Part shown: piece after piece, positions 1-64,000 of the stretch
How positions within the stretch are numbered: position 1 is the stretch's first letter
Layout of the letters: the number at the start of each line of letters is the position of its first letter
DNA from: an uncultured SAR116 cluster alpha proteobacterium
Lineage (GTDB): Bacteria > Pseudomonadota > Alphaproteobacteria > Puniceispirillales > Marisalimonadaceae
Direction of reading: 5' to 3'
Length of the DNA: 64,000 nucleotides
NCBI GenBank assembly: GCA_902619805.1
Contig: CACNGC010000007.1
Span: forward strand, 1 to 64,000
Translations under genes and position numbers: made by a program
Notes under the pieces: generated by a model
The model's input: only the letters and a program-made list of their open reading frames with translations
The model's database searches: none
What the model was told of the DNA's origin: nothing

Positions 1-454
1 CAGATAATTTATTCATTTTATTAAAGAATTCAATTTCTGAAAACGGCTCACACTTTCTAATATTATATTTTTCTGTTTTTGTAATATTCATTTTGCTTAA
101 AATTAATGTCTTTCTATCTAAAGAATAAGCGTAAATATTTAAACTATCTTTATATGTCCACTTAATTTCATTTTCATTAGATAAAAATCTTTTTTTCTTT
201 CGAAGAGTTGTTTGAATATTCTCACTTACTTTAATTTTATCACCAATTTTTCTTATATAATATATAGCTACTTTATTAATTTTAAAATGAAATCCAATTT
301 CTGTTGGTATATTATTTGGCATAAATGAAGAAGGATCTATATGTTCTAACTTACAGTCTAAACACTTACAGACAATTCCTTTACCATCCACACTACCAAA
401 AGATGGAAAAGACTGTATTAAAAGTATCAAAGTTATTATAAAAATTTTTTTCAT
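1..454 (-). CDS. Secreted hypothetical protein (C-terminus beyond window)
   Basis: An open frame runs leftward from an ATG at 454 to the window edge, about 151 codons, so the C-terminus is missing. The N-terminus (MKKIFIITLILLIQSFPSFG) is a classic Sec signal peptide. The mature part begins near a CKC-x2-C cluster (about residues 33-38), then becomes basic and lysine-rich with no recognised domain. It lies downstream of the displaced glmS tail at 790-810 and is transcribed in the same direction as glmS, so it may be the original chromosomal neighbour or part of an older insertion. No function is proposed. The signal peptide is clear; that the frame is a real gene is likely. Confidence 0.6.
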   Translation of the reverse strand, partial: MKKIFIITLILLIQSFPSFGSVDGKGIVCKCLDCKLEHIDPSSFMPNNIPTEIGFHFKINKVAIYYIRKIGDKIKVSENIQTTLRKKKRFLSNENEIKWTYKDSLNIYAYSLDRKTLILSKMNITKTEKYNIRKCEPFSEIEFFNKMNKLS

Positions 455-786
455 TATTAAATTCTCAAAATCTTAGTTGATATAATTACTAAATTTTCTT
501 TTACATTAATTATTTTATAATCTTTTAATCTTTTCAATCTTTTTTAATATTTTTGTCTATTCATATAAACTAACTTTGGGATCCATTCTAAACCGCTAAA
601 TATTTTTAGTTATTACTATTTAAGAAGTTTCAAATTGTTTTAATATCCAATCCTATATCAGATAATGATTTAATAAGTTTTAATTTAAACTCTCTTTTGG
701 AATTTAATTTTTTTACAGATAGTTGTTTGGTTTCAATTGTAACATTGCATTTAATATATAATAGATAATTACCATATATCTGTCTA
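455..786. other. AT-rich intergenic stretch
   Basis: No convincing open frame, RNA gene or terminator is seen between the secreted hypothetical gene and the left flank repeat of the mobile element. Confidence 0.4.
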
Positions 787-810
787 AATTTATTCCACTG
801 TTACCGATTG
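787..810 (-). repeat. Displaced glmS 3'-end remnant, left flank repeat
   Basis: Read on the minus strand this 24-bp stretch encodes Q-S-V-T-V-E-stop followed by ATT. GlmS at the other end of the element finishes K-S-V-T-V-E-stop followed by ATT (9228-9251). The two copies agree at 18 of 24 bases, with most differences at third codon positions. Each lies just outside the terminal inverted motif. The simplest reading is that this is the original tail of glmS, or an attachment-site half, moved away when the element inserted. Confidence 0.8.
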
Positions 811-812
811 GA

Positions 813-829
813 TTGAACTGATGAAATAA
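813..829 (+). repeat. Left terminal motif copy R1
   Basis: TTGAACTGATGAAATA at 813-828 is identical over 16 bp to the inverse copy at 3161-3176, so the pair encloses both recombinase genes. It starts 2 bp inside the left glmS-tail repeat. It is probably a recombinase binding or end sequence. Confidence 0.75.
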
Positions 830-843
830 GTTGTTATCACAAT

Positions 844-2556
844 CTACCCTGCTCTCTGCTTTTTTTTTACTCTGTTTCTTTTAGAAACAAATTTCATAAC
901 TTCATTAGTTGTATCAGTTTTTTTACCTTCTACCACTTTGTATTTTCTTGGTTTTGTACCTTCTACAACTTCTAATGCATCATCAACAATCTTCATCTTG
1001 AAATGGAAATTAATAGTATGTCCGTTTTGTATCTTTTTCTTTCCATCTCTATCCAACCCATAATCACCTTTAACAACAATCTTATCTAAAACACCTTGCA
1101 GAAAGTCCTTTTGTTTCTTCTCATTAGAGGTGTTGAGTTCCATTGTCTCTCCATACTTCTCAACCCAATCTAACCAGTTCTTATCTTGTCCTAAATCATC
1201 AATTTGTTTTTCAGTCTCAACCAATAGAGTTTTTCTGTTTTCTAATTCATCTCCATATCTGGAAATAATCTTATCAACTACGTTTGAGTCCTTTTCACCC
1301 ATTCCCTTTTGGATTTCTATTTCAACAATGTTGTCCTCTATATTCTCAATTTCTTTTTGGAGTTTCTGTATCTTCTTTTCTAAATTTTTTTCTGTTTCTT
1401 TAATGTTGGTTCTTTTCTCATACTGTTCTTGCATTACTTCCTTCTTAAAGTTTTCTTTAAGTATGTGAGATTTGCTTACCTTGTCTTTAACAAACCCCAG
1501 AACATATTCGTTGAAGGAATCCATTTGGAGAGATTTTGTATTGGTGCAAACAGAACCATCACCACTCTTCCAATCATAATGTTTAGAAAGACAGTAATAA
1601 GTTCTGGTATTAACTTTATAACCTAATGAAGAGGTTGATTTGAGATGCCGAGAACCATAGTTTCTGCCGCACTCACAAACCATAAAATCTTCTAATAATG
1701 AAAAGTGCTGTTTGTTATTTGATGGGTTTTTAAGATTGCCAGTAATCTTTTTATTAACCCTATTGAACTGACCTACATTAATAACCTTGGGTATTTTGTA
1801 GGAAAAACTCTCTTGGACTTTTTTGATATATTGAGTGTGAATTCCAGTATAGGACTTATTCTTCAACATTACATTGAGAGTACCTAAACTCCATAATCCA
1901 TTCTGGGTTCGTCTTGGTTCTACACCTTCTCTATCAAGAATATCTTTTATCTCTTTTGTAGATTTTCCTTTTTCATATGAGTCAAAAATAAACCTTACCC
2001 ATTTGGATTCTTCTGGATTTATCTTCCATTCTTTATTGACTGTTTTGTATCCAAATAAGGGAGTGCCACCAAGATAAACTGGTTTCTTTGGTGCATCTTT
2101 TCTCAACCGATATAGTTTTCCTTGAATAGATTTATTTTGTCTTTCTTCGTTCTCTAACTGCTTTGATGCAGTCAAAACATTATAAGTAAATCTCTCTGCC
2201 GGACTGTCTAAATCAAGAAGACTTGGTGTTTCACCTTCATAAAGATTTATCTTGTGTGTTTCCAAATAATCCCTACGAAAAAGGAGAGAGTCAGTCATAT
2301 CTCTAAACAATCTACTTCTATCACTTACCCACAGATTTTTAACTAACCCACTTCTAATATCATATTTGAGATTTTCTAAAACTTGACGAAACTGAATAGT
2401 AGAACTTCTTGCACCCTCATTATGAAACCTTGGTTCTAATCCAAGTTTCTTTGCAACTTTGACTCCCAAGTCTTTTTGCACCTCAAGAGAATTGCCCTCT
2501 TTCTTCTGTTCTTGGGTACTTACACGAAAATAAATGTCTAAAAACTTGTAAGACAT
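844..2556 (-). CDS. Large serine recombinase (integrase)
   Basis: This 570-residue protein has the layout of large serine integrases. An N-terminal catalytic domain carries the nucleophile motif FRVSTQEQ (Ser13) and the conserved SDRSRLFRD segment near residues 78-86. A recombinase domain follows (about 160-270) with the typical G-KSTKEIKDIL and W-SLGTLNVMLKNKSYTG pattern. A zinc ribbon begins with CECG near 293 and continues with later Cys residues (YYC...SVC), then comes a long coiled coil (about 385-470). The family cuts and joins two attachment sites through a covalent serine-DNA link. The stop lies 15 bp inside the left terminal motif. The start codon overlaps the stop of the upstream resolvase-type gene (TAATG), so the two are translationally coupled and probably share the promoter at 3184-3212. 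No truncation is visible. It most likely directs insertion at glmS; which of the two enzymes acts on which site is unknown. Confidence 0.93.
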   Translation of the reverse strand: MSYKFLDIYFRVSTQEQKKEGNSLEVQKDLGVKVAKKLGLEPRFHNEGARSSTIQFRQVLENLKYDIRSGLVKNLWVSDRSRLFRDMTDSLLFRRDYLETHKINLYEGETPSLLDLDSPAERFTYNVLTASKQLENEERQNKSIQGKLYRLRKDAPKKPVYLGGTPLFGYKTVNKEWKINPEESKWVRFIFDSYEKGKSTKEIKDILDREGVEPRRTQNGLWSLGTLNVMLKNKSYTGIHTQYIKKVQESFSYKIPKVINVGQFNRVNKKITGNLKNPSNNKQHFSLLEDFMVCECGRNYGSRHLKSTSSLGYKVNTRTYYCLSKHYDWKSGDGSVCTNTKSLQMDSFNEYVLGFVKDKVSKSHILKENFKKEVMQEQYEKRTNIKETEKNLEKKIQKLQKEIENIEDNIVEIEIQKGMGEKDSNVVDKIISRYGDELENRKTLLVETEKQIDDLGQDKNWLDWVEKYGETMELNTSNEKKQKDFLQGVLDKIVVKGDYGLDRDGKKKIQNGHTINFHFKMKIVDDALEVVEGTKPRKYKVVEGKKTDTTNEVMKFVSKRNRVKKKQRAG

Positions 2557-3146
2557 TATGCAACCTCACCTAATACCCTGCTGATTGAACCAAGACCAAT
2601 ATTCATTTCATCTCTAATCTTTCGGTATGAATATCCCTGCTCTTTCAACTCAATAATTTTTTGTTTTTTCTCTTCAGTAATAAAATCCTTACCACCATAT
2701 TTTTTACCCAAACTTCTCATTCTGTTAATTGCAGACATTTGCCTGTTGGATTGGATTGATTTTTCCATCTCACTAAAGATGCTGACAAAATAGAAAAATA
2801 ATTTAGACATACCACCATCATCAGTATCTAAATTCTGTTTCCAACTAAACAAAGAGATATTGTAATCATCAAATAAAGATAGAGTTTTAACTACCTCACT
2901 CACACTTCTCCCAAGTCTGGATAAGTCATAGACAACTACTTTTGTGTAAGGTCTTTTTTTCAAGTCTCCTAACATTCTGGATAGTTCTTCTCTGTCCTCA
3001 TTCTTCTTTGTTCCAGAAACAACTTCCTTATAAGTCTCAACTATTTTCCAACCTCTTCTTTCACATAGTTCCAGAAGTTCAACTTCTTGATTGTCTGTAG
3101 TTTGACCCGAACTACTTACTCTCAAAAACAATGCAACTTTTTCCAT
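2556..3146 (-). CDS. Resolvase/invertase-type small serine recombinase
   Basis: This 196-residue protein matches the resolvase/invertase family in length and order. The catalytic motif LRVSSSGQT lies at residues 8-16, with Ser11 the likely nucleophile. The YDLSRLGRS arginine-containing segment is near 74-82, and an E-helix region follows. The C-terminal helix-turn-helix is of Hin type (EEKKQKIIELKEQGYSYRK onward). Its stop overlaps the ATG of the large recombinase by one base. Upstream are a strong leftward sigma-70-like promoter and two outward-facing copies of the element's repeated motif, an arrangement expected if a recombinase represses its own promoter. It could resolve, invert, or act together with the large recombinase; the sequence does not decide. 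Confidence 0.92.
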   Translation of the reverse strand: MEKVALFLRVSSSGQTTDNQEVELLELCERRGWKIVETYKEVVSGTKKNEDREELSRMLGDLKKRPYTKVVVYDLSRLGRSVSEVVKTLSLFDDYNISLFSWKQNLDTDDGGMSKLFFYFVSIFSEMEKSIQSNRQMSAINRMRSLGKKYGGKDFITEEKKQKIIELKEQGYSYRKIRDEMNIGLGSISRVLGEVA

Positions 3147-3160
3147 ATTCTTCGACTCTC

Positions 3161-3176
3161 TATTTCATCAGTTCAA
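3161..3176 (-). repeat. Internal motif copy R2
   Basis: On the minus strand this reads TTGAACTGATGAAATA, identical over 16 bp to R1. It lies between the start codon of the resolvase-type gene and its promoter, where a bound protein could block transcription. Confidence 0.75.
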
Positions 3177-3183
3177 CAATTAT

Positions 3184-3212
3184 AGTATAACAATATTTCT
3201 AACAAAAGTCAA
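3184..3212 (-). promoter_or_regulatory. Leftward promoter for the recombinase pair
   Basis: On the minus strand TTGACT (3207-3212) and TATACT (3184-3189) are separated by exactly 17 bp, a near-consensus sigma-70-type promoter. It would drive the resolvase-type and large recombinase genes. Copies R2 and R3 of the element motif flank it, facing outward, which suggests autoregulation. Confidence 0.7.
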
Positions 3213-3226
3213 GTTTGATTGATTTT

Positions 3227-3238
3227 ACTGATGAAATA
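3227..3238 (+). repeat. Internal motif copy R3
   Basis: ACTGATGAAATA on the plus strand, upstream of both the leftward recombinase promoter and the rightward cargo promoter. With the right-end copies it encloses the cargo genes. Confidence 0.65.
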
Positions 3239-3295
3239 TTTTTTTACAATATCGTCTGTAATCGTTATATAGAAACAGTTACAGAGGTATATGAC

Positions 3296-3324
3296 TTGAC
3301 TTTTGATTCATTTTATGCTACTTT
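3296..3324 (+). promoter_or_regulatory. Rightward cargo promoter
   Basis: TTGACT (3296-3301), a 17-bp spacer and TACTTT (3319-3324) form a reasonable sigma-70-type promoter. Its -35 surroundings (CTTGACTTTTG) are identical to those of the leftward recombinase promoter, as if one promoter had been duplicated in inverse orientation. It would transcribe the small genes from 3438. A short hairpin, AACGAAT-ctt-ATTCGTT, lies in the leader at 3355-3371. Confidence 0.5.
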
Positions 3325-3437
3325 AATAATTGCAAGGATGAAAGAAATAGTCGCAACGAATCTTATTCGTTTTCCGTAGGTTCTCTCCAATAACTCGCAT
3401 CATCAAAAAATATAACTAACTTATAAGGAGACTCGTA

Positions 3438-3674
3438 ATGAGTATTAAACCTATTAGTGCGAAGGAACACGCACTCAAATCTTTTAGTGTTCCATATGAA
3501 CTTTGTTTAATTGAAAGACATACAATTCTTCTGGATGCGTATTCCAAAGAAGATGCAATCCAACAAGTAGAGGAGATGAACTCTAATCTGGAATTATTAT
3601 TGGAATCCAGTATCGCAGAGGAGTTTGAGATTGATGAAGATGGAATAGTTTGTGAGGAGAATGATGATGAGTAA
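3438..3674 (+). CDS. Small acidic hypothetical protein
   Basis: This 78-residue protein has a good ribosome site (AAGGAG at 3425-3430). The sequence is acidic at its C-terminus (EIDEDGIVCEENDDE) and has no recognised domain. The N-terminal half resembles small phage proteins that act on host processes only in general character. It is the first gene of the rightward cargo run and overlaps the next gene by about 8 bp. Unknown function. Confidence 0.65.
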   Translation: MSIKPISAKEHALKSFSVPYELCLIERHTILLDAYSKEDAIQQVEEMNSNLELLLESSIAEEFEIDEDGIVCEENDDE

Positions 3675-4014
3675 TCGATACGAAATAGAAACTTTACTTA
3701 CAACAACAGAAGAAGAGTGTTGTGCAAGAGAAGATATAAAAGAAATAAAAGATTATTTAGAAAAACACAATGATATTGAAGATTACTCAATTTCATATGG
3801 AATGTACTGGGAAGGTGATGACATCAGGCAACCTTTACACGACTATAGTTGTCAATTTCTTGTAAATGCAGAAAATGTTGAATCTGTAAAAGAAATTATG
3901 AGTTCGATATTTTTTCATATTGAAACAAAGATATTACAATATAGTGATATGAGTTTTTATGATGAAGCAGACGAATTAAATATTCGATTAATTGAGTATA
4001 ATGAAGTTGCTTAA
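3667..4014 (+). CDS. Small acidic hypothetical protein
   Basis: Three in-frame ATGs follow the ribosome site GAGGAG (3654-3659). The one at 3667 has the best spacing and gives about 115 residues starting MSNRYEIE. The protein is acidic, with no membrane segment, signal peptide or known motif. It overlaps the 3' end of the preceding gene, so the two are probably co-translated. A terminator hairpin follows at 4060-4093. Unknown function. Confidence 0.6.
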   Translation: MSNRYEIETLLTTTEEECCAREDIKEIKDYLEKHNDIEDYSISYGMYWEGDDIRQPLHDYSCQFLVNAENVESVKEIMSSIFFHIETKILQYSDMSFYDEADELNIRLIEYNEVA

Positions 4015-4059
4015 TTATACTTTTTGACACTCATAGAGAACTCAAAAATTATAAATAGT

Positions 4060-4093
4060 AAGGAGTCCATAGTTGTTGCTGGACTCCTTTTTT
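4060..4093 (+). terminator. Rho-independent terminator
   Basis: AAGGAGTCC (4060-4068) pairs perfectly with GGACTCCTT (4081-4089) around a 12-nt loop, followed by a run of T. It would end transcription after the two small acidic genes. A TATAAATA box lies just upstream (4050-4057). Confidence 0.75.
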
Positions 4094-4116
4094 ACTTTTT
4101 ACTGAAAGGAACAAAC

Positions 4117-4509
4117 ATGAAAAATATTAATCATAATCAAAAACTATTTATAACGATTGTAGATTACTTAGAGACTGTAATTGCAAAACCATCTCTTAAA
4201 CAATTTGATGTAGGTAATTATTCGCAACTTGCATATGCGTTAAATCTTCAAGGAATAAGAAATAGTAAGGGGAAAGAACTTACAAAAGAAACAATCAAAA
4301 AATGTATCCAAAGAACAAAAAACAAAGAACAATTTTACCCAGAAGTTTTTTGTAAGAAACCTTGGGAGAAAACCTCTTTATGGGACTTTATAAAAGATAC
4401 TGATACTCAAACCCAAAAGTCAAAGAGTGAAGAGGATTTAGATAAATTTACTTGGGGTATTATCAGTAACAATCATAGTCATTTTTATGGGGAGAAAAAT
4501 TATGCGTAG
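4117..4509 (+). CDS. Small protein with a recombinase-type helix-turn-helix
   Basis: The start at 4117 is chosen because AAAGGA lies 6-11 bp before it; a longer TTG reading runs through the terminator hairpin and is unlikely. The 130-residue product has a segment around residues 35-70 (NYSQLAYALNLQGIRNSKGK, then an ETIKKCIQRTK helix). It matches the pattern of the DNA-reading domain of serine recombinases: A-L-N-x2-G-I-x3-x-G-K followed by a helix ending in a basic stretch. There is no catalytic domain. It may be a DNA-binding accessory or regulatory protein. It overlaps the next gene by 8 bp. The pattern is seen; function is inferred. Confidence 0.6.
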   Translation: MKNINHNQKLFITIVDYLETVIAKPSLKQFDVGNYSQLAYALNLQGIRNSKGKELTKETIKKCIQRTKNKEQFYPEVFCKKPWEKTSLWDFIKDTDTQTQKSKSEEDLDKFTWGIISNNHSHFYGEKNYA

Positions 4510-4969
4510 TGTCCCCAGAACTAATGAATCTCTTATAAATAGTTTTGTCAGTAATAAAGAAATACCTTTATCCAAAAACAACATTACTGATGAAGTTTCC
4601 TATAATGATTTATCCTCTAAAAACTGGAACGTCAGTTCCAATCAACACCTTGCAAAAGGTGTTGATTATTCCAGTCCCAATTATGAATTGAAACGAACCA
4701 AAGAGTTTATAAAACACTACCGAAGACTGAAGAAGGATAGTGATTTCTGGTTATGGAAAAACCCTATTGGAAGAATGGTAATAAAGAATTGGTTGGATAA
4801 GGAAATAGAACAACTCGTTGAAATTGGAAATCATAAACCCAATAAACACCCTTATTCGTATGAAGAGTATTGCTATCTCACAGACCAGAGATTGAAGAAT
4901 AAATATAACAAAAAACTAAAAGAAGGACTCTGGTTTGGAGAAGAAAAAAATAAACCAGAAGAGTGGTAA
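4502..4969 (+). CDS. Hypothetical basic protein
   Basis: The ATG at 4502 follows a GGGGAG ribosome site (4489-4494) and is preferred over the ATG at 4487, which overlaps that site. The 155-residue protein is basic and rich in Lys, Trp and Tyr in its second half (RLKKDSDFWLWKNPIGR), with no known domain. An unusual nested hairpin lies inside the coding sequence at 4623-4675. It belongs to the rightward cargo run. Unknown function. Confidence 0.6.
   Translation: MRSVPRTNESLINSFVSNKEIPLSKNNITDEVSYNDLSSKNWNVSSNQHLAKGVDYSSPNYELKRTKEFIKHYRRLKKDSDFWLWKNPIGRMVIKNWLDKEIEQLVEIGNHKPNKHPYSYEEYCYLTDQRLKNKYNKKLKEGLWFGEEKNKPEEW
4623..4675 (+). other. Nested inverted repeat with GCAA tetraloop inside a CDS
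   Basis: ATCAACACCTT (4641-4651) and AAGGTGTTGAT (4656-4666) form a perfect 11-bp stem closed by GCAA, a GNRA-type tetraloop. It is enclosed by an outer pair ACTGGAA/TTCCAGT (4623-4629 and 4669-4675), with a competing small stem TGGAAC-gtca-GTTCCA on the left arm. The structure is seen directly; whether it acts in RNA or DNA is unknown. Confidence 0.6.
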
Positions 4970-4983
4970 TTAAGGGAAACACT

Positions 4984-5235
4984 ATGACTAATTTTACACC
5001 TACTTATCTTCACCACCGACAAAGGGAAGAAGAGAAAATAAGAAAACAACAAAGAATAGATTTTGCGTTAAGAAATGAACCAAATAATTCAACTTCTGTT
5101 GCAAGTGATTCAATCACATTCACCAAGAAACATAAACAGAGTATGAGTGATGCACTTGCAGAGGTAAGAAAGAATGAAACAACTATTCCAGATGGACTGC
5201 ATATGCGTCCAGAGAACCATAAGGGGTTCTATTAA
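4984..5235 (+). CDS. Small hypothetical protein
   Basis: The start at 4984 follows AAGGGA (4972-4977). The 83-residue product is highly charged and hydrophilic, starts MTNFTPTYLHHRQREEEKIR, and ends in a polar tail. No domain is recognised. Its TAA shares a base with the ATG of the next gene (TAATG), so the two are translationally coupled. Unknown function. Confidence 0.6.
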   Translation: MTNFTPTYLHHRQREEEKIRKQQRIDFALRNEPNNSTSVASDSITFTKKHKQSMSDALAEVRKNETTIPDGLHMRPENHKGFY

Positions 5236-5597
5236 TGTCTATTGAAAGAGATTTAAGGGAAGGTCTTATAACAGAAGAACCAGAACAATTAGATGAATCT
5301 TTAATGGGATTATTAAGGACTGCTGCGATTGCAATTAATGTAAGAAACACTCTTCAATCTGGTAAAAAGGTTCAATCTTCTGCGACAGAACTGCGACAGA
5401 TAGGGACTAAACTAAAAAGAGATAAAACCACCGAAGACGCACAAAAGACAATTGCAGAGGGTTTTGTCGCACTTTCTAAAACCTTTGAGAGTTTAGAAGA
5501 AATGTTGCGAAGAAATGCGTACATTTCTGCATCTGGTGGTTTGTTTAGTGATAGGACTTATAATCTTTTACGCAAAATGGAAAAGAAACGTAGGTAA
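5235..5597 (+). CDS. Hypothetical helical protein
   Basis: This 120-residue protein is predicted from its heptad-like Leu/Ala spacing to be mostly helical, with a basic C-terminus (LLRKMEKKRR). The ribosome site AAGGGG lies in the end of the preceding gene. A short tandem repeat (CTGCGACAGA, about 5387-5407) lies in the coding region. No known domain or catalytic motif is visible. Unknown function. Confidence 0.6.
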   Translation: MSIERDLREGLITEEPEQLDESLMGLLRTAAIAINVRNTLQSGKKVQSSATELRQIGTKLKRDKTTEDAQKTIAEGFVALSKTFESLEEMLRRNAYISASGGLFSDRTYNLLRKMEKKRR

Positions 5598-5651
5598 GTG
5601 CGTAAGAAATATAAATACTTGCGTAAAACAAATTTAGTTTAGGAGAAATTG

Positions 5652-5843
5652 ATGAAGAAGTACGACTATCAAAGAAGTATTAGATTAAATGATGATGTAA
5701 AACAGTCCTTGGAAAAGATTTGTGAGGTTTATAAAGTTAATGAATCCGACTACATACGCAATTCATTAGAAAAAAACCTTATAATTGATATGCAGAGTAA
5801 AGGACTTAAACCTACCTTTTCCTCATTCTTACAAACTGCGTAA
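5652..5843 (+). CDS. Ribbon-helix-helix-type DNA-binding protein
   Basis: The ATG at 5652 follows AGGAG (5641-5645) with good spacing, giving 63 residues. The N-terminus has the beta-strand pattern of CopG/Arc-type regulators (YQRSIRLNDDVKQSLEKIC), followed by a second helix with NESDYIRNSLEK, as in ribbon-helix-helix repressors or antitoxins. No toxin partner is adjacent. It ends the rightward cargo run and is followed by a strong terminator. A TATAAATA sequence (5610-5617) precedes it. Confidence 0.65.
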   Translation: MKKYDYQRSIRLNDDVKQSLEKICEVYKVNESDYIRNSLEKNLIIDMQSKGLKPTFSSFLQTA

Positions 5844-5911
5844 AAACCTAAAAAATATAAAAAAGAATATGGTTCTCTTGTGATTTGATTTTGTAATTTA
5901 TGAACCAAGAA

Positions 5912-5950
5912 AGGGTGTCCCAATGTAAAGATTGGAACACCCTATTTTTT
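5912..5950 (+). terminator. Rho-independent terminator of the rightward cargo
   Basis: AGGGTGT-C-CCAAT pairs with ATTGG-A-ACACCCT (12 pairs with one mismatch, loop GTAAAG), followed by ATTTTTT. It separates the rightward run from the convergent leftward secreted-protein genes. Confidence 0.8.
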
Positions 5951-6036
5951 GGAAATTTTACTTAAGGAAAACCAAGGGTTTTAGAGGGTCAATTTTGGGT
6001 ACATTGGAACAAAGGTGTAAATAAAGGTGTTGAACT

Positions 6037-6441
6037 TTATTTTTTGCAAACAAGATTAAGTATTATTTCATTTATATCGTTTGGAGGTGGATACACCCAA
6101 TCTGGTGAGACTTTAATTCCGTAATAAAAAGCACCAGCACTTGACATAGGTTCAGCAGATACCGAAGCACTTAACATCTTAAATCTAAACCTATTACAAT
6201 CACCTTGATTATATGATTTTGTACTCATTACGTTATTTACTGGTTTTAAGTAATCACTCATATCCCACCAATAGACATACCCTCCGTGAAATCTTATTCG
6301 GTCAAAATCTACATAATAATTACTACCTAAAGTATCTTCACCTACTTTCGTCCATTGTGCGTAAGAGGAAGATGAAAAATTTATTATCAAAAAAAATAAT
6401 GCGAAAATAAGAAAAAGACATTTTGTTTTTAATACTATCAT
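6037..6441 (-). CDS. Secreted protein resembling surface-adhesin protein E
   Basis: This 134-residue protein has an N-terminal signal sequence (about residues 1-28, ending SSYAQ). The mature part (WTKVGEDTLGSNYYVDFDRI, then Y-WWDMSDYLKP and paired Cys residues) resembles the small periplasmic surface-adhesin protein E-like family. Function is not established for this family in alphaproteobacteria. It lies convergent to the cargo terminator and is separated by 99 bp from the next leftward gene, so it may have its own promoter. Family assignment is by eye. Confidence 0.6.
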   Translation of the reverse strand: MIVLKTKCLFLIFALFFLIINFSSSSYAQWTKVGEDTLGSNYYVDFDRIRFHGGYVYWWDMSDYLKPVNNVMSTKSYNQGDCNRFRFKMLSASVSAEPMSSAGAFYYGIKVSPDWVYPPPNDINEIILNLVCKK

Positions 6442-6540
6442 TTCAATAGAATAACCTACCCCATTAAATCTAACAATATTTTCTAATCTATAAATGCAAT
6501 AAAGATACTAATACAATTACCATTTTGTATTATTTGTTTA

Positions 6541-7164
6541 TTAACTGTTTTTCTTAAACTTCACTTTGCCTGGGTAAGTTTTATATCTTTCAATTATCTC
6601 ATCTATTTTGTCTGTGATATTTCGACAATCTAATGTAATAACATGGGGTTCTCCAACATAAGTCCCAATAAATATACCCCCCCAATCACTCTTGTAATAT
6701 CTCTTCAATTCAAGACTATATCCACCTACAATATTGTATTTTTGGAAACTTAATGAGTCTTGTCTAATAGTAAGTCTTCCCAGATAATACTTTAGAGTTC
6801 GACTACTATTATTATAAAATGACGCAATTTTGGATTTAATTTCTCCTTTTTGTGCGAAAAAACTTGTATCAAAATATTCTGCTGAATCATGTTTCAATTG
6901 AAATTTTATTTTTTCACCAACAGTTTGATAAATTAATGACAACTTATCTCCAATTTTGGGTTGGTTAGTGTAATGAGAATATCTTTTAGGTTTTCCTTCT
7001 TTAACCTTAATAATAATTTGGTCTGTAATTTTACAACTCATTTCACCTGCTAATGTTGTTTTGTTTGCATTGTACCATTTATTCCATTCTTCAAGGTTTG
7101 ATGCAAAAATGTTTGGAGAAATAATAATAAAGATGAATGTGAAAAATATTTTATTATTAAACAT
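6541..7164 (-). CDS. Secreted hypothetical protein
   Basis: This 207-residue protein has a signal peptide (MFNNKIFFTFIFIIISPNIFA). The mature domain is beta-rich in appearance, with two Cys (SCKI near residue 43, LDCRN near 177) that could form a disulfide. No family is recognised. Its ATG overlaps the stop of the upstream 99-residue gene by one base. It therefore belongs to an operon with that gene and the M48 peptidase, which suggests an envelope role. Confidence 0.6.
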   Translation of the reverse strand: MFNNKIFFTFIFIIISPNIFASNLEEWNKWYNANKTTLAGEMSCKITDQIIIKVKEGKPKRYSHYTNQPKIGDKLSLIYQTVGEKIKFQLKHDSAEYFDTSFFAQKGEIKSKIASFYNNSSRTLKYYLGRLTIRQDSLSFQKYNIVGGYSLELKRYYKSDWGGIFIGTYVGEPHVITLDCRNITDKIDEIIERYKTYPGKVKFKKNS

Positions 7165-7463
7165 TACCTAAAATACCCTTTCTCACACCAATACTTTACT
7201 TCAACACCAATTTGATTTTGGAATAAATCACGAGCAATAAGACAGTTTTTCCAATTGTAATCAAATCTACCTTTTTTAGTTTTATCTTTCGCATCAAAAG
7301 TTGCGATATGGTAGCGATAATCATCACCAAGAAGACTGCTTCTATATAAAGTTGCAACTTCTTTGTCATCACTTTTGGCATATGCGTAAGTTGTAAAAAG
7401 AATTGAAATAAAAATGATTGTTAAACCTATCATCAAAAACAATCTTTTATAAACTTCTATCAT
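7164..7463 (-). CDS. Small membrane-anchored or secreted protein
   Basis: This 99-residue protein has one N-terminal hydrophobic segment (about residues 8-28), followed by a short extracytoplasmic part with two Cys (NCLIARD and YWCEKG). It overlaps the M48 gene upstream by 4 bp (ATGA) and the next gene by 1 bp, so all three are probably translated from one message. No family is recognised. Confidence 0.6.
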   Translation of the reverse strand: MIEVYKRLFLMIGLTIIFISILFTTYAYAKSDDKEVATLYRSSLLGDDYRYHIATFDAKDKTKKGRFDYNWKNCLIARDLFQNQIGVEVKYWCEKGYFR

Positions 7464-8794
7464 TTCTTAAATCCATTAAATTCACCTAATTTTTTTCCTA
7501 ACATAGTTCCATCATCAATATAGATAATACCTCTTAAAGAACCATCTGTGTATTCTCTTAATTGAAGATTACCTTGTCCATATTTGTCATTCCACTTGAA
7601 CCAATACCCATGTTGATTTGTTCCTGTAAATGCAATATTTCCTTTTTCTAATTTATTATTAAAGTTATAATAAAATAATCCTCGTGCGAGATTTTGAGTA
7701 AATCCAAAATTCAATCCAGACTTTTGATTATGTCGGTTAATAGTTCCCTTATATCTTAATGGAACAGTATTATCCCATTTAATATTTGGAGGAGTTAATA
7801 ATCTTTTCTGTGCAATAATTTTTTTTGATTTTGCAATTTCTTGTTCTTGTTTTTTCTTTTCATCTTTTGCTTGTTTGTTCTTTAGATATAAATCTCCAAT
7901 CACTTCCAGAGATTTTAGAACTCCACCACCAGAACCATCTTTAGATAAATCTGCAATGGAGGTATTACAAAACAATTCATTACATTTAAGAATTTTATCT
8001 ACATTAGGATTCACTATTCCTTTCATGTAATATTTCTTTATTTTATTAGATGCATATCTATTTGCTTTTACTCTTTGTGGATTTGCTGGGTGACTCCTAT
8101 AAAATGCATATTGTTCAATTCCTTGAAATTGTTTTTCCCAGATTGTTGCACTTCCTTCTGGGTTAAATCCTGCTAATGCAGTATAGACAATTGCAATCCT
8201 ATCTGCTTCTTGTTCATTGATATTTGTAAATGAAGTAGAATATGCACCTGTAGGTTTATCTCCAAAAACATCTTTAATTTTTAGAAAATAAGTTTCTTCA
8301 ATATGTCCTGCTGTATTATGTGCAAGTTCATGTGCAATCACATATGCAAGTTCATCATCATTGGTCTTTTCTAATAACCCTGAGAAGACTACAAAGTATC
8401 CACCACCAAATGCAAGTGCATTAAAATCTTCGTAATCTATAACTTCATATTTAACTTTGTCTTTATGATTTCTGTAGTGACTTGCATCTACTAATCTATC
8501 TACAATTCTTTTAACTCTTTTGTATTCTGGTGCATCTGGTGAAAATACTTTTACTCCATCTTTTCCTGCTTTTCTTAAAATAAGATTTAGAGATTTTTGT
8601 CCTTGTTTGCGATAATATTTTTCATTATGGAAAGGACTATCAATAGTTCTTAAACCTGTAATTGCGTCTTTCTTAGAAACACCATCTGCAATCTTTCCCA
8701 GAAATTTATCTACATTATTCCAAAATGAAGGTTCTTCATCTGCAAAAATAGATTGTGATAGTAATAAAAAAACTATGACTAATATATTTCTCAT
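7460..8794 (-). CDS. Periplasmic M48-family metallopeptidase
   Basis: This 444-residue protein starts with a signal peptide (to about residue 18). It carries the zinc motif HELAHNTAGH near residues 157-166, with a downstream EQEADRIAIVYTALAGF segment supplying the third ligand, as in M48 peptidases of the BepA/Oma1 group. A Lys/Glu-rich helical stretch (about 310-335) precedes a C-terminal beta domain unlike that of BepA. M48 enzymes degrade misfolded envelope proteins. Here it leads a leftward operon with two small secreted proteins, which may be partners or substrates; that is inference. Being cargo of a mobile element is unusual for an envelope quality-control protease. Confidence 0.85.
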   Translation of the reverse strand: MRNILVIVFLLLSQSIFADEEPSFWNNVDKFLGKIADGVSKKDAITGLRTIDSPFHNEKYYRKQGQKSLNLILRKAGKDGVKVFSPDAPEYKRVKRIVDRLVDASHYRNHKDKVKYEVIDYEDFNALAFGGGYFVVFSGLLEKTNDDELAYVIAHELAHNTAGHIEETYFLKIKDVFGDKPTGAYSTSFTNINEQEADRIAIVYTALAGFNPEGSATIWEKQFQGIEQYAFYRSHPANPQRVKANRYASNKIKKYYMKGIVNPNVDKILKCNELFCNTSIADLSKDGSGGGVLKSLEVIGDLYLKNKQAKDEKKKQEQEIAKSKKIIAQKRLLTPPNIKWDNTVPLRYKGTINRHNQKSGLNFGFTQNLARGLFYYNFNNKLEKGNIAFTGTNQHGYWFKWNDKYGQGNLQLREYTDGSLRGIIYIDDGTMLGKKLGEFNGFKK

Positions 8795-8841
8795 AGTTGT
8801 AGTTTAACCAAAGTTCTATCAATGAGTAAATAAGGATTAAA

Positions 8842-9045
8842 TCAGTCTGGATTCCTTTCCCAAATAACCTTCATTTTCCCCCATACTGGTTTGTATTCTC
8901 TCTGCATATCCGTTAATCTGTTTTCTCTCTCTTTATGTCGTTTGAGAACCGAATAGACAGAGTTTCCAGTAATACCCCACTTATTCCCTCTATGAGTGGT
9001 TATACCCTTATCATTTAGGTGTTTGGTTATTCTACGATAAGACAT
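8842..9045 (-). CDS. Recombinase-type HTH protein, possibly 5'-truncated
   Basis: From the ATG at 9045 the product is 67 residues, but the same frame stays open upstream to the glmS stop. The upstream part adds a family-like segment (KYTPEQEELHNYIKSL) with no ATG, GTG or TTG. The recognised part, MSYRRITKHLNDKGITTHRG followed by W-GITGNSVYSVLKRHKER, has the pattern of the DNA-binding recombinase domain. It may be a remnant of a lost serine recombinase, or a small DNA-binding protein using a rare start. It lies just inside the right end, next to the two terminal motif copies. Confidence 0.5.
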   Translation of the reverse strand: MSYRRITKHLNDKGITTHRGNKWGITGNSVYSVLKRHKERENRLTDMQREYKPVWGKMKVIWERNPD

Positions 9046-9182
9046 TCCAGAGACCTGAAGAGACTTGATGTAGTTGTGAAGTTCTTCTTGTTCTGGTGTG
9101 TATTTCTCATTTTGTTTATAGATAAACTGGTTCGTTTTGACCGAAACACAAAAACAAAGATAGTGAGAAAACTTGGGAATTT

Positions 9183-9195
9183 TTATTTCATCAGT
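9183..9195 (-). repeat. Right-end motif copy R4
   Basis: ACTGATGAAATAA on the minus strand, exactly 30 bp inside the terminal copy R5. Paired sites at one end only are common where recombinases or transposases bind asymmetrically. Confidence 0.65.
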
Positions 9196-9212
9196 AGAGG
9201 AAACAACCGTAG

Positions 9213-9226
9213 TTATTTCATCAGTT
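9213..9226 (-). repeat. Right terminal motif copy R5
   Basis: AACTGATGAAATAA on the minus strand, one base inside the glmS-tail repeat (9228-9251). It is identical over 14 bp to the left terminal copy in inverse orientation. Confidence 0.75.
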
Positions 9227-9227
9227 G

Positions 9228-9251
9228 AATCTACTCTACTGTAACTGATTT
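9228..9251 (-). repeat. glmS 3'-end repeat at the right flank
   Basis: These are the last codons of the intact glmS plus ATT. They match the displaced copy at 787-810 at 18 of 24 bases in the same orientation, giving a direct repeat around the element. Confidence 0.75.
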
Positions 9252-11078
9252 TGCTAAATTCCTTGGTTGATCCACATCAGTGCCTCTTTCATTAGCAACA
9301 TGATAAGCTAATAACTGAGCTGGTATTGCCATAAGAAATGGTGATAATAAAAATTTAAAATCCTTTTCAAAATTTGGTATTTCTATTTTATGATGAGCAA
9401 ACGAAGCCTTTTGAATACAATTTTTGTCTGCAATTAAAATTATTTTTGCACCTCTTGAGTAAGCTTCTTGCAAGTTGCTTATTGCTTTATCTTCGTTACC
9501 ATCCGATACTAAAAACATAATTACTGGCACTTGATCTTCAATAAGGGCAATTGGACCGTGCTTCATTTCACCAGCTGCAAACCCTTCAGCGTGAATATAA
9601 CTAATTTCTTTTAACTTCAATGCGCCCTCTAATGCAATAGGATACAAAAGACCTCTGCCAAGAAATATTATGCTTTTTGCATTTTTTATATTCTGAGCTA
9701 CCAGCTTTACTACATTTGCCATATTTAACATTTGTGCAACAGCGTTAGGTAAAGCTAATATATTAAAACAAATTTTTTGTATTTGATCTGTTGTGATATT
9801 GTTAAATTTTTTTCCAAGAGCAACAGCAATTAAAAATAAAATAACTAACTGAGACGTAAAAGATTTTGTGCTTGCAACACCTATTTCTGCTCCAACTCTA
9901 GTATATAAACTATAATCTACTTCCCTGTCTATTGTACTACCTTCAACATTAACAATTGCAATAGTATTAAGTCCAAGTTCTTTACCATGTCTCAATGCCA
10001 TAAGCGTGTCCAAACTTTCACCAGACTGTGAAATAACTAACATAGCACTTTGGCCAAAAACAGATGGTTTTCTGTATCTATATTCTGACGCTAAGTCAAT
10101 TATAACGGGTAAGTCCGCAAGTTGCTCTATCCAATATTTGCCAACCATCGCAGCATAATAACTCGTCCCAGCCGCAGATATAAGTAATGTATTTTTATTT
10201 TTAAATCCTAATTTATTAAGATCTATTTTAATTTCAGAGTTGTTTTTAATAAGAGTTGAAATTGTTTGAGGAATTACTGAAGGCTGTTCAAATATTTCCT
10301 TTTCCATAAAATGTCTATACCCACCTTTTGAAATTAGACCAATTTCAGCTTTTATATTGATAATTTTTCTATCAACCTTTTCGTCATTCAAATTAAAAAT
10401 CTGAACATCATCCAAATTAACTAATGCATGATCACCGTCTTCTAAGTAAATTATTCTTTGGGTTAGATGATCTATTGAGTGAGCGTCTGATCCTACAAAG
10501 TTTGATTTATTACCCAAACCAATTGCTAAAGGTGACGAATTTCTTGATACAAATAATTCGGATGGAAAATCTAGACTCATTGCTACAAACGCAAATGCAC
10601 CCCTAATATCTTTTAAAACCATCCTACCTGATTGTAGCAAATTATTTCCTAATTTGATATATTTAGTAAAGAGATGTGGTAATACCTCAGTGTCAGTCTG
10701 ACTTTTAAAACTGTATCCCTCTAACAAAAGTTTATTTTTTATTGCTTCATAATTTTCAATAATACCATTATGGACAACAGCTACTTTATTTTCACTTATT
10801 AAAGGATGAGCATTTTCAAGGCTAACATTACCGTGTGTAGCCCACCTTGTATGACCTATAGCTATTGAAGGAACAGATTGTAGATTTAAGTGAGATACTT
10901 CGCTTAATTTATTAATTAAATTTATTAGTTTTCCCTCTGATTTAATATTATGAAGGGTTCCATTAGATACTGAAGCAACACCTGCGGAGTCATATCCTCT
11001 ATATTCAAGTTTTTTTAAACCTTCAATAACGAGTTCATTTGCATTTTGTTTTCCAATTACTGCAACAACACCGCACAT
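9231..11078 (-). CDS. glmS: Glutamine--fructose-6-phosphate aminotransferase (isomerizing)
   Basis: GlmS makes glucosamine-6-phosphate from fructose-6-phosphate and glutamine, the entry step to UDP-GlcNAc for peptidoglycan and LPS. The 615-residue length is normal. The N-terminal glutaminase nucleophile Cys2 is present (MCGVVAVIGK), followed by GYDSAG and HTRWATHG. Two SIS domains follow (AAGTSYYA; SQSGESLDT; AEGFAAGEMKHGPIAL), and the ending DVDQPRNLAKSVTVE is canonical. The last codons are probably supplied or altered by the adjacent mobile element, since a second SVTVE-stop lies beyond it. It is transcribed divergently from glmU, 90 bp away, so the two UDP-GlcNAc genes may share regulation. 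Confidence 0.97.
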   Translation of the reverse strand: MCGVVAVIGKQNANELVIEGLKKLEYRGYDSAGVASVSNGTLHNIKSEGKLINLINKLSEVSHLNLQSVPSIAIGHTRWATHGNVSLENAHPLISENKVAVVHNGIIENYEAIKNKLLLEGYSFKSQTDTEVLPHLFTKYIKLGNNLLQSGRMVLKDIRGAFAFVAMSLDFPSELFVSRNSSPLAIGLGNKSNFVGSDAHSIDHLTQRIIYLEDGDHALVNLDDVQIFNLNDEKVDRKIINIKAEIGLISKGGYRHFMEKEIFEQPSVIPQTISTLIKNNSEIKIDLNKLGFKNKNTLLISAAGTSYYAAMVGKYWIEQLADLPVIIDLASEYRYRKPSVFGQSAMLVISQSGESLDTLMALRHGKELGLNTIAIVNVEGSTIDREVDYSLYTRVGAEIGVASTKSFTSQLVILFLIAVALGKKFNNITTDQIQKICFNILALPNAVAQMLNMANVVKLVAQNIKNAKSIIFLGRGLLYPIALEGALKLKEISYIHAEGFAAGEMKHGPIALIEDQVPVIMFLVSDGNEDKAISNLQEAYSRGAKIILIADKNCIQKASFAHHKIEIPNFEKDFKFLLSPFLMAIPAQLLAYHVANERGTDVDQPRNLAKSVTVE

Positions 11079-11168
11079 TTGTACCTCTTTTTTAAAATTT
11101 AATTAATATAATTTTCATCATTAATTATAAAGCTTTATATTTGTTAACTTAAGAGATATAACATTTTT

Positions 11169-12464
11169 ATGGATATTTGTTCAATTATATTAAGTGCTGG
11201 AAAAGGGAGTAGGATGCTATCAAGCACTCCTAAACCTTTACATACAATCTCTGGAAAGACTATGCTTCAATGGGTAATTGATGCTAATAAATCTGCTGGA
11301 ATAAAAAAATCAATAATTATTGTCTCCAAAGAATTTGACAAAATAGATATAAATTATAAAAACATAGTCAAAGCAATACAAAAAAAGCCTTTGGGTACTG
11401 GTGATGCTGTCAAATTGGCAATTCCTTTACTTAAAAATTTTAAAGGGGCTATACTTGTTTGTTTCGCAGACACTCCTTTTATAACACCGAAAACACTTAA
11501 GAAAATTGTGAAATCTCTGAACAATGGCAATGAACTTGTATTAACTGGTTTTAAAAAAAATGATAAAAATAAATATGGAAAAATTATTTTTGATAACAAT
11601 AATAAACCTTATAAAATTTTAGAGTATAAAGACTACAAAAGAAATAAAGTAGATTCGGTTTTCTGCAACGGTGGAATTATGGGCATACATAGTTCTTGTT
11701 TAAAACACTTAAATAAAATTAAAAAAAATTCATTTCAAGACGAATATTACTTAACAGATATTGTAAAAATATTAAGTATAGAAAATAAAAATATATCTTT
11801 TATTGAAATTGCTGAAGAAGAGATAATAGGTATAAACACTCAACTAGACTTATCAATTGCAGAGAGCATTTCTCAAAATTCAATCAGAAATAAAGCTATG
11901 ATCAATGGTGTTAAACTAATTGATCCTAATTCAACTTTCATCAATTATGATACTAAATTTGGTAAAGATGTAATTGTACAGGCTAATGTAGTTTTTGGAA
12001 GCAATGTAATTATTGAATCATTTGTAGAAATTAAATCTTTTTCTTACATTGAAGAATGTAGAATTAAAAAAGGTTCAATAATTGGCCCTTTTGCAAGGAT
12101 CAGAGGAGGTACAATTATTGGAGAAAAATCTAGGGTTGGCAACTTTGTTGAGATCAAAAAAAGCAATATTTCAAATAAAGTTAAAATTAACCATTTATCA
12201 TATGTTGGGGATAGTGAGATCGGATTTTCTACCAATATCGGGGCTGGTACTATTACATGTAATTACGATGGCAAAAATAAGAATAAAACAACAATAGGCA
12301 AAAATACTTTTGTTGGTTCAAACTCAACTATAATAGCACCAATTAAAATAGGTGACAACGTAACAATGGGTGCTGGAAGTGTCTTTAACAAAAATATACC
12401 TAACAACAATCTTTCAATTGGCAGAGCCTATCAAATTAATAAAAAGAAAAATAAAATTAAATAA
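11169..12464 (+). CDS. glmU: Bifunctional GlcNAc-1-P uridyltransferase / GlcN-1-P acetyltransferase
   Basis: GlmU acetylates glucosamine-1-phosphate and then couples it to UTP to give UDP-GlcNAc. The N-terminal pyrophosphorylase domain has the signature LSAGKGSRM-x-S-x2-PKPLH, then FADTPF and FCNGGIMG. The C-terminal half is a left-handed beta-helix of hexapeptide repeats (IGPFARIRGG, IGAGTITCNYDG, GSNSTIIAPIKIGD), including the acetyltransferase residues. At 431 residues it is slightly shorter than the usual 450-460, mainly at the C-terminal tail. It is divergent from glmS. Confidence 0.96.
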   Translation: MDICSIILSAGKGSRMLSSTPKPLHTISGKTMLQWVIDANKSAGIKKSIIIVSKEFDKIDINYKNIVKAIQKKPLGTGDAVKLAIPLLKNFKGAILVCFADTPFITPKTLKKIVKSLNNGNELVLTGFKKNDKNKYGKIIFDNNNKPYKILEYKDYKRNKVDSVFCNGGIMGIHSSCLKHLNKIKKNSFQDEYYLTDIVKILSIENKNISFIEIAEEEIIGINTQLDLSIAESISQNSIRNKAMINGVKLIDPNSTFINYDTKFGKDVIVQANVVFGSNVIIESFVEIKSFSYIEECRIKKGSIIGPFARIRGGTIIGEKSRVGNFVEIKKSNISNKVKINHLSYVGDSEIGFSTNIGAGTITCNYDGKNKNKTTIGKNTFVGSNSTIIAPIKIGDNVTMGAGSVFNKNIPNNNLSIGRAYQINKKKNKIK

Positions 12465-12663
12465 ATTCTCTAAAATAAACATTATTTTTTAGATTGTTCA
12501 GAATAATTAAAACTAAAATTATTATTTATATAGAAAAGAAAATATTTAAATATAAAGTACATAAATTTAAGGGTTATTACTTTATGTAATTGAATTTAAT
12601 TTATAAACCTAAATTATTTAAAACACTAAAAACAATGTAATTCATAATTTTAATGGACGATCA

Positions 12664-13452
12664 TCAAGAAACTAGAGGTTGTATCTTAAGCCATGGAGGG
12701 TTGCCTTCATCCCATAACTTATTAAGTTTAATATTGTCTCGAAGGGTATCCATTGGATGCCAGAAACCTCTATGATGGAATGCTCCCATGACACCATCTT
12801 TTACGGCTCTTTGAAAAGGTTCAGCCTCTAAAGGTATATTACTTTGATTAGCAACTATATACTTTAAAAAACTTTTATTTAGAAGCATAAAACCGGCATT
12901 AACAATTTCCAAACTAAACTCAGGTTTTTCAATAAAAGTTTTTACTTTATTTCCTTTAACAACAAGACTTCCATATCGTGATGTTGGATTAATCGTTGTT
13001 ATCGTTATCTCAGCTTTTGTCTTATTATGTTGATCGACGAGATTTTGAAGATTTACATTACCAACGCCATCGCCATATGTAAGAAAAAATTTATCATTCA
13101 AGAATGGCTTTAATTTAAGCAAGCGTGAACCTGTCTGTGTTAAATTACCAGTATCAATTAATGAAATTTTCCAACCTTTATATTTATTTTTAATAATACT
13201 TAAACTTTCTTTTTTATTAAAATCAATATGTAAGTCACTACCAAGAAACAATTTTTCATAAAAATATCTCTTAATAACTTCTTGTTTGTATCCACAAGCA
13301 ATAACAAATTCTGTATGACCTTGAATACTATAAATTTCCATTATATGTTCTATTATTGGTATATTACCAATATTAATCATCGGTTTTGGTATAGAATTTG
13401 TTTTTTCTGATAACCTTGTCCCTAATCCACCTGCAAATATAACTACTTGCAT
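12664..13452 (-). CDS. rfbF: Glucose-1-phosphate cytidylyltransferase-like nucleotidyltransferase
   Basis: This 262-residue sugar-nucleotide transferase has the signature IFAGGLGTRLSE-x4-PKPM, a YGDGVGNVN metal-binding segment and FWHPMDTLRD near the end, all typical of RfbF-type CDP-glucose synthases. Its ATG directly follows the stop of the upstream epimerase, whose end provides the ribosome site GAGGAGGT. It therefore belongs to the leftward operon from 14825. It probably makes CDP-hexose for a deoxysugar in surface polysaccharide. CDP-glucose 4,6-dehydratase is not seen in the window, so the nucleotide may be used by the neighbouring epimerases; that is inference. Confidence 0.85.
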   Translation of the reverse strand: MQVVIFAGGLGTRLSEKTNSIPKPMINIGNIPIIEHIMEIYSIQGHTEFVIACGYKQEVIKRYFYEKLFLGSDLHIDFNKKESLSIIKNKYKGWKISLIDTGNLTQTGSRLLKLKPFLNDKFFLTYGDGVGNVNLQNLVDQHNKTKAEITITTINPTSRYGSLVVKGNKVKTFIEKPEFSLEIVNAGFMLLNKSFLKYIVANQSNIPLEAEPFQRAVKDGVMGAFHHRGFWHPMDTLRDNIKLNKLWDEGNPPWLKIQPLVS

Positions 13453-14370
13453 TTATACCTCCTCATAATATTCAATCGTCTTTCTTAAACCGTCAACAAG
13501 TTCAGTATTTCCAATTAAAAATTCTTTTTGGGTATACTTTTTTAAATTAGATTTTAAATTTGTTGATTGTTTTTCAGAACTAATTACGTAATTTTTTGGA
13601 ACTTTTATACTAATATCTTTTCCCTTTTCATGTGCTATATTTTGTAAAATACGTTTTATATTACCAACAGTAGACGTGGTTTTACCAATTACATCATAAA
13701 CTATATATCCTTTATTAGAATTAGAAATTAGATTTAATAAGAGTTTCTGAAAGTCTTCTGAAAAAAGAAAGTTGCGAACAGCAGTACCATCATTTCTTAT
13801 TTCAATCTTATTATGCTTTACAATTGATTTACAAAGATCAGCAATTAAAGTCCATCCAATATTTGCTCTATTGGTTTGCTGGGGTCCATAGACATTTGAT
13901 AGCCTCAAAATAGTAGCGTTGCCGTAAAGTTTAAGTAATTCTTCACATGCTAAATGAGTATATCCATAGATATTGATCGGATCTGTTTTATTGGAATCAA
14001 ATTTTTGATCTTTATAAACCTGCATAGTAGAGAGATATAAAATCTTTGTAGATTTTGACTTAAGTTTTATTGCTTGGATAATATCTCCTAAAATTCCACA
14101 ATTAACATCTATTGTGTGTCTATAATCTATTTCTGATTTATTATGGTCCAATGATATACAAAATAAAATATGACTATAGTCGGAAAGCTTTAAATTGATT
14201 TCAGATATTCTAGATTTGATTTGGAAATAGCTTTTTACAAAGTTAAGAAGGTTTTTATCAACTTGATTTGTTGTACCTACTCCATCAACCTGCCAACCTT
14301 TAAAATATAAAGCTGCCGCAGATAATCCTCCTAAATATCCATTAACGCCAAATATAAGAATTTTTTTCAT
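13453..14370 (-). CDS. NAD-dependent epimerase/dehydratase
   Basis: The start at 14370 (MKKILIFGVNGYLGG) is preferred because it overlaps the stop of the upstream gene as ATGA; an earlier start would add six weakly supported residues. The protein is about 305 residues long and is an extended short-chain dehydrogenase. It has a nucleotide-binding GVNGYLGG motif, STMQVY near residue 115, the catalytic Y-x3-K-like segment replaced by YGYTHLACE (Tyr present, Lys replaced by Cys-Glu), and RLSNVYGP. The apparent loss of the Lys in YxxxK is odd and could mean a reductase-dead or altered active site. It sits in a nucleotide-sugar operon. Confidence 0.8.
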   Translation of the reverse strand: MKKILIFGVNGYLGGLSAAALYFKGWQVDGVGTTNQVDKNLLNFVKSYFQIKSRISEINLKLSDYSHILFCISLDHNKSEIDYRHTIDVNCGILGDIIQAIKLKSKSTKILYLSTMQVYKDQKFDSNKTDPINIYGYTHLACEELLKLYGNATILRLSNVYGPQQTNRANIGWTLIADLCKSIVKHNKIEIRNDGTAVRNFLFSEDFQKLLLNLISNSNKGYIVYDVIGKTTSTVGNIKRILQNIAHEKGKDISIKVPKNYVISSEKQSTNLKSNLKKYTQKEFLIGNTELVDGLRKTIEYYEEV

Positions 14371-14825
14371 CTGTGAACTATTTCCCAACTATAATCACTA
14401 AAACTTTTATCTGATGGTGAATATCTCAACATCTCATCTGGTTCATGAGTTAAGTCACTGCAATTACAAATTATGGCTTTTTTATTTCCAATTACCTTAT
14501 AACCATTAGCTACTCCTGGTGGAATTTGACACAAAGAATAATTCAAATCACCTAGATAATGTTCTTCAAGTAATTCATAAGTCTTAGATTTTTTTCGTTT
14601 GTCCAACAGGACTAGCTTAATCATACCTTCAACAACAACATAGTTTTGGGTTTGTCTCGTATGTAAATGCCAACCTTTAATCACATTTGGATATGCAGTA
14701 GAAAAATAAACTTCACCAAATTTTATGAATTCACTATCCGTAGCCTTAAGCATATGCATTATTGACCCTCGTTCATCAGGAATTATATTTTTTTTTACAA
14801 TTATTACACCTTCTATCTTTGACAT
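14367..14825 (-). CDS. dTDP-4-dehydrorhamnose 3,5-epimerase-like cupin
   Basis: This 152-residue cupin carries the RmlC-type motif order: PDERGSIMHML, FGEVYFST, KGWHLH (catalytic His region), NYVVVEGMIKLVLLD and IPPGVANGY. Such enzymes epimerise or isomerise 4-keto-6-deoxy sugars. It overlaps the downstream NAD-dependent epimerase by 4 bp, so the two probably act on the same intermediate. True RmlC proteins are somewhat longer (about 180 residues), so its specificity may differ. Confidence 0.8.
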   Translation of the reverse strand: MSKIEGVIIVKKNIIPDERGSIMHMLKATDSEFIKFGEVYFSTAYPNVIKGWHLHTRQTQNYVVVEGMIKLVLLDKRKKSKTYELLEEHYLGDLNYSLCQIPPGVANGYKVIGNKKAIICNCSDLTHEPDEMLRYSPSDKSFSDYSWEIVHR

Positions 14826-15051
14826 TTATATTTCCTTTTTAATATGTTTTTAATTAGAAAATTAGTTAAGTTTTATTACAGAGATAAATAATAACTTACA
14901 TCCAATTCAGAAATGAAAAAATTTGTAATAGAATAATCACTATCAGCATTTGAACTTAAAGTGTCAAATTCTAGTTTTAATATCATTAATAAATTTATTA
15001 GCAAAATGAATTAATTTATATTAAGTCCCCTAAAAAATGACTCTTTCAAAA

Positions 15052-16068
15052 TTAAAATAGTTTAGTCCTTGGATTACTGTTTTTTTGTTGTAACATTTTC
15101 AGACGAAAATATTGTGTAGAATTTCTAAAATCGTTAAAATGGTCCTTTCCATATTTTTCAATTTTTTTAAAATAAAAATTTGTAAGTTCTTCAACAGTAT
15201 CTTCTAGAAGATGTAAAGGCCATTTGCGTTTATACCAAGTTTCAAATTTTGAAAAATTAACAGTATAACTTCTAGAATCTGTAGGATTTGTATCTGCGAT
15301 TGAAATTTTTGCATTAGTTAATTTAGAAATATATTCAGCTAATTCTTTAATTCTAAAAGTAAAAACTTTAGAACCAACATTATAAACTTGAAAAAAATTG
15401 TCTATAGGAGCATTTAAGGAATATTTCATTGACATTGCCATATCCTTTACATTGATAAAAGGTCGCCATGGCATTCCATCACTCAAAATTTCTATTTTAC
15501 CAGTCGTCAATGCTGAAATTACAAAATCATTTAGAGCTAAATCTAACCTTGTTGATCGAGAAACGCCACATGCAGTTGCAAATCTAAGACATATCACTTT
15601 TAAATTTTCTCCAGCAACTTTCTCAAGACCAAGTTCTGCATTTATTTTACTTTTTGCATAATCAGTAATAGGTTTTACATGATCACTCTCAACTTTGGCG
15701 TTGTCTTCCAAACTACCATAAACACTACATGAGCTAGCTAGAATAAAACGAACTTCTTTTTGACTTGATTTGCATAATTCAGCAATTCTTATAGCCTCAT
15801 ATTCATTTACTAAATAAGTATGGTCTGAAAATTTGACTCCCATAGGGTCATTAGAAACAGCTGCTAAATATATACAAAAGTCAGCATTAATACTTTTAAA
15901 ATCAAATGTTGATTTTGATAAATACCTTACGTTGTGAAATTTATGGAAATTATCAAACCAATTTGGATCAACAACAGTCACGTTATATTCATCTTTCAGT
16001 GACTCAATCAATGGATCCCCAACATAACCAAGGCCTCCAAAAATAATTACACTTTTTTTTTCTGACAT
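15052..16068 (-). CDS. NAD-dependent epimerase/dehydratase
   Basis: This 338-residue extended SDR protein has the Rossmann motif IFGGLGYVGDPL, LAAVSNDP, the Ser of ASSCSVYG and the catalytic pair in ITDYAKSKINAE (YxxxK intact), followed by CLRFATACG. It resembles GDP/dTDP-sugar epimerases or reductases of surface-polysaccharide clusters. It is separated from the neighbouring cluster genes by about 200 AT-rich bases on each side, so it may have its own promoter. Substrate unknown. Confidence 0.85.
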   Translation of the reverse strand: MSEKKSVIIFGGLGYVGDPLIESLKDEYNVTVVDPNWFDNFHKFHNVRYLSKSTFDFKSINADFCIYLAAVSNDPMGVKFSDHTYLVNEYEAIRIAELCKSSQKEVRFILASSCSVYGSLEDNAKVESDHVKPITDYAKSKINAELGLEKVAGENLKVICLRFATACGVSRSTRLDLALNDFVISALTTGKIEILSDGMPWRPFINVKDMAMSMKYSLNAPIDNFFQVYNVGSKVFTFRIKELAEYISKLTNAKISIADTNPTDSRSYTVNFSKFETWYKRKWPLHLLEDTVEELTNFYFKKIEKYGKDHFNDFRNSTQYFRLKMLQQKNSNPRTKLF

Positions 16069-16268
16069 TTATAAAATTACTCCTGAGCACTTTAACTACA
16101 AGTTTGATAATAGATTAATAAAAAAAAATTTCTAAAATACCTAGTAAATTGTTTAGATTTAATAAAGTATTAAACGTAAAAAAAGGTAGTAATAGTATTT
16201 TTAAAATAATTTCAGATAAAAACTCTTAAAATATGTCTCAAAATAAATAGAAAAAAAATTTAAATTGG

Positions 16269-17069
16269 TTAATATTCCCTATGAGACAATCTTTTATGAG
16301 TCAACAACCCTGGAGCTACAATTACATTAAATTGTTTTTTTCTCCACCAAGGAATATTAAGTTCTATTTCTACATTTTTGAAACCTCCAGGCCCCCTATT
16401 AATATTACTTTGCTCTGCTTTTTTAATTATAATTTCTAAGTATTTATCTCTATCAACAAGAATAGACTGATTAGTCCAATTAATAATTTCACTTGAGACT
16501 AAGAAAAATCCATCGGATAATCGTTCAATATCTCCTGGATGAAATTTTTCTGGGTTTTCATACACATAAATAGAATTTCCAATTAATTTTTTTGCTTTTA
16601 ATGGCCGGAAAAATCTTTTTAAGTATGTTAAGAAATTATTAGACCAATATTGTTTGTATTTATTTATTCCTACAAAAGGTTCTCCAGGATTGAATCTATT
16701 TCTCAAACATACTTGTATCGCATTATACTTTGACAGAAAATCGATTGACAACTTAATTTGATTATATGTAGTTTCCTTGTTTTCTATTAATTCTAAATCA
16801 TTTTCTAATAATAAAATTGGGCCACTAGGCATATTATTTACTAGTATTTTTAAATGACCGAGAATTCCAATATTTTCTTTAAACAAAATTGTTTTATATT
16901 TGAATCTTTTAGCTAATTTAATTCCTTTATCAGTATATTCAGGTAAACAAATAAACTTTTTATTTGTTAATTTTGAAAGACCGTTTTTTTCATAAGAAAT
17001 TAGAGAGTTTTCTAAGCTGTCATAGCCTTTCCAGCTTATTATACCTATAGAAAATGGTAGTAAATTCAT
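16269..17069 (-). CDS. Putative glycosyltransferase-like protein
   Basis: This 266-residue soluble protein is of unclear family. The start resembles GT-A glycosyltransferases (PFSIGIISWKGYDSLENSL, about residues 5-23), and the segment GPILLLENDLELIEN near residue 90 looks like the metal-binding acidic motif of that fold. Its place between polysaccharide sugar genes and the cell-wall operon fits transfer of a sugar to a surface glycan. No signal peptide is seen. Assignment is tentative. Confidence 0.55.
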   Translation of the reverse strand: MNLLPFSIGIISWKGYDSLENSLISYEKNGLSKLTNKKFICLPEYTDKGIKLAKRFKYKTILFKENIGILGHLKILVNNMPSGPILLLENDLELIENKETTYNQIKLSIDFLSKYNAIQVCLRNRFNPGEPFVGINKYKQYWSNNFLTYLKRFFRPLKAKKLIGNSIYVYENPEKFHPGDIERLSDGFFLVSSEIINWTNQSILVDRDKYLEIIIKKAEQSNINRGPGGFKNVEIELNIPWWRKKQFNVIVAPGLLTHKRLSHREY

Positions 17070-17099
17070 TTTAATAATCCAAATAATTTAAGTTTGGCT

Positions 17100-18086
17100 T
17101 TATTTTGTTATTAATATTTTTTCTTCAAATTCTCGTAAACGTCTATAAACACTTGCTAACTCAATAATTGTTGGCCATGCCCTTAATAAATATTGCATAG
17201 AACTCTCGACTCTACCAAAAGCCCTTATTATTTGTTGCATTACTCCAAGAGTTACAACTCCTGCAACTATGGCCGGAGCTAAAAAAACATATGCAGACAA
17301 AACATTAGCCTGCATATAAGCCATTCGCCCAATATTAAAATATAAATATCTAATAAAACTAAAAAAATGTATAGATCTTACGTCTTCAAATAATTCTTCA
17401 ATATTTTTAGGACGAACAGTATTATCATCTTCGGCAATGACAAGGAGTTTTCGGTATGCAGCTTCCTTTTTTTGCAAATCATATTCAACACCAACTAGCC
17501 TTAAAATCCATCCAAGTCCAATTAAAAAAATTGTACCTCCAATAGTCCATAACATAGCACCAGTTATTAATCCATATTGCCAGTCTCCAAAAAAATATAT
17601 TGGTATACCCACAGATAACCCTAATAGTATTGGAATAAATTGAATAAGCACCATAATTGATTCTATTAAACTTGTGCCTAATGACTCCATTATGCGCGAA
17701 AATTTAATTGTATCTTCTTGTACCCTTTGTGCTGCACCTTCAATTTTACACGCCTTCTCATACACTGAATGATACCACTCAACCATCGCAGTTCGCCATC
17801 TAAATAGATAATGTGCAGTAAAAAAAATCATTATTACATATACTGATACATAAAGACCTGCTAAGTAAATGAACGAAAATAAACTATCCCAATATTCTTG
17901 CATTGTAATTGAATTGGGTTTTGAAAGAGCTTTTTGAATCATATCATAAAATTTACCAAACCATTCATTAATTTTAACGTCAATTTTAACTTGAATCCAT
18001 AAAGACGATAAAATTATAAAAGAACCAAACCATGACCATAAAAACCATTTTTTTAGTTTGAAGAATCTAAACATACTTGGCCTCAA
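17100..18086 (-). CDS. sbmA: SbmA/BacA-like inner-membrane peptide transporter
   Basis: The 328-residue protein matches the SbmA/BacA family closely through its core: FYDMIQKALSKPNSIT, HYLFRWRTAMVEWYH, KIEGAAQRVQEDTIKF, EAAYRKLLVIAEDD and YLYFNIGRMAYMQ. Members are proton-driven importers of peptides and related compounds and lack an ATPase domain. It is about 75 residues shorter than E. coli SbmA because the first membrane segments are missing; only one hydrophobic segment precedes the core. It lies 17 bp after the rodA-side operon's last gene on the same strand. In rhizobia BacA also affects envelope lipids, which fits its cell-wall neighbours. Confidence 0.88.
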   Translation of the reverse strand: MRPSMFRFFKLKKWFLWSWFGSFIILSSLWIQVKIDVKINEWFGKFYDMIQKALSKPNSITMQEYWDSLFSFIYLAGLYVSVYVIMIFFTAHYLFRWRTAMVEWYHSVYEKACKIEGAAQRVQEDTIKFSRIMESLGTSLIESIMVLIQFIPILLGLSVGIPIYFFGDWQYGLITGAMLWTIGGTIFLIGLGWILRLVGVEYDLQKKEAAYRKLLVIAEDDNTVRPKNIEELFEDVRSIHFFSFIRYLYFNIGRMAYMQANVLSAYVFLAPAIVAGVVTLGVMQQIIRAFGRVESSMQYLLRAWPTIIELASVYRRLREFEEKILITK

Positions 18087-18103
18087 TAATATTTATTACT
18101 ATA

Positions 18104-19243
18104 TCAAACAATTTCTTTATCATGGATGTTAATACTTAAAACTATCCCTACCCCAATTAACACTGTTAACAATGAAGTACCTCCATAACTTATCAATGGA
18201 AGTGGTGCTCCTACAACAGGTAATAATCCACACACCATTCCAACATTTAAACTTAAGTAAAGAAAAAACAAAAAACCTATTCCGAAAGCAACTATTTTTG
18301 AAAACAAAGATTTTACTCTAAAAGAGATTTTCATAATAGAAATAATTAAAATGCAAAATATTAATATGATAAAAATTGAACCTAAAAACCCAAGTTCTTC
18401 TGAAATTAATGTAAAAATAAAATCTGTATGTTTTTCAGGTAAGTAATTTAATCTACTTTGACTGCCTAGTAAATAGCCCTTTCCAAAAATTCCACCAGAA
18501 CCAATAGCAATTTTTGATTGTATTATTTGGTATCCACTTCCTAGACTATCAAGTTCAGGATTTAGAAATACTAAAATTCTATCCTTTTGATAATCATAAA
18601 GTTGCTTCCATATAAATGGAACTGAAGAAGCTAAAATGATAAAGCACAAAATAACAAATTTCATTGAAATTCCTACAAAAAATAGAATTGCTAACCCTAA
18701 TAAGATTATTGTCAAACCTGTACCTAAATCTGGTTGAGAAATTACTAAAATTCCAGGTAAAAAAATTAGAAAAAGAGGAAGAATATAACTTTTTAGTTTA
18801 TCTAGTTCAATTCTTGAAACGTGATCAAAATACCTGGCCAAAATTAAAATCAAAGCTATTTTCATAGCTTCAGAAGGTTGAAAGTTCATTCCTCCTAATG
18901 TGATCCATCTTTGAACATTTCCTGTACCAACAAACTTGACTAAAATTAAGCTTAATACACCAATGAAAAATGATAAAACACTTAATTTAAAAAAAATCTT
19001 ATGAGGTAAAAAAGCTAAAATAAACATTAAAAAAATTCCAAATATTAATCTAATTAAATGGTTTGTGGCCCAAGGATCCCAGTTTCCACCTGCTGCAGAG
19101 TATAAAGAAGCAACCCCAACAAGTCCGAGCAAAATCAAACTTATAATGATTAAAAAATTTAACTTATATAACTTCGAGAAAAATAAGGTTCCAAAGCTTT
19201 CTTCATAAAATTTGTTTGGTTTATAATTCATTTGGCTTGACAC
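18104..19243 (-). CDS. rodA: Rod-shape SEDS peptidoglycan polymerase RodA
   Basis: RodA polymerises lipid II into glycan strands in the lateral wall, working with PBP2. The 379-residue protein has about ten membrane segments and SEDS landmarks: GGMNFQPSEAMKIALILI, SQPDLGTG, KIAIGSGGIFGKG, LPEKHTDFIFTLISEE and GAPLPLISYGGTS. It lies 1 bp after mrdA and forms the end of the mreB-mreC-mreD-mrdA-rodA series. Confidence 0.95.
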   Translation of the reverse strand: MSSQMNYKPNKFYEESFGTLFFSKLYKLNFLIIISLILLGLVGVASLYSAAGGNWDPWATNHLIRLIFGIFLMFILAFLPHKIFFKLSVLSFFIGVLSLILVKFVGTGNVQRWITLGGMNFQPSEAMKIALILILARYFDHVSRIELDKLKSYILPLFLIFLPGILVISQPDLGTGLTIILLGLAILFFVGISMKFVILCFIILASSVPFIWKQLYDYQKDRILVFLNPELDSLGSGYQIIQSKIAIGSGGIFGKGYLLGSQSRLNYLPEKHTDFIFTLISEELGFLGSIFIILIFCILIISIMKISFRVKSLFSKIVAFGIGFLFFLYLSLNVGMVCGLLPVVGAPLPLISYGGTSLLTVLIGVGIVLSINIHDKEIV

Positions 19244-19244
19244 T

Positions 19245-21176
19245 CTAAACTTTAAAAATATATTTAAAAATATCTCTTGCTATTGGAGCAGCTGTAGATG
19301 AACCACTTCCTCCATGTTCAACTACTACAGTGATAGCATATTTTGGCTTTGAAGCAGGTGCGTATCCAACAAATAGTGCATGATCTCTTCTTTTCCAAGG
19401 CCTATCCTCATTTTTAATTAAACCCTTCTCTCTTTCAGCTTCAGATATTCTTACAACTTGTACTGTTCCTGTTTTTCCAGCCATTTCAACTTTTTTTGAA
19501 CCAATTTGATATTTTTTTGCAGTTCCATTATTTCCTTTAACTACCCTTTCCATAGATTTTTTAATAAAATCTATATGTTGAGGATTTATGTTTAGGTCTT
19601 TAAATCTATTTTTATTTTTGTTTACCATCAATGTTGGAGTTACGGAAAATTTACCATTGGCTATTCTTGCAATCATTGTAGTTAACTGAAGAGGAGTTGT
19701 AAGTAAGTAGCCTTGACCAATAGAAGCATTTAATGTTTCACCCATTGACCACTGCAACCCATCACGTTTAAGCTTCCATTCAATATTTGGAACTACACCT
19801 TTAGACATATTTTTAATTTCAACATTATAATATTGACCTAAGCCAAGTCTTTTCATCATCAAAGCTATTTTATCTATACCGACCTTTAAACCTAATTCAT
19901 AAAAATACACATCACATGATTGTTCAATAGCTTCGATTAAATTTAATTTTCCATGACCATCTTTAGCCCAACAATGAAATGTACTCTCTCCTAATTTTTT
20001 TGCGCCATCACAAAAAAATTTAGTGTTATAATCAATTATACCATTTTCCAAAGCCGCTAATGCAACTGCCATTTTTATTGTTGATCCCGGTGGATAAACA
20101 CCAGACATGCTTCTATTTAAAAGAGGTGCTCTTGAATTATTTTTAAGATTATTCCAAACATTAACGTCTAAGTCGTTAGAAAAAATATTAGGATCATAGC
20201 CTGGGGAAGATAAACAACATATAAGTTCTCCATTTTCGATATCCATGACAATAAGCGAACCAGATTCAGGATTTACTATTCTATTTTTCTTGTCTTTATA
20301 AACGTAATCATTATTTATGAAATTAATATTCTTAGTCTTTTCAATTTGTTTTTTTATGTTTTCATTTTTTATAGAAACTAAAGCATTGTTACCCTTTTCA
20401 AATCTCTCAACTGCGAAGGCTTGAAGTCCCATATCTAACGATACTTGTATATCATTTCCTGATATCGTGTTTTCATAAATTTGTGATGCAACTATATGGC
20501 CTTTAGATGTCACCTCATTTCTTTTTCTACCAAACTTTCCTCTTAATTCTTTATCAAAAAATTTTTCTAGGCCTGATTTTCCTACCTCAAGCCATGAAGT
20601 ATTCGGTTTTATTTTTGTTTTAGTATTTTTTTCAGAATATGGTCCAATATAGCCTGTAATATGTCCTGCAATAATACCTTGTGGGTAAAATCTTTTCTTA
20701 GTCATTAAAAAGCTTACTTCAGGAAATTCTATACTTCTAACAGCTAATTTTGATACATCTTTTTGTGATAAGTTTTTAGTTATTAAAATTTCTTTTGCGA
20801 AGTCGTTATTATTAGAATTAATTTCTTTATAAAAGTTATTTAAATCTTTCTGATCAATATTAATTACACTTAAAATATTTTTTATTATTAATTCAACATT
20901 AATATTTTTATTCCAATTAAGAACTAAAGAAAATCCATCCATGTTACCCGCAAGCAATCTCATTTTTCGATCTAAGATTCGTCCCCTTTCCGGGGCTATC
21001 ATATGGTAATTAAATTGATTGTTGTCTGAAAGTTTTTCGTATCTCCTATTCTCTATCATTTGCAAGTCAAAAAATCGCCAACCTATGGCACCAACCACGC
21101 CTCCCTTAAATATTGATAATAAAAAGAATCTTTTTGAAATAGTTTTATCTAGATTTCTTTGACTAATGCTTTTCAT
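19245..21176 (-). CDS. mrdA: Penicillin-binding protein 2 (elongasome transpeptidase)
   Basis: PBP2 cross-links the peptidoglycan made by RodA. The 643-residue protein has one N-terminal membrane segment, a dimerisation domain (APERGRILDR), and the transpeptidase motifs SxxK (PPGSTIKMAV), SxN-type (QSCDVYFYELG) and KTGT (AGKTGTVQVV). It is followed directly by rodA and preceded by mreD, the standard elongasome order. Confidence 0.95.
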   Translation of the reverse strand: MKSISQRNLDKTISKRFFLLSIFKGGVVGAIGWRFFDLQMIENRRYEKLSDNNQFNYHMIAPERGRILDRKMRLLAGNMDGFSLVLNWNKNINVELIIKNILSVINIDQKDLNNFYKEINSNNNDFAKEILITKNLSQKDVSKLAVRSIEFPEVSFLMTKKRFYPQGIIAGHITGYIGPYSEKNTKTKIKPNTSWLEVGKSGLEKFFDKELRGKFGRKRNEVTSKGHIVASQIYENTISGNDIQVSLDMGLQAFAVERFEKGNNALVSIKNENIKKQIEKTKNINFINNDYVYKDKKNRIVNPESGSLIVMDIENGELICCLSSPGYDPNIFSNDLDVNVWNNLKNNSRAPLLNRSMSGVYPPGSTIKMAVALAALENGIIDYNTKFFCDGAKKLGESTFHCWAKDGHGKLNLIEAIEQSCDVYFYELGLKVGIDKIALMMKRLGLGQYYNVEIKNMSKGVVPNIEWKLKRDGLQWSMGETLNASIGQGYLLTTPLQLTTMIARIANGKFSVTPTLMVNKNKNRFKDLNINPQHIDFIKKSMERVVKGNNGTAKKYQIGSKKVEMAGKTGTVQVVRISEAEREKGLIKNEDRPWKRRDHALFVGYAPASKPKYAITVVVEHGGSGSSTAAPIARDIFKYIFKV

Positions 21177-21179
21177 AAA

Positions 21180-21704
21180 TTAACTTTTAATTAAACGTGA
21201 TACAAAACTAAAGAAATTTATACTAATGTTTATTAAAGGATAAAGTATTAATGTAATTCCTACATGAAAAAAAATAGGGCTTAATTCAGGTAGAGAAAAA
21301 CTTATTATTAAATTAATTAAAAAAACAATGCTAAATGAAAGAATAAAAATTATTGTAAAATAGATCCATTCTTCTTGATTATCTTTGTTAACCCTTTCTA
21401 AAATTAAATTATTAGTAAAATACTTAAGCAGGAGTAGAAAGATTGAAGTAATTCCAAAATTATTTCCAATCATTATGTCGTGCAAAAAACCCGTCAGCAA
21501 TAAAATTATGCTAGGAGGATTTATGTTAAATCTGACTATACAAAAATAAATAACAATTGATATCAAACTTGGAGTTGAAGTTTCAAACATTGAAAAAAAA
21601 CTTAGGGATATTTGAAAGTTTAATATACAAAATAAAAAAACAAAAAGTGATGTATTAATTGAAAATTTATAAAGAAGATAAAAATTCTTGTCGTTTCTTA
21701 TCAA
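21180..21704 (-). CDS. mreD: Rod shape-determining membrane protein MreD
   Basis: This 174-residue hydrophobic protein has five or so membrane segments and the FLHDIMIGNNFGI loop typical of MreD. It overlaps mreC by 4 bp and lies 3 bp before mrdA. MreD links the MreB cytoskeleton and MreC to the RodA/PBP2 synthase. Sequence identity in this family is weak, so gene order carries much of the assignment. Confidence 0.88.
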   Translation of the reverse strand: MIRNDKNFYLLYKFSINTSLFVFLFCILNFQISLSFFSMFETSTPSLISIVIYFCIVRFNINPPSIILLLTGFLHDIMIGNNFGITSIFLLLLKYFTNNLILERVNKDNQEEWIYFTIIFILSFSIVFLINLIISFSLPELSPIFFHVGITLILYPLINISINFFSFVSRLIKS

Positions 21705-22636
21705 TTTCCTGTACCTTCAATTATTCTTTTTCCACTTAAATTTAAACCTTTTAAATTTATAGATGGTTTAGGTTTTTGTAATGGCGCGAAACCTTCAAAA
21801 TTTTCTGGAGAAAAGGATCCAGACGGTTTATTCGTAATCACAGATATAAAAGTAAGTCTTTGGAAATCTACAACAGGTTTGACATAAAATTTACCAGAAA
21901 AACTTTTTACAATCTTTCCTATATTTATACCTGATGGTAATCTACCCCCATGTCCAGATGTTTGAACAACTTCACCATCTACTGGCTCTGCTTTTGAAGA
22001 TAAAAATTTTAATTTTAGTAACTTTCCACTCTGCCCTTGTACAACTGCAGGCCAATTACTATTGGTCAAATACGCAGGTATCATGGAGTTAATATCTATT
22101 AATAATAAAATTCTGCTAGTTTTTAAGCCAACATTTACTACATATCCAACTAAACCAAGCGAGGATATAGCTGGCTGTCCTACTTTAATGCCATAATTTT
22201 CACCTGCATTTATTAATACTGTATTAGCAAAAACACCTCCAGGTGCTGTAATAGCTCTTCCAGTAATAATTTTGTTTTTTTCTTCAGGCAAAACTTTTAG
22301 TAGTTGTCTTAGTTCCAATAATTCAAGCTCTTGACTTGATGATTTACTATTTATCACTTTAAGTTTTCTAACTTCGCTTTTAAGTCTAATATTCTCTTCT
22401 CTTAGAGAACCTGCAGATTTCACATCTTCAAATACTCCTGCTATTTCATTAACTGGTCTATTTAAAGCAAATGTAGCAGGTGCCAAAAAATCAGAAAGAA
22501 AGGCCTTAATATTCCTAATAGCAACAAGATCTAATTTACCTAAAAACACTAAAGTTAGGCATAAGAATATCAAGATAAAGTTAAAATTTTTACTACTTTT
22601 AAAAGATTTTAAATTTGACGGCTTACCTGAAACCAA
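21701..22636 (-). CDS. mreC: Rod shape-determining protein MreC
   Basis: This 311-residue bitopic protein has one N-terminal membrane segment (about 19-38), a periplasmic coiled coil (about 70-105), and then the MreC beta domains with GRAITAPGGVFANTVLINAG, GLVGYVVNVG and VQGQSGKLLKL. It lies 34 bp downstream of mreB. MreC activates PBP2 in the elongasome. Confidence 0.94.
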   Translation of the reverse strand: MVSGKPSNLKSFKSSKNFNFILIFLCLTLVFLGKLDLVAIRNIKAFLSDFLAPATFALNRPVNEIAGVFEDVKSAGSLREENIRLKSEVRKLKVINSKSSSQELELLELRQLLKVLPEEKNKIITGRAITAPGGVFANTVLINAGENYGIKVGQPAISSLGLVGYVVNVGLKTSRILLLIDINSMIPAYLTNSNWPAVVQGQSGKLLKLKFLSSKAEPVDGEVVQTSGHGGRLPSGINIGKIVKSFSGKFYVKPVVDFQRLTFISVITNKPSGSFSPENFEGFAPLQKPKPSINLKGLNLSGKRIIEGTGN

Positions 22637-22670
22637 CTTTTATCACTCATAATTAATTTTTTGTTCAGTA

Positions 22671-23765
<1,095 letters not shown>

Positions 23766-23807
23766 TTATATTTAAACTAATAACTTAAAACATTGAATTA
23801 ATAAATA

Positions 23808-24827
<1,020 letters not shown>

Positions 24828-24896
24828 TTAAAACTCCTTATATTTCAATTAATTATTGCTATCTTATTATCAGATTTGTTCTTATTATCAGGAATG

Positions 24897-25448
24897 TTAT
24901 ATTTGATCTAGTAGTTTTGTTTCTGTTTTATCGCCTCTTGAAATAGCAGACACACCTGTTCTTGAAACTTCTGTATCTCCAAGTGAACGCATTAAATCAA
25001 TGAAAGCGTCTAATTTACTCGGTTTTCCAGTAAGTTCAAAAACAAAACTCGATAATGTCACGTCAAGTGTTCTAGCTCGAAAAGTCTCAGCAATTCTAAG
25101 AGCTTCAACCCTATTGGCACCTTTAACGACAAGTTTAACAAGTGCAAGTTCACTTTTTATAAATGGTCCTTCTAGAGTTAAATCTCTTACTATATGTACT
25201 GGAACTATTCTTAATAATTGTGACTTTATCTGTTCAATTGTCATTGATGTTCCTCTTGTAACAAGCGATATTCTTGATAAATTTCGAATTTTATCTATCT
25301 CAGTAACATTTAAACTTTCTATATTGTAACCTCTTCCTGAGAAGAGACCAATTACTCTAGCCAATGTACCAGGTTGATTGTCTACAATTAAAGATAAAGT
25401 TCTTGAAGTTTCTTCTTCTTCAAGTTCATTTTTTTGATATACAGACAT
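24897..25448 (-). CDS. ilvH: Acetolactate synthase small regulatory subunit
   Basis: This 183-residue subunit has an N-terminal ACT domain (SLIVDNQPGTLARVIGLFSG) that binds valine, and a C-terminal regulatory domain. It activates IlvI and confers feedback inhibition. It begins 11 bp after the large-subunit gene and precedes ilvC. Confidence 0.95.
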   Translation of the reverse strand: MSVYQKNELEEEETSRTLSLIVDNQPGTLARVIGLFSGRGYNIESLNVTEIDKIRNLSRISLVTRGTSMTIEQIKSQLLRIVPVHIVRDLTLEGPFIKSELALVKLVVKGANRVEALRIAETFRARTLDVTLSSFVFELTGKPSKLDAFIDLMRSLGDTEVSRTGVSAISRGDKTETKLLDQI

Positions 25449-25459
25449 CTTAGCTAACC

Positions 25460-27217
25460 TTAAACTAAAGCAAGACCTTCATTGGAAGTATCTTTAACAT
25501 TGTCATCAGAACTTAAAATCATCTCATTATGTGCTGCCCCTGATGGAATCATAGGAAAACAATTTTCCTCTTTTTCCACTCTAATGTCTGCAATCACAGG
25601 TCCATTTGTGTTTATCATTTCATCAATGGTAGCCTCTAAATTATGAATATTATCTACTCTCAAACCAGTAATTCCAAAAGATTCAGCTAATTTTACAAAA
25701 TCTGGCAATGATGAAGTATAGCTTTCGCTATACCTAGATCCGTGATTTAATTCTTGCCATTGTCTCACCATGCCCATCCATTCATTATTTAAAATAAATA
25801 TTTTAATAGGAAGTTTATATTGAACTATTGTTGAAAGTTCTTGCATATTCATCAAAAAAGAAGCTTCTCCTGAAACATCAATAACTAATGATTTTGGGTG
25901 AGCAATTTGGACACCAACAGATGATGGAAGGCCATAACCCATTGTTCCTAAACCACCAGAAGTCATCCAATGATTAGGTTTAGAAAACCCAAAATATTGT
26001 GCAGCCCACATTTGGTGTTGACCTACTTCAGTAGTTATGTATGTATCAAAGTCTATAGTTTTTTCATATAAAGATTTAATAGCTTGTTGTGGTTTGATAT
26101 TATTTCCAATTTGTTTAAATCCTAACGAATCTCTCTCTTTCCATTTATTTATTTGAGACCACCATTTTGTTTTTGAATTTAATACTTTTTGATTATGTAG
26201 TTTTTTTACTTCTTGGACTAATAATGATAATATTTCTTTACAATCACCAACAATACCGTAATCAACTGAAACAACTTTATTAATAGATGATTTATCAACG
26301 TCGATATGCACTTTTTTAGAATTAGGGGCAAACGCGTTTAATCTTCCTGTTACCCTGTCATCAAAACGTGCCCCTACATTAAGCATGAAGTCACAATTAT
26401 GCATAGCTAAGTTTGCTTCATAAGTTCCATGCATACCTAACATGCCTAAAAAATTTTTATTTGTATTTGGAACACAACCTAAACCCATAAGGGTAAGTGT
26501 AACTGGGCAGTCTAATAAATTTACTAATTCAGTTAAAAGTTTAGATGCCTTTGGTCCTGAATTAACGACTCCTCCTCCAGCATAAATTATTGGTCGTTCT
26601 GCCTGTAATAATAATTTTGCAACTCTATTAATTAAATCTTCATCTACATTTGAATAATAATGATTATGTTTTTTTATTTTTGGTGGTTTTTTTATGTATT
26701 TTACATTCGTAAGCTGTATATCCTTTGGAAGATCAATAAGAACTGGTCCAGGCCTTCCTGAGGAAGCAATTTCAAAAGATTTATGAATAGTCTCACATAA
26801 TTTATCAGCATTTTTTACTAAATAATTATGCTTTGTACATGGTCTTGAAATACCAGTTGTGTCAGCTTCTTGAAAAGCGTCAGTCCCAATTAAATGTGTA
26901 GGTACTTGTCCACTGAGACAAATAACTGGTACAGAGTCCATAAGTGCATCTGTTAATCCTGTAATTGCGTTAGTTGCGCCTGGTCCAGAAGTTACTAAAA
27001 CACATCCAACCTTGCCAGTTGATCTAGCATAACCCTCTGCAGCATGCACAGCTGCTTGCTCATGCCTGACTAATATGTGTTTAATTTTTTTATTTTCAAA
27101 TAAAGCATCATACAGAGGAAGTACTGCTCCTCCAGGATATCCAAAGATTACCTCAACTTTGTTATCAACTAAGGCTTGAATTACTGCCTCTGCTCCAGTC
27201 ATGTAATTTAATGTCAT
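25460..27217 (-). CDS. ilvI: Acetolactate synthase large subunit
   Basis: This thiamine-diphosphate enzyme condenses pyruvate to acetolactate. The start at 27217 (MTLNYMTGAEA) is chosen because the 14 residues added by the upstream ATG are hydrophobic and not family-like. Landmarks are GYPGGAVLPLYDAL, the catalytic Glu of RHEQAAVHAAEGYARSTG, TSGPGATNAITG and the ThDP-binding segment (about 440-490) ending NNEWMGMVRQWQ. The order ilvI-ilvH-ilvC makes a branched-chain amino acid operon. Confidence 0.95.
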   Translation of the reverse strand: MTLNYMTGAEAVIQALVDNKVEVIFGYPGGAVLPLYDALFENKKIKHILVRHEQAAVHAAEGYARSTGKVGCVLVTSGPGATNAITGLTDALMDSVPVICLSGQVPTHLIGTDAFQEADTTGISRPCTKHNYLVKNADKLCETIHKSFEIASSGRPGPVLIDLPKDIQLTNVKYIKKPPKIKKHNHYYSNVDEDLINRVAKLLLQAERPIIYAGGGVVNSGPKASKLLTELVNLLDCPVTLTLMGLGCVPNTNKNFLGMLGMHGTYEANLAMHNCDFMLNVGARFDDRVTGRLNAFAPNSKKVHIDVDKSSINKVVSVDYGIVGDCKEILSLLVQEVKKLHNQKVLNSKTKWWSQINKWKERDSLGFKQIGNNIKPQQAIKSLYEKTIDFDTYITTEVGQHQMWAAQYFGFSKPNHWMTSGGLGTMGYGLPSSVGVQIAHPKSLVIDVSGEASFLMNMQELSTIVQYKLPIKIFILNNEWMGMVRQWQELNHGSRYSESYTSSLPDFVKLAESFGITGLRVDNIHNLEATIDEMINTNGPVIADIRVEKEENCFPMIPSGAAHNEMILSSDDNVKDTSNEGLALV

Positions 27218-27318
27218 TTTAAATAATACTTTCCAAAAAAAAATATTAGTTACCAACAATTTTTGTGGTCGTCAACTTTATAATATAAAATTATAATATT
27301 TCATTGTTAACTGTAATT

Positions 27319-28245
27319 TTATTTCAAAAAAATTGTTTTATATGGAATATAATTATGCGAAAACCATGTAATTTGCCTCTTCACATATCTTCTTGTATCT
27401 CTTTTGCTTAGCTTAATAGCATCTTCTAAAGAAATTTTTTTATCCAAATAACTTAACAACCACTTAACTCCAAGACACTTTGCAACAGGGAGCGATCTAT
27501 CAATATTAGATTCATGTATTTTTTTAACCTCATCGAGCGCTCCTTCTTTAAGCATATTATCAAACCTTAATTCGCATCTTTTATAAATATGCTCTCTTTC
27601 TAAATTTATTAAAAAACTATAAATTTCTTTTTTTATTGCGCCTTGCCTAGGTTTTTTGTACCAGTATGTCATGTTCTTATTTGTTTGGAGGAAAACACCA
27701 TATGACCTTAACAATCTATGTTTATCACTATTTTTAGTTACAAATTTAGAGTCAATATTAAAATTTATTTGCTTAAAACTATCAATTCCAATTTCATTTA
27801 ACTTTAACATACTTTCTCTTTTAATTTCTTCTTTAAGTCTTGGAATTGGGGCTAAACCATTAATAACTGCATTTAAATATAAACCAGAACCCCCAACTAA
27901 TATTGCTATTTTTTTTATTTTTTTTACTTCTAATAGAACTTTATTCAATCTTTGTAACCAATCAAATATTGTATAATTTTTCTGAGATTTAACGTATCCA
28001 TATAAAAAATGAGGAATATGGTGCATATCTTCTTGTGATGGCCTGGCTGACAATAATCTTAAGTCTTCGTATACTTGAACAGAGTCAGCATTAATCAATA
28101 CACCGTCAATTTTTTTAGCTAATTCCATTGCTATCGATGATTTTCCTACACAAGTAGGACCAGCGATAATAACAAGATCTTTCTCATAATTATATTGATT
28201 TTTATCAAGATCAAAAGATGCTTCAACATTTAATAAACTAGACAT
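27319..28245 (-). CDS. miaA: tRNA dimethylallyltransferase
   Basis: MiaA prenylates A37 of tRNAs reading UNN codons. The P-loop GPTCVGKSS, NADSVQVYEDL, the GGSGLYLNAVINGLAPIP segment and the C-terminal KRDTRRYVKRQITWF motif are present. The start at 28245 (MSSLLNVEAS) is preferred; a longer reading adds a hydrophobic stretch and would overlap the divergent serB. In the P-loop a Cys replaces the usual Ala/Ser (GPTCVGKS). Confidence 0.92.
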   Translation of the reverse strand: MSSLLNVEASFDLDKNQYNYEKDLVIIAGPTCVGKSSIAMELAKKIDGVLINADSVQVYEDLRLLSARPSQEDMHHIPHFLYGYVKSQKNYTIFDWLQRLNKVLLEVKKIKKIAILVGGSGLYLNAVINGLAPIPRLKEEIKRESMLKLNEIGIDSFKQINFNIDSKFVTKNSDKHRLLRSYGVFLQTNKNMTYWYKKPRQGAIKKEIYSFLINLEREHIYKRCELRFDNMLKEGALDEVKKIHESNIDRSLPVAKCLGVKWLLSYLDKKISLEDAIKLSKRDTRRYVKRQITWFSHNYIPYKTIFLK

Positions 28246-28274
28246 AATTATCACAATAATATAAATAATTTTTA

Positions 28275-29189
28275 ATGAAAGACTACTTATTAATATCAAA
28301 TACAAGAGAAAATAAAATTAGTAATTTTTACTTGGATTTAGTTTCATCTTACATACAAAAATCGACAAATGAAGAAGTACATTGTAGGGAGTTAAGTTCT
28401 AGAAAAGCCTATGAGTGGGGATTGGCTTCAAATAAATATGATCCAAAACTTGAAAAAATTATGTCTGATTTTGAATCTAATTTTGGAATTGATTGTAATT
28501 TTATAAAAATAACCGAAAAAAGAAAGAAGAAGTTACTTGTAGCTGACATGGATAGCACAATTATTAAAGAAGAAAGCTTGGATGAACTGGCAAGACAAAT
28601 TGGTAAAGAAAAAGAAGTTAGTTTTATTACAAATGAAGCTATGAATGGTAGAATAGAATTTAAAAAAGCTCTTGAAGACAGAGTTGCTATTTTAAAAGGT
28701 AATTCCACAGACATTTTAGAAAATTTAAAAAAAAATATAAATATTAATGATGGTGCAAGAGAATTAGTAAAAACAATGAACATGAATGGATCAATTACTG
28801 TTCTAGTTTCTGGTGGCTTCACCTTTTTAACTGAATATTTAAAAGAATTATTAGACTTCAAACATACTCACGCGAACACACTTCAAATCATTCGAAAAGA
28901 ATTTCAAAAATTTGAAATAACAGGAAAAATTAAGGAACCAATTTTAGACAAAAATGCCAAACTTGAATACTTAAATAGATACATTAAAAAATATAATCTT
29001 AATTATAAAGATACAATATGTGTTGGAGATGGGGCAAACGATATTGAATTAATAAAACATGCTGGTCTAGGAGTATCTTACTATGGTAAAGAAGCCCTTA
29101 AAAAAGAAGCCGATATACATTTCAATAATACAAGCTTATTAGGCTTGTTATATGCTCAAGGCTTCACAGATAGTGATATAATAAAGTAG
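28275..29189 (+). CDS. serB: Phosphoserine phosphatase
   Basis: This is the last step of serine synthesis. The HAD signature DMDSTIIKEESLDELA is near residue 92, with VSGGFTFL and the metal-binding GDGANDIELIKHAGLG near 252. The 304-residue length includes an N-terminal regulatory-like region of about 85 residues, as in proteobacterial SerB. It is divergent from miaA, with only about 29 bp between starts, so the promoters overlap. Confidence 0.95.
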   Translation: MKDYLLISNTRENKISNFYLDLVSSYIQKSTNEEVHCRELSSRKAYEWGLASNKYDPKLEKIMSDFESNFGIDCNFIKITEKRKKKLLVADMDSTIIKEESLDELARQIGKEKEVSFITNEAMNGRIEFKKALEDRVAILKGNSTDILENLKKNININDGARELVKTMNMNGSITVLVSGGFTFLTEYLKELLDFKHTHANTLQIIRKEFQKFEITGKIKEPILDKNAKLEYLNRYIKKYNLNYKDTICVGDGANDIELIKHAGLGVSYYGKEALKKEADIHFNNTSLLGLLYAQGFTDSDIIK

Positions 29190-29196
29190 CATTTTT

Positions 29197-30639
29197 TTAT
29201 TTTAGTTCCAATGCAACAAATCTGGTTCCACTTTCTACTTTCACTAAAAGCAACAAAGCTTTTCTTTTTTGTTTCACTGCATTTTTAATTGCATTATCTA
29301 TAACATCCATAGAATTTACTTCTATCTGACCAACTCTTATTATAACCATACCTGGACTTAAACCAGCTTTTTGAGCTGAACTATCATCTTTAACAGATGT
29401 GATAACAACCCCAGTTTTAATGTCATTGAGCTTGAACTTATTCTTGTTTTGATCAGATAACTCTTCTGCCGTGAACCCTAACTTATCATATTCTTTAGCT
29501 TTAACGTTCTTTTTAGAAGTTTGACCGATTAAGTTCTCTTTTTCAGCTAATTCAAGCTCACCCAGCGTTACATTTAATGTTAATTCTTTTCCATTTCTTA
29601 AGATTACTAGTGGTACAGATTTACCAACAGGAGTACTAGCTACGACTTTAGGAAGTTCTTTCATATTTTTAATTTCAGTATTATTAAATTTAATTATAAC
29701 ATCACCAGTTTTTACTCCAGCTTTTTCAGCAGGACCTCCAGCAGTTGCTGAAGATACTAGAGCTCCCCTAGCATCTTTCATTCCCAAACTTTCAGCAATT
29801 TCATCTGAAATTTCTTGAATTAAAACACCAAGCCAACCTCTTTTAGTTCTGCCATATTTCTTTAGTTGATCAGTAACTTGTTTTGCTAAGTTCGATGAAA
29901 CAGCAAAACCTATTCCTACTGAACCTCCAGATTGTGAAAAAATAGCAGTATTTATTCCTACAACATTTCCTTTCATATCAAATAATGGTCCTCCAGAATT
30001 ACCTCTATTTATAGACGCATCTGTTTGAATGTAATCATCATATGACCCAGAGAGATTTCTTCCCCTAGCAGATACTATACCTGCTGTAACTGTTCCACCA
30101 AAACCAAAGGGATTTCCTATTGCCATAACCCAATCGCCAACTCTAAGATTATTAGAGTTACCAAATTTAACAGCTTTAAGTTTTATTTTTTTGGGATCAA
30201 TTTTTAAGAGAGCAACATCAGTTTTAGGATCTTTACCTACCACAGTAGCTTCAAATGAAGTGTCATCATATAAAACAACCATTATTTTTTCAGCATTATC
30301 AATTACGTGGTTGTTAGTAATTACGTAACCTGATTTGTCAATAATAAAACCTGAACCTAATGATTGGGCTCTTCTTTTTTTATTTTCAGGTTTATCAAAT
30401 TGTTTAAAAAATTCCTCAAAGGGTGAGCCAGGAGGAAAAGACGGCATTTCTCTTGATTTTTGTTGAACAATGGTAGTTGTTGATATATTGACAACAGAAG
30501 GACTCAATTTTTCAGCTAAATCTGCAAAGGTTTCTGGTGCACTTTTTGCGTTTACGACATAACTTGTAAACAATATAATTAAAATGCCTATAATTAGTGT
30601 GTATTTTTGATTATTTTTAAATTTAAATATGTAAGACAT
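29197..30639 (-). CDS. degP: Periplasmic serine protease DegP/DegQ (HtrA)
   Basis: This 480-residue HtrA protein has a signal/anchor segment (about 12-30), the catalytic triad His (NNHVIDNAEKI), Asp (KTDVALLK) and Ser (RGNSGGPLF), and two PDZ domains (about 280-370 and 400-475). It degrades or holds misfolded envelope proteins. It lies downstream of hflK-hflC, a common proteobacterial order. The first 30 residues contain a single hydrophobic segment ending VVNAKSA, so export is likely. Confidence 0.94.
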   Translation of the reverse strand: MSYIFKFKNNQKYTLIIGILIILFTSYVVNAKSAPETFADLAEKLSPSVVNISTTTIVQQKSREMPSFPPGSPFEEFFKQFDKPENKKRRAQSLGSGFIIDKSGYVITNNHVIDNAEKIMVVLYDDTSFEATVVGKDPKTDVALLKIDPKKIKLKAVKFGNSNNLRVGDWVMAIGNPFGFGGTVTAGIVSARGRNLSGSYDDYIQTDASINRGNSGGPLFDMKGNVVGINTAIFSQSGGSVGIGFAVSSNLAKQVTDQLKKYGRTKRGWLGVLIQEISDEIAESLGMKDARGALVSSATAGGPAEKAGVKTGDVIIKFNNTEIKNMKELPKVVASTPVGKSVPLVILRNGKELTLNVTLGELELAEKENLIGQTSKKNVKAKEYDKLGFTAEELSDQNKNKFKLNDIKTGVVITSVKDDSSAQKAGLSPGMVIIRVGQIEVNSMDVIDNAIKNAVKQKRKALLLLVKVESGTRFVALELK

Positions 30640-30745
30640 TCACTCACCATTAAGTTTTCATTAATAAATATAAATATATAAAAAAGGCGCTTTTAAGGCT
30701 GAATTAATAAATTGTTTTCTTGGTTTATAACAAAAACACAATTAA

Positions 30746-31618
30746 TTAATTTTTACCATCTTGCTTACCAAAAAAGCTAAAAAAATCACTGTCAGGACTC
30801 AATAACATTGTTGTACCATCGTCTGCAAATGTATTTTCATAAGCTAGCATAGATCTATAAAATTTAAAAAACTTTTCATCTTGCCCGAATGAATCAGAAT
30901 AAATTTTTATGGCTTGAGAATCACCATTACCCCTTAAAGCCTCTGCTTTTCTTTTGCTCTCTGCAACAAGAACAACTTTCTGTTTTTCTGCATCTGCACG
31001 AATTTTTTGAGCCTCTTCAGCACCCTCTGCTCTGAATTCCTTCGCTTCTTGTTCTCTTTCAGTTTTCATCCTATTAAATATATTTTGACTAGTTGCCTCT
31101 GGATAATCTGCTCTTCGAATACGAACATCAACAATTTCCATACCTAATTTTTTTATAGTAGAATTAACTTCATCGCCAATATCTTCTACAATTTTTGTTC
31201 TAGCATCAGACAAAATAGCTGTAAGTTCGAACTTACCAAACACTCTTCTAACAGATGAATCAATTATGGATTCTAAACGTTGGCGAGCGCCAAATTCATT
31301 TCTCACTGTTTGATAGAATAAAAGCGGATCAGTTATTCTAAATCTTGAATAAGTATCAACCTCAAGTCTTTTTTGGTCAGCCAGAATAACTTCTTCTGAA
31401 TCTTGTGACACTAAGGACAGAACTCTTTTTTCAAAATAAGTCACTTCTTGAATGAATGGAATTTTAAAGTTCAAGCCTGGTTTATTAACAAGTCTTTTAG
31501 GTTCACCAAATTGAAGGACTAATGCTTGTTGAGTTTGATCAACAGTAAAAAAAGAACTAAGAATACCAAGTAAAAAAGCTAAGACACTTATACCTGATAT
31601 GATTTTAAAAGAAGACAT
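30746..31618 (-). CDS. hflC: FtsH modulator HflC
   Basis: This 290-residue SPFH/prohibitin-domain protein has one N-terminal membrane segment, followed by FTVDQTQQALVLQFGEPKRL and a helical region ending with KRKAEALRGNGDSQAIKIY. With HflK it forms the large complex around FtsH. The ATG shares its first base with the end of hflK, indicating translational coupling. Confidence 0.95.
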   Translation of the reverse strand: MSSFKIISGISVLAFLLGILSSFFTVDQTQQALVLQFGEPKRLVNKPGLNFKIPFIQEVTYFEKRVLSLVSQDSEEVILADQKRLEVDTYSRFRITDPLLFYQTVRNEFGARQRLESIIDSSVRRVFGKFELTAILSDARTKIVEDIGDEVNSTIKKLGMEIVDVRIRRADYPEATSQNIFNRMKTEREQEAKEFRAEGAEEAQKIRADAEKQKVVLVAESKRKAEALRGNGDSQAIKIYSDSFGQDEKFFKFYRSMLAYENTFADDGTTMLLSPDSDFFSFFGKQDGKN

Positions 31619-32715
31619 TACTGATTTCCCTTTTGTTTTAGTTGATCCAAAGGTAAGTATGGAACAACTCCAGATGAACTTGCAGAATTATCCATTATAA
31701 TTTTTTTAACTCTCGAAAAAACTTTTTCCATTGTTTCTAGGTATATTCTTGACTCTGTTACCTCAGGATTAAGTTTATAGCTTTTATAAATTGAATTAAA
31801 CCTGTCAGCGTCACCCTTAGCTCTATTTACAACTTCGCTAGCATATGCTTCTGCCTCTGAAATAAGTTGAGCAGCCTCACCTCTTGCTCTAGGTACGATA
31901 TCATTTCTAAATGCCTCAGCTTCGTTGATAAGGGTGTCTCTATCTTGTCTAGCTCTTTGAACGTCGTTAAAAGCATCAATAACTTCAGAAGGAGGGTTAA
32001 CTGAAAGCAATTGAACATCTCTTATTTCAACTCCAGCTTCATACTCATTTAAAAGTTCTTGAAGCATGTTTTTAGCTTTCAATTGAATATCTTGTCTACC
32101 TCCGGTTAGTGCTGTTTGTATTTTCGTTTGACCTATTATATCCCTCATAACAGATTGTGCTGCAACTTTTACAGTTTCAGGTGGGTCTTGGATGTTAAAT
32201 AAATAGGCACCTGCATCAGCAATTTTCCAAAATACTATAAAATCAATATCAATATTATTTTCATCACCAGTAATCATTTTTGATTCATCTGGCACATCTC
32301 TTCTACTTGTAGCTGCACCCCCAAAGGATCTATATCCAACTTCAATTCTATTATCTCTTGTAACATCAGGAGTAAGAACTTTTTCAATTGGACTTGGGAG
32401 ATGATAATGCAAACCAGGAGGTGTAGTTCTTATCCATTCTCCAAATCTCATAACAACACCCTGTTGTTGTGGATTAACCCTGTAAATACCTGTCATCAAC
32501 CATATAGCTAATAAGACAAATAATAATATTGTAAAACCTTTTCCACCACCAAAGCCTGTTGGCATCATTTTTTTTAATTTATCTCTGCTTTCTTTGAGCA
32601 TTTGATCAACATCAGGGGGAGTCCCATTAGAATTAGGCCTTTTACCCCACGGATTTTGGTTATTGCCTCCACCCCAAGGGCCTGAACCATTATCATTAAT
32701 GTTATTTATAATCAT
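31618..32715 (-). CDS. hflK: FtsH modulator HflK
   Basis: This 365-residue partner of HflC has a Gly/Asn-rich cytoplasmic N-terminus (GPWGGGNNQNPWGKRPNSNG), a membrane segment near 60-78, the SPFH domain with YRVNPQQQGVVMRFGEW, and a C-terminal helical region. It is the first gene of hflK-hflC and is transcribed toward degP; the divergent mrp gene starts about 125 bp away. Confidence 0.95.
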   Translation of the reverse strand: MIINNINDNGSGPWGGGNNQNPWGKRPNSNGTPPDVDQMLKESRDKLKKMMPTGFGGGKGFTILLFVLLAIWLMTGIYRVNPQQQGVVMRFGEWIRTTPPGLHYHLPSPIEKVLTPDVTRDNRIEVGYRSFGGAATSRRDVPDESKMITGDENNIDIDFIVFWKIADAGAYLFNIQDPPETVKVAAQSVMRDIIGQTKIQTALTGGRQDIQLKAKNMLQELLNEYEAGVEIRDVQLLSVNPPSEVIDAFNDVQRARQDRDTLINEAEAFRNDIVPRARGEAAQLISEAEAYASEVVNRAKGDADRFNSIYKSYKLNPEVTESRIYLETMEKVFSRVKKIIMDNSASSSGVVPYLPLDQLKQKGNQ

Positions 32716-32839
32716 TTATTACTCCAGGCTGAATTACTATTAGAATGCTATATAGATATTTACAATAATTTCATATAAGATATTTGCACTAGAGTAATAA
32801 ATTTCAACCTTTATTAAAAATTATTTCTGGGCCAGTAGA

Positions 32840-33907
32840 ATGAATAATACAAAATTAGAAGAAATTGTTACAATATTAAGATCTATAATCTTGCAAAATC
32901 AATCAAAAAACATTTATGAAAGTAAAATGGTAAATGGTTTAAAGTTTGAAAACAATATAATTTCATTTACTCTTGAACTTCTTCAAGAACAATTGAAGCA
33001 ATCTGAGTCAATAAAAAAATTTATACAAGAAAAATTATATGTTATTGATGATGTCAAAAAAGTAGAAATAATCTTAACATCACATAAAACTAAAAAAAAT
33101 GAATCTAATATCAATGAACCGTTGAGACCTGCAAAAAATATTATTGCAGTAGCTAGTGGGAAAGGTGGAGTTGGGAAATCAACTACTGCTATTAATATTG
33201 CTCTGTCATTATCAAAATTAAATTATAATGTTGGAATTTTGGATGCAGATATATATGGTCCTAGCCTTCCAAAATTAACTGGTATTAACAACAGACCTAA
33301 GAGTGATGGAAAAAAAATAATTCCACATATTGCGTTTGGTTTACAGGTAATGTCCATTGGCTATTTAGTTCCTGAAGATGCTGCGACTATTTGGAGAGGG
33401 CCTATGGTTATGAGTGCAATCGAACAATTGCTCAAAGATGTAAACTGGACTAACCTAGACTTTTTGATAATTGATATGCCACCTGGTACTGGAGATGCTC
33501 AATTAACATTATCTCAACGTGTTCAACTTTCTGGAGCAATAATTGTATCAACTCCTCAAGACTTGTCACTAATAGATGCGAGAAAAGGTCTTAATATGTT
33601 TAAAAAGGTAAATGTTCCTATTTTAGGAATCATTGAAAATATGAGTTATTTTGAATGCAATAATTGCAATACAAAACATGAGATTTTTGGAAATGGCGGA
33701 GCAAAAGCCGAAGCTGAAAAATTAGGTGTAACATTTTTAAATGAAATTCCTTTAGATATTTCTTTAAGAACCACATCTGATGAAGGCAATCCTATTGTTC
33801 ATAAAGAACCTAATAACTCTATTTCAAAGAAATATATGGAGGTAGGATCTAAAATATTAAATCAAATTCAAACAAGCAGAAAACAACCCCCTCAAATTAT
33901 TCAATGA
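32840..33907 (+). CDS. apbC: Mrp/ApbC-family Fe-S cluster carrier ATPase
   Basis: This 355-residue P-loop protein delivers Fe-S clusters. An N-terminal DUF59-like region (about 1-85) precedes the deviant Walker A motif ASGKGGVGKSTTA. DADIYGPSLPKL, DMPPGTGDAQLT and the CxxC cluster-binding motif in FECNNCNTKHEIFG follow. It is divergent from hflK. Confidence 0.94.
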   Translation: MNNTKLEEIVTILRSIILQNQSKNIYESKMVNGLKFENNIISFTLELLQEQLKQSESIKKFIQEKLYVIDDVKKVEIILTSHKTKKNESNINEPLRPAKNIIAVASGKGGVGKSTTAINIALSLSKLNYNVGILDADIYGPSLPKLTGINNRPKSDGKKIIPHIAFGLQVMSIGYLVPEDAATIWRGPMVMSAIEQLLKDVNWTNLDFLIIDMPPGTGDAQLTLSQRVQLSGAIIVSTPQDLSLIDARKGLNMFKKVNVPILGIIENMSYFECNNCNTKHEIFGNGGAKAEAEKLGVTFLNEIPLDISLRTTSDEGNPIVHKEPNNSISKKYMEVGSKILNQIQTSRKQPPQIIQ

Positions 33908-33908
33908 T

Positions 33909-34457
33909 TTAAATTATCCTTCTGTAATGCCAATAACTATGTTCTGGGACACCATTTTTAGCTAAATTATGTTCTAGTTTAGTTTTTTCCCAATCGCTTT
34001 CATTTAATTTAGGAAATTTTATACCAGTTTTTAAATTAAATTTAACTTTAGTCATTTCAATATTGTCACAGTATTCTAAACCTATTTTATAAATTTCTGC
34101 TCCACCAAATAAAAATATTTTTTTTTGGGTAATATTTTGATTAATTTCCATGTTATTATCAATCCATTCATCAGCTTTAATTATAGCATCTTTAAATGAA
34201 TTCACTACTATAGCTCCTTCGGCTTTCCAAGTAACAGAGTTGGTTAAAACTATATTTGCTCTTCCTGGCAAAGGTCTTCCAATAGAATCCCATGTTTTTC
34301 TGCCCATTATTAGTGGACTACCCATTGTCATTTTTTTTAATCTTTTAAGATCCCCTGGCAAATGCCAAAGCAAATTTTTTCCATCACCAATTATTCTATT
34401 TTCATTCATAGCTACAATACAAAAAATTGGATTTTTTAGTTTTTTTTTGGTTTTCAT
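33909..34457 (-). CDS. folA: Dihydrofolate reductase
   Basis: DHFR regenerates tetrahydrofolate after the ThyA reaction. The 182-residue protein has MNENRIIGDGKNLLWHLPGD, the PLIMGRKTWDSIGRPLPGR NADPH-binding stretch and FLFGGAEIYKIGL. The ATG lies directly after the thyA stop, so the two form one operon. It ends convergently with mrp, 1 bp apart. Confidence 0.95.
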   Translation of the reverse strand: MKTKKKLKNPIFCIVAMNENRIIGDGKNLLWHLPGDLKRLKKMTMGSPLIMGRKTWDSIGRPLPGRANIVLTNSVTWKAEGAIVVNSFKDAIIKADEWIDNNMEINQNITQKKIFLFGGAEIYKIGLEYCDNIEMTKVKFNLKTGIKFPKLNESDWEKTKLEHNLAKNGVPEHSYWHYRRII

Positions 34458-35252
34458 TTAAACTGCAACTGGTGCTGGAATATTAGGACACGGATCATAG
34501 TCTGTAATTTCAAAATCTTCAAATCTAAATTCATTTATATCAGAATGCCTTTTTGAAATTTTTAATTTCGGTAATTTTTTAGAAGATCTAGACAATTGCA
34601 ATTTAGTTTGTTCAAAATGATTCGAATATAAATGAGCATCACCTAGTGTATGAACAAAATCACCAACAGATAAACCAGTAACGTTAGCAATCATGTGTGT
34701 TAAGATTGAATAAGATGCTATGTTGAACGGAACTCCAAGAAAAATATCAGCACTTCTTTGGTATAATTGACAAGACAGTTTGTTTTTTGCAACATAAAAT
34801 TGAAACAAACAATGACATGGTGGAAGAGCCATGCTGCCTACGTCTGCTGGGTTCCAAGCAGATACTATCATTCTTCTTGAGTTTGGATTATTTTTGATTT
34901 CATTAATAATATTATTAAGTTGATCAAGTTTTCTTCCATCTGGGGTATCCCATCTTCTCCATTGCTTTCCATAAACGGGTCCAAGATCACCGTTTTCATC
35001 TGCCCACTCATCCCATATGGAAACTTTATTTTCTTTTAAGTAAGATATATTGGTATCGCCTTTAATAAACCATAATAACTCATGAATAATTGATTTTAAA
35101 TGGAGCTTCTTAGTAGTTAGTAATGGAAGTCCATCATTTAAATCAAATCTCATCTGCCAACCAAAAACTGACTTTGTGCCAGTCCCAGTTCTGTCAGCCT
35201 TTTCATCACCTTTTTCTAAAACATGTCTTAATAAATCTAAATATTGCTTCAT
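34458..35252 (-). CDS. thyA: Thymidylate synthase
   Basis: ThyA methylates dUMP using methylene-tetrahydrofolate. At 264 residues it is the standard bacterial length. The catalytic Cys lies in [13 protein letters not shown], the dUMP-binding segment is [20 protein letters not shown], and the end [14 protein letters not shown] is canonical. It is followed immediately by folA. Confidence 0.97.
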
Positions 35253-35329
35253 ACAAATATCTCAATTAAAAATTTTATATATTAGCATTATGTGCTCTTT
35301 AATAAAAAAAATAAATACTGTATAGTAAA

Positions 35330-35628
35330 AAAGTCATTTCGATGACTATGGTGATAAACATTTTTTAGAATAAGCTTAGCGGACCCGGGGGCGGTACCCG
35401 GCACCTCCACCATTATTTGGGGGTGAAATAGGATCGACGCGTGTAGTAAAAATTAAACTTTCACTCGGCATTGTACCACCGTTATCGGACTAAATTAAAT
35501 AGTTGCAAATGACAACTATGCTCCGGTAGCTGCAGCAGCGTAAGCAGCCAAAGCAACCGAAAACTAGTCCTGTTCTATAGCTAGAACTGGCGGGGTTATT
35601 GTTTACCTGGCAACAGAAAAACTTTGGT
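35330..35628 (+). ncRNA. ssrA: Circularly permuted (two-piece) tmRNA
   Basis: Order on the DNA: an acceptor piece comes first (hairpin 35331-35346, T-arm with stem CCGGG/CCCGG, acceptor strand CACCTCC and CCA at 35410-35412). A short spacer follows, then the coding piece starting GGGGGTG at 35419, which pairs with the acceptor strand. The tag frame runs from GCA at 35505 to TAA at 35541-35543 and encodes ANDNYAPVAAAA, so the full tag is AANDNYAPVAAAA. This permuted layout is known from alphaproteobacteria. The outer ends are approximate. A terminator follows at 35629. Confidence 0.93.
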
Positions 35629-35660
35629 GGCGAGAAGTTACTTCTCGCCATCTTTAAAAT
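35629..35660 (+). terminator. Terminator of ssrA
   Basis: GGCGAGAAGT-t-ACTTCTCGCC (35629-35649) is a perfect 10-bp stem, followed by a T-containing tract. Confidence 0.7.
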
Positions 35661-35723
35661 TTTATTGAAAATTAAGCTTTGAGAATTGTAAGGTATTAAT
35701 TAAAAAAACTATAAGGTATAAAA

Positions 35724-36239
35724 GTGACTAATAATAATGATAATTATGGTTCTGATTCTAAAAGTTTTGACTATGACTTTTTGGTTGAGGAAAGTCTTAA
35801 AAATGTAGTAAAAAAAGTTTTAAAAATAACTTCAGAAACTGGTCTTATTGGAAACAGTCATTTTTTTATTACATTTAATGGTGATGATCCAAGTGTAATA
35901 GTTCCACCCGAACTTAAAAATGCCGATAATTCAGAAATAAAAATAATAATTCAACACCAATTTTGGGATCTTAAAACATCTGAAGATCATTTTGAAGTAA
36001 CTCTATCTTTTAGTGGTGAAAAAAAGAATATTTCTGTTCCTTTTAAATCAATTACATCTTTCACTGATCCTTCAGTTGGTTTTGGTCTTCAATTTAAAAT
36101 CGAGGATAATTTAAAAAATACTAGTTTAAGTAAAATTGAAAGCCCAGATGCTAATAAACCAGCGATTTCGAATTTGGATGATGCAGATTTAAAATCTGGA
36201 GAAATTGTCTCTCTTGATGAATTTAGAGATAAGAAATAA
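35724..36239 (+). CDS. sspB: ClpXP specificity adaptor SspB (alphaproteobacterial type)
   Basis: SspB binds the tmRNA-encoded tag and hands substrates to ClpXP. The 171-residue protein starts at GTG 35724. The fold region (GNSHFFITFNGDDPSVIVPP, then EIKIIIQHQFWDL and FKSITSFTDPSVGFGLQF) matches SspB-like proteins. A linker and a short C-terminal ClpX-contact-like tail (GEIVSLDEFRDKK) follow. It lies about 75 bp after ssrA, placing the tag and its reader side by side. Confidence 0.88.
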   Translation: MTNNNDNYGSDSKSFDYDFLVEESLKNVVKKVLKITSETGLIGNSHFFITFNGDDPSVIVPPELKNADNSEIKIIIQHQFWDLKTSEDHFEVTLSFSGEKKNISVPFKSITSFTDPSVGFGLQFKIEDNLKNTSLSKIESPDANKPAISNLDDADLKSGEIVSLDEFRDKK

Positions 36240-36260
36240 AATTATTAGTTGGAGATTATT

Positions 36261-37871
36261 TTGAACGACTTTAATTATTCACCAATTTTTCCTATTTCAG
36301 TTGAAGAAACTGAATACGTAAAAATATCAGACTCATACATTAAAATTTCCAAAATAAACAACAAAGAAATTTTGGTTGTCGATCCAAAGGCACTTACTCT
36401 TTTAGCACAAAGAGCTTTTAAAGATGTATCTCACCTTCTTAGAAAATCACATCTAAGACAGCTCAGAGATATTCTTGAAGATAAAGAAGCCTCTAATAAT
36501 GATAAATTTGTCGCTTTAACAATGTTAAAAAATGCAAATATATCTTCATCAGGAGTTCTTCCTATGTGCCAAGATACAGGCACAGCAATAATCATGGGTT
36601 ATAAAGGCGAAAAAGTTTTTACTGACTCAGATGATAACAAATTTCTTTCCTTAGGAGTTTATAAAACATATAAAGAAAATAATCTTCGTTTCTCTCAACT
36701 GGCACCAATCTCTATGTTTGAAGAGAAAAATACTGCTAACAATTTACCTGCTGAAATCAGTATATTTGCTAATGAAGGTCAGGAATATAAATTTGCCTTT
36801 GTACAAAAAGGTGGAGGATCAGCTAATAAAAGTTTTTTATTCCAAGCAACACCCGCCACTCTTAATCCTGAAAATTTAAAAAAATTTCTTTATGAGAAAA
36901 TTGTTTCTCTTGGTACTGCTGCTTGTCCACCTTATCATTTATCTGTAGTTATTGGAGGTACTTCAGCTGAATTTAATTTAAAGACCGTTAAGCTAGGATC
37001 TATGCGTTATCTAGATAATTTGCCTAAGGCTGGAAATTTAAAATCTGGTCATGCATATAGAGATTTAGAATGGGAAAAAATAATATTGGATCTTACAAGA
37101 GAAATGGGTATAGGCGCACAATTTGGAGGAAAATATTTTTGTCATGATGTAAGAGTTATTAGGCTTCCAAGGCATGGTGCATCGCTACCAATTGGAATTG
37201 GTGTTTCTTGTTCAGCAGATAGACAAATTTTAGGCAAGATAAATAAAGATGGAATCTTTGTTGAAAAACTCGAAAAAGAGCCAAGTAAATATTTGCCCGA
37301 TGTAAGTTTGGACGAAATTTCGGAAGATGTAACAGAAATTGATCTAAATCAGCCAATGAAAAATATTTTAGAACAATTAAATGATTGTAAAATAAAAAAA
37401 AGAGTTAATCTTTCTGGCCCAATGATTGTTGCTAGAGATATAGCTCATGCAAAGTTACTTCAAAGATTGGACAAGGATGGTGAGCTACCTAATTATATAA
37501 AAGATCATCCAGTATATTATGCTGGCCCAGCTAAAACTCCAAAGGGCATGCCTTCAGGATCCTTTGGACCAACAACTGCTGGAAGAATGGATGCTTATGT
37601 TGATAAATTTCAAGAAAATGGTGGATCAATGGTTATGTTAGCAAAAGGAAACAGATCAAAGCAGGTAAAAGAAGCGTGCCAAAAACATGGAGGATTTTAC
37701 CTTGGAACCATTGGAGGAACTGCTGCAAAAGTCGCACTAGATTGCATAAAAAAAATAGAGGTTTTAGAATATCCAGAACTTGGAATGGAGGCCGTCTGGA
37801 AAATTGAAGTAAAAAACTTTCCAGCATTTGTAGTAATTGATAATAAAGGTAATGATTTTTTTGATATTTAA
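36261..37871 (+). CDS. fumA: Fumarate hydratase class I
   Basis: This Fe-S class I fumarase of about 536 residues interconverts fumarate and malate. The start is taken as TTG 36261, since GGAG (36251-36254) is well placed before it; a TTG at 36249 is the alternative. Cluster Cys residues lie in [26 protein letters not shown] and [10 protein letters not shown]. The C-terminal part has [15 protein letters not shown]. It ends convergently with the tartrate-dehydratase-like gene, overlapping by 4 bp. Class I fumarases can also act on L-tartrate, which is notable given the neighbour. Confidence 0.93.
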
Positions 37872-39034
37872 TCGACCATCTGCTTCATTATTGAAAAAAG
37901 ATCGGATTTTCCTTCAAAACCAATTCCAGTTATTTCTGGTAAAGTGACAAAACTTTTTTCAACCTCAACGCCATCAGGAAATCCTCCGTACGGTTGAAAA
38001 AGATCAGGATAACTCTCATTTCCTCCAAGTCCTAATCCTGCAGCAATTGCTAAGGACATTTGATGACCTCCGTGAGGAATACACCTTGAGACATCCCATT
38101 CATTTTCTTTAAGCATTTCAATAATTTTTAAATATTCAACTAACCCATAACTTAATGCACAATCAAATTGCAACCAATCTTTATCTTTTCTCATCCCAGC
38201 GTATCTAATAAGATTTCTTGCATCATGAACTGAGAACAAATTCTCACCAGTTGCTAATGGATGTGCGTAATATTTGGATAGTTCTTTATGAAGCTCAAAA
38301 TCTAAAGGGTCACCAGGCTCTTCATACCAAAATAAATTATAATTTGATAAAGCTTTACCATATTCAATTGCAGTTTTTAGATCAAACCTACCATTTGCAT
38401 CAACAGCAAGTTGATCTTCAGGACCTAATATTTTTAAAATAGCTTCAATACGTTTACAATCATCCGATAAAGAAGCTCCTCCTATTTTCTTTTTGACTAC
38501 TGTATAACCAAGATCTAGATATTTTTTTATTTCGTCAGTTAAGCCATTTATTCCTTGATTTGGCCAATAATATCCACCAGCAGCATAAACAAAAACTTTT
38601 CGATTAGGTTTACCATTACCGTATCTTTCAGCAAGCATTTGAAATAGTGGTTTATCTTCGATTTTAGAAACAAGATCCCATATTGCCATGTCAATAGTAC
38701 CTACTGCCACCGATCTTTCCCCATGTCCTCCAGGCTTTTCATTTTTCATCATGACATTCCACATCTTTATGGGGTCGAAATTTGTGGCTTCATCATTTAA
38801 AATTTCTTTTGTATGTGCATCCAATAGTCTTGGTACAAACCTCTCTCTAATGAGATGACCTTGTCCATATCTTCCGTTTGAATTAAATCCGTAACCAATT
38901 AAGGGCTTACCATTTTTGATAACATTAGAACAAACAGCAACAACACTTATGGTCATTTTTGAAAAATCAATATATGCGTTGTTAATATTGGAACTTATGG
39001 ATTTTGTTTTTTCAACTATATTAGTTATTTTCAT
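37868..39034 (-). CDS. tarD: Enolase-superfamily dehydratase, D-tartrate dehydratase-like
   Basis: This 388-residue protein belongs to the mandelate racemase/enolase superfamily. Diagnostic stretches are [49 protein letters not shown], the KKK-x-GG catalytic region, [24 protein letters not shown] and [20 protein letters not shown]. By memory these match Bradyrhizobium D-tartrate dehydratase unusually well, so that activity is proposed; other acid sugars are possible. It overlaps the convergent class I fumarase by 4 bp. Confidence 0.82.
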
Positions 39035-39110
39035 TATATTATTCCTATATAAGAAAATACGTATTAAGAATAAACTAGAACGATATATTGGTTTATTTAC
39101 TAATTGGCAG

Positions 39111-39236
39111 TTAACCTTGACGAGCTTTAAATCTTGGATTTCTCTTGTTTATAACGTATAGACGACCCCTACGTTTTACAATTTGAGAATTTCTATCTCT
39201 AACTTTAAGAGTTTTTAAAGAACTTACTACTTTCAT
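39111..39236 (-). CDS. rpmJ: Ribosomal protein L36, cysteine-free form
   Basis: This 41-residue basic protein begins [11 protein letters not shown] and ends NPRFKARQG, with the family core [20 protein letters not shown]. The four zinc ligands of standard L36 are absent, as in the C-minus paralogue that replaces the zinc form under zinc limitation or is the sole copy in some alphaproteobacteria. It is too short for usual gene-length cut-offs and is easily missed. Confidence 0.92.
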
Positions 39237-39315
39237 GATCGCCCTATTAGTTAATTAAAAGATTTGATATAATAACAATTCATTTTGGTCAAGATCTAAA
39301 ATAACTTTAGTAAAT

Positions 39316-39942
39316 TTAATTAAATTTTACTCCACAGCCACCCAAACCACAATAACCATTTGTATTTTTATAAAGGTATTGTTGATGATAAGTTTCAGCA
39401 AAATAAAAATCTACATTATTTTTAATTTCAGTCGTGATTTCATTAAATCCTGCTGAATGAAGTAAAGATTGATATTCTGTTTTAGAAGTCTTCACATCAT
39501 TTATGTTTTCAGAATTATTTACAAAAATTGCTGATCTATATTGAGTGCCGATATCATTGCCTTGCCTCATACCCTGAGTTGGATCATGTCCCTCCCAAAA
39601 TTCAATTAAAATAGTTTTTAAATTTAATTTTTTCGGATCATATACCACTCTAACAACTTCTGTATGACCAGTTAAGCCACTACAAACTTCATCATAGGTT
39701 GGATTTTTAGTATAACCACCAGCATATCCAACTGATGTATGATAAACCCCTTCAAGTTGCCAAAAAATTTTTTCAGCACCCCAAAAACATCCCATTCCAA
39801 GTATAATTAATTCAAAATCATTTGGAATTTCCATTAAATTACGACCATTAATCTCGTGAAACAATTCATTTTCAATAGGATCATTTCTACCTACCAAAGC
39901 ATCTGATTTATCGACGAGATTATTTTTTTTTAAAAAAAACAT
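39316..39942 (-). CDS. msrA: Peptide methionine-S-sulfoxide reductase A
   Basis: MsrA repairs oxidised methionine. The 208-residue protein has the catalytic motif [17 protein letters not shown], GYAGG, the [34 protein letters not shown] region and C-terminal resolving cysteines in YCGLGGCG. The first 40 residues are family-typical. No obvious operon partner. Confidence 0.95.
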   Translation of the reverse strand: [208 protein letters not shown]

Positions 39943-40052
39943 TAGAAAATAGTTACATAAAAGATTTAAATTTTAAAATTAAATAAAAGCATAACTTGAC
40001 CAACCGTAAATAGCAATATAATCAAATCATTTTAAAATTAAAGGCCAAAAAT

Positions 40053-41930
40053 ATGGATGATGATATTTATGGAATTAAAAAATGGGGTGATGATATACTT
40101 GAGGTCCTTGATAATGGCAATATAGGACTTAAAAATCCATTTTATCCATCTTATCCTTCTATCGACCTAATTAAAATTATAGAAAGTCTTAATGAAAGAG
40201 GTATTAACTGCCCAGTACTATTGAGAATTACAGATTACTTAGCATTTAGAATAAAACAAATTAATGAGTCTTTTTTTAAAGCAATAAAAGAAGTTAGATA
40301 TAAAGGTTATTATAAGGGTGTTTTCCCAGTTAAAGTTAATCAACAGGCACAAGTAATTGACAGAATAGTTGATTTTGGAAAAGAATTTGATTTTGGGTTA
40401 GAAGTTGGTTCTAAACCTGAATTATTAATAGCTTTAGCACACGATCTTTCTAGTGAATCTACCATCATATGTAATGGGATTAAGGATAAAGAATTTATTA
40501 ATTTGGCAATCTTATCACTTAAAATTGGTTTTAAAACTATTTTAGTTTTAGAAAGTCCACGTGAACTTGATCTAATCATTGAAGTTTCTCAAGAACTTAA
40601 TGTAAGACCGTTACTTGGAATTAGAGTAAAATTAACAAATAAAGTTAGTGGTAATTGGTCTCAATCAAGTGGAGACCGTAGTGCATTTGGTATGTCTGTT
40701 GAGCAAGTCATGAAAGTTATCACGAAATTAAAAATTAATAACTATCTTGATTGTTTGGTTCTCCAACATTCACATCTTGGAAGCCAGATTCCTGATATCA
40801 TTGAAATTAGAAAGGCTACACAAGAGGCTTGTAGATTTTATTCAGAAATGTGCAAAGAAGGTGCACCACTAGAATATTTAGATCTTGGAGGTGGTTTAGG
40901 AGTGGATTATACAGGAGAACAAAAGTCTTCTCTTAACTCAATAAATTATTCACTAGATGAATACTGTATAAATATTGTTGAAACTGTTAAATATGAATTA
41001 GATCAATCAAATATAGATCATCCTATAATTGTAACTGAATCTGGAAGGGCATGCATTGCATCAAGTTCAATGCTAATTTTTAATATTTTAGAGACAACAA
41101 ACTTTGATAGTGAAAAAAAACAGGAAATTAATTCAAAAGACCATCCTTTATTGAAAAATATGATTCAAATTCCTGAATATTTAAATTTAGAAAGAGCCCA
41201 AGAATGTTTGAACGATTTAAATTATTATAGAGAAGAAATAAGAGCTCTTTTTAGAAGTGGACAAATAGATTTAGCAAATATGGCAAAAACTGAAGAGACT
41301 TACTTATATATCATAAATAAAATCAAAATAGTACTCTCTATAACGCCTAACATAACTGAAGAACTTCAAGATGCAATTGATAATATGGCAGATATATATC
41401 ATGGGAATTTTTCTTTATTTCAAAGCCTACCTGATGTTTGGGCTATTGATCAAATTCATCCTATTGCACCACTTCAAAAACATAACATGCGACCAAACAG
41501 AAGAGTTATTTTAAATGATATTACTTGCGATAGTGATGGTATAATTAACAAATTTGTACTGAAAGACGGTGTTTCAAACACATTACCTTTGCATGACATT
41601 AGTGATGATGAGGACTACTTTTTAGGTGTATTTTATATTGGTGCCTATCAAGAAACGTTGGGAGATCTTCATAACTTATTTGGTGATACAAATGTTGCTA
41701 CAATAAAATTAAAAGATAATGGGGGATTTAAGTTATTACATGAGCAAGAAGGTGATACTATTTCAGAAGTTTTAACTTATGTTGAATATGAACCTAAGAA
41801 TTTAATTAGTAGGTTCAAACATATAGTAGAGGATGCAGTAAGAAGTAGAGACTTATCACTTTCAGAAAGAAAAAAGATAACTCAATCATTCAAGGATTCG
41901 ATTTCTGGTTATACTTATTTCGAAAAATAA
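40053..41930 (+). CDS. speA: Biosynthetic arginine decarboxylase
   Basis: SpeA converts arginine to agmatine. The 625-residue fold-III PLP enzyme has the cofactor Lys in GVFPVKVNQQAQV, SHLGSQIPD, GGGLGVDYTGE and VTESGRACIA. It is the first gene of a four-gene rightward operon that completes a route to putrescine and spermidine. Confidence 0.95.
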   Translation: MDDDIYGIKKWGDDILEVLDNGNIGLKNPFYPSYPSIDLIKIIESLNERGINCPVLLRITDYLAFRIKQINESFFKAIKEVRYKGYYKGVFPVKVNQQAQVIDRIVDFGKEFDFGLEVGSKPELLIALAHDLSSESTIICNGIKDKEFINLAILSLKIGFKTILVLESPRELDLIIEVSQELNVRPLLGIRVKLTNKVSGNWSQSSGDRSAFGMSVEQVMKVITKLKINNYLDCLVLQHSHLGSQIPDIIEIRKATQEACRFYSEMCKEGAPLEYLDLGGGLGVDYTGEQKSSLNSINYSLDEYCINIVETVKYELDQSNIDHPIIVTESGRACIASSSMLIFNILETTNFDSEKKQEINSKDHPLLKNMIQIPEYLNLERAQECLNDLNYYREEIRALFRSGQIDLANMAKTEETYLYIINKIKIVLSITPNITEELQDAIDNMADIYHGNFSLFQSLPDVWAIDQIHPIAPLQKHNMRPNRRVILNDITCDSDGIINKFVLKDGVSNTLPLHDISDDEDYFLGVFYIGAYQETLGDLHNLFGDTNVATIKLKDNGGFKLLHEQEGDTISEVLTYVEYEPKNLISRFKHIVEDAVRSRDLSLSERKKITQSFKDSISGYTYFEK

Positions 41931-41958
41931 ATAATTGGGAAATTTATAGGAGTTTGAA

Positions 41959-43164
41959 ATGGACAATATTTTAGTTGTTGGAGCAGGTGGTGTTAGTCAT
42001 GTAACTGTTCACAAAATGGCACAAAATCCTAATTATTTTAAAAATATAATTTTAGCAAGTAGATCTATAGAGAAATGCTTCAAGATTAAAGAAAGTGTTA
42101 AAGATAAATATAATATTAACATTACAGTAGCAGAGCTAGATGCAGACAATATTGACGAAACGGTGGCATTAATTAAGAAATTTAACCCATTTTTAGTTGT
42201 GAACCTAGCCCTTCCCTATCAAGATCTTAATATAATGGATGCTTGTTTGTTAACTAATACTCATTATTTAGATACTGCCAATTATGAACCTAGGCACGAA
42301 GCAAAGTTTGAATACATATGGCAATGGGATTATAATAAAAAATTTAAAGAAAAGGGTCTTATGGCTCTTTTAGGATCAGGTTTTGATCCAGGTGTTACAA
42401 ATGTTTTTACAGCTTTTACTAAAAAACATCATTTGGATAGTATTGATTTTTTAGATATTCTTGACTGCAATGATGGTGATCATGGACACCCATTTGCTAC
42501 TAATTTTAATCCTGAAATTAATATCAGAGAGGTTACATCTGATTCTAAGCATTGGGAAGATAATCAATGGAAAATTGGACCAGCTCTTAAGAAAAAAGTT
42601 TCTTTTAAATTTCCTGAAATTGGAAATAAAAATATGTATTTGATGTATCATGAAGAATTGGAGAGTTTAATAAAACATTATCCTGAGATTAAAAGAGCAA
42701 GATTTTGGATGACATTCGGTGATAACTATTTAAAATATTTAGATGTCCTAAAAAATATAGGCATGACATCTATAGACCCAGTCAATTATAATGGAACAGA
42801 AATAATCCCACTACAATTTTTAAAAAGTGTTTTACCAGATCCTGGCAGTCTTGGAGAAAAAACAAAAGGTAAGACTTGCATAGGCACAATAGTCACTGGT
42901 AAAAAAAACAATTTAGAAAAAACATATTACACATATAATATCTGTAATCATGAAGATTGCTTTAGAGAGGTGGGTAGCCAAGCAATTTCATACACTACTG
43001 GCGTCCCCGCAATGATAGGATCATCGCTAATGTTAAAAAAAATCTGGTTCAAACCAGGAGTTTGGAACATGGAGCAATTTGATCCAGATCCATTTATGGA
43101 ACTTCTAAATAAGCATGGTTTACCTACGAAAACCATACAGCTAGAAAACAAAGTAAATTTCTAG
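41959..43164 (+). CDS. Carboxy(nor)spermidine dehydrogenase (saccharopine dehydrogenase-like)
   Basis: This 401-residue protein has the Rossmann start NILVVGAGGVSHVTVHKMAQ and a saccharopine-dehydrogenase-like C-terminal domain (GSGFDPGVTNVFTAF; CNDGDHGHPFATNFNPEIN). In this gene order it should reductively condense putrescine with aspartate semialdehyde to carboxyspermidine. Its stop overlaps the start of the decarboxylase gene, consistent with sequential steps. GGAG at 41949 is its ribosome site. Confidence 0.9.
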   Translation: MDNILVVGAGGVSHVTVHKMAQNPNYFKNIILASRSIEKCFKIKESVKDKYNINITVAELDADNIDETVALIKKFNPFLVVNLALPYQDLNIMDACLLTNTHYLDTANYEPRHEAKFEYIWQWDYNKKFKEKGLMALLGSGFDPGVTNVFTAFTKKHHLDSIDFLDILDCNDGDHGHPFATNFNPEINIREVTSDSKHWEDNQWKIGPALKKKVSFKFPEIGNKNMYLMYHEELESLIKHYPEIKRARFWMTFGDNYLKYLDVLKNIGMTSIDPVNYNGTEIIPLQFLKSVLPDPGSLGEKTKGKTCIGTIVTGKKNNLEKTYYTYNICNHEDCFREVGSQAISYTTGVPAMIGSSLMLKKIWFKPGVWNMEQFDPDPFMELLNKHGLPTKTIQLENKVNF

Positions 43165-44345
43165 TGGATAAAATTTTTCAAACTATGGGAGGAGACCCAA
43201 GAAATTTTAATAGACTAGATTTATATAAATTACCAAGTCCTTGCTTTGTAATTGATAAAAGAGCATTGATTCATAATTTATTGACCTTAAATCACCTAAA
43301 AACACAAACAGGTGTAAAAATTTTAGTTGCTCTAAAGGCTTTTTCCACTCCTTATTTTGGTCCCTTAATATCTGAATATTTAGATGGATGTTGTAGTTCT
43401 GGTCTATATGAAACAAAATTAGCTAAAAAATTTTTTAAAGGAGAAATTAGTACTTTTTCTCCAGCATATAAAAAAGACGATATTAGAGAAATTGTTAACT
43501 TATCAGATCATATCGTTTTTAATTCCTCAAACCAATTTAATGAATTTTATAATATTGCAATAAAATTTAAGAATGAAATTGGTTTACGAATTAATCCACT
43601 TTATTCTGAAATAAATAATGACAAATATAATGCTGCTAGTATTAATTCTAGATTAGGCATGCATTTAAATGATTTGGATAATATTGATATAAACAAATTA
43701 AATGGTATTCATTTTCATACCTTATGTGAACAAAATTTCACTCCTCTGGAAAACACTTGGAATAAAATTAAAAATGATATTGTTCCCATCTGTAAAAAAT
43801 TAAATTGGCTTAATCTTGGTGGAGGTCACCATATTACCAGAAATGATTATGAAATTGATAAGTTAGAAACCTTTCTAAAACAAATTGCAGATGAAACTAG
43901 CTGTCAAATTTATATTGAACCAGGAGAAGCTGTGGTATTAGATTCGGGTGTTTTAGTTGGAGAAATTATAGATAGTTTTAAACCTAGCAATGAACTCTCA
44001 CCAAATATTGCAATTACAGATATTAGTGCAGTCTCTCACATGCCAGATGTAATTGAGGCGCCATATAGGCCAGCATTACTAAATGAACCTAATTACGGAT
44101 GCAAAGTTATGCTTGGCGGACCTAGCTGTTTAGCAGGTGATATCATTGGAGAGTATAATTTTAAGTCTACACCCAAAGTTGGAGATAGAATAGCTATATT
44201 AGATCAGGCACATTATACAATGGTAAAAACTAGTTTTTTTAATGGAGTAAAAATACCATCTGTAGCAATTTGGGATAGCGATAATGATAATTTAGAAGTA
44301 ATCAAAAGATTTACTTATGAAGACTTTGAAAATAAATTATCTTAA
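43164..44345 (+). CDS. nspC: Carboxynorspermidine/carboxyspermidine decarboxylase
   Basis: This 393-residue alanine-racemase-fold PLP decarboxylase has the cofactor Lys in KILVALKAFSTPYF, SSGLYETKLAKK, GLRINPLYSE, LNLGGGHHITR, IYIEPGEAVV and, near the end, DQAHYTMVKTSFFNGV. It releases CO2 from carboxyspermidine to give spermidine. It is coupled to the dehydrogenase by a one-base overlap. Confidence 0.92.
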   Translation: MDKIFQTMGGDPRNFNRLDLYKLPSPCFVIDKRALIHNLLTLNHLKTQTGVKILVALKAFSTPYFGPLISEYLDGCCSSGLYETKLAKKFFKGEISTFSPAYKKDDIREIVNLSDHIVFNSSNQFNEFYNIAIKFKNEIGLRINPLYSEINNDKYNAASINSRLGMHLNDLDNIDINKLNGIHFHTLCEQNFTPLENTWNKIKNDIVPICKKLNWLNLGGGHHITRNDYEIDKLETFLKQIADETSCQIYIEPGEAVVLDSGVLVGEIIDSFKPSNELSPNIAITDISAVSHMPDVIEAPYRPALLNEPNYGCKVMLGGPSCLAGDIIGEYNFKSTPKVGDRIAILDQAHYTMVKTSFFNGVKIPSVAIWDSDNDNLEVIKRFTYEDFENKLS

Positions 44346-44359
44346 TTTTAGGTAATGAG

Positions 44360-45238
44360 ATGAAAAACACAAAAAAGAATTTTTTAAACTCAGAACTCTC
44401 TGTAGAGGAAAAAAGTAAAGAAAAAGCAAAATTTCATATCCTCCCAATACCTCTAGAAAAAACAGTCTCTTGTGGCGGAGGCACATCAAAAGGTCCTGAA
44501 GCTATACTGGAAGCGAGCAATGAATTGGAAAGATTTACTGGTAAAAGTGAACCTTGCCTTAGTGGTATTTTCACTCATCCTTTTTTAAATTGCAATTTTC
44601 CTATAGAAAATGTGATGCTTAATATAGAAAAGACTACAAAAGAAATATGCAAACAAAACAAAATACCAGTAATCCTTGGGGGTGAGCACAGTATTACTTT
44701 TGGTGCTGTAAATGGAGTTTATAAAGGATTAAATTTCTCAAAGTTTGAAGAAATAGGGATTATTCAAATTGACGCTCATGCTGATTTAAGAAAGAATTAT
44801 GAAAGTCAAGTGCATTCACACGCAAGTGTTATGTATCTTTTGAGCAAATCAAAATATAAAGTAGCACAATTTGGCGTAAGAGCATTAAGCAAAGAAGAAG
44901 TAAAAAATAGAAATATTTTTGAAATATTCTATTTTGACGTTGAAGATATTAAAAATAATAAAGACTTAAGATTACCTAAAAACTTTCCACAAAACATATA
45001 TATTACTTTTGACGTAGATGGATTAGATCCGTCAATAATGCCTGCTACGGGAACACCAGTGCCTGGTGGTCTGGGATTTAATGAAAGTTTGCAATTAATA
45101 AAAAGTTTAATCAGAGGTAGAAAAGTAATTGGATTTGATGTTGTTGAATTTTCACCAATTAAAAATTTTTTTGCATATGACTTTACAGTAGCATCTTTAG
45201 TTTACAGGATAATGGAATTAATAGATTTAAATGATTAA
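44360..45238 (+). CDS. speB: Agmatinase/ureohydrolase
   Basis: SpeB hydrolyses agmatine to putrescine and urea. The 292-residue protein has the Mn-binding motifs GGEHSITFG, QIDAHADLR and DVDGLDPS, and a conserved late Glu (VVEFSPIKN). As the fourth gene behind speA it supplies putrescine for the carboxyspermidine route. It ends convergently with trxB, overlapping 4 bp. Confidence 0.9.
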   Translation: MKNTKKNFLNSELSVEEKSKEKAKFHILPIPLEKTVSCGGGTSKGPEAILEASNELERFTGKSEPCLSGIFTHPFLNCNFPIENVMLNIEKTTKEICKQNKIPVILGGEHSITFGAVNGVYKGLNFSKFEEIGIIQIDAHADLRKNYESQVHSHASVMYLLSKSKYKVAQFGVRALSKEEVKNRNIFEIFYFDVEDIKNNKDLRLPKNFPQNIYITFDVDGLDPSIMPATGTPVPGGLGFNESLQLIKSLIRGRKVIGFDVVEFSPIKNFFAYDFTVASLVYRIMELIDLND

Positions 45239-46182
45239 AGATTGTGGCTTTGTATCCATTTTTCAGCATCAAGCGCAGCCATGCAACCCATACCTGCAGC
45301 TGTAACGGCTTGCCTATAAATTTTATCAACACAATCACCTGCAGCAAAAACACCATCTAAATTAGTAATTGTTGTACCTGGTTTTTGAGCTATAATATAA
45401 CCTTCATTGTCCATTTCCAGTACATCTTTAAAAGGCTTTGTTGATGGACTATGACCAATTGCAATGAAAACACCATCAACTTTAATTATCTCTGTTTTAT
45501 TTTGTTTAGTTGAGATTAATTTAAGAGCATTAACCCCATTTTCATCACCTAGAATTTCGCTAACTTGATTATTCCAAATAATATTTATGTTTTTCTTTGC
45601 AAAAAGTCTGTCTTGTAAAATCTTTTCTGATCTTAGTGCATCACGTCTATGAATTAAATTTACTTTAGAACATATATTTGATAAATAAAGAGCCTCTTCA
45701 ACAGCGGTATTACCTCCTCCAACTACTGCAACTTCTTTGTTTCTGTAAAAAAAGCCATCACAGGTTGCACAAGCAGAAACACCTCTTCCATTATATTTGT
45801 TTTCACTTTCTAAACCTAACCATTTAGCCTGTGCTCCAGTAGCTATAATTATTGTATCTGCTGTCAAAGATTTATTTGAATCTAATACAACTATCTTTTC
45901 ATTTTGTTTTAAATCAATTTTAACAACTATATCATTGATTATACGAGCTCCAACTTTTATTGCCTGAGATCTCATTTGTTCCATCATCCATGGACCTTGA
46001 ACAACATCAGCATATCCTGGGTAGTTTTCAACATCTGTAGTTATTGTAAGTTGGCCTCCAGGTTGGATTCCTTCAATTACAATTGGATTCAAATTAGCTC
46101 TTGCCGCATATATTGCAGCTGTAAAACCTGCAGCTCCTGAACCAATAATTATAACTTTTTCTTTTTGATTGTTCATACTCAA
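45235..46182 (-). CDS. trxB: Thioredoxin reductase
   Basis: This 315-residue FAD/NADPH enzyme has the GSGAAGFTAAIYAARA FAD motif, redox-active CATC in ACATCDGFFYR, the NADPH motif VVGGGNTAVEEALYL and GVFAAGDCVD. It overlaps purU by 4 bp (ATGA), so the two are probably co-transcribed. Confidence 0.96.
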   Translation of the reverse strand: MSMNNQKEKVIIIGSGAAGFTAAIYAARANLNPIVIEGIQPGGQLTITTDVENYPGYADVVQGPWMMEQMRSQAIKVGARIINDIVVKIDLKQNEKIVVLDSNKSLTADTIIIATGAQAKWLGLESENKYNGRGVSACATCDGFFYRNKEVAVVGGGNTAVEEALYLSNICSKVNLIHRRDALRSEKILQDRLFAKKNINIIWNNQVSEILGDENGVNALKLISTKQNKTEIIKVDGVFIAIGHSPSTKPFKDVLEMDNEGYIIAQKPGTTITNLDGVFAAGDCVDKIYRQAVTAAGMGCMAALDAEKWIQSHNL

Positions 46183-47057
46183 ATTCTTTGTCCTCTAAAT
46201 ACAATTGTTCTTTTGTCGTTTAAAAAAACTCTTCTTTCAGAATGAGCTTTTATGGCTCTGTACAAAACTCTAGCTTCAATATCCCTTCCCATTAAAACCA
46301 AATCACTAGGCATCATTTCATGATTAACCTCTTGAGTATCTTGTTCAATTATGGGTCCCTCATCAAGATCTTTTGTAACATAATGTGCAGTTGCACCAAT
46401 GACCTTTACCCCTCTTTCAAAAGCTTGATGATAAGGTCTCGCTCCTTTAAAACTAGGCAAAAAGCTATGATGAATATTAATAATTTTTCCTGCATAATAA
46501 TTTGTGAATTCTTCTGATAACACTTGCATATAACGAGCTAGAACAATTAATTGAACATCATTATTATTAATAATTTCTTTTAGTTTTTTTTCTTGATCTA
46601 ATTTATTTAATTTTTCAATTGGTAAATAATGAAATGGAATATTAGAAAAATTTGCTATCTCTTCTGCGGTTTTATGATTTGATACAACAGCTTTAATATT
46701 TAAATTTAATGAGTTATTCCTAACTTTAAACAATATATCATTTAAACAATGATCAAATTTAGAAACAAGCAAAATTGTATTCATAGGACGTTCAATCTCA
46801 GATAAGAAAAAATCTGCATTTAATTTCTTTGCTAATATCTCTAAATTATTTTTTACATTTGATAACATTTCATCATTAAGTAATAAAAAACTTTGTCTGA
46901 TAAAAAAATTACCATTTTTTTGATCTGTAAATTGTTTAGACTCAACAATATTACAGTTCGATTCAGCCAGTATCGAAGAAATTTTTGCAACAATTCCAAC
47001 CTGATCTTTACAAGATAAATTTAATATATGTGTTTCTAGTTTCATATCCATGAACAT
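46179..47057 (-). CDS. purU: Formyltetrahydrofolate deformylase
   Basis: PurU releases formate from 10-formyl-THF. The 292-residue protein has an N-terminal ACT domain (about 8-85) and a formyltransferase-fold C-terminal domain with LARYMQVLS, INIHHSFLPSFKGARPYHQA and HYVTKDLDEGPIIEQD. The exact start is uncertain among three close Met codons (47057, 47051, 47045). Confidence 0.93.
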   Translation of the reverse strand: MFMDMKLETHILNLSCKDQVGIVAKISSILAESNCNIVESKQFTDQKNGNFFIRQSFLLLNDEMLSNVKNNLEILAKKLNADFFLSEIERPMNTILLVSKFDHCLNDILFKVRNNSLNLNIKAVVSNHKTAEEIANFSNIPFHYLPIEKLNKLDQEKKLKEIINNNDVQLIVLARYMQVLSEEFTNYYAGKIINIHHSFLPSFKGARPYHQAFERGVKVIGATAHYVTKDLDEGPIIEQDTQEVNHEMMPSDLVLMGRDIEARVLYRAIKAHSERRVFLNDKRTIVFRGQRI

Positions 47058-47094
47058 TTAATACATTTTTTAATATTTAGAAACAATACGATAT

Positions 47095-47919
47095 TTAATT
47101 ATTTAAAAATTTATTTGAAGCTTCATAAAATTCTAATGGATTTTCTATGTGTAAAAAGTGGTCAGCATCTTTAATTTCATAAAAGAAAATATTAGAAAAA
47201 AACTTTTTAAATATCTTGAAATATTCCTCTTTAACATAATTACTTTTTCCTCCATAAATGCAAAGTACTTCTTTATCAAATTTATTAATTTTATTTATGG
47301 TAGGAAACTTTCTTAAATCATTAAGAAATTTCTTAATTGCTTTCAGATTAATTGACCATTTATATTTTCCATCTATTAATTCAAGATTTTGTAACAAAAA
47401 TGACCTTAAAAAATTTTGATCTATATATTTAGACAAAACAACATCAGCTTCTCCCCTATTTTTTATTAAATCTAAATTCATATCTAATAGGGAATTAATT
47501 ATTAGTTCATCATCATTATCATAATCAATAGGAGCAATATCAGCAATAATAACCTTATTAACATATTTTGGCTCCAATAAGGTAATTATCATAGCTAATT
47601 TACCACCCATTGAATGCCCCAATAAATTAGTTTTTTCTACGCCTAGGAAATTGAAGAGACTTACAACATCATTCATCATTAATATATATGACATATCTTC
47701 TTCGAAATCATTTCCTCCATGATTTCTTAGATCCACAGTCACCACTATCTGATTTTTTTCTTTACTTAATTTTTTAGAAAATGTTTGCCAATTTTTACCT
47801 CTTCCATAAAGACCATGAAAAATAAATAATATTTGAAAATTTTTATCATTAAAGTTAACAATATTTTTTTTAAATTCTATTTGTTGTCCATTTTTATATA
47901 TTTGAAAATTTATCATCAT
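47095..47919 (-). CDS. Alpha/beta-hydrolase
   Basis: This 274-residue alpha/beta-hydrolase fold protein has the oxyanion region FIFHGLYGRGKNW, the nucleophile elbow LLGHSMGGKLAM, a late Asp and the catalytic His in DADHFLHIENP. It resembles small esterases of the YbfF type. It lies 37 bp upstream of purU on the same strand. Substrate unknown. Confidence 0.85.
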   Translation of the reverse strand: MMINFQIYKNGQQIEFKKNIVNFNDKNFQILFIFHGLYGRGKNWQTFSKKLSKEKNQIVVTVDLRNHGGNDFEEDMSYILMMNDVVSLFNFLGVEKTNLLGHSMGGKLAMIITLLEPKYVNKVIIADIAPIDYDNDDELIINSLLDMNLDLIKNRGEADVVLSKYIDQNFLRSFLLQNLELIDGKYKWSINLKAIKKFLNDLRKFPTINKINKFDKEVLCIYGGKSNYVKEEYFKIFKKFFSNIFFYEIKDADHFLHIENPLEFYEASNKFLNN

Positions 47920-48009
47920 GTGGATTTAAAAAATTATTGTCTTAAAGATTAAAATTATATCAGTTTTGTCGTTAAATTAAATGTAAAAATAAATATGATA
48001 GAGGTAAAT

Positions 48010-48273
48010 ATGGGACAGATAATTAAATTAGATTTTTCTTTATACAACACTAATCAAGAAGATTTATATGAACAAAAGCTAATTAGGATTAGAGACGAAA
48101 TCGAAGATTATCTTAATCAATCCTCAACAATTGAAGTAGATGATCTAGCTATAGCTCTTGCCGCAGGAAGATACGCTTCAATGAAGCTTACAAAATTAAC
48201 AGGTGAGGAAAGCACAAAAAAATTCTTTAATGAATGTATAAAAACAACATTAAAGCAAAGAATTTTACAGTAA
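48010..48273 (+). CDS. Small conserved-looking hypothetical protein
   Basis: The ATG at 48010 follows GAGG (48001-48004) and is preferred to the ATG at 47995. The 87-residue product (MGQIIKLDFSLYNTNQEDLY onward) is helical and slightly acidic, with no known motif. It is convergent with the bactofilin genes, ending one base before them. Unknown function. Confidence 0.65.
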   Translation: MGQIIKLDFSLYNTNQEDLYEQKLIRIRDEIEDYLNQSSTIEVDDLAIALAAGRYASMKLTKLTGEESTKKFFNECIKTTLKQRILQ

Positions 48274-48588
48274 TTAGGAAATTCTAGTTATACTTCCTGA
48301 AACTTCTGCCCCTAAATCAATCGATAAAGCATTAGTTTTCAAATTACCTTCAACTTTTGCACTACTAGCAACATTAAGAGTGTTAGCCGCAACCTCACCT
48401 TTAACAAGACCGCCTAATGTAACTTTGTCGGCAATTAAATTTCCATCAAAAATACTGTTAGCCTCAAGAAGTACATCTTTAGCTCTTAATTCGCCTTTAA
48501 ATCTTCCAGCAACAACAACGGATGATCCAGCAGAGTCTAAGTTACCTTCCATAACCAATTCTTCTGATATATATGTTATTTCGCTCAT
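48274..48588 (-). CDS. Bactofilin (third of three)
   Basis: This 104-residue polymer-forming cytoskeletal protein is built from short beta-helix repeats (GSSVVVAGRFKGELRAKDVL and similar turns of about 17 residues). Bactofilins form filaments at poles, stalks or growth zones, often recruiting cell-wall enzymes. The hydrophobic core repeats are intact and the N- and C-terminal tails are short. It lies 23 bp after the second bactofilin. Confidence 0.85.
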   Translation of the reverse strand: MSEITYISEELVMEGNLDSAGSSVVVAGRFKGELRAKDVLLEANSIFDGNLIADKVTLGGLVKGEVAANTLNVASSAKVEGNLKTNALSIDLGAEVSGSITRIS

Positions 48589-48611
48589 AATAAATCCTTC
48601 TAATACCTAAA

Positions 48612-49004
48612 TTAATTTACTTCTGTGTTATCTTCTTGCACTTCTTCAGTTTCATTGGTTTCTTCTGCTTTTTTTGCATCAGCCTTATTCCAATTATGTA
48701 CAACTCTGCAATTTAAAGCAGCACCTCTATCCATTTGTAATGACTTATAGTGAACCTCCCCACTAATTCTTGAAGTTTCAGTTAACCAAACACTATCAGC
48801 CTTCATTTTTCCTTCATACTCTCCTGCAATAACCACTAATTCTGAATCAACTTTTCCAATAAATTTTCCAGTTGAACCAATAGTAACTTTTTCAGTTGTT
48901 AAATCAGCTTCAACATATCCATTGATTTCAATGGATTTGGCATTAGATATTTTACCAGTAAATCTTGCACCAGATCCCAAAACTGCCTGTTTATTTGCCA
49001 TCAA
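48612..49004 (-). CDS. Bactofilin (second of three)
   Basis: This 130-residue bactofilin core has repeats such as SIEINGYVEADLTTEKVTIG and GEVHYKSLQMDRGAALNCRV, plus an acidic C-terminal tail (EETNETEEVQEDNTEVN) that could be a partner-binding end. It follows the first bactofilin across a 30-bp A/T-repeat spacer containing an AAAGGAG ribosome site. Confidence 0.87.
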   Translation of the reverse strand: MMANKQAVLGSGARFTGKISNAKSIEINGYVEADLTTEKVTIGSTGKFIGKVDSELVVIAGEYEGKMKADSVWLTETSRISGEVHYKSLQMDRGAALNCRVVHNWNKADAKKAEETNETEEVQEDNTEVN

Positions 49005-49012
49005 AAATCTCC

Positions 49013-49052
49013 TTTAATTTAATTTAATTTTATTTTATTTTATTTTATTTTT
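49013..49052. repeat. TTTAA/TTTTA short tandem repeat
   Basis: Successive TTTAA and TTTTA units fill the spacer between the first two bactofilin genes, just upstream of the ribosome site of the second. Length change by slippage could alter spacing or translation; that is speculative. Confidence 0.5.
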
Positions 49053-49382
49053 TCTTTTTCCTACTTGAGCCTCTACAACAGCTCCTTCCTCTATTGAAAT
49101 ATTTTCATAAAAAACTTCTCCAGATATTTTACCAGTAGATTTAATTGAAACTATGTCACCTGAAACTTGGCCATCACATTTACCAGATACTGTTACAACG
49201 TCTGCGTCAATATTTCCTTTTAAAGTCCCAGTATCTTCTACTGACAAACTATGACACTTAATATCTCCAACAACTGACCCTAATAACACTAAATCTCCAT
49301 CTGCTGAAATTTTGCCTTTTATCTTCATATCACTTGAAATTACAGATTTTGCATTTTCAGTATCGTTTGTTTTTCCTAACAT
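49035..49382 (-). CDS. Bactofilin (first of three)
   Basis: This 115-residue bactofilin has a short N-terminal tail (MLGKTNDTENAKSVISSDM) and a beta-helix core (GKISADGDLVLLGSVVGDI, GTLKGNIDADVVTVSGKCDG), ending in a basic tail KRKNKIK. It is first in a three-gene bactofilin run whose upstream region contains a near-consensus sigma-54 promoter (49507-49522). Confidence 0.88.
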   Translation of the reverse strand: MLGKTNDTENAKSVISSDMKIKGKISADGDLVLLGSVVGDIKCHSLSVEDTGTLKGNIDADVVTVSGKCDGQVSGDIVSIKSTGKISGEVFYENISIEEGAVVEAQVGKRKNKIK

Positions 49383-49493
49383 CTTAGAAATCCTTTTTCT
49401 AATAATTAAAATTGATCAAAATTAACCTACTACAACTACTTCTATGTTACTACCGTAAATTTAAATTTAAAAAATTAATCAAAATTCATTTAT

Positions 49494-49510
49494 TTGGTAT
49501 GAATGATGCA
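49494..49510 (+). promoter_or_regulatory. Weaker sigma-54-like promoter
   Basis: TTTGG, eight bases and ATGCA place GG (49496-49497) and GC (49508-49509) exactly 10 bp apart on the plus strand, about 52 bp before the ATG at 49562. Its -12 GC is shared with the stronger minus-strand promoter, so the two could not be used at once. Confidence 0.4.
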
Positions 49511-49522
49511 ATTAACTTGCCA
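49507..49522 (-). promoter_or_regulatory. Sigma-54 promoter for the bactofilin genes
   Basis: The minus strand reads TGGCAAGTTAATTGCA, against the consensus TGGCACG-N4-TTGCA, with GG and GC 10 bp apart. Transcription would start near 49496, about 113 bp before the first bactofilin ATG. rpoN lies about 2 kb away. Confidence 0.65.
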
Positions 49523-49561
49523 TAATAATTATTAGAAATCAAAAATTTAAAGTTGGAAATT

Positions 49562-49936
49562 ATGGCAGATGAAATAATTGATTTAAGAGATCGTATTGAA
49601 AAAATGCGTATAGAGATTGAAAATGAAGGTATAGAACAAGTTTCCATTGATTCACCTTTACAAATTCATCAAAAAACTAGCAATTCAAACATTTCCCTTT
49701 CAATGGAAAATAAAAACAGTTTCCCGAATCAAAATTTTAAGGTAAAAAATAATTCTAATGAATTTGATAATATTGAAAATAAAAATGATAAATCTTTAAC
49801 TAGAAACGAGTCTTTTCCTGCAGTGAGTTTGTCGGTTAAAAACCCAGTCTCTAGTAAAGTGTTAACGTTATTAGTTACTTTACAAGTTTTATCAAATATA
49901 GGTATTTTATATTTTTTATACATTGGTATGGAGTAG
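49562..49936 (+). CDS. Membrane-anchored protein with N-terminal DLRxRIxKMR motif
   Basis: The ATG at 49562 (MADEIIDLRDRIEKMR) has GGA at 49555-49557 before it. The 124-residue product has a short helical N-terminus, a long polar Asn/Ser-rich linker (about 25-90) and one C-terminal membrane segment (about 100-122). The N-terminal motif DLRDRIEKMR (residues 7-16) recurs as DLRNRILKMR in the protein at 61076-61621, which has the same overall design. It lies just before the M23 endopeptidase gene and opposite the bactofilins, so it may link these proteins. Function unknown. Confidence 0.65.
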   Translation: MADEIIDLRDRIEKMRIEIENEGIEQVSIDSPLQIHQKTSNSNISLSMENKNSFPNQNFKVKNNSNEFDNIENKNDKSLTRNESFPAVSLSVKNPVSSKVLTLLVTLQVLSNIGILYFLYIGME

Positions 49937-49939
49937 TAA

Positions 49940-51280
49940 GTGGTTAATACCACATTAAACAAATTTGGAAAAAAACTACCTCCTGTGAAAACAGGACAAC
50001 GTTTTGGAGAAGAAATTAAAAAAGACAAAAAAGTAGGACTTTTTTCAGAAAGACGTTTTTTAATATTTACCAAAAGAGGGCCAATTGAAATAGCTTTTAA
50101 ACCTATTCACTATGTTAGTGTTATAATGACAACAATCATTGGTTTAACAAGTATAGTTTATTGGTCTGCAAAAGGTATTCACTCAGCGATAGATGTAGCT
50201 AAAAAAAACGATATTATAACTATAGCCTCAGCAAATATAAGTAATCCAATAGAAAATGACTCTGACACTGTCGTTAACATTAATACAAACGACCAATCAA
50301 ATATTTCATTACCAATTTTTAAGAATAATTTTTTAATTGAGGAAAATGACACAAATTCTTATAAGCCTCTGGTTAACAAAAATATTAATAACAAAGAAGA
50401 ATCTGTTGGCATAAATTTTAAAGAAGTTAACAACAAAACAACAGCAAATAATTTGAAAATCGATTTGTTTAATGAAACTATGAGAAATCAAGATTTACCT
50501 GTTAATTTTACAAATCAACTTGTAAACGAGAGTAATATTTTCATTTCTGAGAACACTACTTCTAATAAACTTAATGGTGATTCTGTACCTAGTCCTCCAA
50601 AAATCAATGATAAAGTAAAAACAATTCGCTTTATTGCTTCTGTTGATAATGAAATATCTCAAATGGAAAATGTTTTTGATTTGATTAAAGTTAAGTTAAA
50701 CGACAACGATTTAGTAAGTTTAAAGTCAATTACAAAAAAAACTAAGGCAATTGATCCCGATAGTGATGAATTTTTTCGAAGTTTAAAAAAAAGAATAAAT
50801 TTGCTTTCAATTTATAAAGATGCACTTCAAAATATTCCATTAAAACCACCTATGGAACATTATTATGTATCTAGTCCTTATGGACCAAGAAAACATCCAG
50901 TTACAGGTAAATATAGAATGCACCACGGCATAGATTTAGCTGGGACATGGCAAGAAAATGTATCAGTCTCTGCTGATGGAACTGTAGTATTTGCTGGATA
51001 TCATGGTTCTTTTGGTAAAGTTATTAGAATAAAGCATAATTATGGAATAATGACTACATATGGTCATCTTGCAAAAATCAATGTAAGACGAGGTGATTTA
51101 GTTAGTGAAGGTCAGATAATAGGTAAAATGGGGCGAACTGGCAAGGTAAAAGGGGCACATCTTCATTATGAAATCTCTGTAAATGGTAAATCTCAAAATC
51201 CAGCCACTTATATAAAAATTGGTAGGAACCTTCTAAGTAGAACAAGTTTAAAAACTTTTGCTAATAAAAACTTAAACTAA
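49940..51280 (+). CDS. M23/LytM-family cell-wall endopeptidase, membrane anchored
   Basis: This 446-residue protein starts at GTG 49940, 3 bp after the preceding gene. It has a cytoplasmic N-terminus (about 1-50), one membrane segment (about 53-75), a long Asn-rich linker, and a C-terminal M23 domain with the zinc motifs HHGIDLAGT (HxxxD) and HLHYEIS (HxH) intact. Such enzymes cut peptidoglycan cross-links. A location beside bactofilin genes is known for M23 proteins in other bacteria, where bactofilins position them. Confidence 0.9.
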   Translation: MVNTTLNKFGKKLPPVKTGQRFGEEIKKDKKVGLFSERRFLIFTKRGPIEIAFKPIHYVSVIMTTIIGLTSIVYWSAKGIHSAIDVAKKNDIITIASANISNPIENDSDTVVNINTNDQSNISLPIFKNNFLIEENDTNSYKPLVNKNINNKEESVGINFKEVNNKTTANNLKIDLFNETMRNQDLPVNFTNQLVNESNIFISENTTSNKLNGDSVPSPPKINDKVKTIRFIASVDNEISQMENVFDLIKVKLNDNDLVSLKSITKKTKAIDPDSDEFFRSLKKRINLLSIYKDALQNIPLKPPMEHYYVSSPYGPRKHPVTGKYRMHHGIDLAGTWQENVSVSADGTVVFAGYHGSFGKVIRIKHNYGIMTTYGHLAKINVRRGDLVSEGQIIGKMGRTGKVKGAHLHYEISVNGKSQNPATYIKIGRNLLSRTSLKTFANKNLN

Positions 51281-51287
51281 TCCACCT

Positions 51288-51304
51288 TTGGCATAACAAA
51301 TGCA
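51288..51304 (+). promoter_or_regulatory. Sigma-54 promoter before the 59-residue gene
   Basis: TTGGCATAACAAATGCA: GG (51290-51291) and GC (51302-51303) are 10 bp apart, with TGGCA and TGCA matching the consensus ends. The predicted start near 51315 leaves an AGGAG ribosome site (51321-51325) for the ATG at 51333. Confidence 0.6.
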
Positions 51305-51332
51305 TCATATGTAATAATAAAGGAGATTAGTT

Positions 51333-51512
51333 ATGTATTTAGAAGAAATAAATAAAGTTACAAATAATAAAAAAATATTATTAAATAATTTAAACGATTT
51401 TATTATTCAAATTGATTACTATGATCAAAATGGTATTAAAAAACGTAAAAATAAAATACCATTAAAATATATCTTAAACTCTAAATTTATAAATTCTCGG
51501 ATAGCAATTTAA
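51333..51512 (+). CDS. Small 59-residue hypothetical protein
   Basis: The ATG at 51333 has AGGAG at 51321-51325. The product is lysine-, asparagine- and isoleucine-rich, starting MYLEEINKVTNNKK, with no known motif. It has its own sigma-54-like promoter and is convergent with rpoN (stop 51535), about 20 bp away, so it could regulate or be regulated with rpoN. Below common gene-length cut-offs. Confidence 0.55.
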   Translation: MYLEEINKVTNNKKILLNNLNDFIIQIDYYDQNGIKKRKNKIPLKYILNSKFINSRIAI

Positions 51513-51534
51513 AAATAATTATCAATTTTATTAA

Positions 51535-53019
51535 TTAGTTTTGTGCAAATTTCATTAATCTAGCTTGTTTTCTTCTTTGTGAACTAGATGGTATGTTTAG
51601 CATATCTCTATATTTTGCTACTGTCCTTCTAGCAACATCCATACCTTCTTTATTTAAAATTCCAGCTAATTTATCATCACTTAGTGGTTTGCCTGCAATT
51701 TCTGAAGAAATTAAATTTTTAATAGTCTCTCTTACAGCAGAAGCAGCGTGTAATTCTGAGTTTTCTGAACCTAAAATTGACGCAGAAAAGAAATTTTTCA
51801 AAGGCATGACCCCCCACTCTGTTAAAATTAATTTACTATTAGTGACTCTTGAAACGGTACTTTCGTGCATTCCGATTTCATCAGAAATATCTTTGAGTAT
51901 CATTGGTTTCATATGGCTAAAACCATGTCTAAAAAAACCTACCTGTTTTTTTAAAATTTCAGAAGTCACTTTTAAAATTGTTTTATTTCTTTGATCAACT
52001 GCTTTTTTTAACCAGCGAGCTTCTCCAATCTTTTCTAATGCAAAAGCATTGCTTTTTGCATCAAGGTTATAATTATTCATTTCCTCAATATAACATTCAT
52101 CAACATTAACACTTGGTAAAGTTGAACCATTTAAGTCAATACGCCATCCTTTCGCAGATCTAGTAACAATAATATCTGGTTGATCAACATTAGTATTTTC
52201 CTGATTAAAAGCGTCAGCAGGTTTGGGATTGAGTGATCTTAAAATTTTGATCATTTTAAATAATTTATCTTCTGAGACTTTGCAAAGTTTACTAATTTGT
52301 CTAAATTTTCCAGAGGGTAACATATTAAGGTTTTCAAGAAGAGTTTCAAAATGCTGATTAAATTTTTTGTTTTCAACTAATTGTATCTTCAAACATTCTG
52401 CCAAATTTTGTGAAAAAATTCCAATAGGCTCAAGATTTTTTAATTTCGAAAGTGTTTTTTCAACTATAGAAATTTCAACATTCAATTCTTTTGCAACTTC
52501 ACATATAGATGAAATAAACCAACCACTTGGATGCAGATAATCTATCATTGCAATTGCAATACTTTTGCTATGATTATTCTTAAAGGTTAAATTTATTTGA
52601 TTATTTAAATGTTCTCTTAAAGAAACTTTATGCTTAAGTGTTTTTTCTATTACTTCTCCAGCAGATGTAATTGATCCTGATCTAATTACTTCTTTATCAA
52701 AAAGTTTTTTATTTTCCATTATTGAATTCGAAGATATATGAGTATCGAAAGTATTTTCTAAATCAAGTTTATTATCAATTTTTAGTGGATCTACTGAACT
52801 ATTCATGTTTTCGTATGTATTTGAATTTTTTTCTTCCACATTTATTTTGGTTATTGTTGGACTATTTTCTTTTAAAAATGGATTTTCTAATTGTGCTTTT
52901 TCAATAAAGTCTGATAATTCAATATTAGTAAGTTGTAACAATTTTATTGCTTGTTGCAACTGGGGTGTCATTATTAAAGACTGATTTTGTTTAATATTTA
53001 ACTGTTGTCCTAATTTCAT
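51535..53019 (-). CDS. rpoN: RNA polymerase sigma-54 factor
   Basis: Sigma-54 recognises -24/-12 promoters and needs an enhancer-binding ATPase. The 494-residue protein has the Gln-rich activator-interaction region I (LGQQLNIKQNQSLIMTPQLQ, then QAIKLLQLTNIEL), an acidic region II, the core-binding domain, the HTH region (DISDEIGMHESTVSRVTNSK) and the RpoN box ARRTVAKYRDM. No enhancer-binding activator is in the window. Several -24/-12 sites lie within 3 kb. Confidence 0.96.
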   Translation of the reverse strand: MKLGQQLNIKQNQSLIMTPQLQQAIKLLQLTNIELSDFIEKAQLENPFLKENSPTITKINVEEKNSNTYENMNSSVDPLKIDNKLDLENTFDTHISSNSIMENKKLFDKEVIRSGSITSAGEVIEKTLKHKVSLREHLNNQINLTFKNNHSKSIAIAMIDYLHPSGWFISSICEVAKELNVEISIVEKTLSKLKNLEPIGIFSQNLAECLKIQLVENKKFNQHFETLLENLNMLPSGKFRQISKLCKVSEDKLFKMIKILRSLNPKPADAFNQENTNVDQPDIIVTRSAKGWRIDLNGSTLPSVNVDECYIEEMNNYNLDAKSNAFALEKIGEARWLKKAVDQRNKTILKVTSEILKKQVGFFRHGFSHMKPMILKDISDEIGMHESTVSRVTNSKLILTEWGVMPLKNFFSASILGSENSELHAASAVRETIKNLISSEIAGKPLSDDKLAGILNKEGMDVARRTVAKYRDMLNIPSSSQRRKQARLMKFAQN

Positions 53020-53265
53020 TTAAATCTCCACAATTGATAAATTCAAAATAGTGAAACAGATAAAAACAATTAAAATTAATAAAATCAAAGTTTTAATTTG
53101 ACAAATAAAAATGACAAAAATATGACTTTTTTATTACTGTCCTAATATGAAAATTAACAATCAAAACAATAGTTTAAATTTTTTCATTTTTTTATGTTTA
53201 AAAAAATATTTTTTTATTTAAATTAGTAAGTCAATAATTTGGCTTTAAAAAATTGATATATTTTT

Positions 53266-53520
53266 ATGACAAACAACAGTAAAATTTCAAATCCTTCTAA
53301 AGAAATAAAGAAACCTTACAAATGTAGAAATTGTTATATTATTAGACTATTTCTATTAGCAGTTGTTTTTATAGTACTTTTTGCTCTTATTCAAAATGAC
53401 AATTTGCATTATTTAGATTTTGTTACACCCTCAAATGCTGCGACATTAATAATTTTATTAGGTATAATAATGTTTTTAGTGAAATTAACTAAGAATGTTT
53501 TTGAGAGAAAAAAACATTAA
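53266..53520 (+). CDS. Small two-TM membrane protein
   Basis: This 84-residue protein has a basic N-terminus with KCRNC (a C-x2-C pair near residues 20-23), two membrane segments (about 27-42 and 54-73) and a basic tail. It resembles LapA-domain proteins only in general shape. It is convergent with the DUF1566-like gene, 3 bp apart. The 246 bp upstream is AT-rich with no clear promoter. Confidence 0.6.
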   Translation: MTNNSKISNPSKEIKKPYKCRNCYIIRLFLLAVVFIVLFALIQNDNLHYLDFVTPSNAATLIILLGIIMFLVKLTKNVFERKKH

Positions 53521-53523
53521 ATA

Positions 53524-54033
53524 TCACCTATCTCTAACTAATCTAACATAATTTGGAATAAAACCTGGAAATCTTCCAAAGGTATGTCCTGTGAAAAAAT
53601 TAACAGTCCACATAAATTGAGATTGCCATGGGTTTTTTTCGTTAGTCCAAAATGACTCAGGGGGAGTGTTAGGAAATATTTTCGAATTTATTTTGACTTT
53701 TTGACATTCTTTACAAACTATGCGTTCCAATTCTATTCTGTTTGGCAACCGCCAACTACCCTCTAGTTGTTCATTTGCTTGTCTTATAACAGAGTCAATT
53801 TGATTCAATTTAACTTTTATTGGATTGCCTACGCACTTATCTTTATCCCATACCATTCCTACAGTGCAAGTCATCCACTCCAGCTTTTGACTTAAATCAA
53901 TAACATAATATCCCCTAGAGATAAAATTATTAGCCCAAACATTATTGAAATTAAGCAATAATAATAATATTATAATTATAGTATAAATTTTAGAGAATGA
54001 TGATTTAAATTTTAGCATAACAAACTCCGACAA
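53524..54033 (-). CDS. Secreted DUF1566 (Lcl-type) domain protein
   Basis: This 169-residue protein has a signal peptide (to about residue 34, ending VWA). Typical Lcl/DUF1566 features follow: GYYVIDLSQKLEWMTCTVG, WRLPNRIELERIV, ESFWTNEKNP, WTVNFFTGHTF and YVRLVRDR. These domains are common in secreted or surface proteins and have no fixed function. The gene is divergent from pomA. Confidence 0.75.
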   Translation of the reverse strand: MSEFVMLKFKSSFSKIYTIIIILLLLLNFNNVWANNFISRGYYVIDLSQKLEWMTCTVGMVWDKDKCVGNPIKVKLNQIDSVIRQANEQLEGSWRLPNRIELERIVCKECQKVKINSKIFPNTPPESFWTNEKNPWQSQFMWTVNFFTGHTFGRFPGFIPNYVRLVRDR

Positions 54034-54056
54034 GTTTTTTTAAGATTAGTTTCACT

Positions 54057-54073
54057 TTGGTCTCATTCTTGCA
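54057..54073 (+). promoter_or_regulatory. Sigma-54-like promoter before pomA
   Basis: TTGG, eight bases and TTGCA place GG (54059-54060) and GC (54071-54072) 10 bp apart, giving a start near 54084 and a 38-base leader to the pomA ATG. The middle of the -24 element departs from consensus (TCTC instead of CACG). Confidence 0.5.
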
Positions 54074-54121
54074 GAATTTATGCCTAATATCATTATTATT
54101 TAATAAAAAAAAGGTAATAAA

Positions 54122-54886
54122 ATGGATATAGCATCTTTAATAGGACTTATAGGTACCCTTGGAATGATAGCTGGAGCAATGATATCCTCTGGCGGACTAG
54201 GAGCATTTATAGACACTCCCTCTATGTTAATTGTTATTGGAGGAACATTCTTTGCCGTAATGTATAGATCAACTTTACCCATGTTTCTAGCATCATTTGG
54301 AGCACTTGCTAAAGTTTTTATGCCTGGCGCCAAAAAACATGATGAACTAATAACTCGTATAACAGAACTTGCAGGTATTGCTAGAAAAGATGGAATGATG
54401 GCACTTGAAGGACAAGAAGTACCAGATAAATTTTTTGAAAAAGGACTTCAAATGCTTGTAGATGGTGCCGATGAAACTAAGTTAACTGATCAATTAAATA
54501 AAGAAGTCAAAGCAATGAAGTCCAGACATGAGGACATGACAGGCGTATTTCAGGCTTGGGTGGATTTAGCACCTGCAATGGGAATGATTGGAACATTAAT
54601 TGGATTAGTTGCTATGTTAGGTAATATGGCTGACCCAAAAGCAATTGGTCCAGCAATGGCGGTTGCTTTGTTAACAACTTTATATGGTGCCATGATTGCC
54701 AACTGTATTTTTATGCCTATCGTTACTAAGCTTGAAGGTTATTCAGCTCACGAATTACTTTACAGGGAAATGGTTGTAATGGGACTAAAATATATTTCCA
54801 GAGGTGAAAGTCCAAGAAATATAACTGATCAATTGGTAGCTCTTATGCCTCCAAAGATGCAAGCTCAATTAGAGGAAGCTGCTTAG
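54122..54886 (+). CDS. pomA: Flagellar motor stator protein PomA/MotA
   Basis: This 254-residue four-membrane-segment stator subunit has GGTFFAVMYRS, the conserved charged cytoplasmic loop, and the late motif VDLAPAMGMIGTLIGLVAML. Similarity is closer to the sodium-driven PomA type than to proton MotA. It is followed 26 bp later by pomB. No other flagellar structural genes are in the window. Confidence 0.92.
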   Translation: MDIASLIGLIGTLGMIAGAMISSGGLGAFIDTPSMLIVIGGTFFAVMYRSTLPMFLASFGALAKVFMPGAKKHDELITRITELAGIARKDGMMALEGQEVPDKFFEKGLQMLVDGADETKLTDQLNKEVKAMKSRHEDMTGVFQAWVDLAPAMGMIGTLIGLVAMLGNMADPKAIGPAMAVALLTTLYGAMIANCIFMPIVTKLEGYSAHELLYREMVVMGLKYISRGESPRNITDQLVALMPPKMQAQLEEAA

Positions 54887-54912
54887 TTAGTTTTTATAAT
54901 TAGGAGATTATT

Positions 54913-56094
54913 ATGGCTGAAGCGCAGGTAGAAGGAAGAGAAGAAGAAGAAGAAGAAGAAGAATGTCCTAAATGCGTCAAAGGTGCTCCTGCCTGGATGG
55001 CTACATTTGCAGACATGGCTACCTTATTGATGGCATTCTTTGTTTTAATCTTATCTTTTGCTGAATTCAATGTCCCTAAATTTAAACAGATTAGCGGTAG
55101 TTTAAAGAATGCCTTTGGTATCCAGAGAATAGTTCCAGTTGTAGAACAGCCTAAAGGCACGACTGTACTTTCTCTTGATTTTAGCCCCTCTCCTGCACCA
55201 TCAGTAACTAAAAATCTTACTCAACAAACCACTGATGCAGAACAAAAAAATTTAGATCTTAAATCAGAAGTTGACGAAGGAGATAGCGCTAAAAGTAATT
55301 CTAAAGAAATTTTAGATGCAAAAGATTTAAGTGAAGAGATTAAAAACAATGTATCTTCTAATAATGTAAAGGTAGAAACTATAAATGACAAAGTTTTAGT
55401 AAGTGTAAATACAGAAGACAAAACTTCAAAAGAAATTTCAAAGTTAATTAAGGATACTGTTGATGCTGTTGAAAAGTCTCGTGAAAATACGGGTGCTACT
55501 GAAACCGATGTACTAATTGGTGGAATAAACCAAGATATTCAAAAAATGGCATCCGCAACGATTGAAAATAAAATTTTAAAAGATCAAGTGAATAACCTTG
55601 AAAAACAAAGCTCTGATAGTGAAAAAGACATTCAAGAAAAAACCAAAAAGGCAGAATTTAGTGAGGATCAGCTTAGAGTTGCTCTTAAACAAGAAATAGG
55701 TCAAGGTTTAGCTGAAGTCCAAAGAGAAAAAGATAGAGTTGTGGTAACAGTTGGGTCTGCAGGCGCATTTAGTTCTGGTTCAGCAAGACTTACTAAAAAA
55801 GCCAGAGAAATAATGCAAAAAATTGCAAAAGTAAGTGCAAAAGGAGCTGGCCAAGTAAATGTATCTGGACATACTGACGATGTACCATTAATTTTTGGAG
55901 GTCAATATCGAGATAACTGGGATCTTGCAGCAGCAAGAGCCTCGAGTGTTGTTCAGGAATTAGCTAAAGCTAACACAATTCCTTCAGATAAACTCAGAGC
56001 AATCAGTTTTGGAGAAACTAGACCAATCGAGCAAAACGATACAAAACAAGGAAGAGAGAAAAATAGAAGAATTGAAATTGAAATAAAGTACTAG
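54913..56094 (+). CDS. pomB: Flagellar motor stator protein PomB/MotB with OmpA-like domain
   Basis: This 393-residue protein starts MAEAQVEGREEEEEEEECPK, an unusually acidic N-terminus. The stator plug/TM motif APAWMATFADMATLLMAFFV contains the ion-binding Asp. A long acidic, Lys/Ser/Glu-rich linker (about 100-245) separates it from a C-terminal OmpA/MotB peptidoglycan-binding domain with VSGHTDDVPL and REKNRRIEIEI. The linker is longer than in E. coli MotB. It is coupled to pomA. Confidence 0.92.
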   Translation: MAEAQVEGREEEEEEEECPKCVKGAPAWMATFADMATLLMAFFVLILSFAEFNVPKFKQISGSLKNAFGIQRIVPVVEQPKGTTVLSLDFSPSPAPSVTKNLTQQTTDAEQKNLDLKSEVDEGDSAKSNSKEILDAKDLSEEIKNNVSSNNVKVETINDKVLVSVNTEDKTSKEISKLIKDTVDAVEKSRENTGATETDVLIGGINQDIQKMASATIENKILKDQVNNLEKQSSDSEKDIQEKTKKAEFSEDQLRVALKQEIGQGLAEVQREKDRVVVTVGSAGAFSSGSARLTKKAREIMQKIAKVSAKGAGQVNVSGHTDDVPLIFGGQYRDNWDLAAARASSVVQELAKANTIPSDKLRAISFGETRPIEQNDTKQGREKNRRIEIEIKY

Positions 56095-56128
56095 CTTTAA
56101 CTTTAATACAATTCTTGAAGGATTAAGT

Positions 56129-56938
56129 ATGAATGAAGTAAATTATATTACACCTAACCTTGATGAAGGTTATTCTCCAGAAGCAATAGCAAACATGGAG
56201 AATGCACTTGAAGAATTTATTGTATCTTTGATGGAGATAAAGCCAGAAGACGCTAATATTGCAGTTTTTAGAGGTCTTAAGTTAACAATCGCAGGACGTC
56301 CGAGACGACTTGCAGATTTAGGTAATGTAGAATCACCTGATGATCCTTTGAAAATTGAGCTAATGATTTATAATAAAGAACAAATTGATTTAGTATTAGA
56401 ATTTATAAAGAATAATGGTTTTCCTGCCAAAAATGAGCCCGGCTCACAATTTATCCATATAAGAGTCCCCAAGCCTTCTAGAATGCAACTAGAAGAACTA
56501 GGCGATGAGGTTATTAGAAGAACTAATTCTGCTTGTACTAGGCTAATGAAAATTAAGACTAATACAGGTTTAAGAATTAGAGCAGCAATGGAAAAAGAAT
56601 ATATAGATCAACGTATATCAGGCGTTGCAGTAAAAAAAATTGATAATGCTTTAGAAAGAATTACCAAAGAAATTAAGATAGTTGGTGTTACGAAGAGAAA
56701 AGCAATTCTTGGGTCTTTTTTTAAAACTATTGAAAGAGATGATAATGATATCGTTAAAATCATCAACAAAAGAATAAAATTAGAAAAAGATAAAATTGCT
56801 AAAGAACAAGATCTAAGAATTAAGAATGAAGCCCTAGAAAGCCAAAGTCAAAACACAGATAGAGTTGAAACTGAAAATATTAGAAATAATGATGAACAAA
56901 AGGTTGAAGAACTAAATATTTCTTCAAATTCAACTTAA
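56129..56938 (+). CDS. Ribosome-recycling-factor-like protein in the pomAB operon
   Basis: Of 269 residues, about 20-175 follow the pattern of ribosome recycling factor. A lead helix (MENALEEFIVSLMEI) is followed by LKLTIAGRPRRLADLGNV, matching the RRF VEYYGTPTPLRQLASV region. LKIELMIYNKEQIDLVLEFI and FIHIRVPKPSRMQLEELGDE match the domain II stretch ending in RRF IRVPLPPLTEERR. A helix follows, then a lysine-rich tail (about 180-269) not found in RRF. The conserved RNVRRDAN of true RRF is replaced by a different basic stretch (LRIRAAMEKE). It is 34 bp after pomB. It is probably a diverged paralogue and not the cell's main RRF; its role is unknown. Confidence 0.65.
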   Translation: MNEVNYITPNLDEGYSPEAIANMENALEEFIVSLMEIKPEDANIAVFRGLKLTIAGRPRRLADLGNVESPDDPLKIELMIYNKEQIDLVLEFIKNNGFPAKNEPGSQFIHIRVPKPSRMQLEELGDEVIRRTNSACTRLMKIKTNTGLRIRAAMEKEYIDQRISGVAVKKIDNALERITKEIKIVGVTKRKAILGSFFKTIERDDNDIVKIINKRIKLEKDKIAKEQDLRIKNEALESQSQNTDRVETENIRNNDEQKVEELNISSNST

Positions 56939-56942
56939 ATTT

Positions 56943-58292
56943 TTACTTTTTTACATAGGGGTTATTCCCTTTTCTAAACATTATTCTTATAGGAACTCCT
57001 TGTAAATCAAAGGTTTTCATAATAGATCCCAATAAAAAACGTTTATAACTATTAGGAAGATCATCAGGACTAGACATAAATAAAGCAAATGTTGGGGGTT
57101 TAACATTAACTTGAGTTATGTATCTAATATTATTTTGTCTTCCTTTATATAGTGGTGGTGGATTATTTTCTATAATAGTTGACAACCATCTATTTAATTT
57201 TCCAGTTGTAATTCTATTACTTAACTTTTTCTTAACATAAATAATTTTATCAAATAACTTTTCAATACCTTTATTATGAAGACCCGATAAAAATACTATC
57301 GGTATATTTTTTATCTGTGATAAAGAAATGCCTAACTGGTTTATAATTTTATTTTTGATTGTGTTTTGGTCTGTTACTTTATCCCATTTGTTTGCTCCAA
57401 TAACAATACCTCTACCTTCTCCAATTATCATACGAGCAATAGTTAGATCTTGTTTGTCTATATTTTGAGAAGCATCTACTAATAAAACACAAATATCACT
57501 AAATTTAATAGACTTAAGTGTATCACTAACCATATGTTTTTCTAAAATTTTGGTAATTTTTGATTTTCTTCTTAGACCAGCAGTGTCAATTAGACAAAAA
57601 GTTTGTTTTTTATAATTCCATTCAATTTCTATAGAATCTCTTGTTATTCCAGCTTCGGATCCCGTCACTAAACGATTTTCACCAATTATATTATTTACTA
57701 ATGTTGATTTACCTGTATTAGGTCTTCCTATAATACTTACTCTTATTGGAGCGTTTTCTAGATTGAAAAAAAATTCATCTTGTTTTATCTTTATATTTTG
57801 ATTACGCAAGTTGTTTTTTAAAACATCATATAAGTCAGGCAACCCTTCTCCATGTTCCGCTGAGATTGGTATAACAATATCAAAAGCTAAAGAAGCAGCT
57901 TCACTTAAACCAATTAAGCCCTTCAAACCTTCACTTTTGTTTACTAATACAATTATAGGTTTGTTTTTCTTTTTTAAATTTATTGCTATAGATTTCTCAA
58001 TTGGTAACACACCCTCTCTTCCATCAATGACGAACAAAATGACATTAGCATCATCAATTGCAAATTGACACTGCTCTTTAATCTTAATCTCTGTTCTTCC
58101 TTTTAAGGCATCGTCAATTCCAGCAGTGTCTATTAGTGTAAATTCTAAATCAGCTAATTTACCCTGCCCATACTTCCTATCTCTAGTAACTCCCGGTTGA
58201 TCGTTTACTATTGCTTTTTGTGAACGAACTAATCGATTAAACAAAGTAGATTTTCCAACGTTAGGTCTTCCTACTAATACAACCTTCAACAT
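56943..58292 (-). CDS. der: Ribosome-assembly GTPase Der (EngA)
   Basis: This 449-residue protein has two tandem GTPase domains (GRPNVGKSTLFNRLV near residue 7; GRPNTGKSTLVNNII near 184), each with DTAG and NKxD-type motifs, and a C-terminal KH-like domain (VKPPTFALFMSSPDDLP). Der acts in 50S subunit maturation. It is the last gene of the leftward run after bamB. Confidence 0.96.
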   Translation of the reverse strand: MLKVVLVGRPNVGKSTLFNRLVRSQKAIVNDQPGVTRDRKYGQGKLADLEFTLIDTAGIDDALKGRTEIKIKEQCQFAIDDANVILFVIDGREGVLPIEKSIAINLKKKNKPIIVLVNKSEGLKGLIGLSEAASLAFDIVIPISAEHGEGLPDLYDVLKNNLRNQNIKIKQDEFFFNLENAPIRVSIIGRPNTGKSTLVNNIIGENRLVTGSEAGITRDSIEIEWNYKKQTFCLIDTAGLRRKSKITKILEKHMVSDTLKSIKFSDICVLLVDASQNIDKQDLTIARMIIGEGRGIVIGANKWDKVTDQNTIKNKIINQLGISLSQIKNIPIVFLSGLHNKGIEKLFDKIIYVKKKLSNRITTGKLNRWLSTIIENNPPPLYKGRQNNIRYITQVNVKPPTFALFMSSPDDLPNSYKRFLLGSIMKTFDLQGVPIRIMFRKGNNPYVKK

Positions 58293-58320
58293 TTTGTAAC
58301 CTTAAAGTTTTAAGACTTTG

Positions 58321-59628
58321 CTAAAAAGCTAATAAACTTCCCTTTGCAGTAAGAAATAAAAGATTTCCATCAACTGGAATAGGAGGGACAGACAACTCAT
58401 CAAGATACAAAGTGTCAATTTCAGATCCATTATTAGCATTAACAACATTAATTATGCCTTTTTGATTTGTTATTAAAAGTTTTGAATCCACTAAAGTTGG
58501 TCCTTTGTAAACACTTATTTCTTTTTCTGAAAAAAAAGATTTTTCATTGACATAAGATGGATATTGTTTTTTCCATCTTAGTTTTCCAGTATCTGTATCA
58601 ACAGCTGCTAGAAGTCCTAAATTTCCCATTATAAAAATAGTTTTTCCTGAAATTGTAGGAGTCTCAAATCCACCAATGGGTATATACCATAGTTTTTTTG
58701 AAGTTTTTAAATCAAAAGCTGCAGTAAATCCCGACTGTGAAACTAAAAATAATTTTCCTTTATAATAAATAGGGTTAGCAACTATGTCACCAGAATGGAA
58801 AAGTATTGGCAATTGTTTATTTGAAGATATATTTTCGCTCCATAAAACTTCTCCAGTATTAATTGCAATAACAAAAAAAGTTCCACCTGTACCAGGAACA
58901 ATTACTTTGTTTTTTACCACTAATGGCCTTGCAGTTGTATAAACAGAATTATATTCGCTACCTAAAAAAACATTCCATACAAGTTTACCATTTCTATTGT
59001 TAAATGATAAAAAATTACCATCAAAATCACTAACAAAAAGGTAATTTTTGTAAGATGTAATTCCTCCCCTAAATGGAAGTTCATTTTTCTTTTCCCATAT
59101 TACAGTTCCATCAACGCCATTGATAGCTAAAAGTTCTCGAGAACCATTATGAGCATATAATGTAACAGTGTTGTTTTTATTTTTTATTCCTGCGATAGCT
59201 GGAGTTCCAACAATTGTATCTTCTAAATCATTAAAAATTTGTTTTTTCCATACAATTTTCCCGTCAGTGGAATTTATTTTAAATAAATAACCATTGATAT
59301 TTAATAAATATATGTAAGACGCGTAATATAAAGGATCTGGTAAGTAAGGATTTTTGTCATCAATATATTGATCAGTATCAATTTGCCACTTTTTTTTTAA
59401 AGGAAAATTAATTTCTGAATTAATTAAATTATAAGATTTAGAATTTAAGATCTCTTGTAAATTACTTAAATTATCAAGTTTAGAATTTTCTCTATATTCT
59501 TTATTTACAAACGAAATTTCATTTTTTGGTTGAAAGATATTTATATAATTTGATTGATTTAAAGTTTCATCCTTTGAGCAACTCAAAAGAAATATGAAAG
59601 TTAAAAAAATAATAAATTTATTTGGCAT
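58321..59628 (-). CDS. bamB: Outer-membrane assembly lipoprotein BamB
   Basis: This 435-residue lipoprotein has a signal ending at the lipobox LLSC (Cys17). It is followed by a beta-propeller of PQQ-like repeats with recurrent W-K-K and G-x2-DG-x-W motifs (STDGKIVWKKQI, GVDGTVIWEKK, NRNGKLVWNV, DTDTGKLRWKKQ). BamB supports BamA in outer-membrane protein insertion. It overlaps the upstream YfgM-like gene by 11 bp and precedes der, the standard yfgM-bamB-der order. Confidence 0.93.
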   Translation of the reverse strand: MPNKFIIFLTFIFLLSCSKDETLNQSNYINIFQPKNEISFVNKEYRENSKLDNLSNLQEILNSKSYNLINSEINFPLKKKWQIDTDQYIDDKNPYLPDPLYYASYIYLLNINGYLFKINSTDGKIVWKKQIFNDLEDTIVGTPAIAGIKNKNNTVTLYAHNGSRELLAINGVDGTVIWEKKNELPFRGGITSYKNYLFVSDFDGNFLSFNNRNGKLVWNVFLGSEYNSVYTTARPLVVKNKVIVPGTGGTFFVIAINTGEVLWSENISSNKQLPILFHSGDIVANPIYYKGKLFLVSQSGFTAAFDLKTSKKLWYIPIGGFETPTISGKTIFIMGNLGLLAAVDTDTGKLRWKKQYPSYVNEKSFFSEKEISVYKGPTLVDSKLLITNQKGIINVVNANNGSEIDTLYLDELSVPPIPVDGNLLFLTAKGSLLAF

Positions 59629-60268
59629 TGGTTTTATAAATTTTATGAATTAATTCTAGTCTATTCTTTTGCTCAAAGCTTAAATCAGATCTCTTTAATA
59701 ATATATTAATAGCTGTTTGTGCTTTTTTAATTTTATCAAACTTTATGAATAACAAAACTTCTAATTCGGCGGCAACAATTTGAAGTTTGCTTGGGCTGTT
59801 TAAAATTGGTTCAAGTAATAATTTTTGTTGATCAAATGAACTTTTATTATCTTTTAACACACTTAAAATTCTTGATAAATTTCTATAGAAAATATCTATT
59901 CTTTCATTATCATAAATATTTTTATAATTTATTAACATTTGATCTATCTTTCCATTTTGATAATTAGTCTCGGCTAAACCAAAAAGAGAAAGGACACCAT
60001 ACCCACTTTTGTCATTCTGTGAATTTTTTAAAAATAAATTATGACTCTTTAAATAATTTTTATCTTCTAGTTTTTTAAGTGCTTGGAAATATTGCGCTGA
60101 AGCTACTTCTATTTGCTTTTTATTCCATGTGGTATAAGCATGATATGAACCTAATAATACAATGAGAATTATAATTAAAGTAATGATGAATTTTGAATAT
60201 TTTTTCCAAGTTTGAATTAATTGATCCTGTTTTAATTCTTCAGAAACTTCATCAAAAATATCAGCCAT
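59618..60268 (-). CDS. YfgM/TPR-like membrane protein upstream of bamB
   Basis: This 216-residue bitopic protein has a cytoplasmic start (MADIFDEVSEELKQDQ), a membrane segment (about 28-46), and a periplasmic domain of helical, tetratricopeptide-like repeats. It matches the family found before bamB in many proteobacteria, where it works with the Sec translocon or periplasmic chaperones. Confidence 0.85.
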   Translation of the reverse strand: MADIFDEVSEELKQDQLIQTWKKYSKFIITLIIILIVLLGSYHAYTTWNKKQIEVASAQYFQALKKLEDKNYLKSHNLFLKNSQNDKSGYGVLSLFGLAETNYQNGKIDQMLINYKNIYDNERIDIFYRNLSRILSVLKDNKSSFDQQKLLLEPILNSPSKLQIVAAELEVLLFIKFDKIKKAQTAINILLKRSDLSFEQKNRLELIHKIYKTNAK

Positions 60269-60400
60269 ATTTATCCCACAAAAAAATTTATTAAAAATAA
60301 ATATATCTAAACTTTTATTAACAAAAGATCAAATGAATATCATTATTATTGGACAACATTATTAATTAAATTATAGGATAATTAAAATTTTGGGAATTTT

Positions 60401-60805
60401 ATGAACATTTTTAAGCTAGAAATTAAAAGCTCAATTGCATCAAACAATAATAAAAGTGCAGGAAAACCTAGTGAAATTATTAAAAAAATTGAAAAAAGGA
60501 TTGTATTTTTTTCTAAGTTAGAACTCACTTCCATTTTAAATTTATATAGCAAACAAGTCTCAAAGGGGTATTGGAGAGACTATGCATTAGATAGCAAAAT
60601 TGATAATGCTATTTTTTCAATATACAGACACACTCATGACAAACCTATGTTCCAAATTATAAAAAATAGTCAAAAAGGATTCAGAAACAAGCCTAGTTTT
60701 TATATAAAGAAAGGTGAAGAAATTGTAAGTAAAAGCAAAAGCTTGTTTACAATTTTATCAAATTTTGAGAAAAAATTAAGTATCAAAAAATTAAGAAAAT
60801 ATTAA
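60401..60805 (+). CDS. DUF2794-family protein
   Basis: This 134-residue protein has the core FFSKLELTSILNLYSKQVSKGYWRDYALD, split here as KLELTSILNLY and SKGYWRDYAL, followed by NAIFSIYRHTHDKPMFQI. This is typical of DUF2794, a small family found mainly in alphaproteobacteria and of unknown function. It is convergent in arrangement with the leftward bamB block and precedes the DUF3126-type gene. Confidence 0.85.
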   Translation: MNIFKLEIKSSIASNNNKSAGKPSEIIKKIEKRIVFFSKLELTSILNLYSKQVSKGYWRDYALDSKIDNAIFSIYRHTHDKPMFQIIKNSQKGFRNKPSFYIKKGEEIVSKSKSLFTILSNFEKKLSIKKLRKY

Positions 60806-60858
60806 TTTAGTTGAATATAAATATCGTACAAGAAACATTAATTATTGGGAAAATAAAA

Positions 60859-61071
60859 ATGGATAGAAATACATTAAGTAAAATTCAGAATTATTTAAGG
60901 CTTACATTAGGTTCAAAGCAACTAAAAGTTGAAGGCAGGGAAAATAAAGTTGATTCAGCTGATGTTACAATAAATGGGGAGTTTCTTGGTGTTATATTTG
61001 AAGACAAAGAAGATGGTGATATTTGCTATCATTTTAATATGACTATTTTAGATATTGATTTAAAAGACTAA
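60859..61071 (+). CDS. DUF3126-family protein
   Basis: Start ATG 60859 (MDRNTLSKIQNYLRLTLGSK); a longer reading from an upstream TTG lacks support. The 70-residue product, with the core LGSKQLKVEGRENKVDSADV and FLGVIFEDKEDGD, matches DUF3126, another small alphaproteobacterial family of unknown function. Confidence 0.85.
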   Translation: MDRNTLSKIQNYLRLTLGSKQLKVEGRENKVDSADVTINGEFLGVIFEDKEDGDICYHFNMTILDIDLKD

Positions 61072-61075
61072 AACA

Positions 61076-61621
61076 TTATAGCGATGATAAAATATCGATA
61101 ATTATTGATTTTATAAGTAAAAAATCAAAAGGTATAGTAAAAAAACCTAGAAGTATTATTGGAATAAGCAAAATAAAAACCAATATCTTAAATCTTAATA
61201 AAGATGAACTTTTTACTTTATTTTTCTGTATGTTTTTATTTTGGCTAACATTTCTTTCAAGCTTTTCAACTTTTTGTGACAACTCTAATATTACCTCAAC
61301 CGCTTCATTGAATTTATTTGCAAGCAATAAAAACTGAGCATCATTATCATTAACAGTTCTATTAATATTTTGATTTTCTGTTTTATCTTTATGATGAACT
61401 AGATTTTCAGAATTATTTTGAGTAGAGTTTGATAAAATTTCCTTATTTTGTTCAGTCACAGTTTCTTTGTCGGAGCCTCTTTCTTTTTTATTGTCGTCTT
61501 GATTGCTGCTTTCAAACTCTGACATTAGATTATTATTGAAAGAATCTTGTTTTGTAACATTAAGATTGTTATCCTCTCTCATTTTAAGTATTCTATTTCT
61601 TAAATCTAAACTATCATTCAT
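61076..61621 (-). CDS. Membrane protein with N-terminal DLRxRIxKMR motif
   Basis: From the Met at 61621 the product is about 181 residues. An N-terminal motif DLRNRILKMR (residues 6-15) is followed by a polar Asn/Glu-rich linker (about 18-85), a coiled-coil-like stretch (LLLANKFNEAVEVILELSQK, about 87-115) and hydrophobic C-terminal segments (about 135-181). Motif and design match the protein at 49562-49936. The start could be 12 bp further upstream at 61633. Function unknown. Confidence 0.65.
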   Translation of the reverse strand: MNDSLDLRNRILKMREDNNLNVTKQDSFNNNLMSEFESSNQDDNKKERGSDKETVTEQNKEILSNSTQNNSENLVHHKDKTENQNINRTVNDNDAQFLLLANKFNEAVEVILELSQKVEKLERNVSQNKNIQKNKVKSSSLLRFKILVFILLIPIILLGFFTIPFDFLLIKSIIIDILSSL

Positions 61622-61679
61622 TTTTATAACCATTAATTTATATAACTAACTATTTACGACATAATTTAAATAGATTTAA

Positions 61680-61967
61680 CTAATCATATTTAAATTTATT
61701 GAATCCTTCATCTATTAAAAGCTGTCTTTTCTTTTTTATACCCCCTTTACCACTATACCCTCCTAAAAACCCATCAGATCTAATTACTCTATGACATGGT
61801 ATTTCAATAATTAATGGATTTTTAGCACATGCATTGGCTACAGCCCTAGAAGAATTAGGCTTACCTAAAATACAAGCAATTTCTTTATAGGTTTTAACAC
61901 TGCCTTTGGGAATTTTTCTAATCTCTTCCCAAACTGTTAATTGAAATTTTGTGCCTTTAAGTTTCAT
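61680..61967 (-). CDS. ogt: Methylated-DNA--cysteine methyltransferase-type protein
   Basis: This 95-residue protein is the C-terminal DNA-repair domain alone. The helix-turn-helix and arginine finger (SSRAVANACAKNP) and active-site PCHRVIR are intact, so it may be a real alkyltransferase and not a Cys-lacking ATL protein. The N-terminal domain found in larger Ogt/Ada proteins is absent. Confidence 0.88.
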   Translation of the reverse strand: MKLKGTKFQLTVWEEIRKIPKGSVKTYKEIACILGKPNSSRAVANACAKNPLIIEIPCHRVIRSDGFLGGYSGKGGIKKKRQLLIDEGFNKFKYD

Positions 61968-61991
61968 GTTTATTTATTCTTTTATTAAAAA

Positions 61992-62525
61992 TTAATCTTT
62001 TGGTATGTAATTTATTTCTTTTGTTTCAAACTTCATTTTCTTCCACCTAATTCTCTGTTGACTAATATATTTAAGATACAATTCTTCTTTTTTCCCATAC
62101 TCAAAACCGACTGTTTTATTAAGAAAATATCCACCTTCAATTGGAATATTTATATATGAATATTCTTCTTTATCTTTTTCTCCTCTAGTAATTAAATGAG
62201 TTTTTTCATTTTCGTCAATAATTCTCCAAAAATCTTTAATTTCAAATTTTCGCTCAAGAATTACTTTTAAAGTTTCATTAAATGTAACAAACTGATGCCT
62301 GACAAACTTTTTATTTGCCCTCTTAAATTTAGTAACTTTTTTAAAATTATTTTTTTTATATTCCTCATAACATTGTTTAGATATGCTTGTTATTCTCATC
62401 AAACTATATTCACCAGAAAAAAGAGCTTTTAAAACAACTTTTTTCTTTTCTATTGAGAAATTACTATCAAAAATTTGTGAATACAGATTATAAAATTCGT
62501 CCGATTTATAATTCCAGAATCTCAT
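61992..62525 (-). CDS. Hypothetical protein
   Basis: This 177-residue soluble protein is Lys-, Glu- and Tyr-rich, with no recognised domain; the start is the clear ATG (MRFWNYKSDE). It lies 24 bp before the ogt-type gene. It is the last intact gene before the guaA-side island and may be native. Unknown function. Confidence 0.6.
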   Translation of the reverse strand: MRFWNYKSDEFYNLYSQIFDSNFSIEKKKVVLKALFSGEYSLMRITSISKQCYEEYKKNNFKKVTKFKRANKKFVRHQFVTFNETLKVILERKFEIKDFWRIIDENEKTHLITRGEKDKEEYSYINIPIEGGYFLNKTVGFEYGKKEELYLKYISQQRIRWKKMKFETKEINYIPKD

Positions 62526-62864
62526 TATAATTTGGCTTATAGTAAGTTAGAAGATTTAGTTATTTAAATAATAAAAAGAGTATAATGTTTTAGATTTTAT
62601 GCAACTTAGTTATTAAAAGTGAAGAGAAAAAATTACAAATTAAGATTATTAATATTAAACAAGTTAATAATGAATTTTATATAATTTTATTTAATCTACT
62701 CCCATTAAATAGTAGTAATAGGACAAGGCATTCATTTATATAGTATTTTAAAAACTTCCTAATAAGTATCTAACGGGTCCCATCGTTTAAGTATACGAAG
62801 GTAATTATTAAAACCCAAAAAATTATCAATGCTTTAGTGAAAAGGCAAATAGATAGTTGCTAAA
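62526..62864. other. AT-rich non-coding stretch
   Basis: No gene, RNA or terminator is seen apart from the guaA 3'-end copy at 62696-62713. Confidence 0.4.
62696..62713 (-). repeat. guaA 3'-end copy (left flank of the small island)
   Basis: CTACTCCCATTAAATAGT matches the end of guaA (63860-63877) at 17 of 18 bases in the same orientation. On the minus strand it reads T-I-stop-W-E-stop against guaA T-I-E-W-E-stop, so it is a tail fragment with one changed base. It is probably one half of an attachment-site pair. Confidence 0.75.
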
Positions 62865-63599
62865 TTAAAGAACGCGCTTAAATAAATAATCATGTGAAGA
62901 AAATTTCTTTTCTAATATGTATCCATGCTGATCTAAAAAATTCTCTATTCTTTTTATATCTCTCGCCTCAATCAACATGAATTTGAATGAAAATTCATCG
63001 AAATCAACACCTTTCAAAACTTCGATTTCTGCTCCTTCAACATCAAGCGACAAAAAATCAATTTCTTTTGGCGCATTAGATTTTTTTAAAGTAGAAGTAA
63101 GTGATTCTGCAACAGCACCAAACGCAAACACATTTTCAGTAACTGATAAGAACTTTTTGCAGCTTTGTATATGAGAAACCTTATCTTCTAAATCCAACTC
63201 TAAATTTTCTGAAATAGACATGAGATTTACGTATTTGATATCGACATATTTGTCTTTGTAATCAAAACTCACACAAGCATTACAAAAGATATTATCTTCT
63301 GCACTTCTTTGTTCTTTGCAGAGCAGATAATTATGTGGCGATGGCTCAATCAGAACGCCTCGCCAATTCCTCTTCATTTCAAAGTAGAGTGAATTTGACT
63401 GCGAAACACCATCGTTTGCTCCTAATTCGACAAAGAAACCATTATCGTAATTTACGTATAGCTCTAATTGTTTATCGAGTTGGTCAATTGAGAAGTACCC
63501 ACCTTTGAACTATTTTATTAAATAATCTATTCTTCGAAAAAAACTTTGCCTCGCATTTCCTAAAACTATTTTTAAAATTTTGCTAATTATTCGTCTCAT
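62865..63599 (-). pseudogene. FkbM-family SAM methyltransferase with internal TAG
   Basis: A single frame runs from ATG 63599 (an alternative ATG lies at 63656) to the stop at 62865, about 244 codons, interrupted only by TAG at 63510-63512 (codon 30). Past the TAG come the SAM-binding motif FFVELGANDGVSQSNSLYFE and the FkbM features NWRGVLIEPSP and IDFLSLDVEGAEIEVLKGVD. No start codon exists between the TAG and the SAM motif. A downstream ATG at 63377 would give 170 residues lacking the motif. It is therefore probably inactive, unless the TAG is read through or is a sequence error. FkbM enzymes O-methylate sugars or polyketides. Confidence 0.8.
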
Positions 63600-63859
63600 A
63601 AATTGATTCCGTCTTTTCCGCACATACTTACTTATCGCAACTATAACTCTTATCATGCTATTTTATATATGAAAAAATAGACTTAACCAACGTAAAACGC
63701 AAAATTTTAACTCTTTTTGCCAAATTTCAGCGAAACCAATCGTATCTTTATCTACGCTATTCGTTTCAAAAATATTAAAACGGAGATTACGGCTTGATAA
63801 GCTAAAGTTCAGACTGCTTTTGTAATATATATTAAAAACAATGGTTTAGGAAACAGGAA
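63600..63859. other. Non-coding interval between the FkbM pseudogene and guaA
   Basis: No convincing gene is seen. In-frame codons continue upstream of 63599 as far as 63656, so the FkbM gene may start there. By eye it is less AT-rich than the neighbouring intergenic DNA. Confidence 0.35.
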
Positions 63860-63877
63860 CTACTCCCATTCAATAGT
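63860..63877 (-). repeat. guaA 3'-end copy (right flank of the small island)
   Basis: CTACTCCCATTCAATAGT is the genuine guaA tail and forms the right member of the 18-bp direct-repeat pair. Confidence 0.75.
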
Positions 63878-64000
63878 TCCTGGAGGTTTTGAAGTTATAT
63901 CATATGTAACTCTATTGATACCTTTAACGTTATTAATTATAGCTGTTGCGGTTTCACTTAAAAAATCATGTGTAAACGGATAGTAATCTGCAGTCATACC
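63860..64000 (-). CDS. guaA: GMP synthase, C-terminal part (rest beyond window)
   Basis: The last 46 codons of guaA enter from the right edge and end at 63860. The segment [19 protein letters not shown], the continuation [20 protein letters not shown] and the terminal IEWE are the canonical end of bacterial GMP synthase, which aminates XMP to GMP. Its last 18 bp are duplicated at 62696-62713. Confidence 0.95.

Follow-up and report, generated by a model that had tools for sequence, protein, structure and literature searches.

Two ends of glmS bound a serine-recombinase element

We asked why the end of glmS occurs twice in the 64,000-nucleotide stretch of DNA analyzed here (the window) and what lies between the two copies. 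The gene itself, identified from open reading frames and annotation, occupies 9231..11078 on the minus strand and ends in KSVTVE-stop. A QSVTVE-stop lies beyond the far edge of the element in the same orientation, and the two stretches that carry these ends (787-810 and 9228-9251) are identical at 18 of 24 bases, all as the initial annotation had described. A degenerate tail pattern, TCNGTNACNGTNGARTRR, occurred twice in the 1.98-Mb window genome, both times at the element edges; these two glmS tails (790-807 and 9231-9248), the only ones in the genome, show 5 mismatches over 18 bases and enclose an element of 8,441 bp. Across 40 genomes of the genus the pattern occurred 63 times, and a reversed-pattern control gave no match.

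The element termini form an inverted repeat in which the left copy, beside glmS (9213..9231, plus strand), matches the right copy (811..829, minus strand) at 18 of 19 bases; the right-end class is common to L045, L047, L052, L062, and L090. Close to the left end, a motif scan found the terminal motif once more (9183..9196, plus strand). The exact 13-mer TATTTCATCAGTT occurs three times genome-wide, always inside the element, and the 14-base terminal motif, with up to three mismatches allowed, showed no enrichment across the window (39 occurrences, 33 expected). The inward-facing motifs proposed earlier are thus real, but the boundary does not lie 1-2 bp outside the repeats: it is best placed at an AC/GT core (800-801 and 9241-9242). 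Core to core, the element spans 800..9242 on the minus strand (8,441 bp; the AC cores read GT on the plus strand). By the tail pattern and a linkage test described below, the attL-like tail on the glmS side (9231..9248, minus strand) consists of host TCAGTT, AC, and then an element-derived T-V-E-stop. The attR-like distal tail (790..807, minus strand), its halves likewise assigned by linkage, consists of element TCGGTA, AC, and then the displaced old glmS end.

Two serine recombinases, both confirmed by Pfam and PHROGs, lie at the distal end. The first (844..2556, minus strand, 570 amino acids [aa]) has resolvase (PF00239, 3e-13) and recombinase (PF07508, 5e-12) domains, which identify it as a large serine recombinase (LSR); it matches phrog_95 integrase (1e-62) and A118 integrase structures (E about 4e-10, over residues 143-389), and its serine-motif residues Y9, R11, V12, and S13 are invariant in 7/7 sequences. 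The second, a small serine recombinase of 196 aa (2556..3146, minus strand; PF00239, 1e-32; phrog_125 DNA invertase), overlaps the LSR start, and a similar 199-aa frame, judged by eye, precedes the LSR in L080 and L081. A pair of terminal-motif copies in inverted orientation (3161..3238) surrounds a sigma70-like promoter of the recombinase pair (-35 at 3207-3212, -10 at 3184-3189) and is probably its operator, as predicted from the sequence; L090 has a similar motif pair, 66 bp apart, with one mismatch in each copy. By Pfam, PHROGs, and genus comparison, the cargo comprises, on the plus strand, small genes of unknown function together with a frame weakly resembling repressors (3438..5843; the frame at 5652-5843, phrog_876, E 2e-4) and, on the minus strand, secreted-type proteins and an M48 peptidase (6037..8794; the peptidase at 7460-8794). 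Among the cargo frames scanned in the window, only the M48 peptidase passed the Pfam cutoff.

The window starts at a contig edge, which cuts a gene of the chromosomal flank that is conserved in the genus (1..454, minus strand; 151 of about 167 aa remain) whose homologue was found beyond the array in 14 genomes of the genus, window included. Between this gene and the distal tail lies what is probably the eroded left end of an earlier element (455..789, minus strand), with an HTH remnant (E 1e-11) at a position common to L040, L044, and L045, the only regions besides the window in which the MAFFT flank alignment was not poor. Because of the conserved gene and this apparent older end, we ruled out 1-786 as part of the element. 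Related genomes had been suggested as a source of empty sites, and in one (G033) 182 bp separate glmS from the flanking gene and a second tail is absent; the downstream sequence there, however, resembles one left-end class, so the site may not be pristine.

Tandem cassette arrays across the genus

The window element is one cassette within a genus-wide system of arrays, which the initial annotation had not seen. Further tail copies lie 3' of glmS in 20 of the 24 genus regions examined, always in glmS orientation, and separate cassettes that range in length from 60 bp to 13 kb. With at most one mismatch allowed, 50 extra tails were found on the glmS strand, none on the opposite strand, and none in one base-shuffle per region (39 regions, 512 kb); no tail was found in L077. 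A second right-end type falls outside the tail pattern (5 found, 0 in reverse, 0 in shuffled sequence), and since the pattern overlooks it, the cassette counts are minimum values. An LSR is absent from most cassettes, many of which nevertheless retain the ends and the HTH frame described below. Cassette cargo in the arrays includes restriction systems.

Natural variation places strand exchange at an AC dinucleotide

The tail consensus, with the crossover marked, is TCNGTN-AC-NGTNGARTRR. Left-end class was linked to tail positions 9, 12, 15, 17, and 18 (p 0.048 to <0.0002) and not to positions 3 and 6, while right-end class was linked to positions 3 and 6 only, in shuffles that take elements as independent and ignore shared descent (a separate run used looser classes). 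Wobble bases to the right of AC, in other words, track the left end of the element and those to the left of AC track the right end. Deviations at fixed positions numbered 29/240 left of AC versus 2/300 right of it. Dyad symmetry of at least 12/18 was present in 40 of 52 elements, with the axis exactly on AC in 37 of those 40; clear symmetric ends were missing in the other 12, and when ends were paired wrongly, 15% of the pairs also scored 12/18 at one shift or another. Linkage and symmetry counts omit two-mismatch tails in L048, L060, L072, and L074 and tails less than 80 bp from a region end; the symmetry count also omits pairs with a two-mismatch second tail, L044 excepted.

The tails thus have the dyad half-sites around a 2-bp core that define attP/attB sites, with both the axis and the switch in linkage at AC. 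Together, wobble-base linkage and dyad symmetry place strand exchange at the AC of the glmS tail and support the initial proposal that a serine-recombinase element inserted in the last glmS codons and supplied a replacement end. With exchange at AC, every insertion rewrites the T-V-E-stop end of glmS. The crossover is already mapped to two bases by natural variation, and the pairing of many attP specificities with a single conserved attB should be useful for studies of serine-integrase specificity.

An integrase gene apparently split by its own insertion

Full-length LSR homologues lie beside a tail in 7/7 cases (136 genomes of the order, window included), as do two C-terminal fragments. Among LSR hits in named genomes, 7/8 are beside a tail by pattern and the eighth beside a diverged tail, read by eye. 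In all 10 LSRs compared in detail, an A9 or A10 run lies 44-76 nt before the tail (one of the ten tails being diverged); in the window this A9 run (860..868, minus strand; T9 on the plus strand) is a proposed -1 slippage or frameshift site linking the LSR and HTH frames across attP. A broken LSR in G302 has a tail and no A9 run, and a weak LSR match in G190 has neither. When these lysine-rich genes are shuffled synonymously, a run of A9 or longer arises at some point along them in 100-259 of 300 shuffles, so the evidence is the position of the run, not its presence.

At the other end of the element, an HTH frame of 135 codons (8845..9249, minus strand) overlaps the end of glmS and has no ATG, GTG, or TTG before its domain, which scores 23.1 bits against PF07508, above the cutoff (24.5 bits on 8842-9120). 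Such frames are open from AC to the domain in 35 of 38 cases, 23 of which contain no ATG, GTG, or TTG, compared with 14 of 76 for the other frames. Conservation of the HTH was measured as pN 0.169 and pS 0.530 over 27 nonindependent pairs (one HTH was entered twice, affecting 3 of the 27). When circularized in silico, the G047 element has an uninterrupted LSR-HTH frame of 698 aa, and a one-base shift at the A run joins the two frames in the window, G053, and AG-426-I14 circles; of four complete LSR elements, one therefore has an uninterrupted circular frame and three need the shift. As the start-less HTH frame continues the LSR gene in the circle, attP probably lies within the integrase gene, so that insertion would appear to divide this gene, with the LSR and HTH frames as its proposed N- and C-terminal parts.

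We consider it probable that these are site-specific integrative cassettes with an LSR, AC-core exchange at the end of glmS, stacking into arrays, and an integrase gene that splits itself. The LSR would join the AC core of a circular attP, formed by the terminal repeats around a mimic of the glmS tail, to the AC in the last glmS codons. Integration would give glmS a new T-V-E-stop end and move the old one to the far side of the element, and with the old end displaced each time, cassettes would stack in tandem in one orientation. In the circle, the LSR would read through repeat and tail into a C-terminal HTH, either directly or via a one-base slip at A9/A10. Integration would then sever the gene: the catalytic part would stay at the far end while the HTH part came to lie behind glmS, a split that we propose favors integration and hinders excision. 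Since most cassettes carry no LSR, they would have to move in trans. The sequences themselves show where the cassettes insert, the dinucleotide of the crossover, the replacement of the tail, the arrays, the LSRs next to tails, the A runs, and the single uninterrupted circular frame; from these we infer the activity of the enzyme, the slippage, the role of the HTH, and this mobilization. Should the split prove real, self-splitting integrases would not be confined to archaea or to tyrosine enzymes, and the form of integrase produced would depend on integration state.

A less probable, though still credible, explanation is that an ordinary LSR island sits at glmS and the HTH is a separate small gene, encoding a repressor or directionality factor with glmS-coupled expression. 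Some HTH frames do have their own start, including a GTG overlapping the glmS TGA (L047, L049, L052, and L062), and related frames lie on the opposite strand in some cassettes; several of these start with ATG, and the domain may therefore function independently. The HTH is also kept in cassettes without an LSR, and the LSR matches catalytic and recombinase families and the A118 structure. Profile comparison gives weak homology between HTH and LSR (E 0.0015, probability 17%), and sequence and fold searches of the HTH against PDB gave nothing convincing, the HTH model being mediocre and without a structural match. What a separate gene does not account for is the lack of a start codon after AC in 23 of the 35 open frames, the circular join, in which these frames are continuous with the LSR frame across repeat and tail, either uninterrupted or with a single shift, and the A run just before that join in all 10 LSRs.

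More speculative than either reading is a new kind of gene capture: an integron-like glmS array with self-splitting serine integrases, in which LSR-less cassettes would bring, next to end repeats of their own, an HTH as a "specificity plug" joinable to an LSR. A cassette integrating behind an LSR gene could join its HTH to that LSR, in frame or by A-run slippage, and so retool the enzyme for that cassette; such joining would be possible because every crossover falls on one AC and the reading frames are fixed.

Other origins of the second tail

Tn7, at attTn7, uses the C-terminal codons of glmS as its target, codons that the cassettes also target. Tn7-like transposition 3' of glmS, with the second tail a target-site duplication or capture, could account for the shared gene and for inverted ends with repeated motifs, yet it is very improbable. 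The cassettes insert inside the last codons, not downstream, and rebuild the target end; the recombinases beside the tails are serine recombinases; and the two tails of the window disagree at 5 of 18 positions, with wobble bases of tails varying by element class. Because the tails follow element classes on either side of AC, we ruled out Tn7 and target-site duplication. A TnsA model found no match in the window genome, nor did it match any control genome. Homologous recombination between glmS ends or assembly error is equally improbable: many genomes are fragmented and the window begins at a contig edge, but 20 of 24 genus regions, and named assemblies as well, repeat the layout, the exchange point can be mapped to two bases, and the opposite strand carries no tail at up to one mismatch.

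A viral origin was also ruled out: in viral_contigs, the LSR alignment scan gave no match, and neither did the attP pattern, so no circular junction came to light there. All matches in 31 plasmid and 168 phage records were below 60% identity, and none covered 80% of the query; those listed were at 22-28%.

Relation to known systems

In its recombinase domains and its dyad half-sites, the glmS system resembles LSR integrative elements. The data point to a serine-recombinase platform that, in a marine bacterial lineage, stacks cassettes, restriction systems included, behind an essential gene and rewrites the end of that gene time and again. Integrons likewise hold small cassettes in a tandem, one-orientation array at a single site, with recombination sites between them. 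The glmS sites differ in being dyad ends around a tail, with end repeats particular to each cassette and serine chemistry implied; no IntI was among the 25 of 50 Pfam families listed for the cargo (76 of 126 cargo ORFs).

In the archaeal suicidal tyrosine integrases (SSV1, pTN3, and pT26-2), attP lies within the integrase gene (PMC8371274), so that integration splits the gene and complete enzyme must come from elsewhere; the proposed position of attP in the glmS system would be alike. The glmS system differs in being bacterial, in using a serine and not a tyrosine recombinase, in targeting a protein gene, in apparently cutting off an HTH and not the catalytic domain, and in its proposed homopolymer slip site.

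There is also a likeness to the staphylococcal and enterococcal cassette chromosomes (SCC, SCCmec, and ECC), in which large serine recombinases act at the 3' end of rlmH, direct att repeats combine with inverted repeats that give dyad symmetry, and remnants lie at the same rlmH site (PMC6222049). The glmS cassettes share an LSR, the 3' end of a conserved gene, direct and inverted repeats, and remnants. They differ in gene (glmS, not rlmH) and phylum, in cassettes as small as 60 bp and mostly without a recombinase, in many end specificities on one core, and in an integrase frame that appears to cross attP. They also appear to have one LSR and not a ccrAB pair or ccrC. A small resolvase-type enzyme precedes the LSR in the window, G024, and AG-426-I14.

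The LSR cassette at the end of glmS

The initial annotation had proposed that a serine-recombinase element integrated into the last codons of glmS (9231-11078, minus strand) and replaced the end of the gene. We hold this with high confidence for the 8,441-bp cassette (800-9242) that carries the large serine recombinase (LSR), a 570-aa protein resembling A118-type integrases. The two copies of the glmS tail, the last codons ending T-V-E-stop, are real (glmS side, 9231-9248; distal, 790-807): the 24-bp stretches that hold them (787-810 and 9228-9251) are identical at 18 bases, and the degenerate tail pattern TCNGTNACNGTNGARTRR occurs exactly twice in the whole genome (1.98 Mb in 52 contigs, the window covering the initial 64 kb of a contig of 85,318 bp).

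The annotation had suggested looking for an empty site in relatives. In 14 genus genomes, this one included, the array is followed by a 167-aa gene (454-1 in the window). It lies 4.3 to 17.3 kb from glmS in 13 genus genomes and 182 bp from it in genome G033 (region L058), with no second tail. However, the sequence after glmS in L058 resembles one class of left end (the element side next to glmS), so the region may have kept an old end and not be a virgin site.

Tail arrays and the crossover point

GlmS was searched in 61 genomes (some match in 55), and up to 20 kb past its stop was read in 39 regions, the window included. Allowing one mismatch, these regions held 50 extra tails on the glmS strand, none on the opposite strand and none in one base-shuffle per region. 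At least one extra tail was present in 20 of the 24 genus regions; the others were L048 and L057 (two-mismatch matches only), L054 (390 bp readable) and L058. The exact pattern, run over 40 whole genomes of the genus, matched 63 times in 29 of them; reversed, it never matched. Successive tails (up to two mismatches) were separated by stretches of 60 bp to 12,967 bp (n = 60). We also observed a 60-bp miniature cassette, in essence a tail plus two end repeats, at L040 4053-4113 and L053 0-60 (bp past the glmS stop).

If a single point of the tail is where exchange occurs, the bases flanking that point should derive from different elements, and they do. With strict classes, the left end of the element (right of the tail) predicted tail positions 9, 12, 15, 17 and 18, and did not predict 3 and 6. 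These two were predicted by what stands left of the tail, which in turn predicted none of 9 to 18; AC alone, the proposed crossover dinucleotide, lies between the two sets. With looser classes, the left end was clearly linked just to 9 and 18, and the right end weakly to 9 as well (p = 0.02). At fixed positions of 60 distal tails, deviations numbered 29/240 in left halves and 2/300 in right halves (Fisher p 4e-9), with shared descent ignored here as in the linkage tests. Under the proposed mechanism, left halves of distal tails would never come to stand in glmS, and right halves would once have served as glmS ends.

The dyad axis of the inverted ends fell exactly on AC in 37 of the 40 elements scoring at least 12/18 for end symmetry; 12 of 52 scored lower, and 15% of 2,652 mismatched control pairs reached 12 at some shift. 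Among the five closest glmS genes, third-base diversity was high at the T codon (0.8 versus a fourfold mean of 0.23), and across all 24 it was mixed (T, 0.76; last V, 0.42; mean, 0.52).

Distribution of the recombinase

LSR matches were found in 10 of 136 genomes of the order. All seven full-length copies (window included) and two C-terminal fragments immediately precede a tail, in the orientation of glmS; one N-terminal fragment does not. One scan of named genomes gave eight loci, five of them the same as loci found in other scans. Four are titled SAR116 cluster (AG-915-E09, AG-426-I14, AG-343-K16 and AG-894-M09, the AG- names presumably denoting single-cell genomes, although two titles say MAG), and the rest Rhodobacteraceae, Paracoccaceae, Alphaproteobacteria and Proteobacteria. 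The tail was recognized by pattern at seven loci and by eye, as a diverged NNITVE-stop, at the eighth. Among 385 class genomes, five matched, including the window's own: G321 adjoins a tail and apparently represents the L094 locus; in G302 a broken copy adjoins a tail but has no A9 run; G451 combines an A9 run with an NNMTVE-like end; and the match in G190 is weak and partial and lacks both tail and run.

Within the genus, PF07508 found some match in 19 of 40 genomes and a full LSR in just two; among the matches listed, all others are confined to the HTH half of the model. To the extent that the examined genus genomes are complete, the majority of cassettes are thus non-autonomous.

A probable split in the integrase gene

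We consider it probable that the integrase gene is split by its own attP, the recombination site of the circular element. An HTH frame match directly follows the tail at 47 of 99 junctions, some of them fragments. Of the 38 good frames next to a tail, 35 stay open between AC and the domain, and ATG, GTG and TTG are all absent from that interval in 23 of the 35, as in the window; the other two frames are open there in 14 of 76 cases. The HTH domain exceeds the PF07508 cutoff and also gives a weak profile match to the LSR's own recombinase domain, which is suggestive of homology between the two.

Four elements have an LSR and both ends (window, G047, G053 and AG-426-I14), and we joined their ends in silico at AC. 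The G047 circle yields a single 698-aa frame running from LSR through repeat and tail into HTH, the integrated LSR being 580 aa. Joining the frames in the other three circles takes a shift at an A9 or A10 run (-1 in the window and in G053, +1 in AG-426-I14). Such a run lies 44 to 76 nt before the tail in all 10 LSRs compared, which are homologous and not independent, and in both fragments, and it is the sole run of at least nine A's in each of the 10 genes. Because synonymous shuffles of these lysine-rich genes readily form such runs (100 to 259 of 300), the evidence is their common position. The run may act through slippage, ribosomal frameshifting or DNA phase variation.

Purifying selection acts on the HTH (pN 0.169, pS 0.530; 27 non-independent pairs), which could date from before LSR loss. 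That the HTH of LSR-less cassettes is a specificity plug retooling the LSR seems to us unlikely.

In the few cases seen of an LSR with an HTH-type cassette after it (L090, L092, L093 and L096), the two frame groups looked mismatched by eye; joined forms are perhaps selected against or excise. The glmS TGA overlaps the GTG start of a cassette frame (GTGA) at L047, L049, L052 and L062, making translational coupling to glmS possible. Related HTH frames also occur on the opposite strand (L041, L042, L043, L045, L048, L051, L064, L073 and L074). Most contain YSTV or HSTV, the reverse reading of the tail, and a second right-end type lacking TCNGTN was noted with them; together these suggest elements whose integrase gene crosses attP in the other direction.

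SCC/ECC resemble the glmS cassettes in LSR insertion at a gene's 3' end and dyad att sites (PMC6222049). A 2021 review describes self-splitting integrases as exclusively archaeal (PMC8371274). In Bacillus cereus, an island located past a glmS gene is discussed in the context of Tn7 (PMC2359905), and glmS also marks the end of a Methylophilaceae tycheposon (PMC10872708). We found no such system described among the papers listed on glmS and serine recombinases, SAR116 islands, serine-recombinase cassettes, split or suicidal integrases, or LSR slippage, most subscription papers lying outside this scope.

Putative regulation and cargo

Before the small recombinase stands a promoter-like TTGACT-17-TATACT, bracketed by two inverted copies of the terminal motif (3161-3172 and 3227-3238). 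A similar pair at L090 9313-9390, with one mismatch each, has the same 66-bp spacing as window 3161-3238. The arrangement is operator-like, and autoregulation by end-binding is likely.

The listed elements contain 126 ORFs of at least 100 aa, of which 76 were scanned. Families listed include type I restriction subunits, an Alw26I-type endonuclease, GmrSD, DNA methylases, MADS-like proteins, MORN repeats and Adhesin_E; the window cassette encodes an M48 peptidase as well as small secreted-type proteins. A second role of the glmS array, as a defence island, is possible. Among large cassettes, L061 8878-15788 holds a type I restriction-enzyme gene and two further large frames, and L044 2655-8046 and L062 0-5394 hold large frames.
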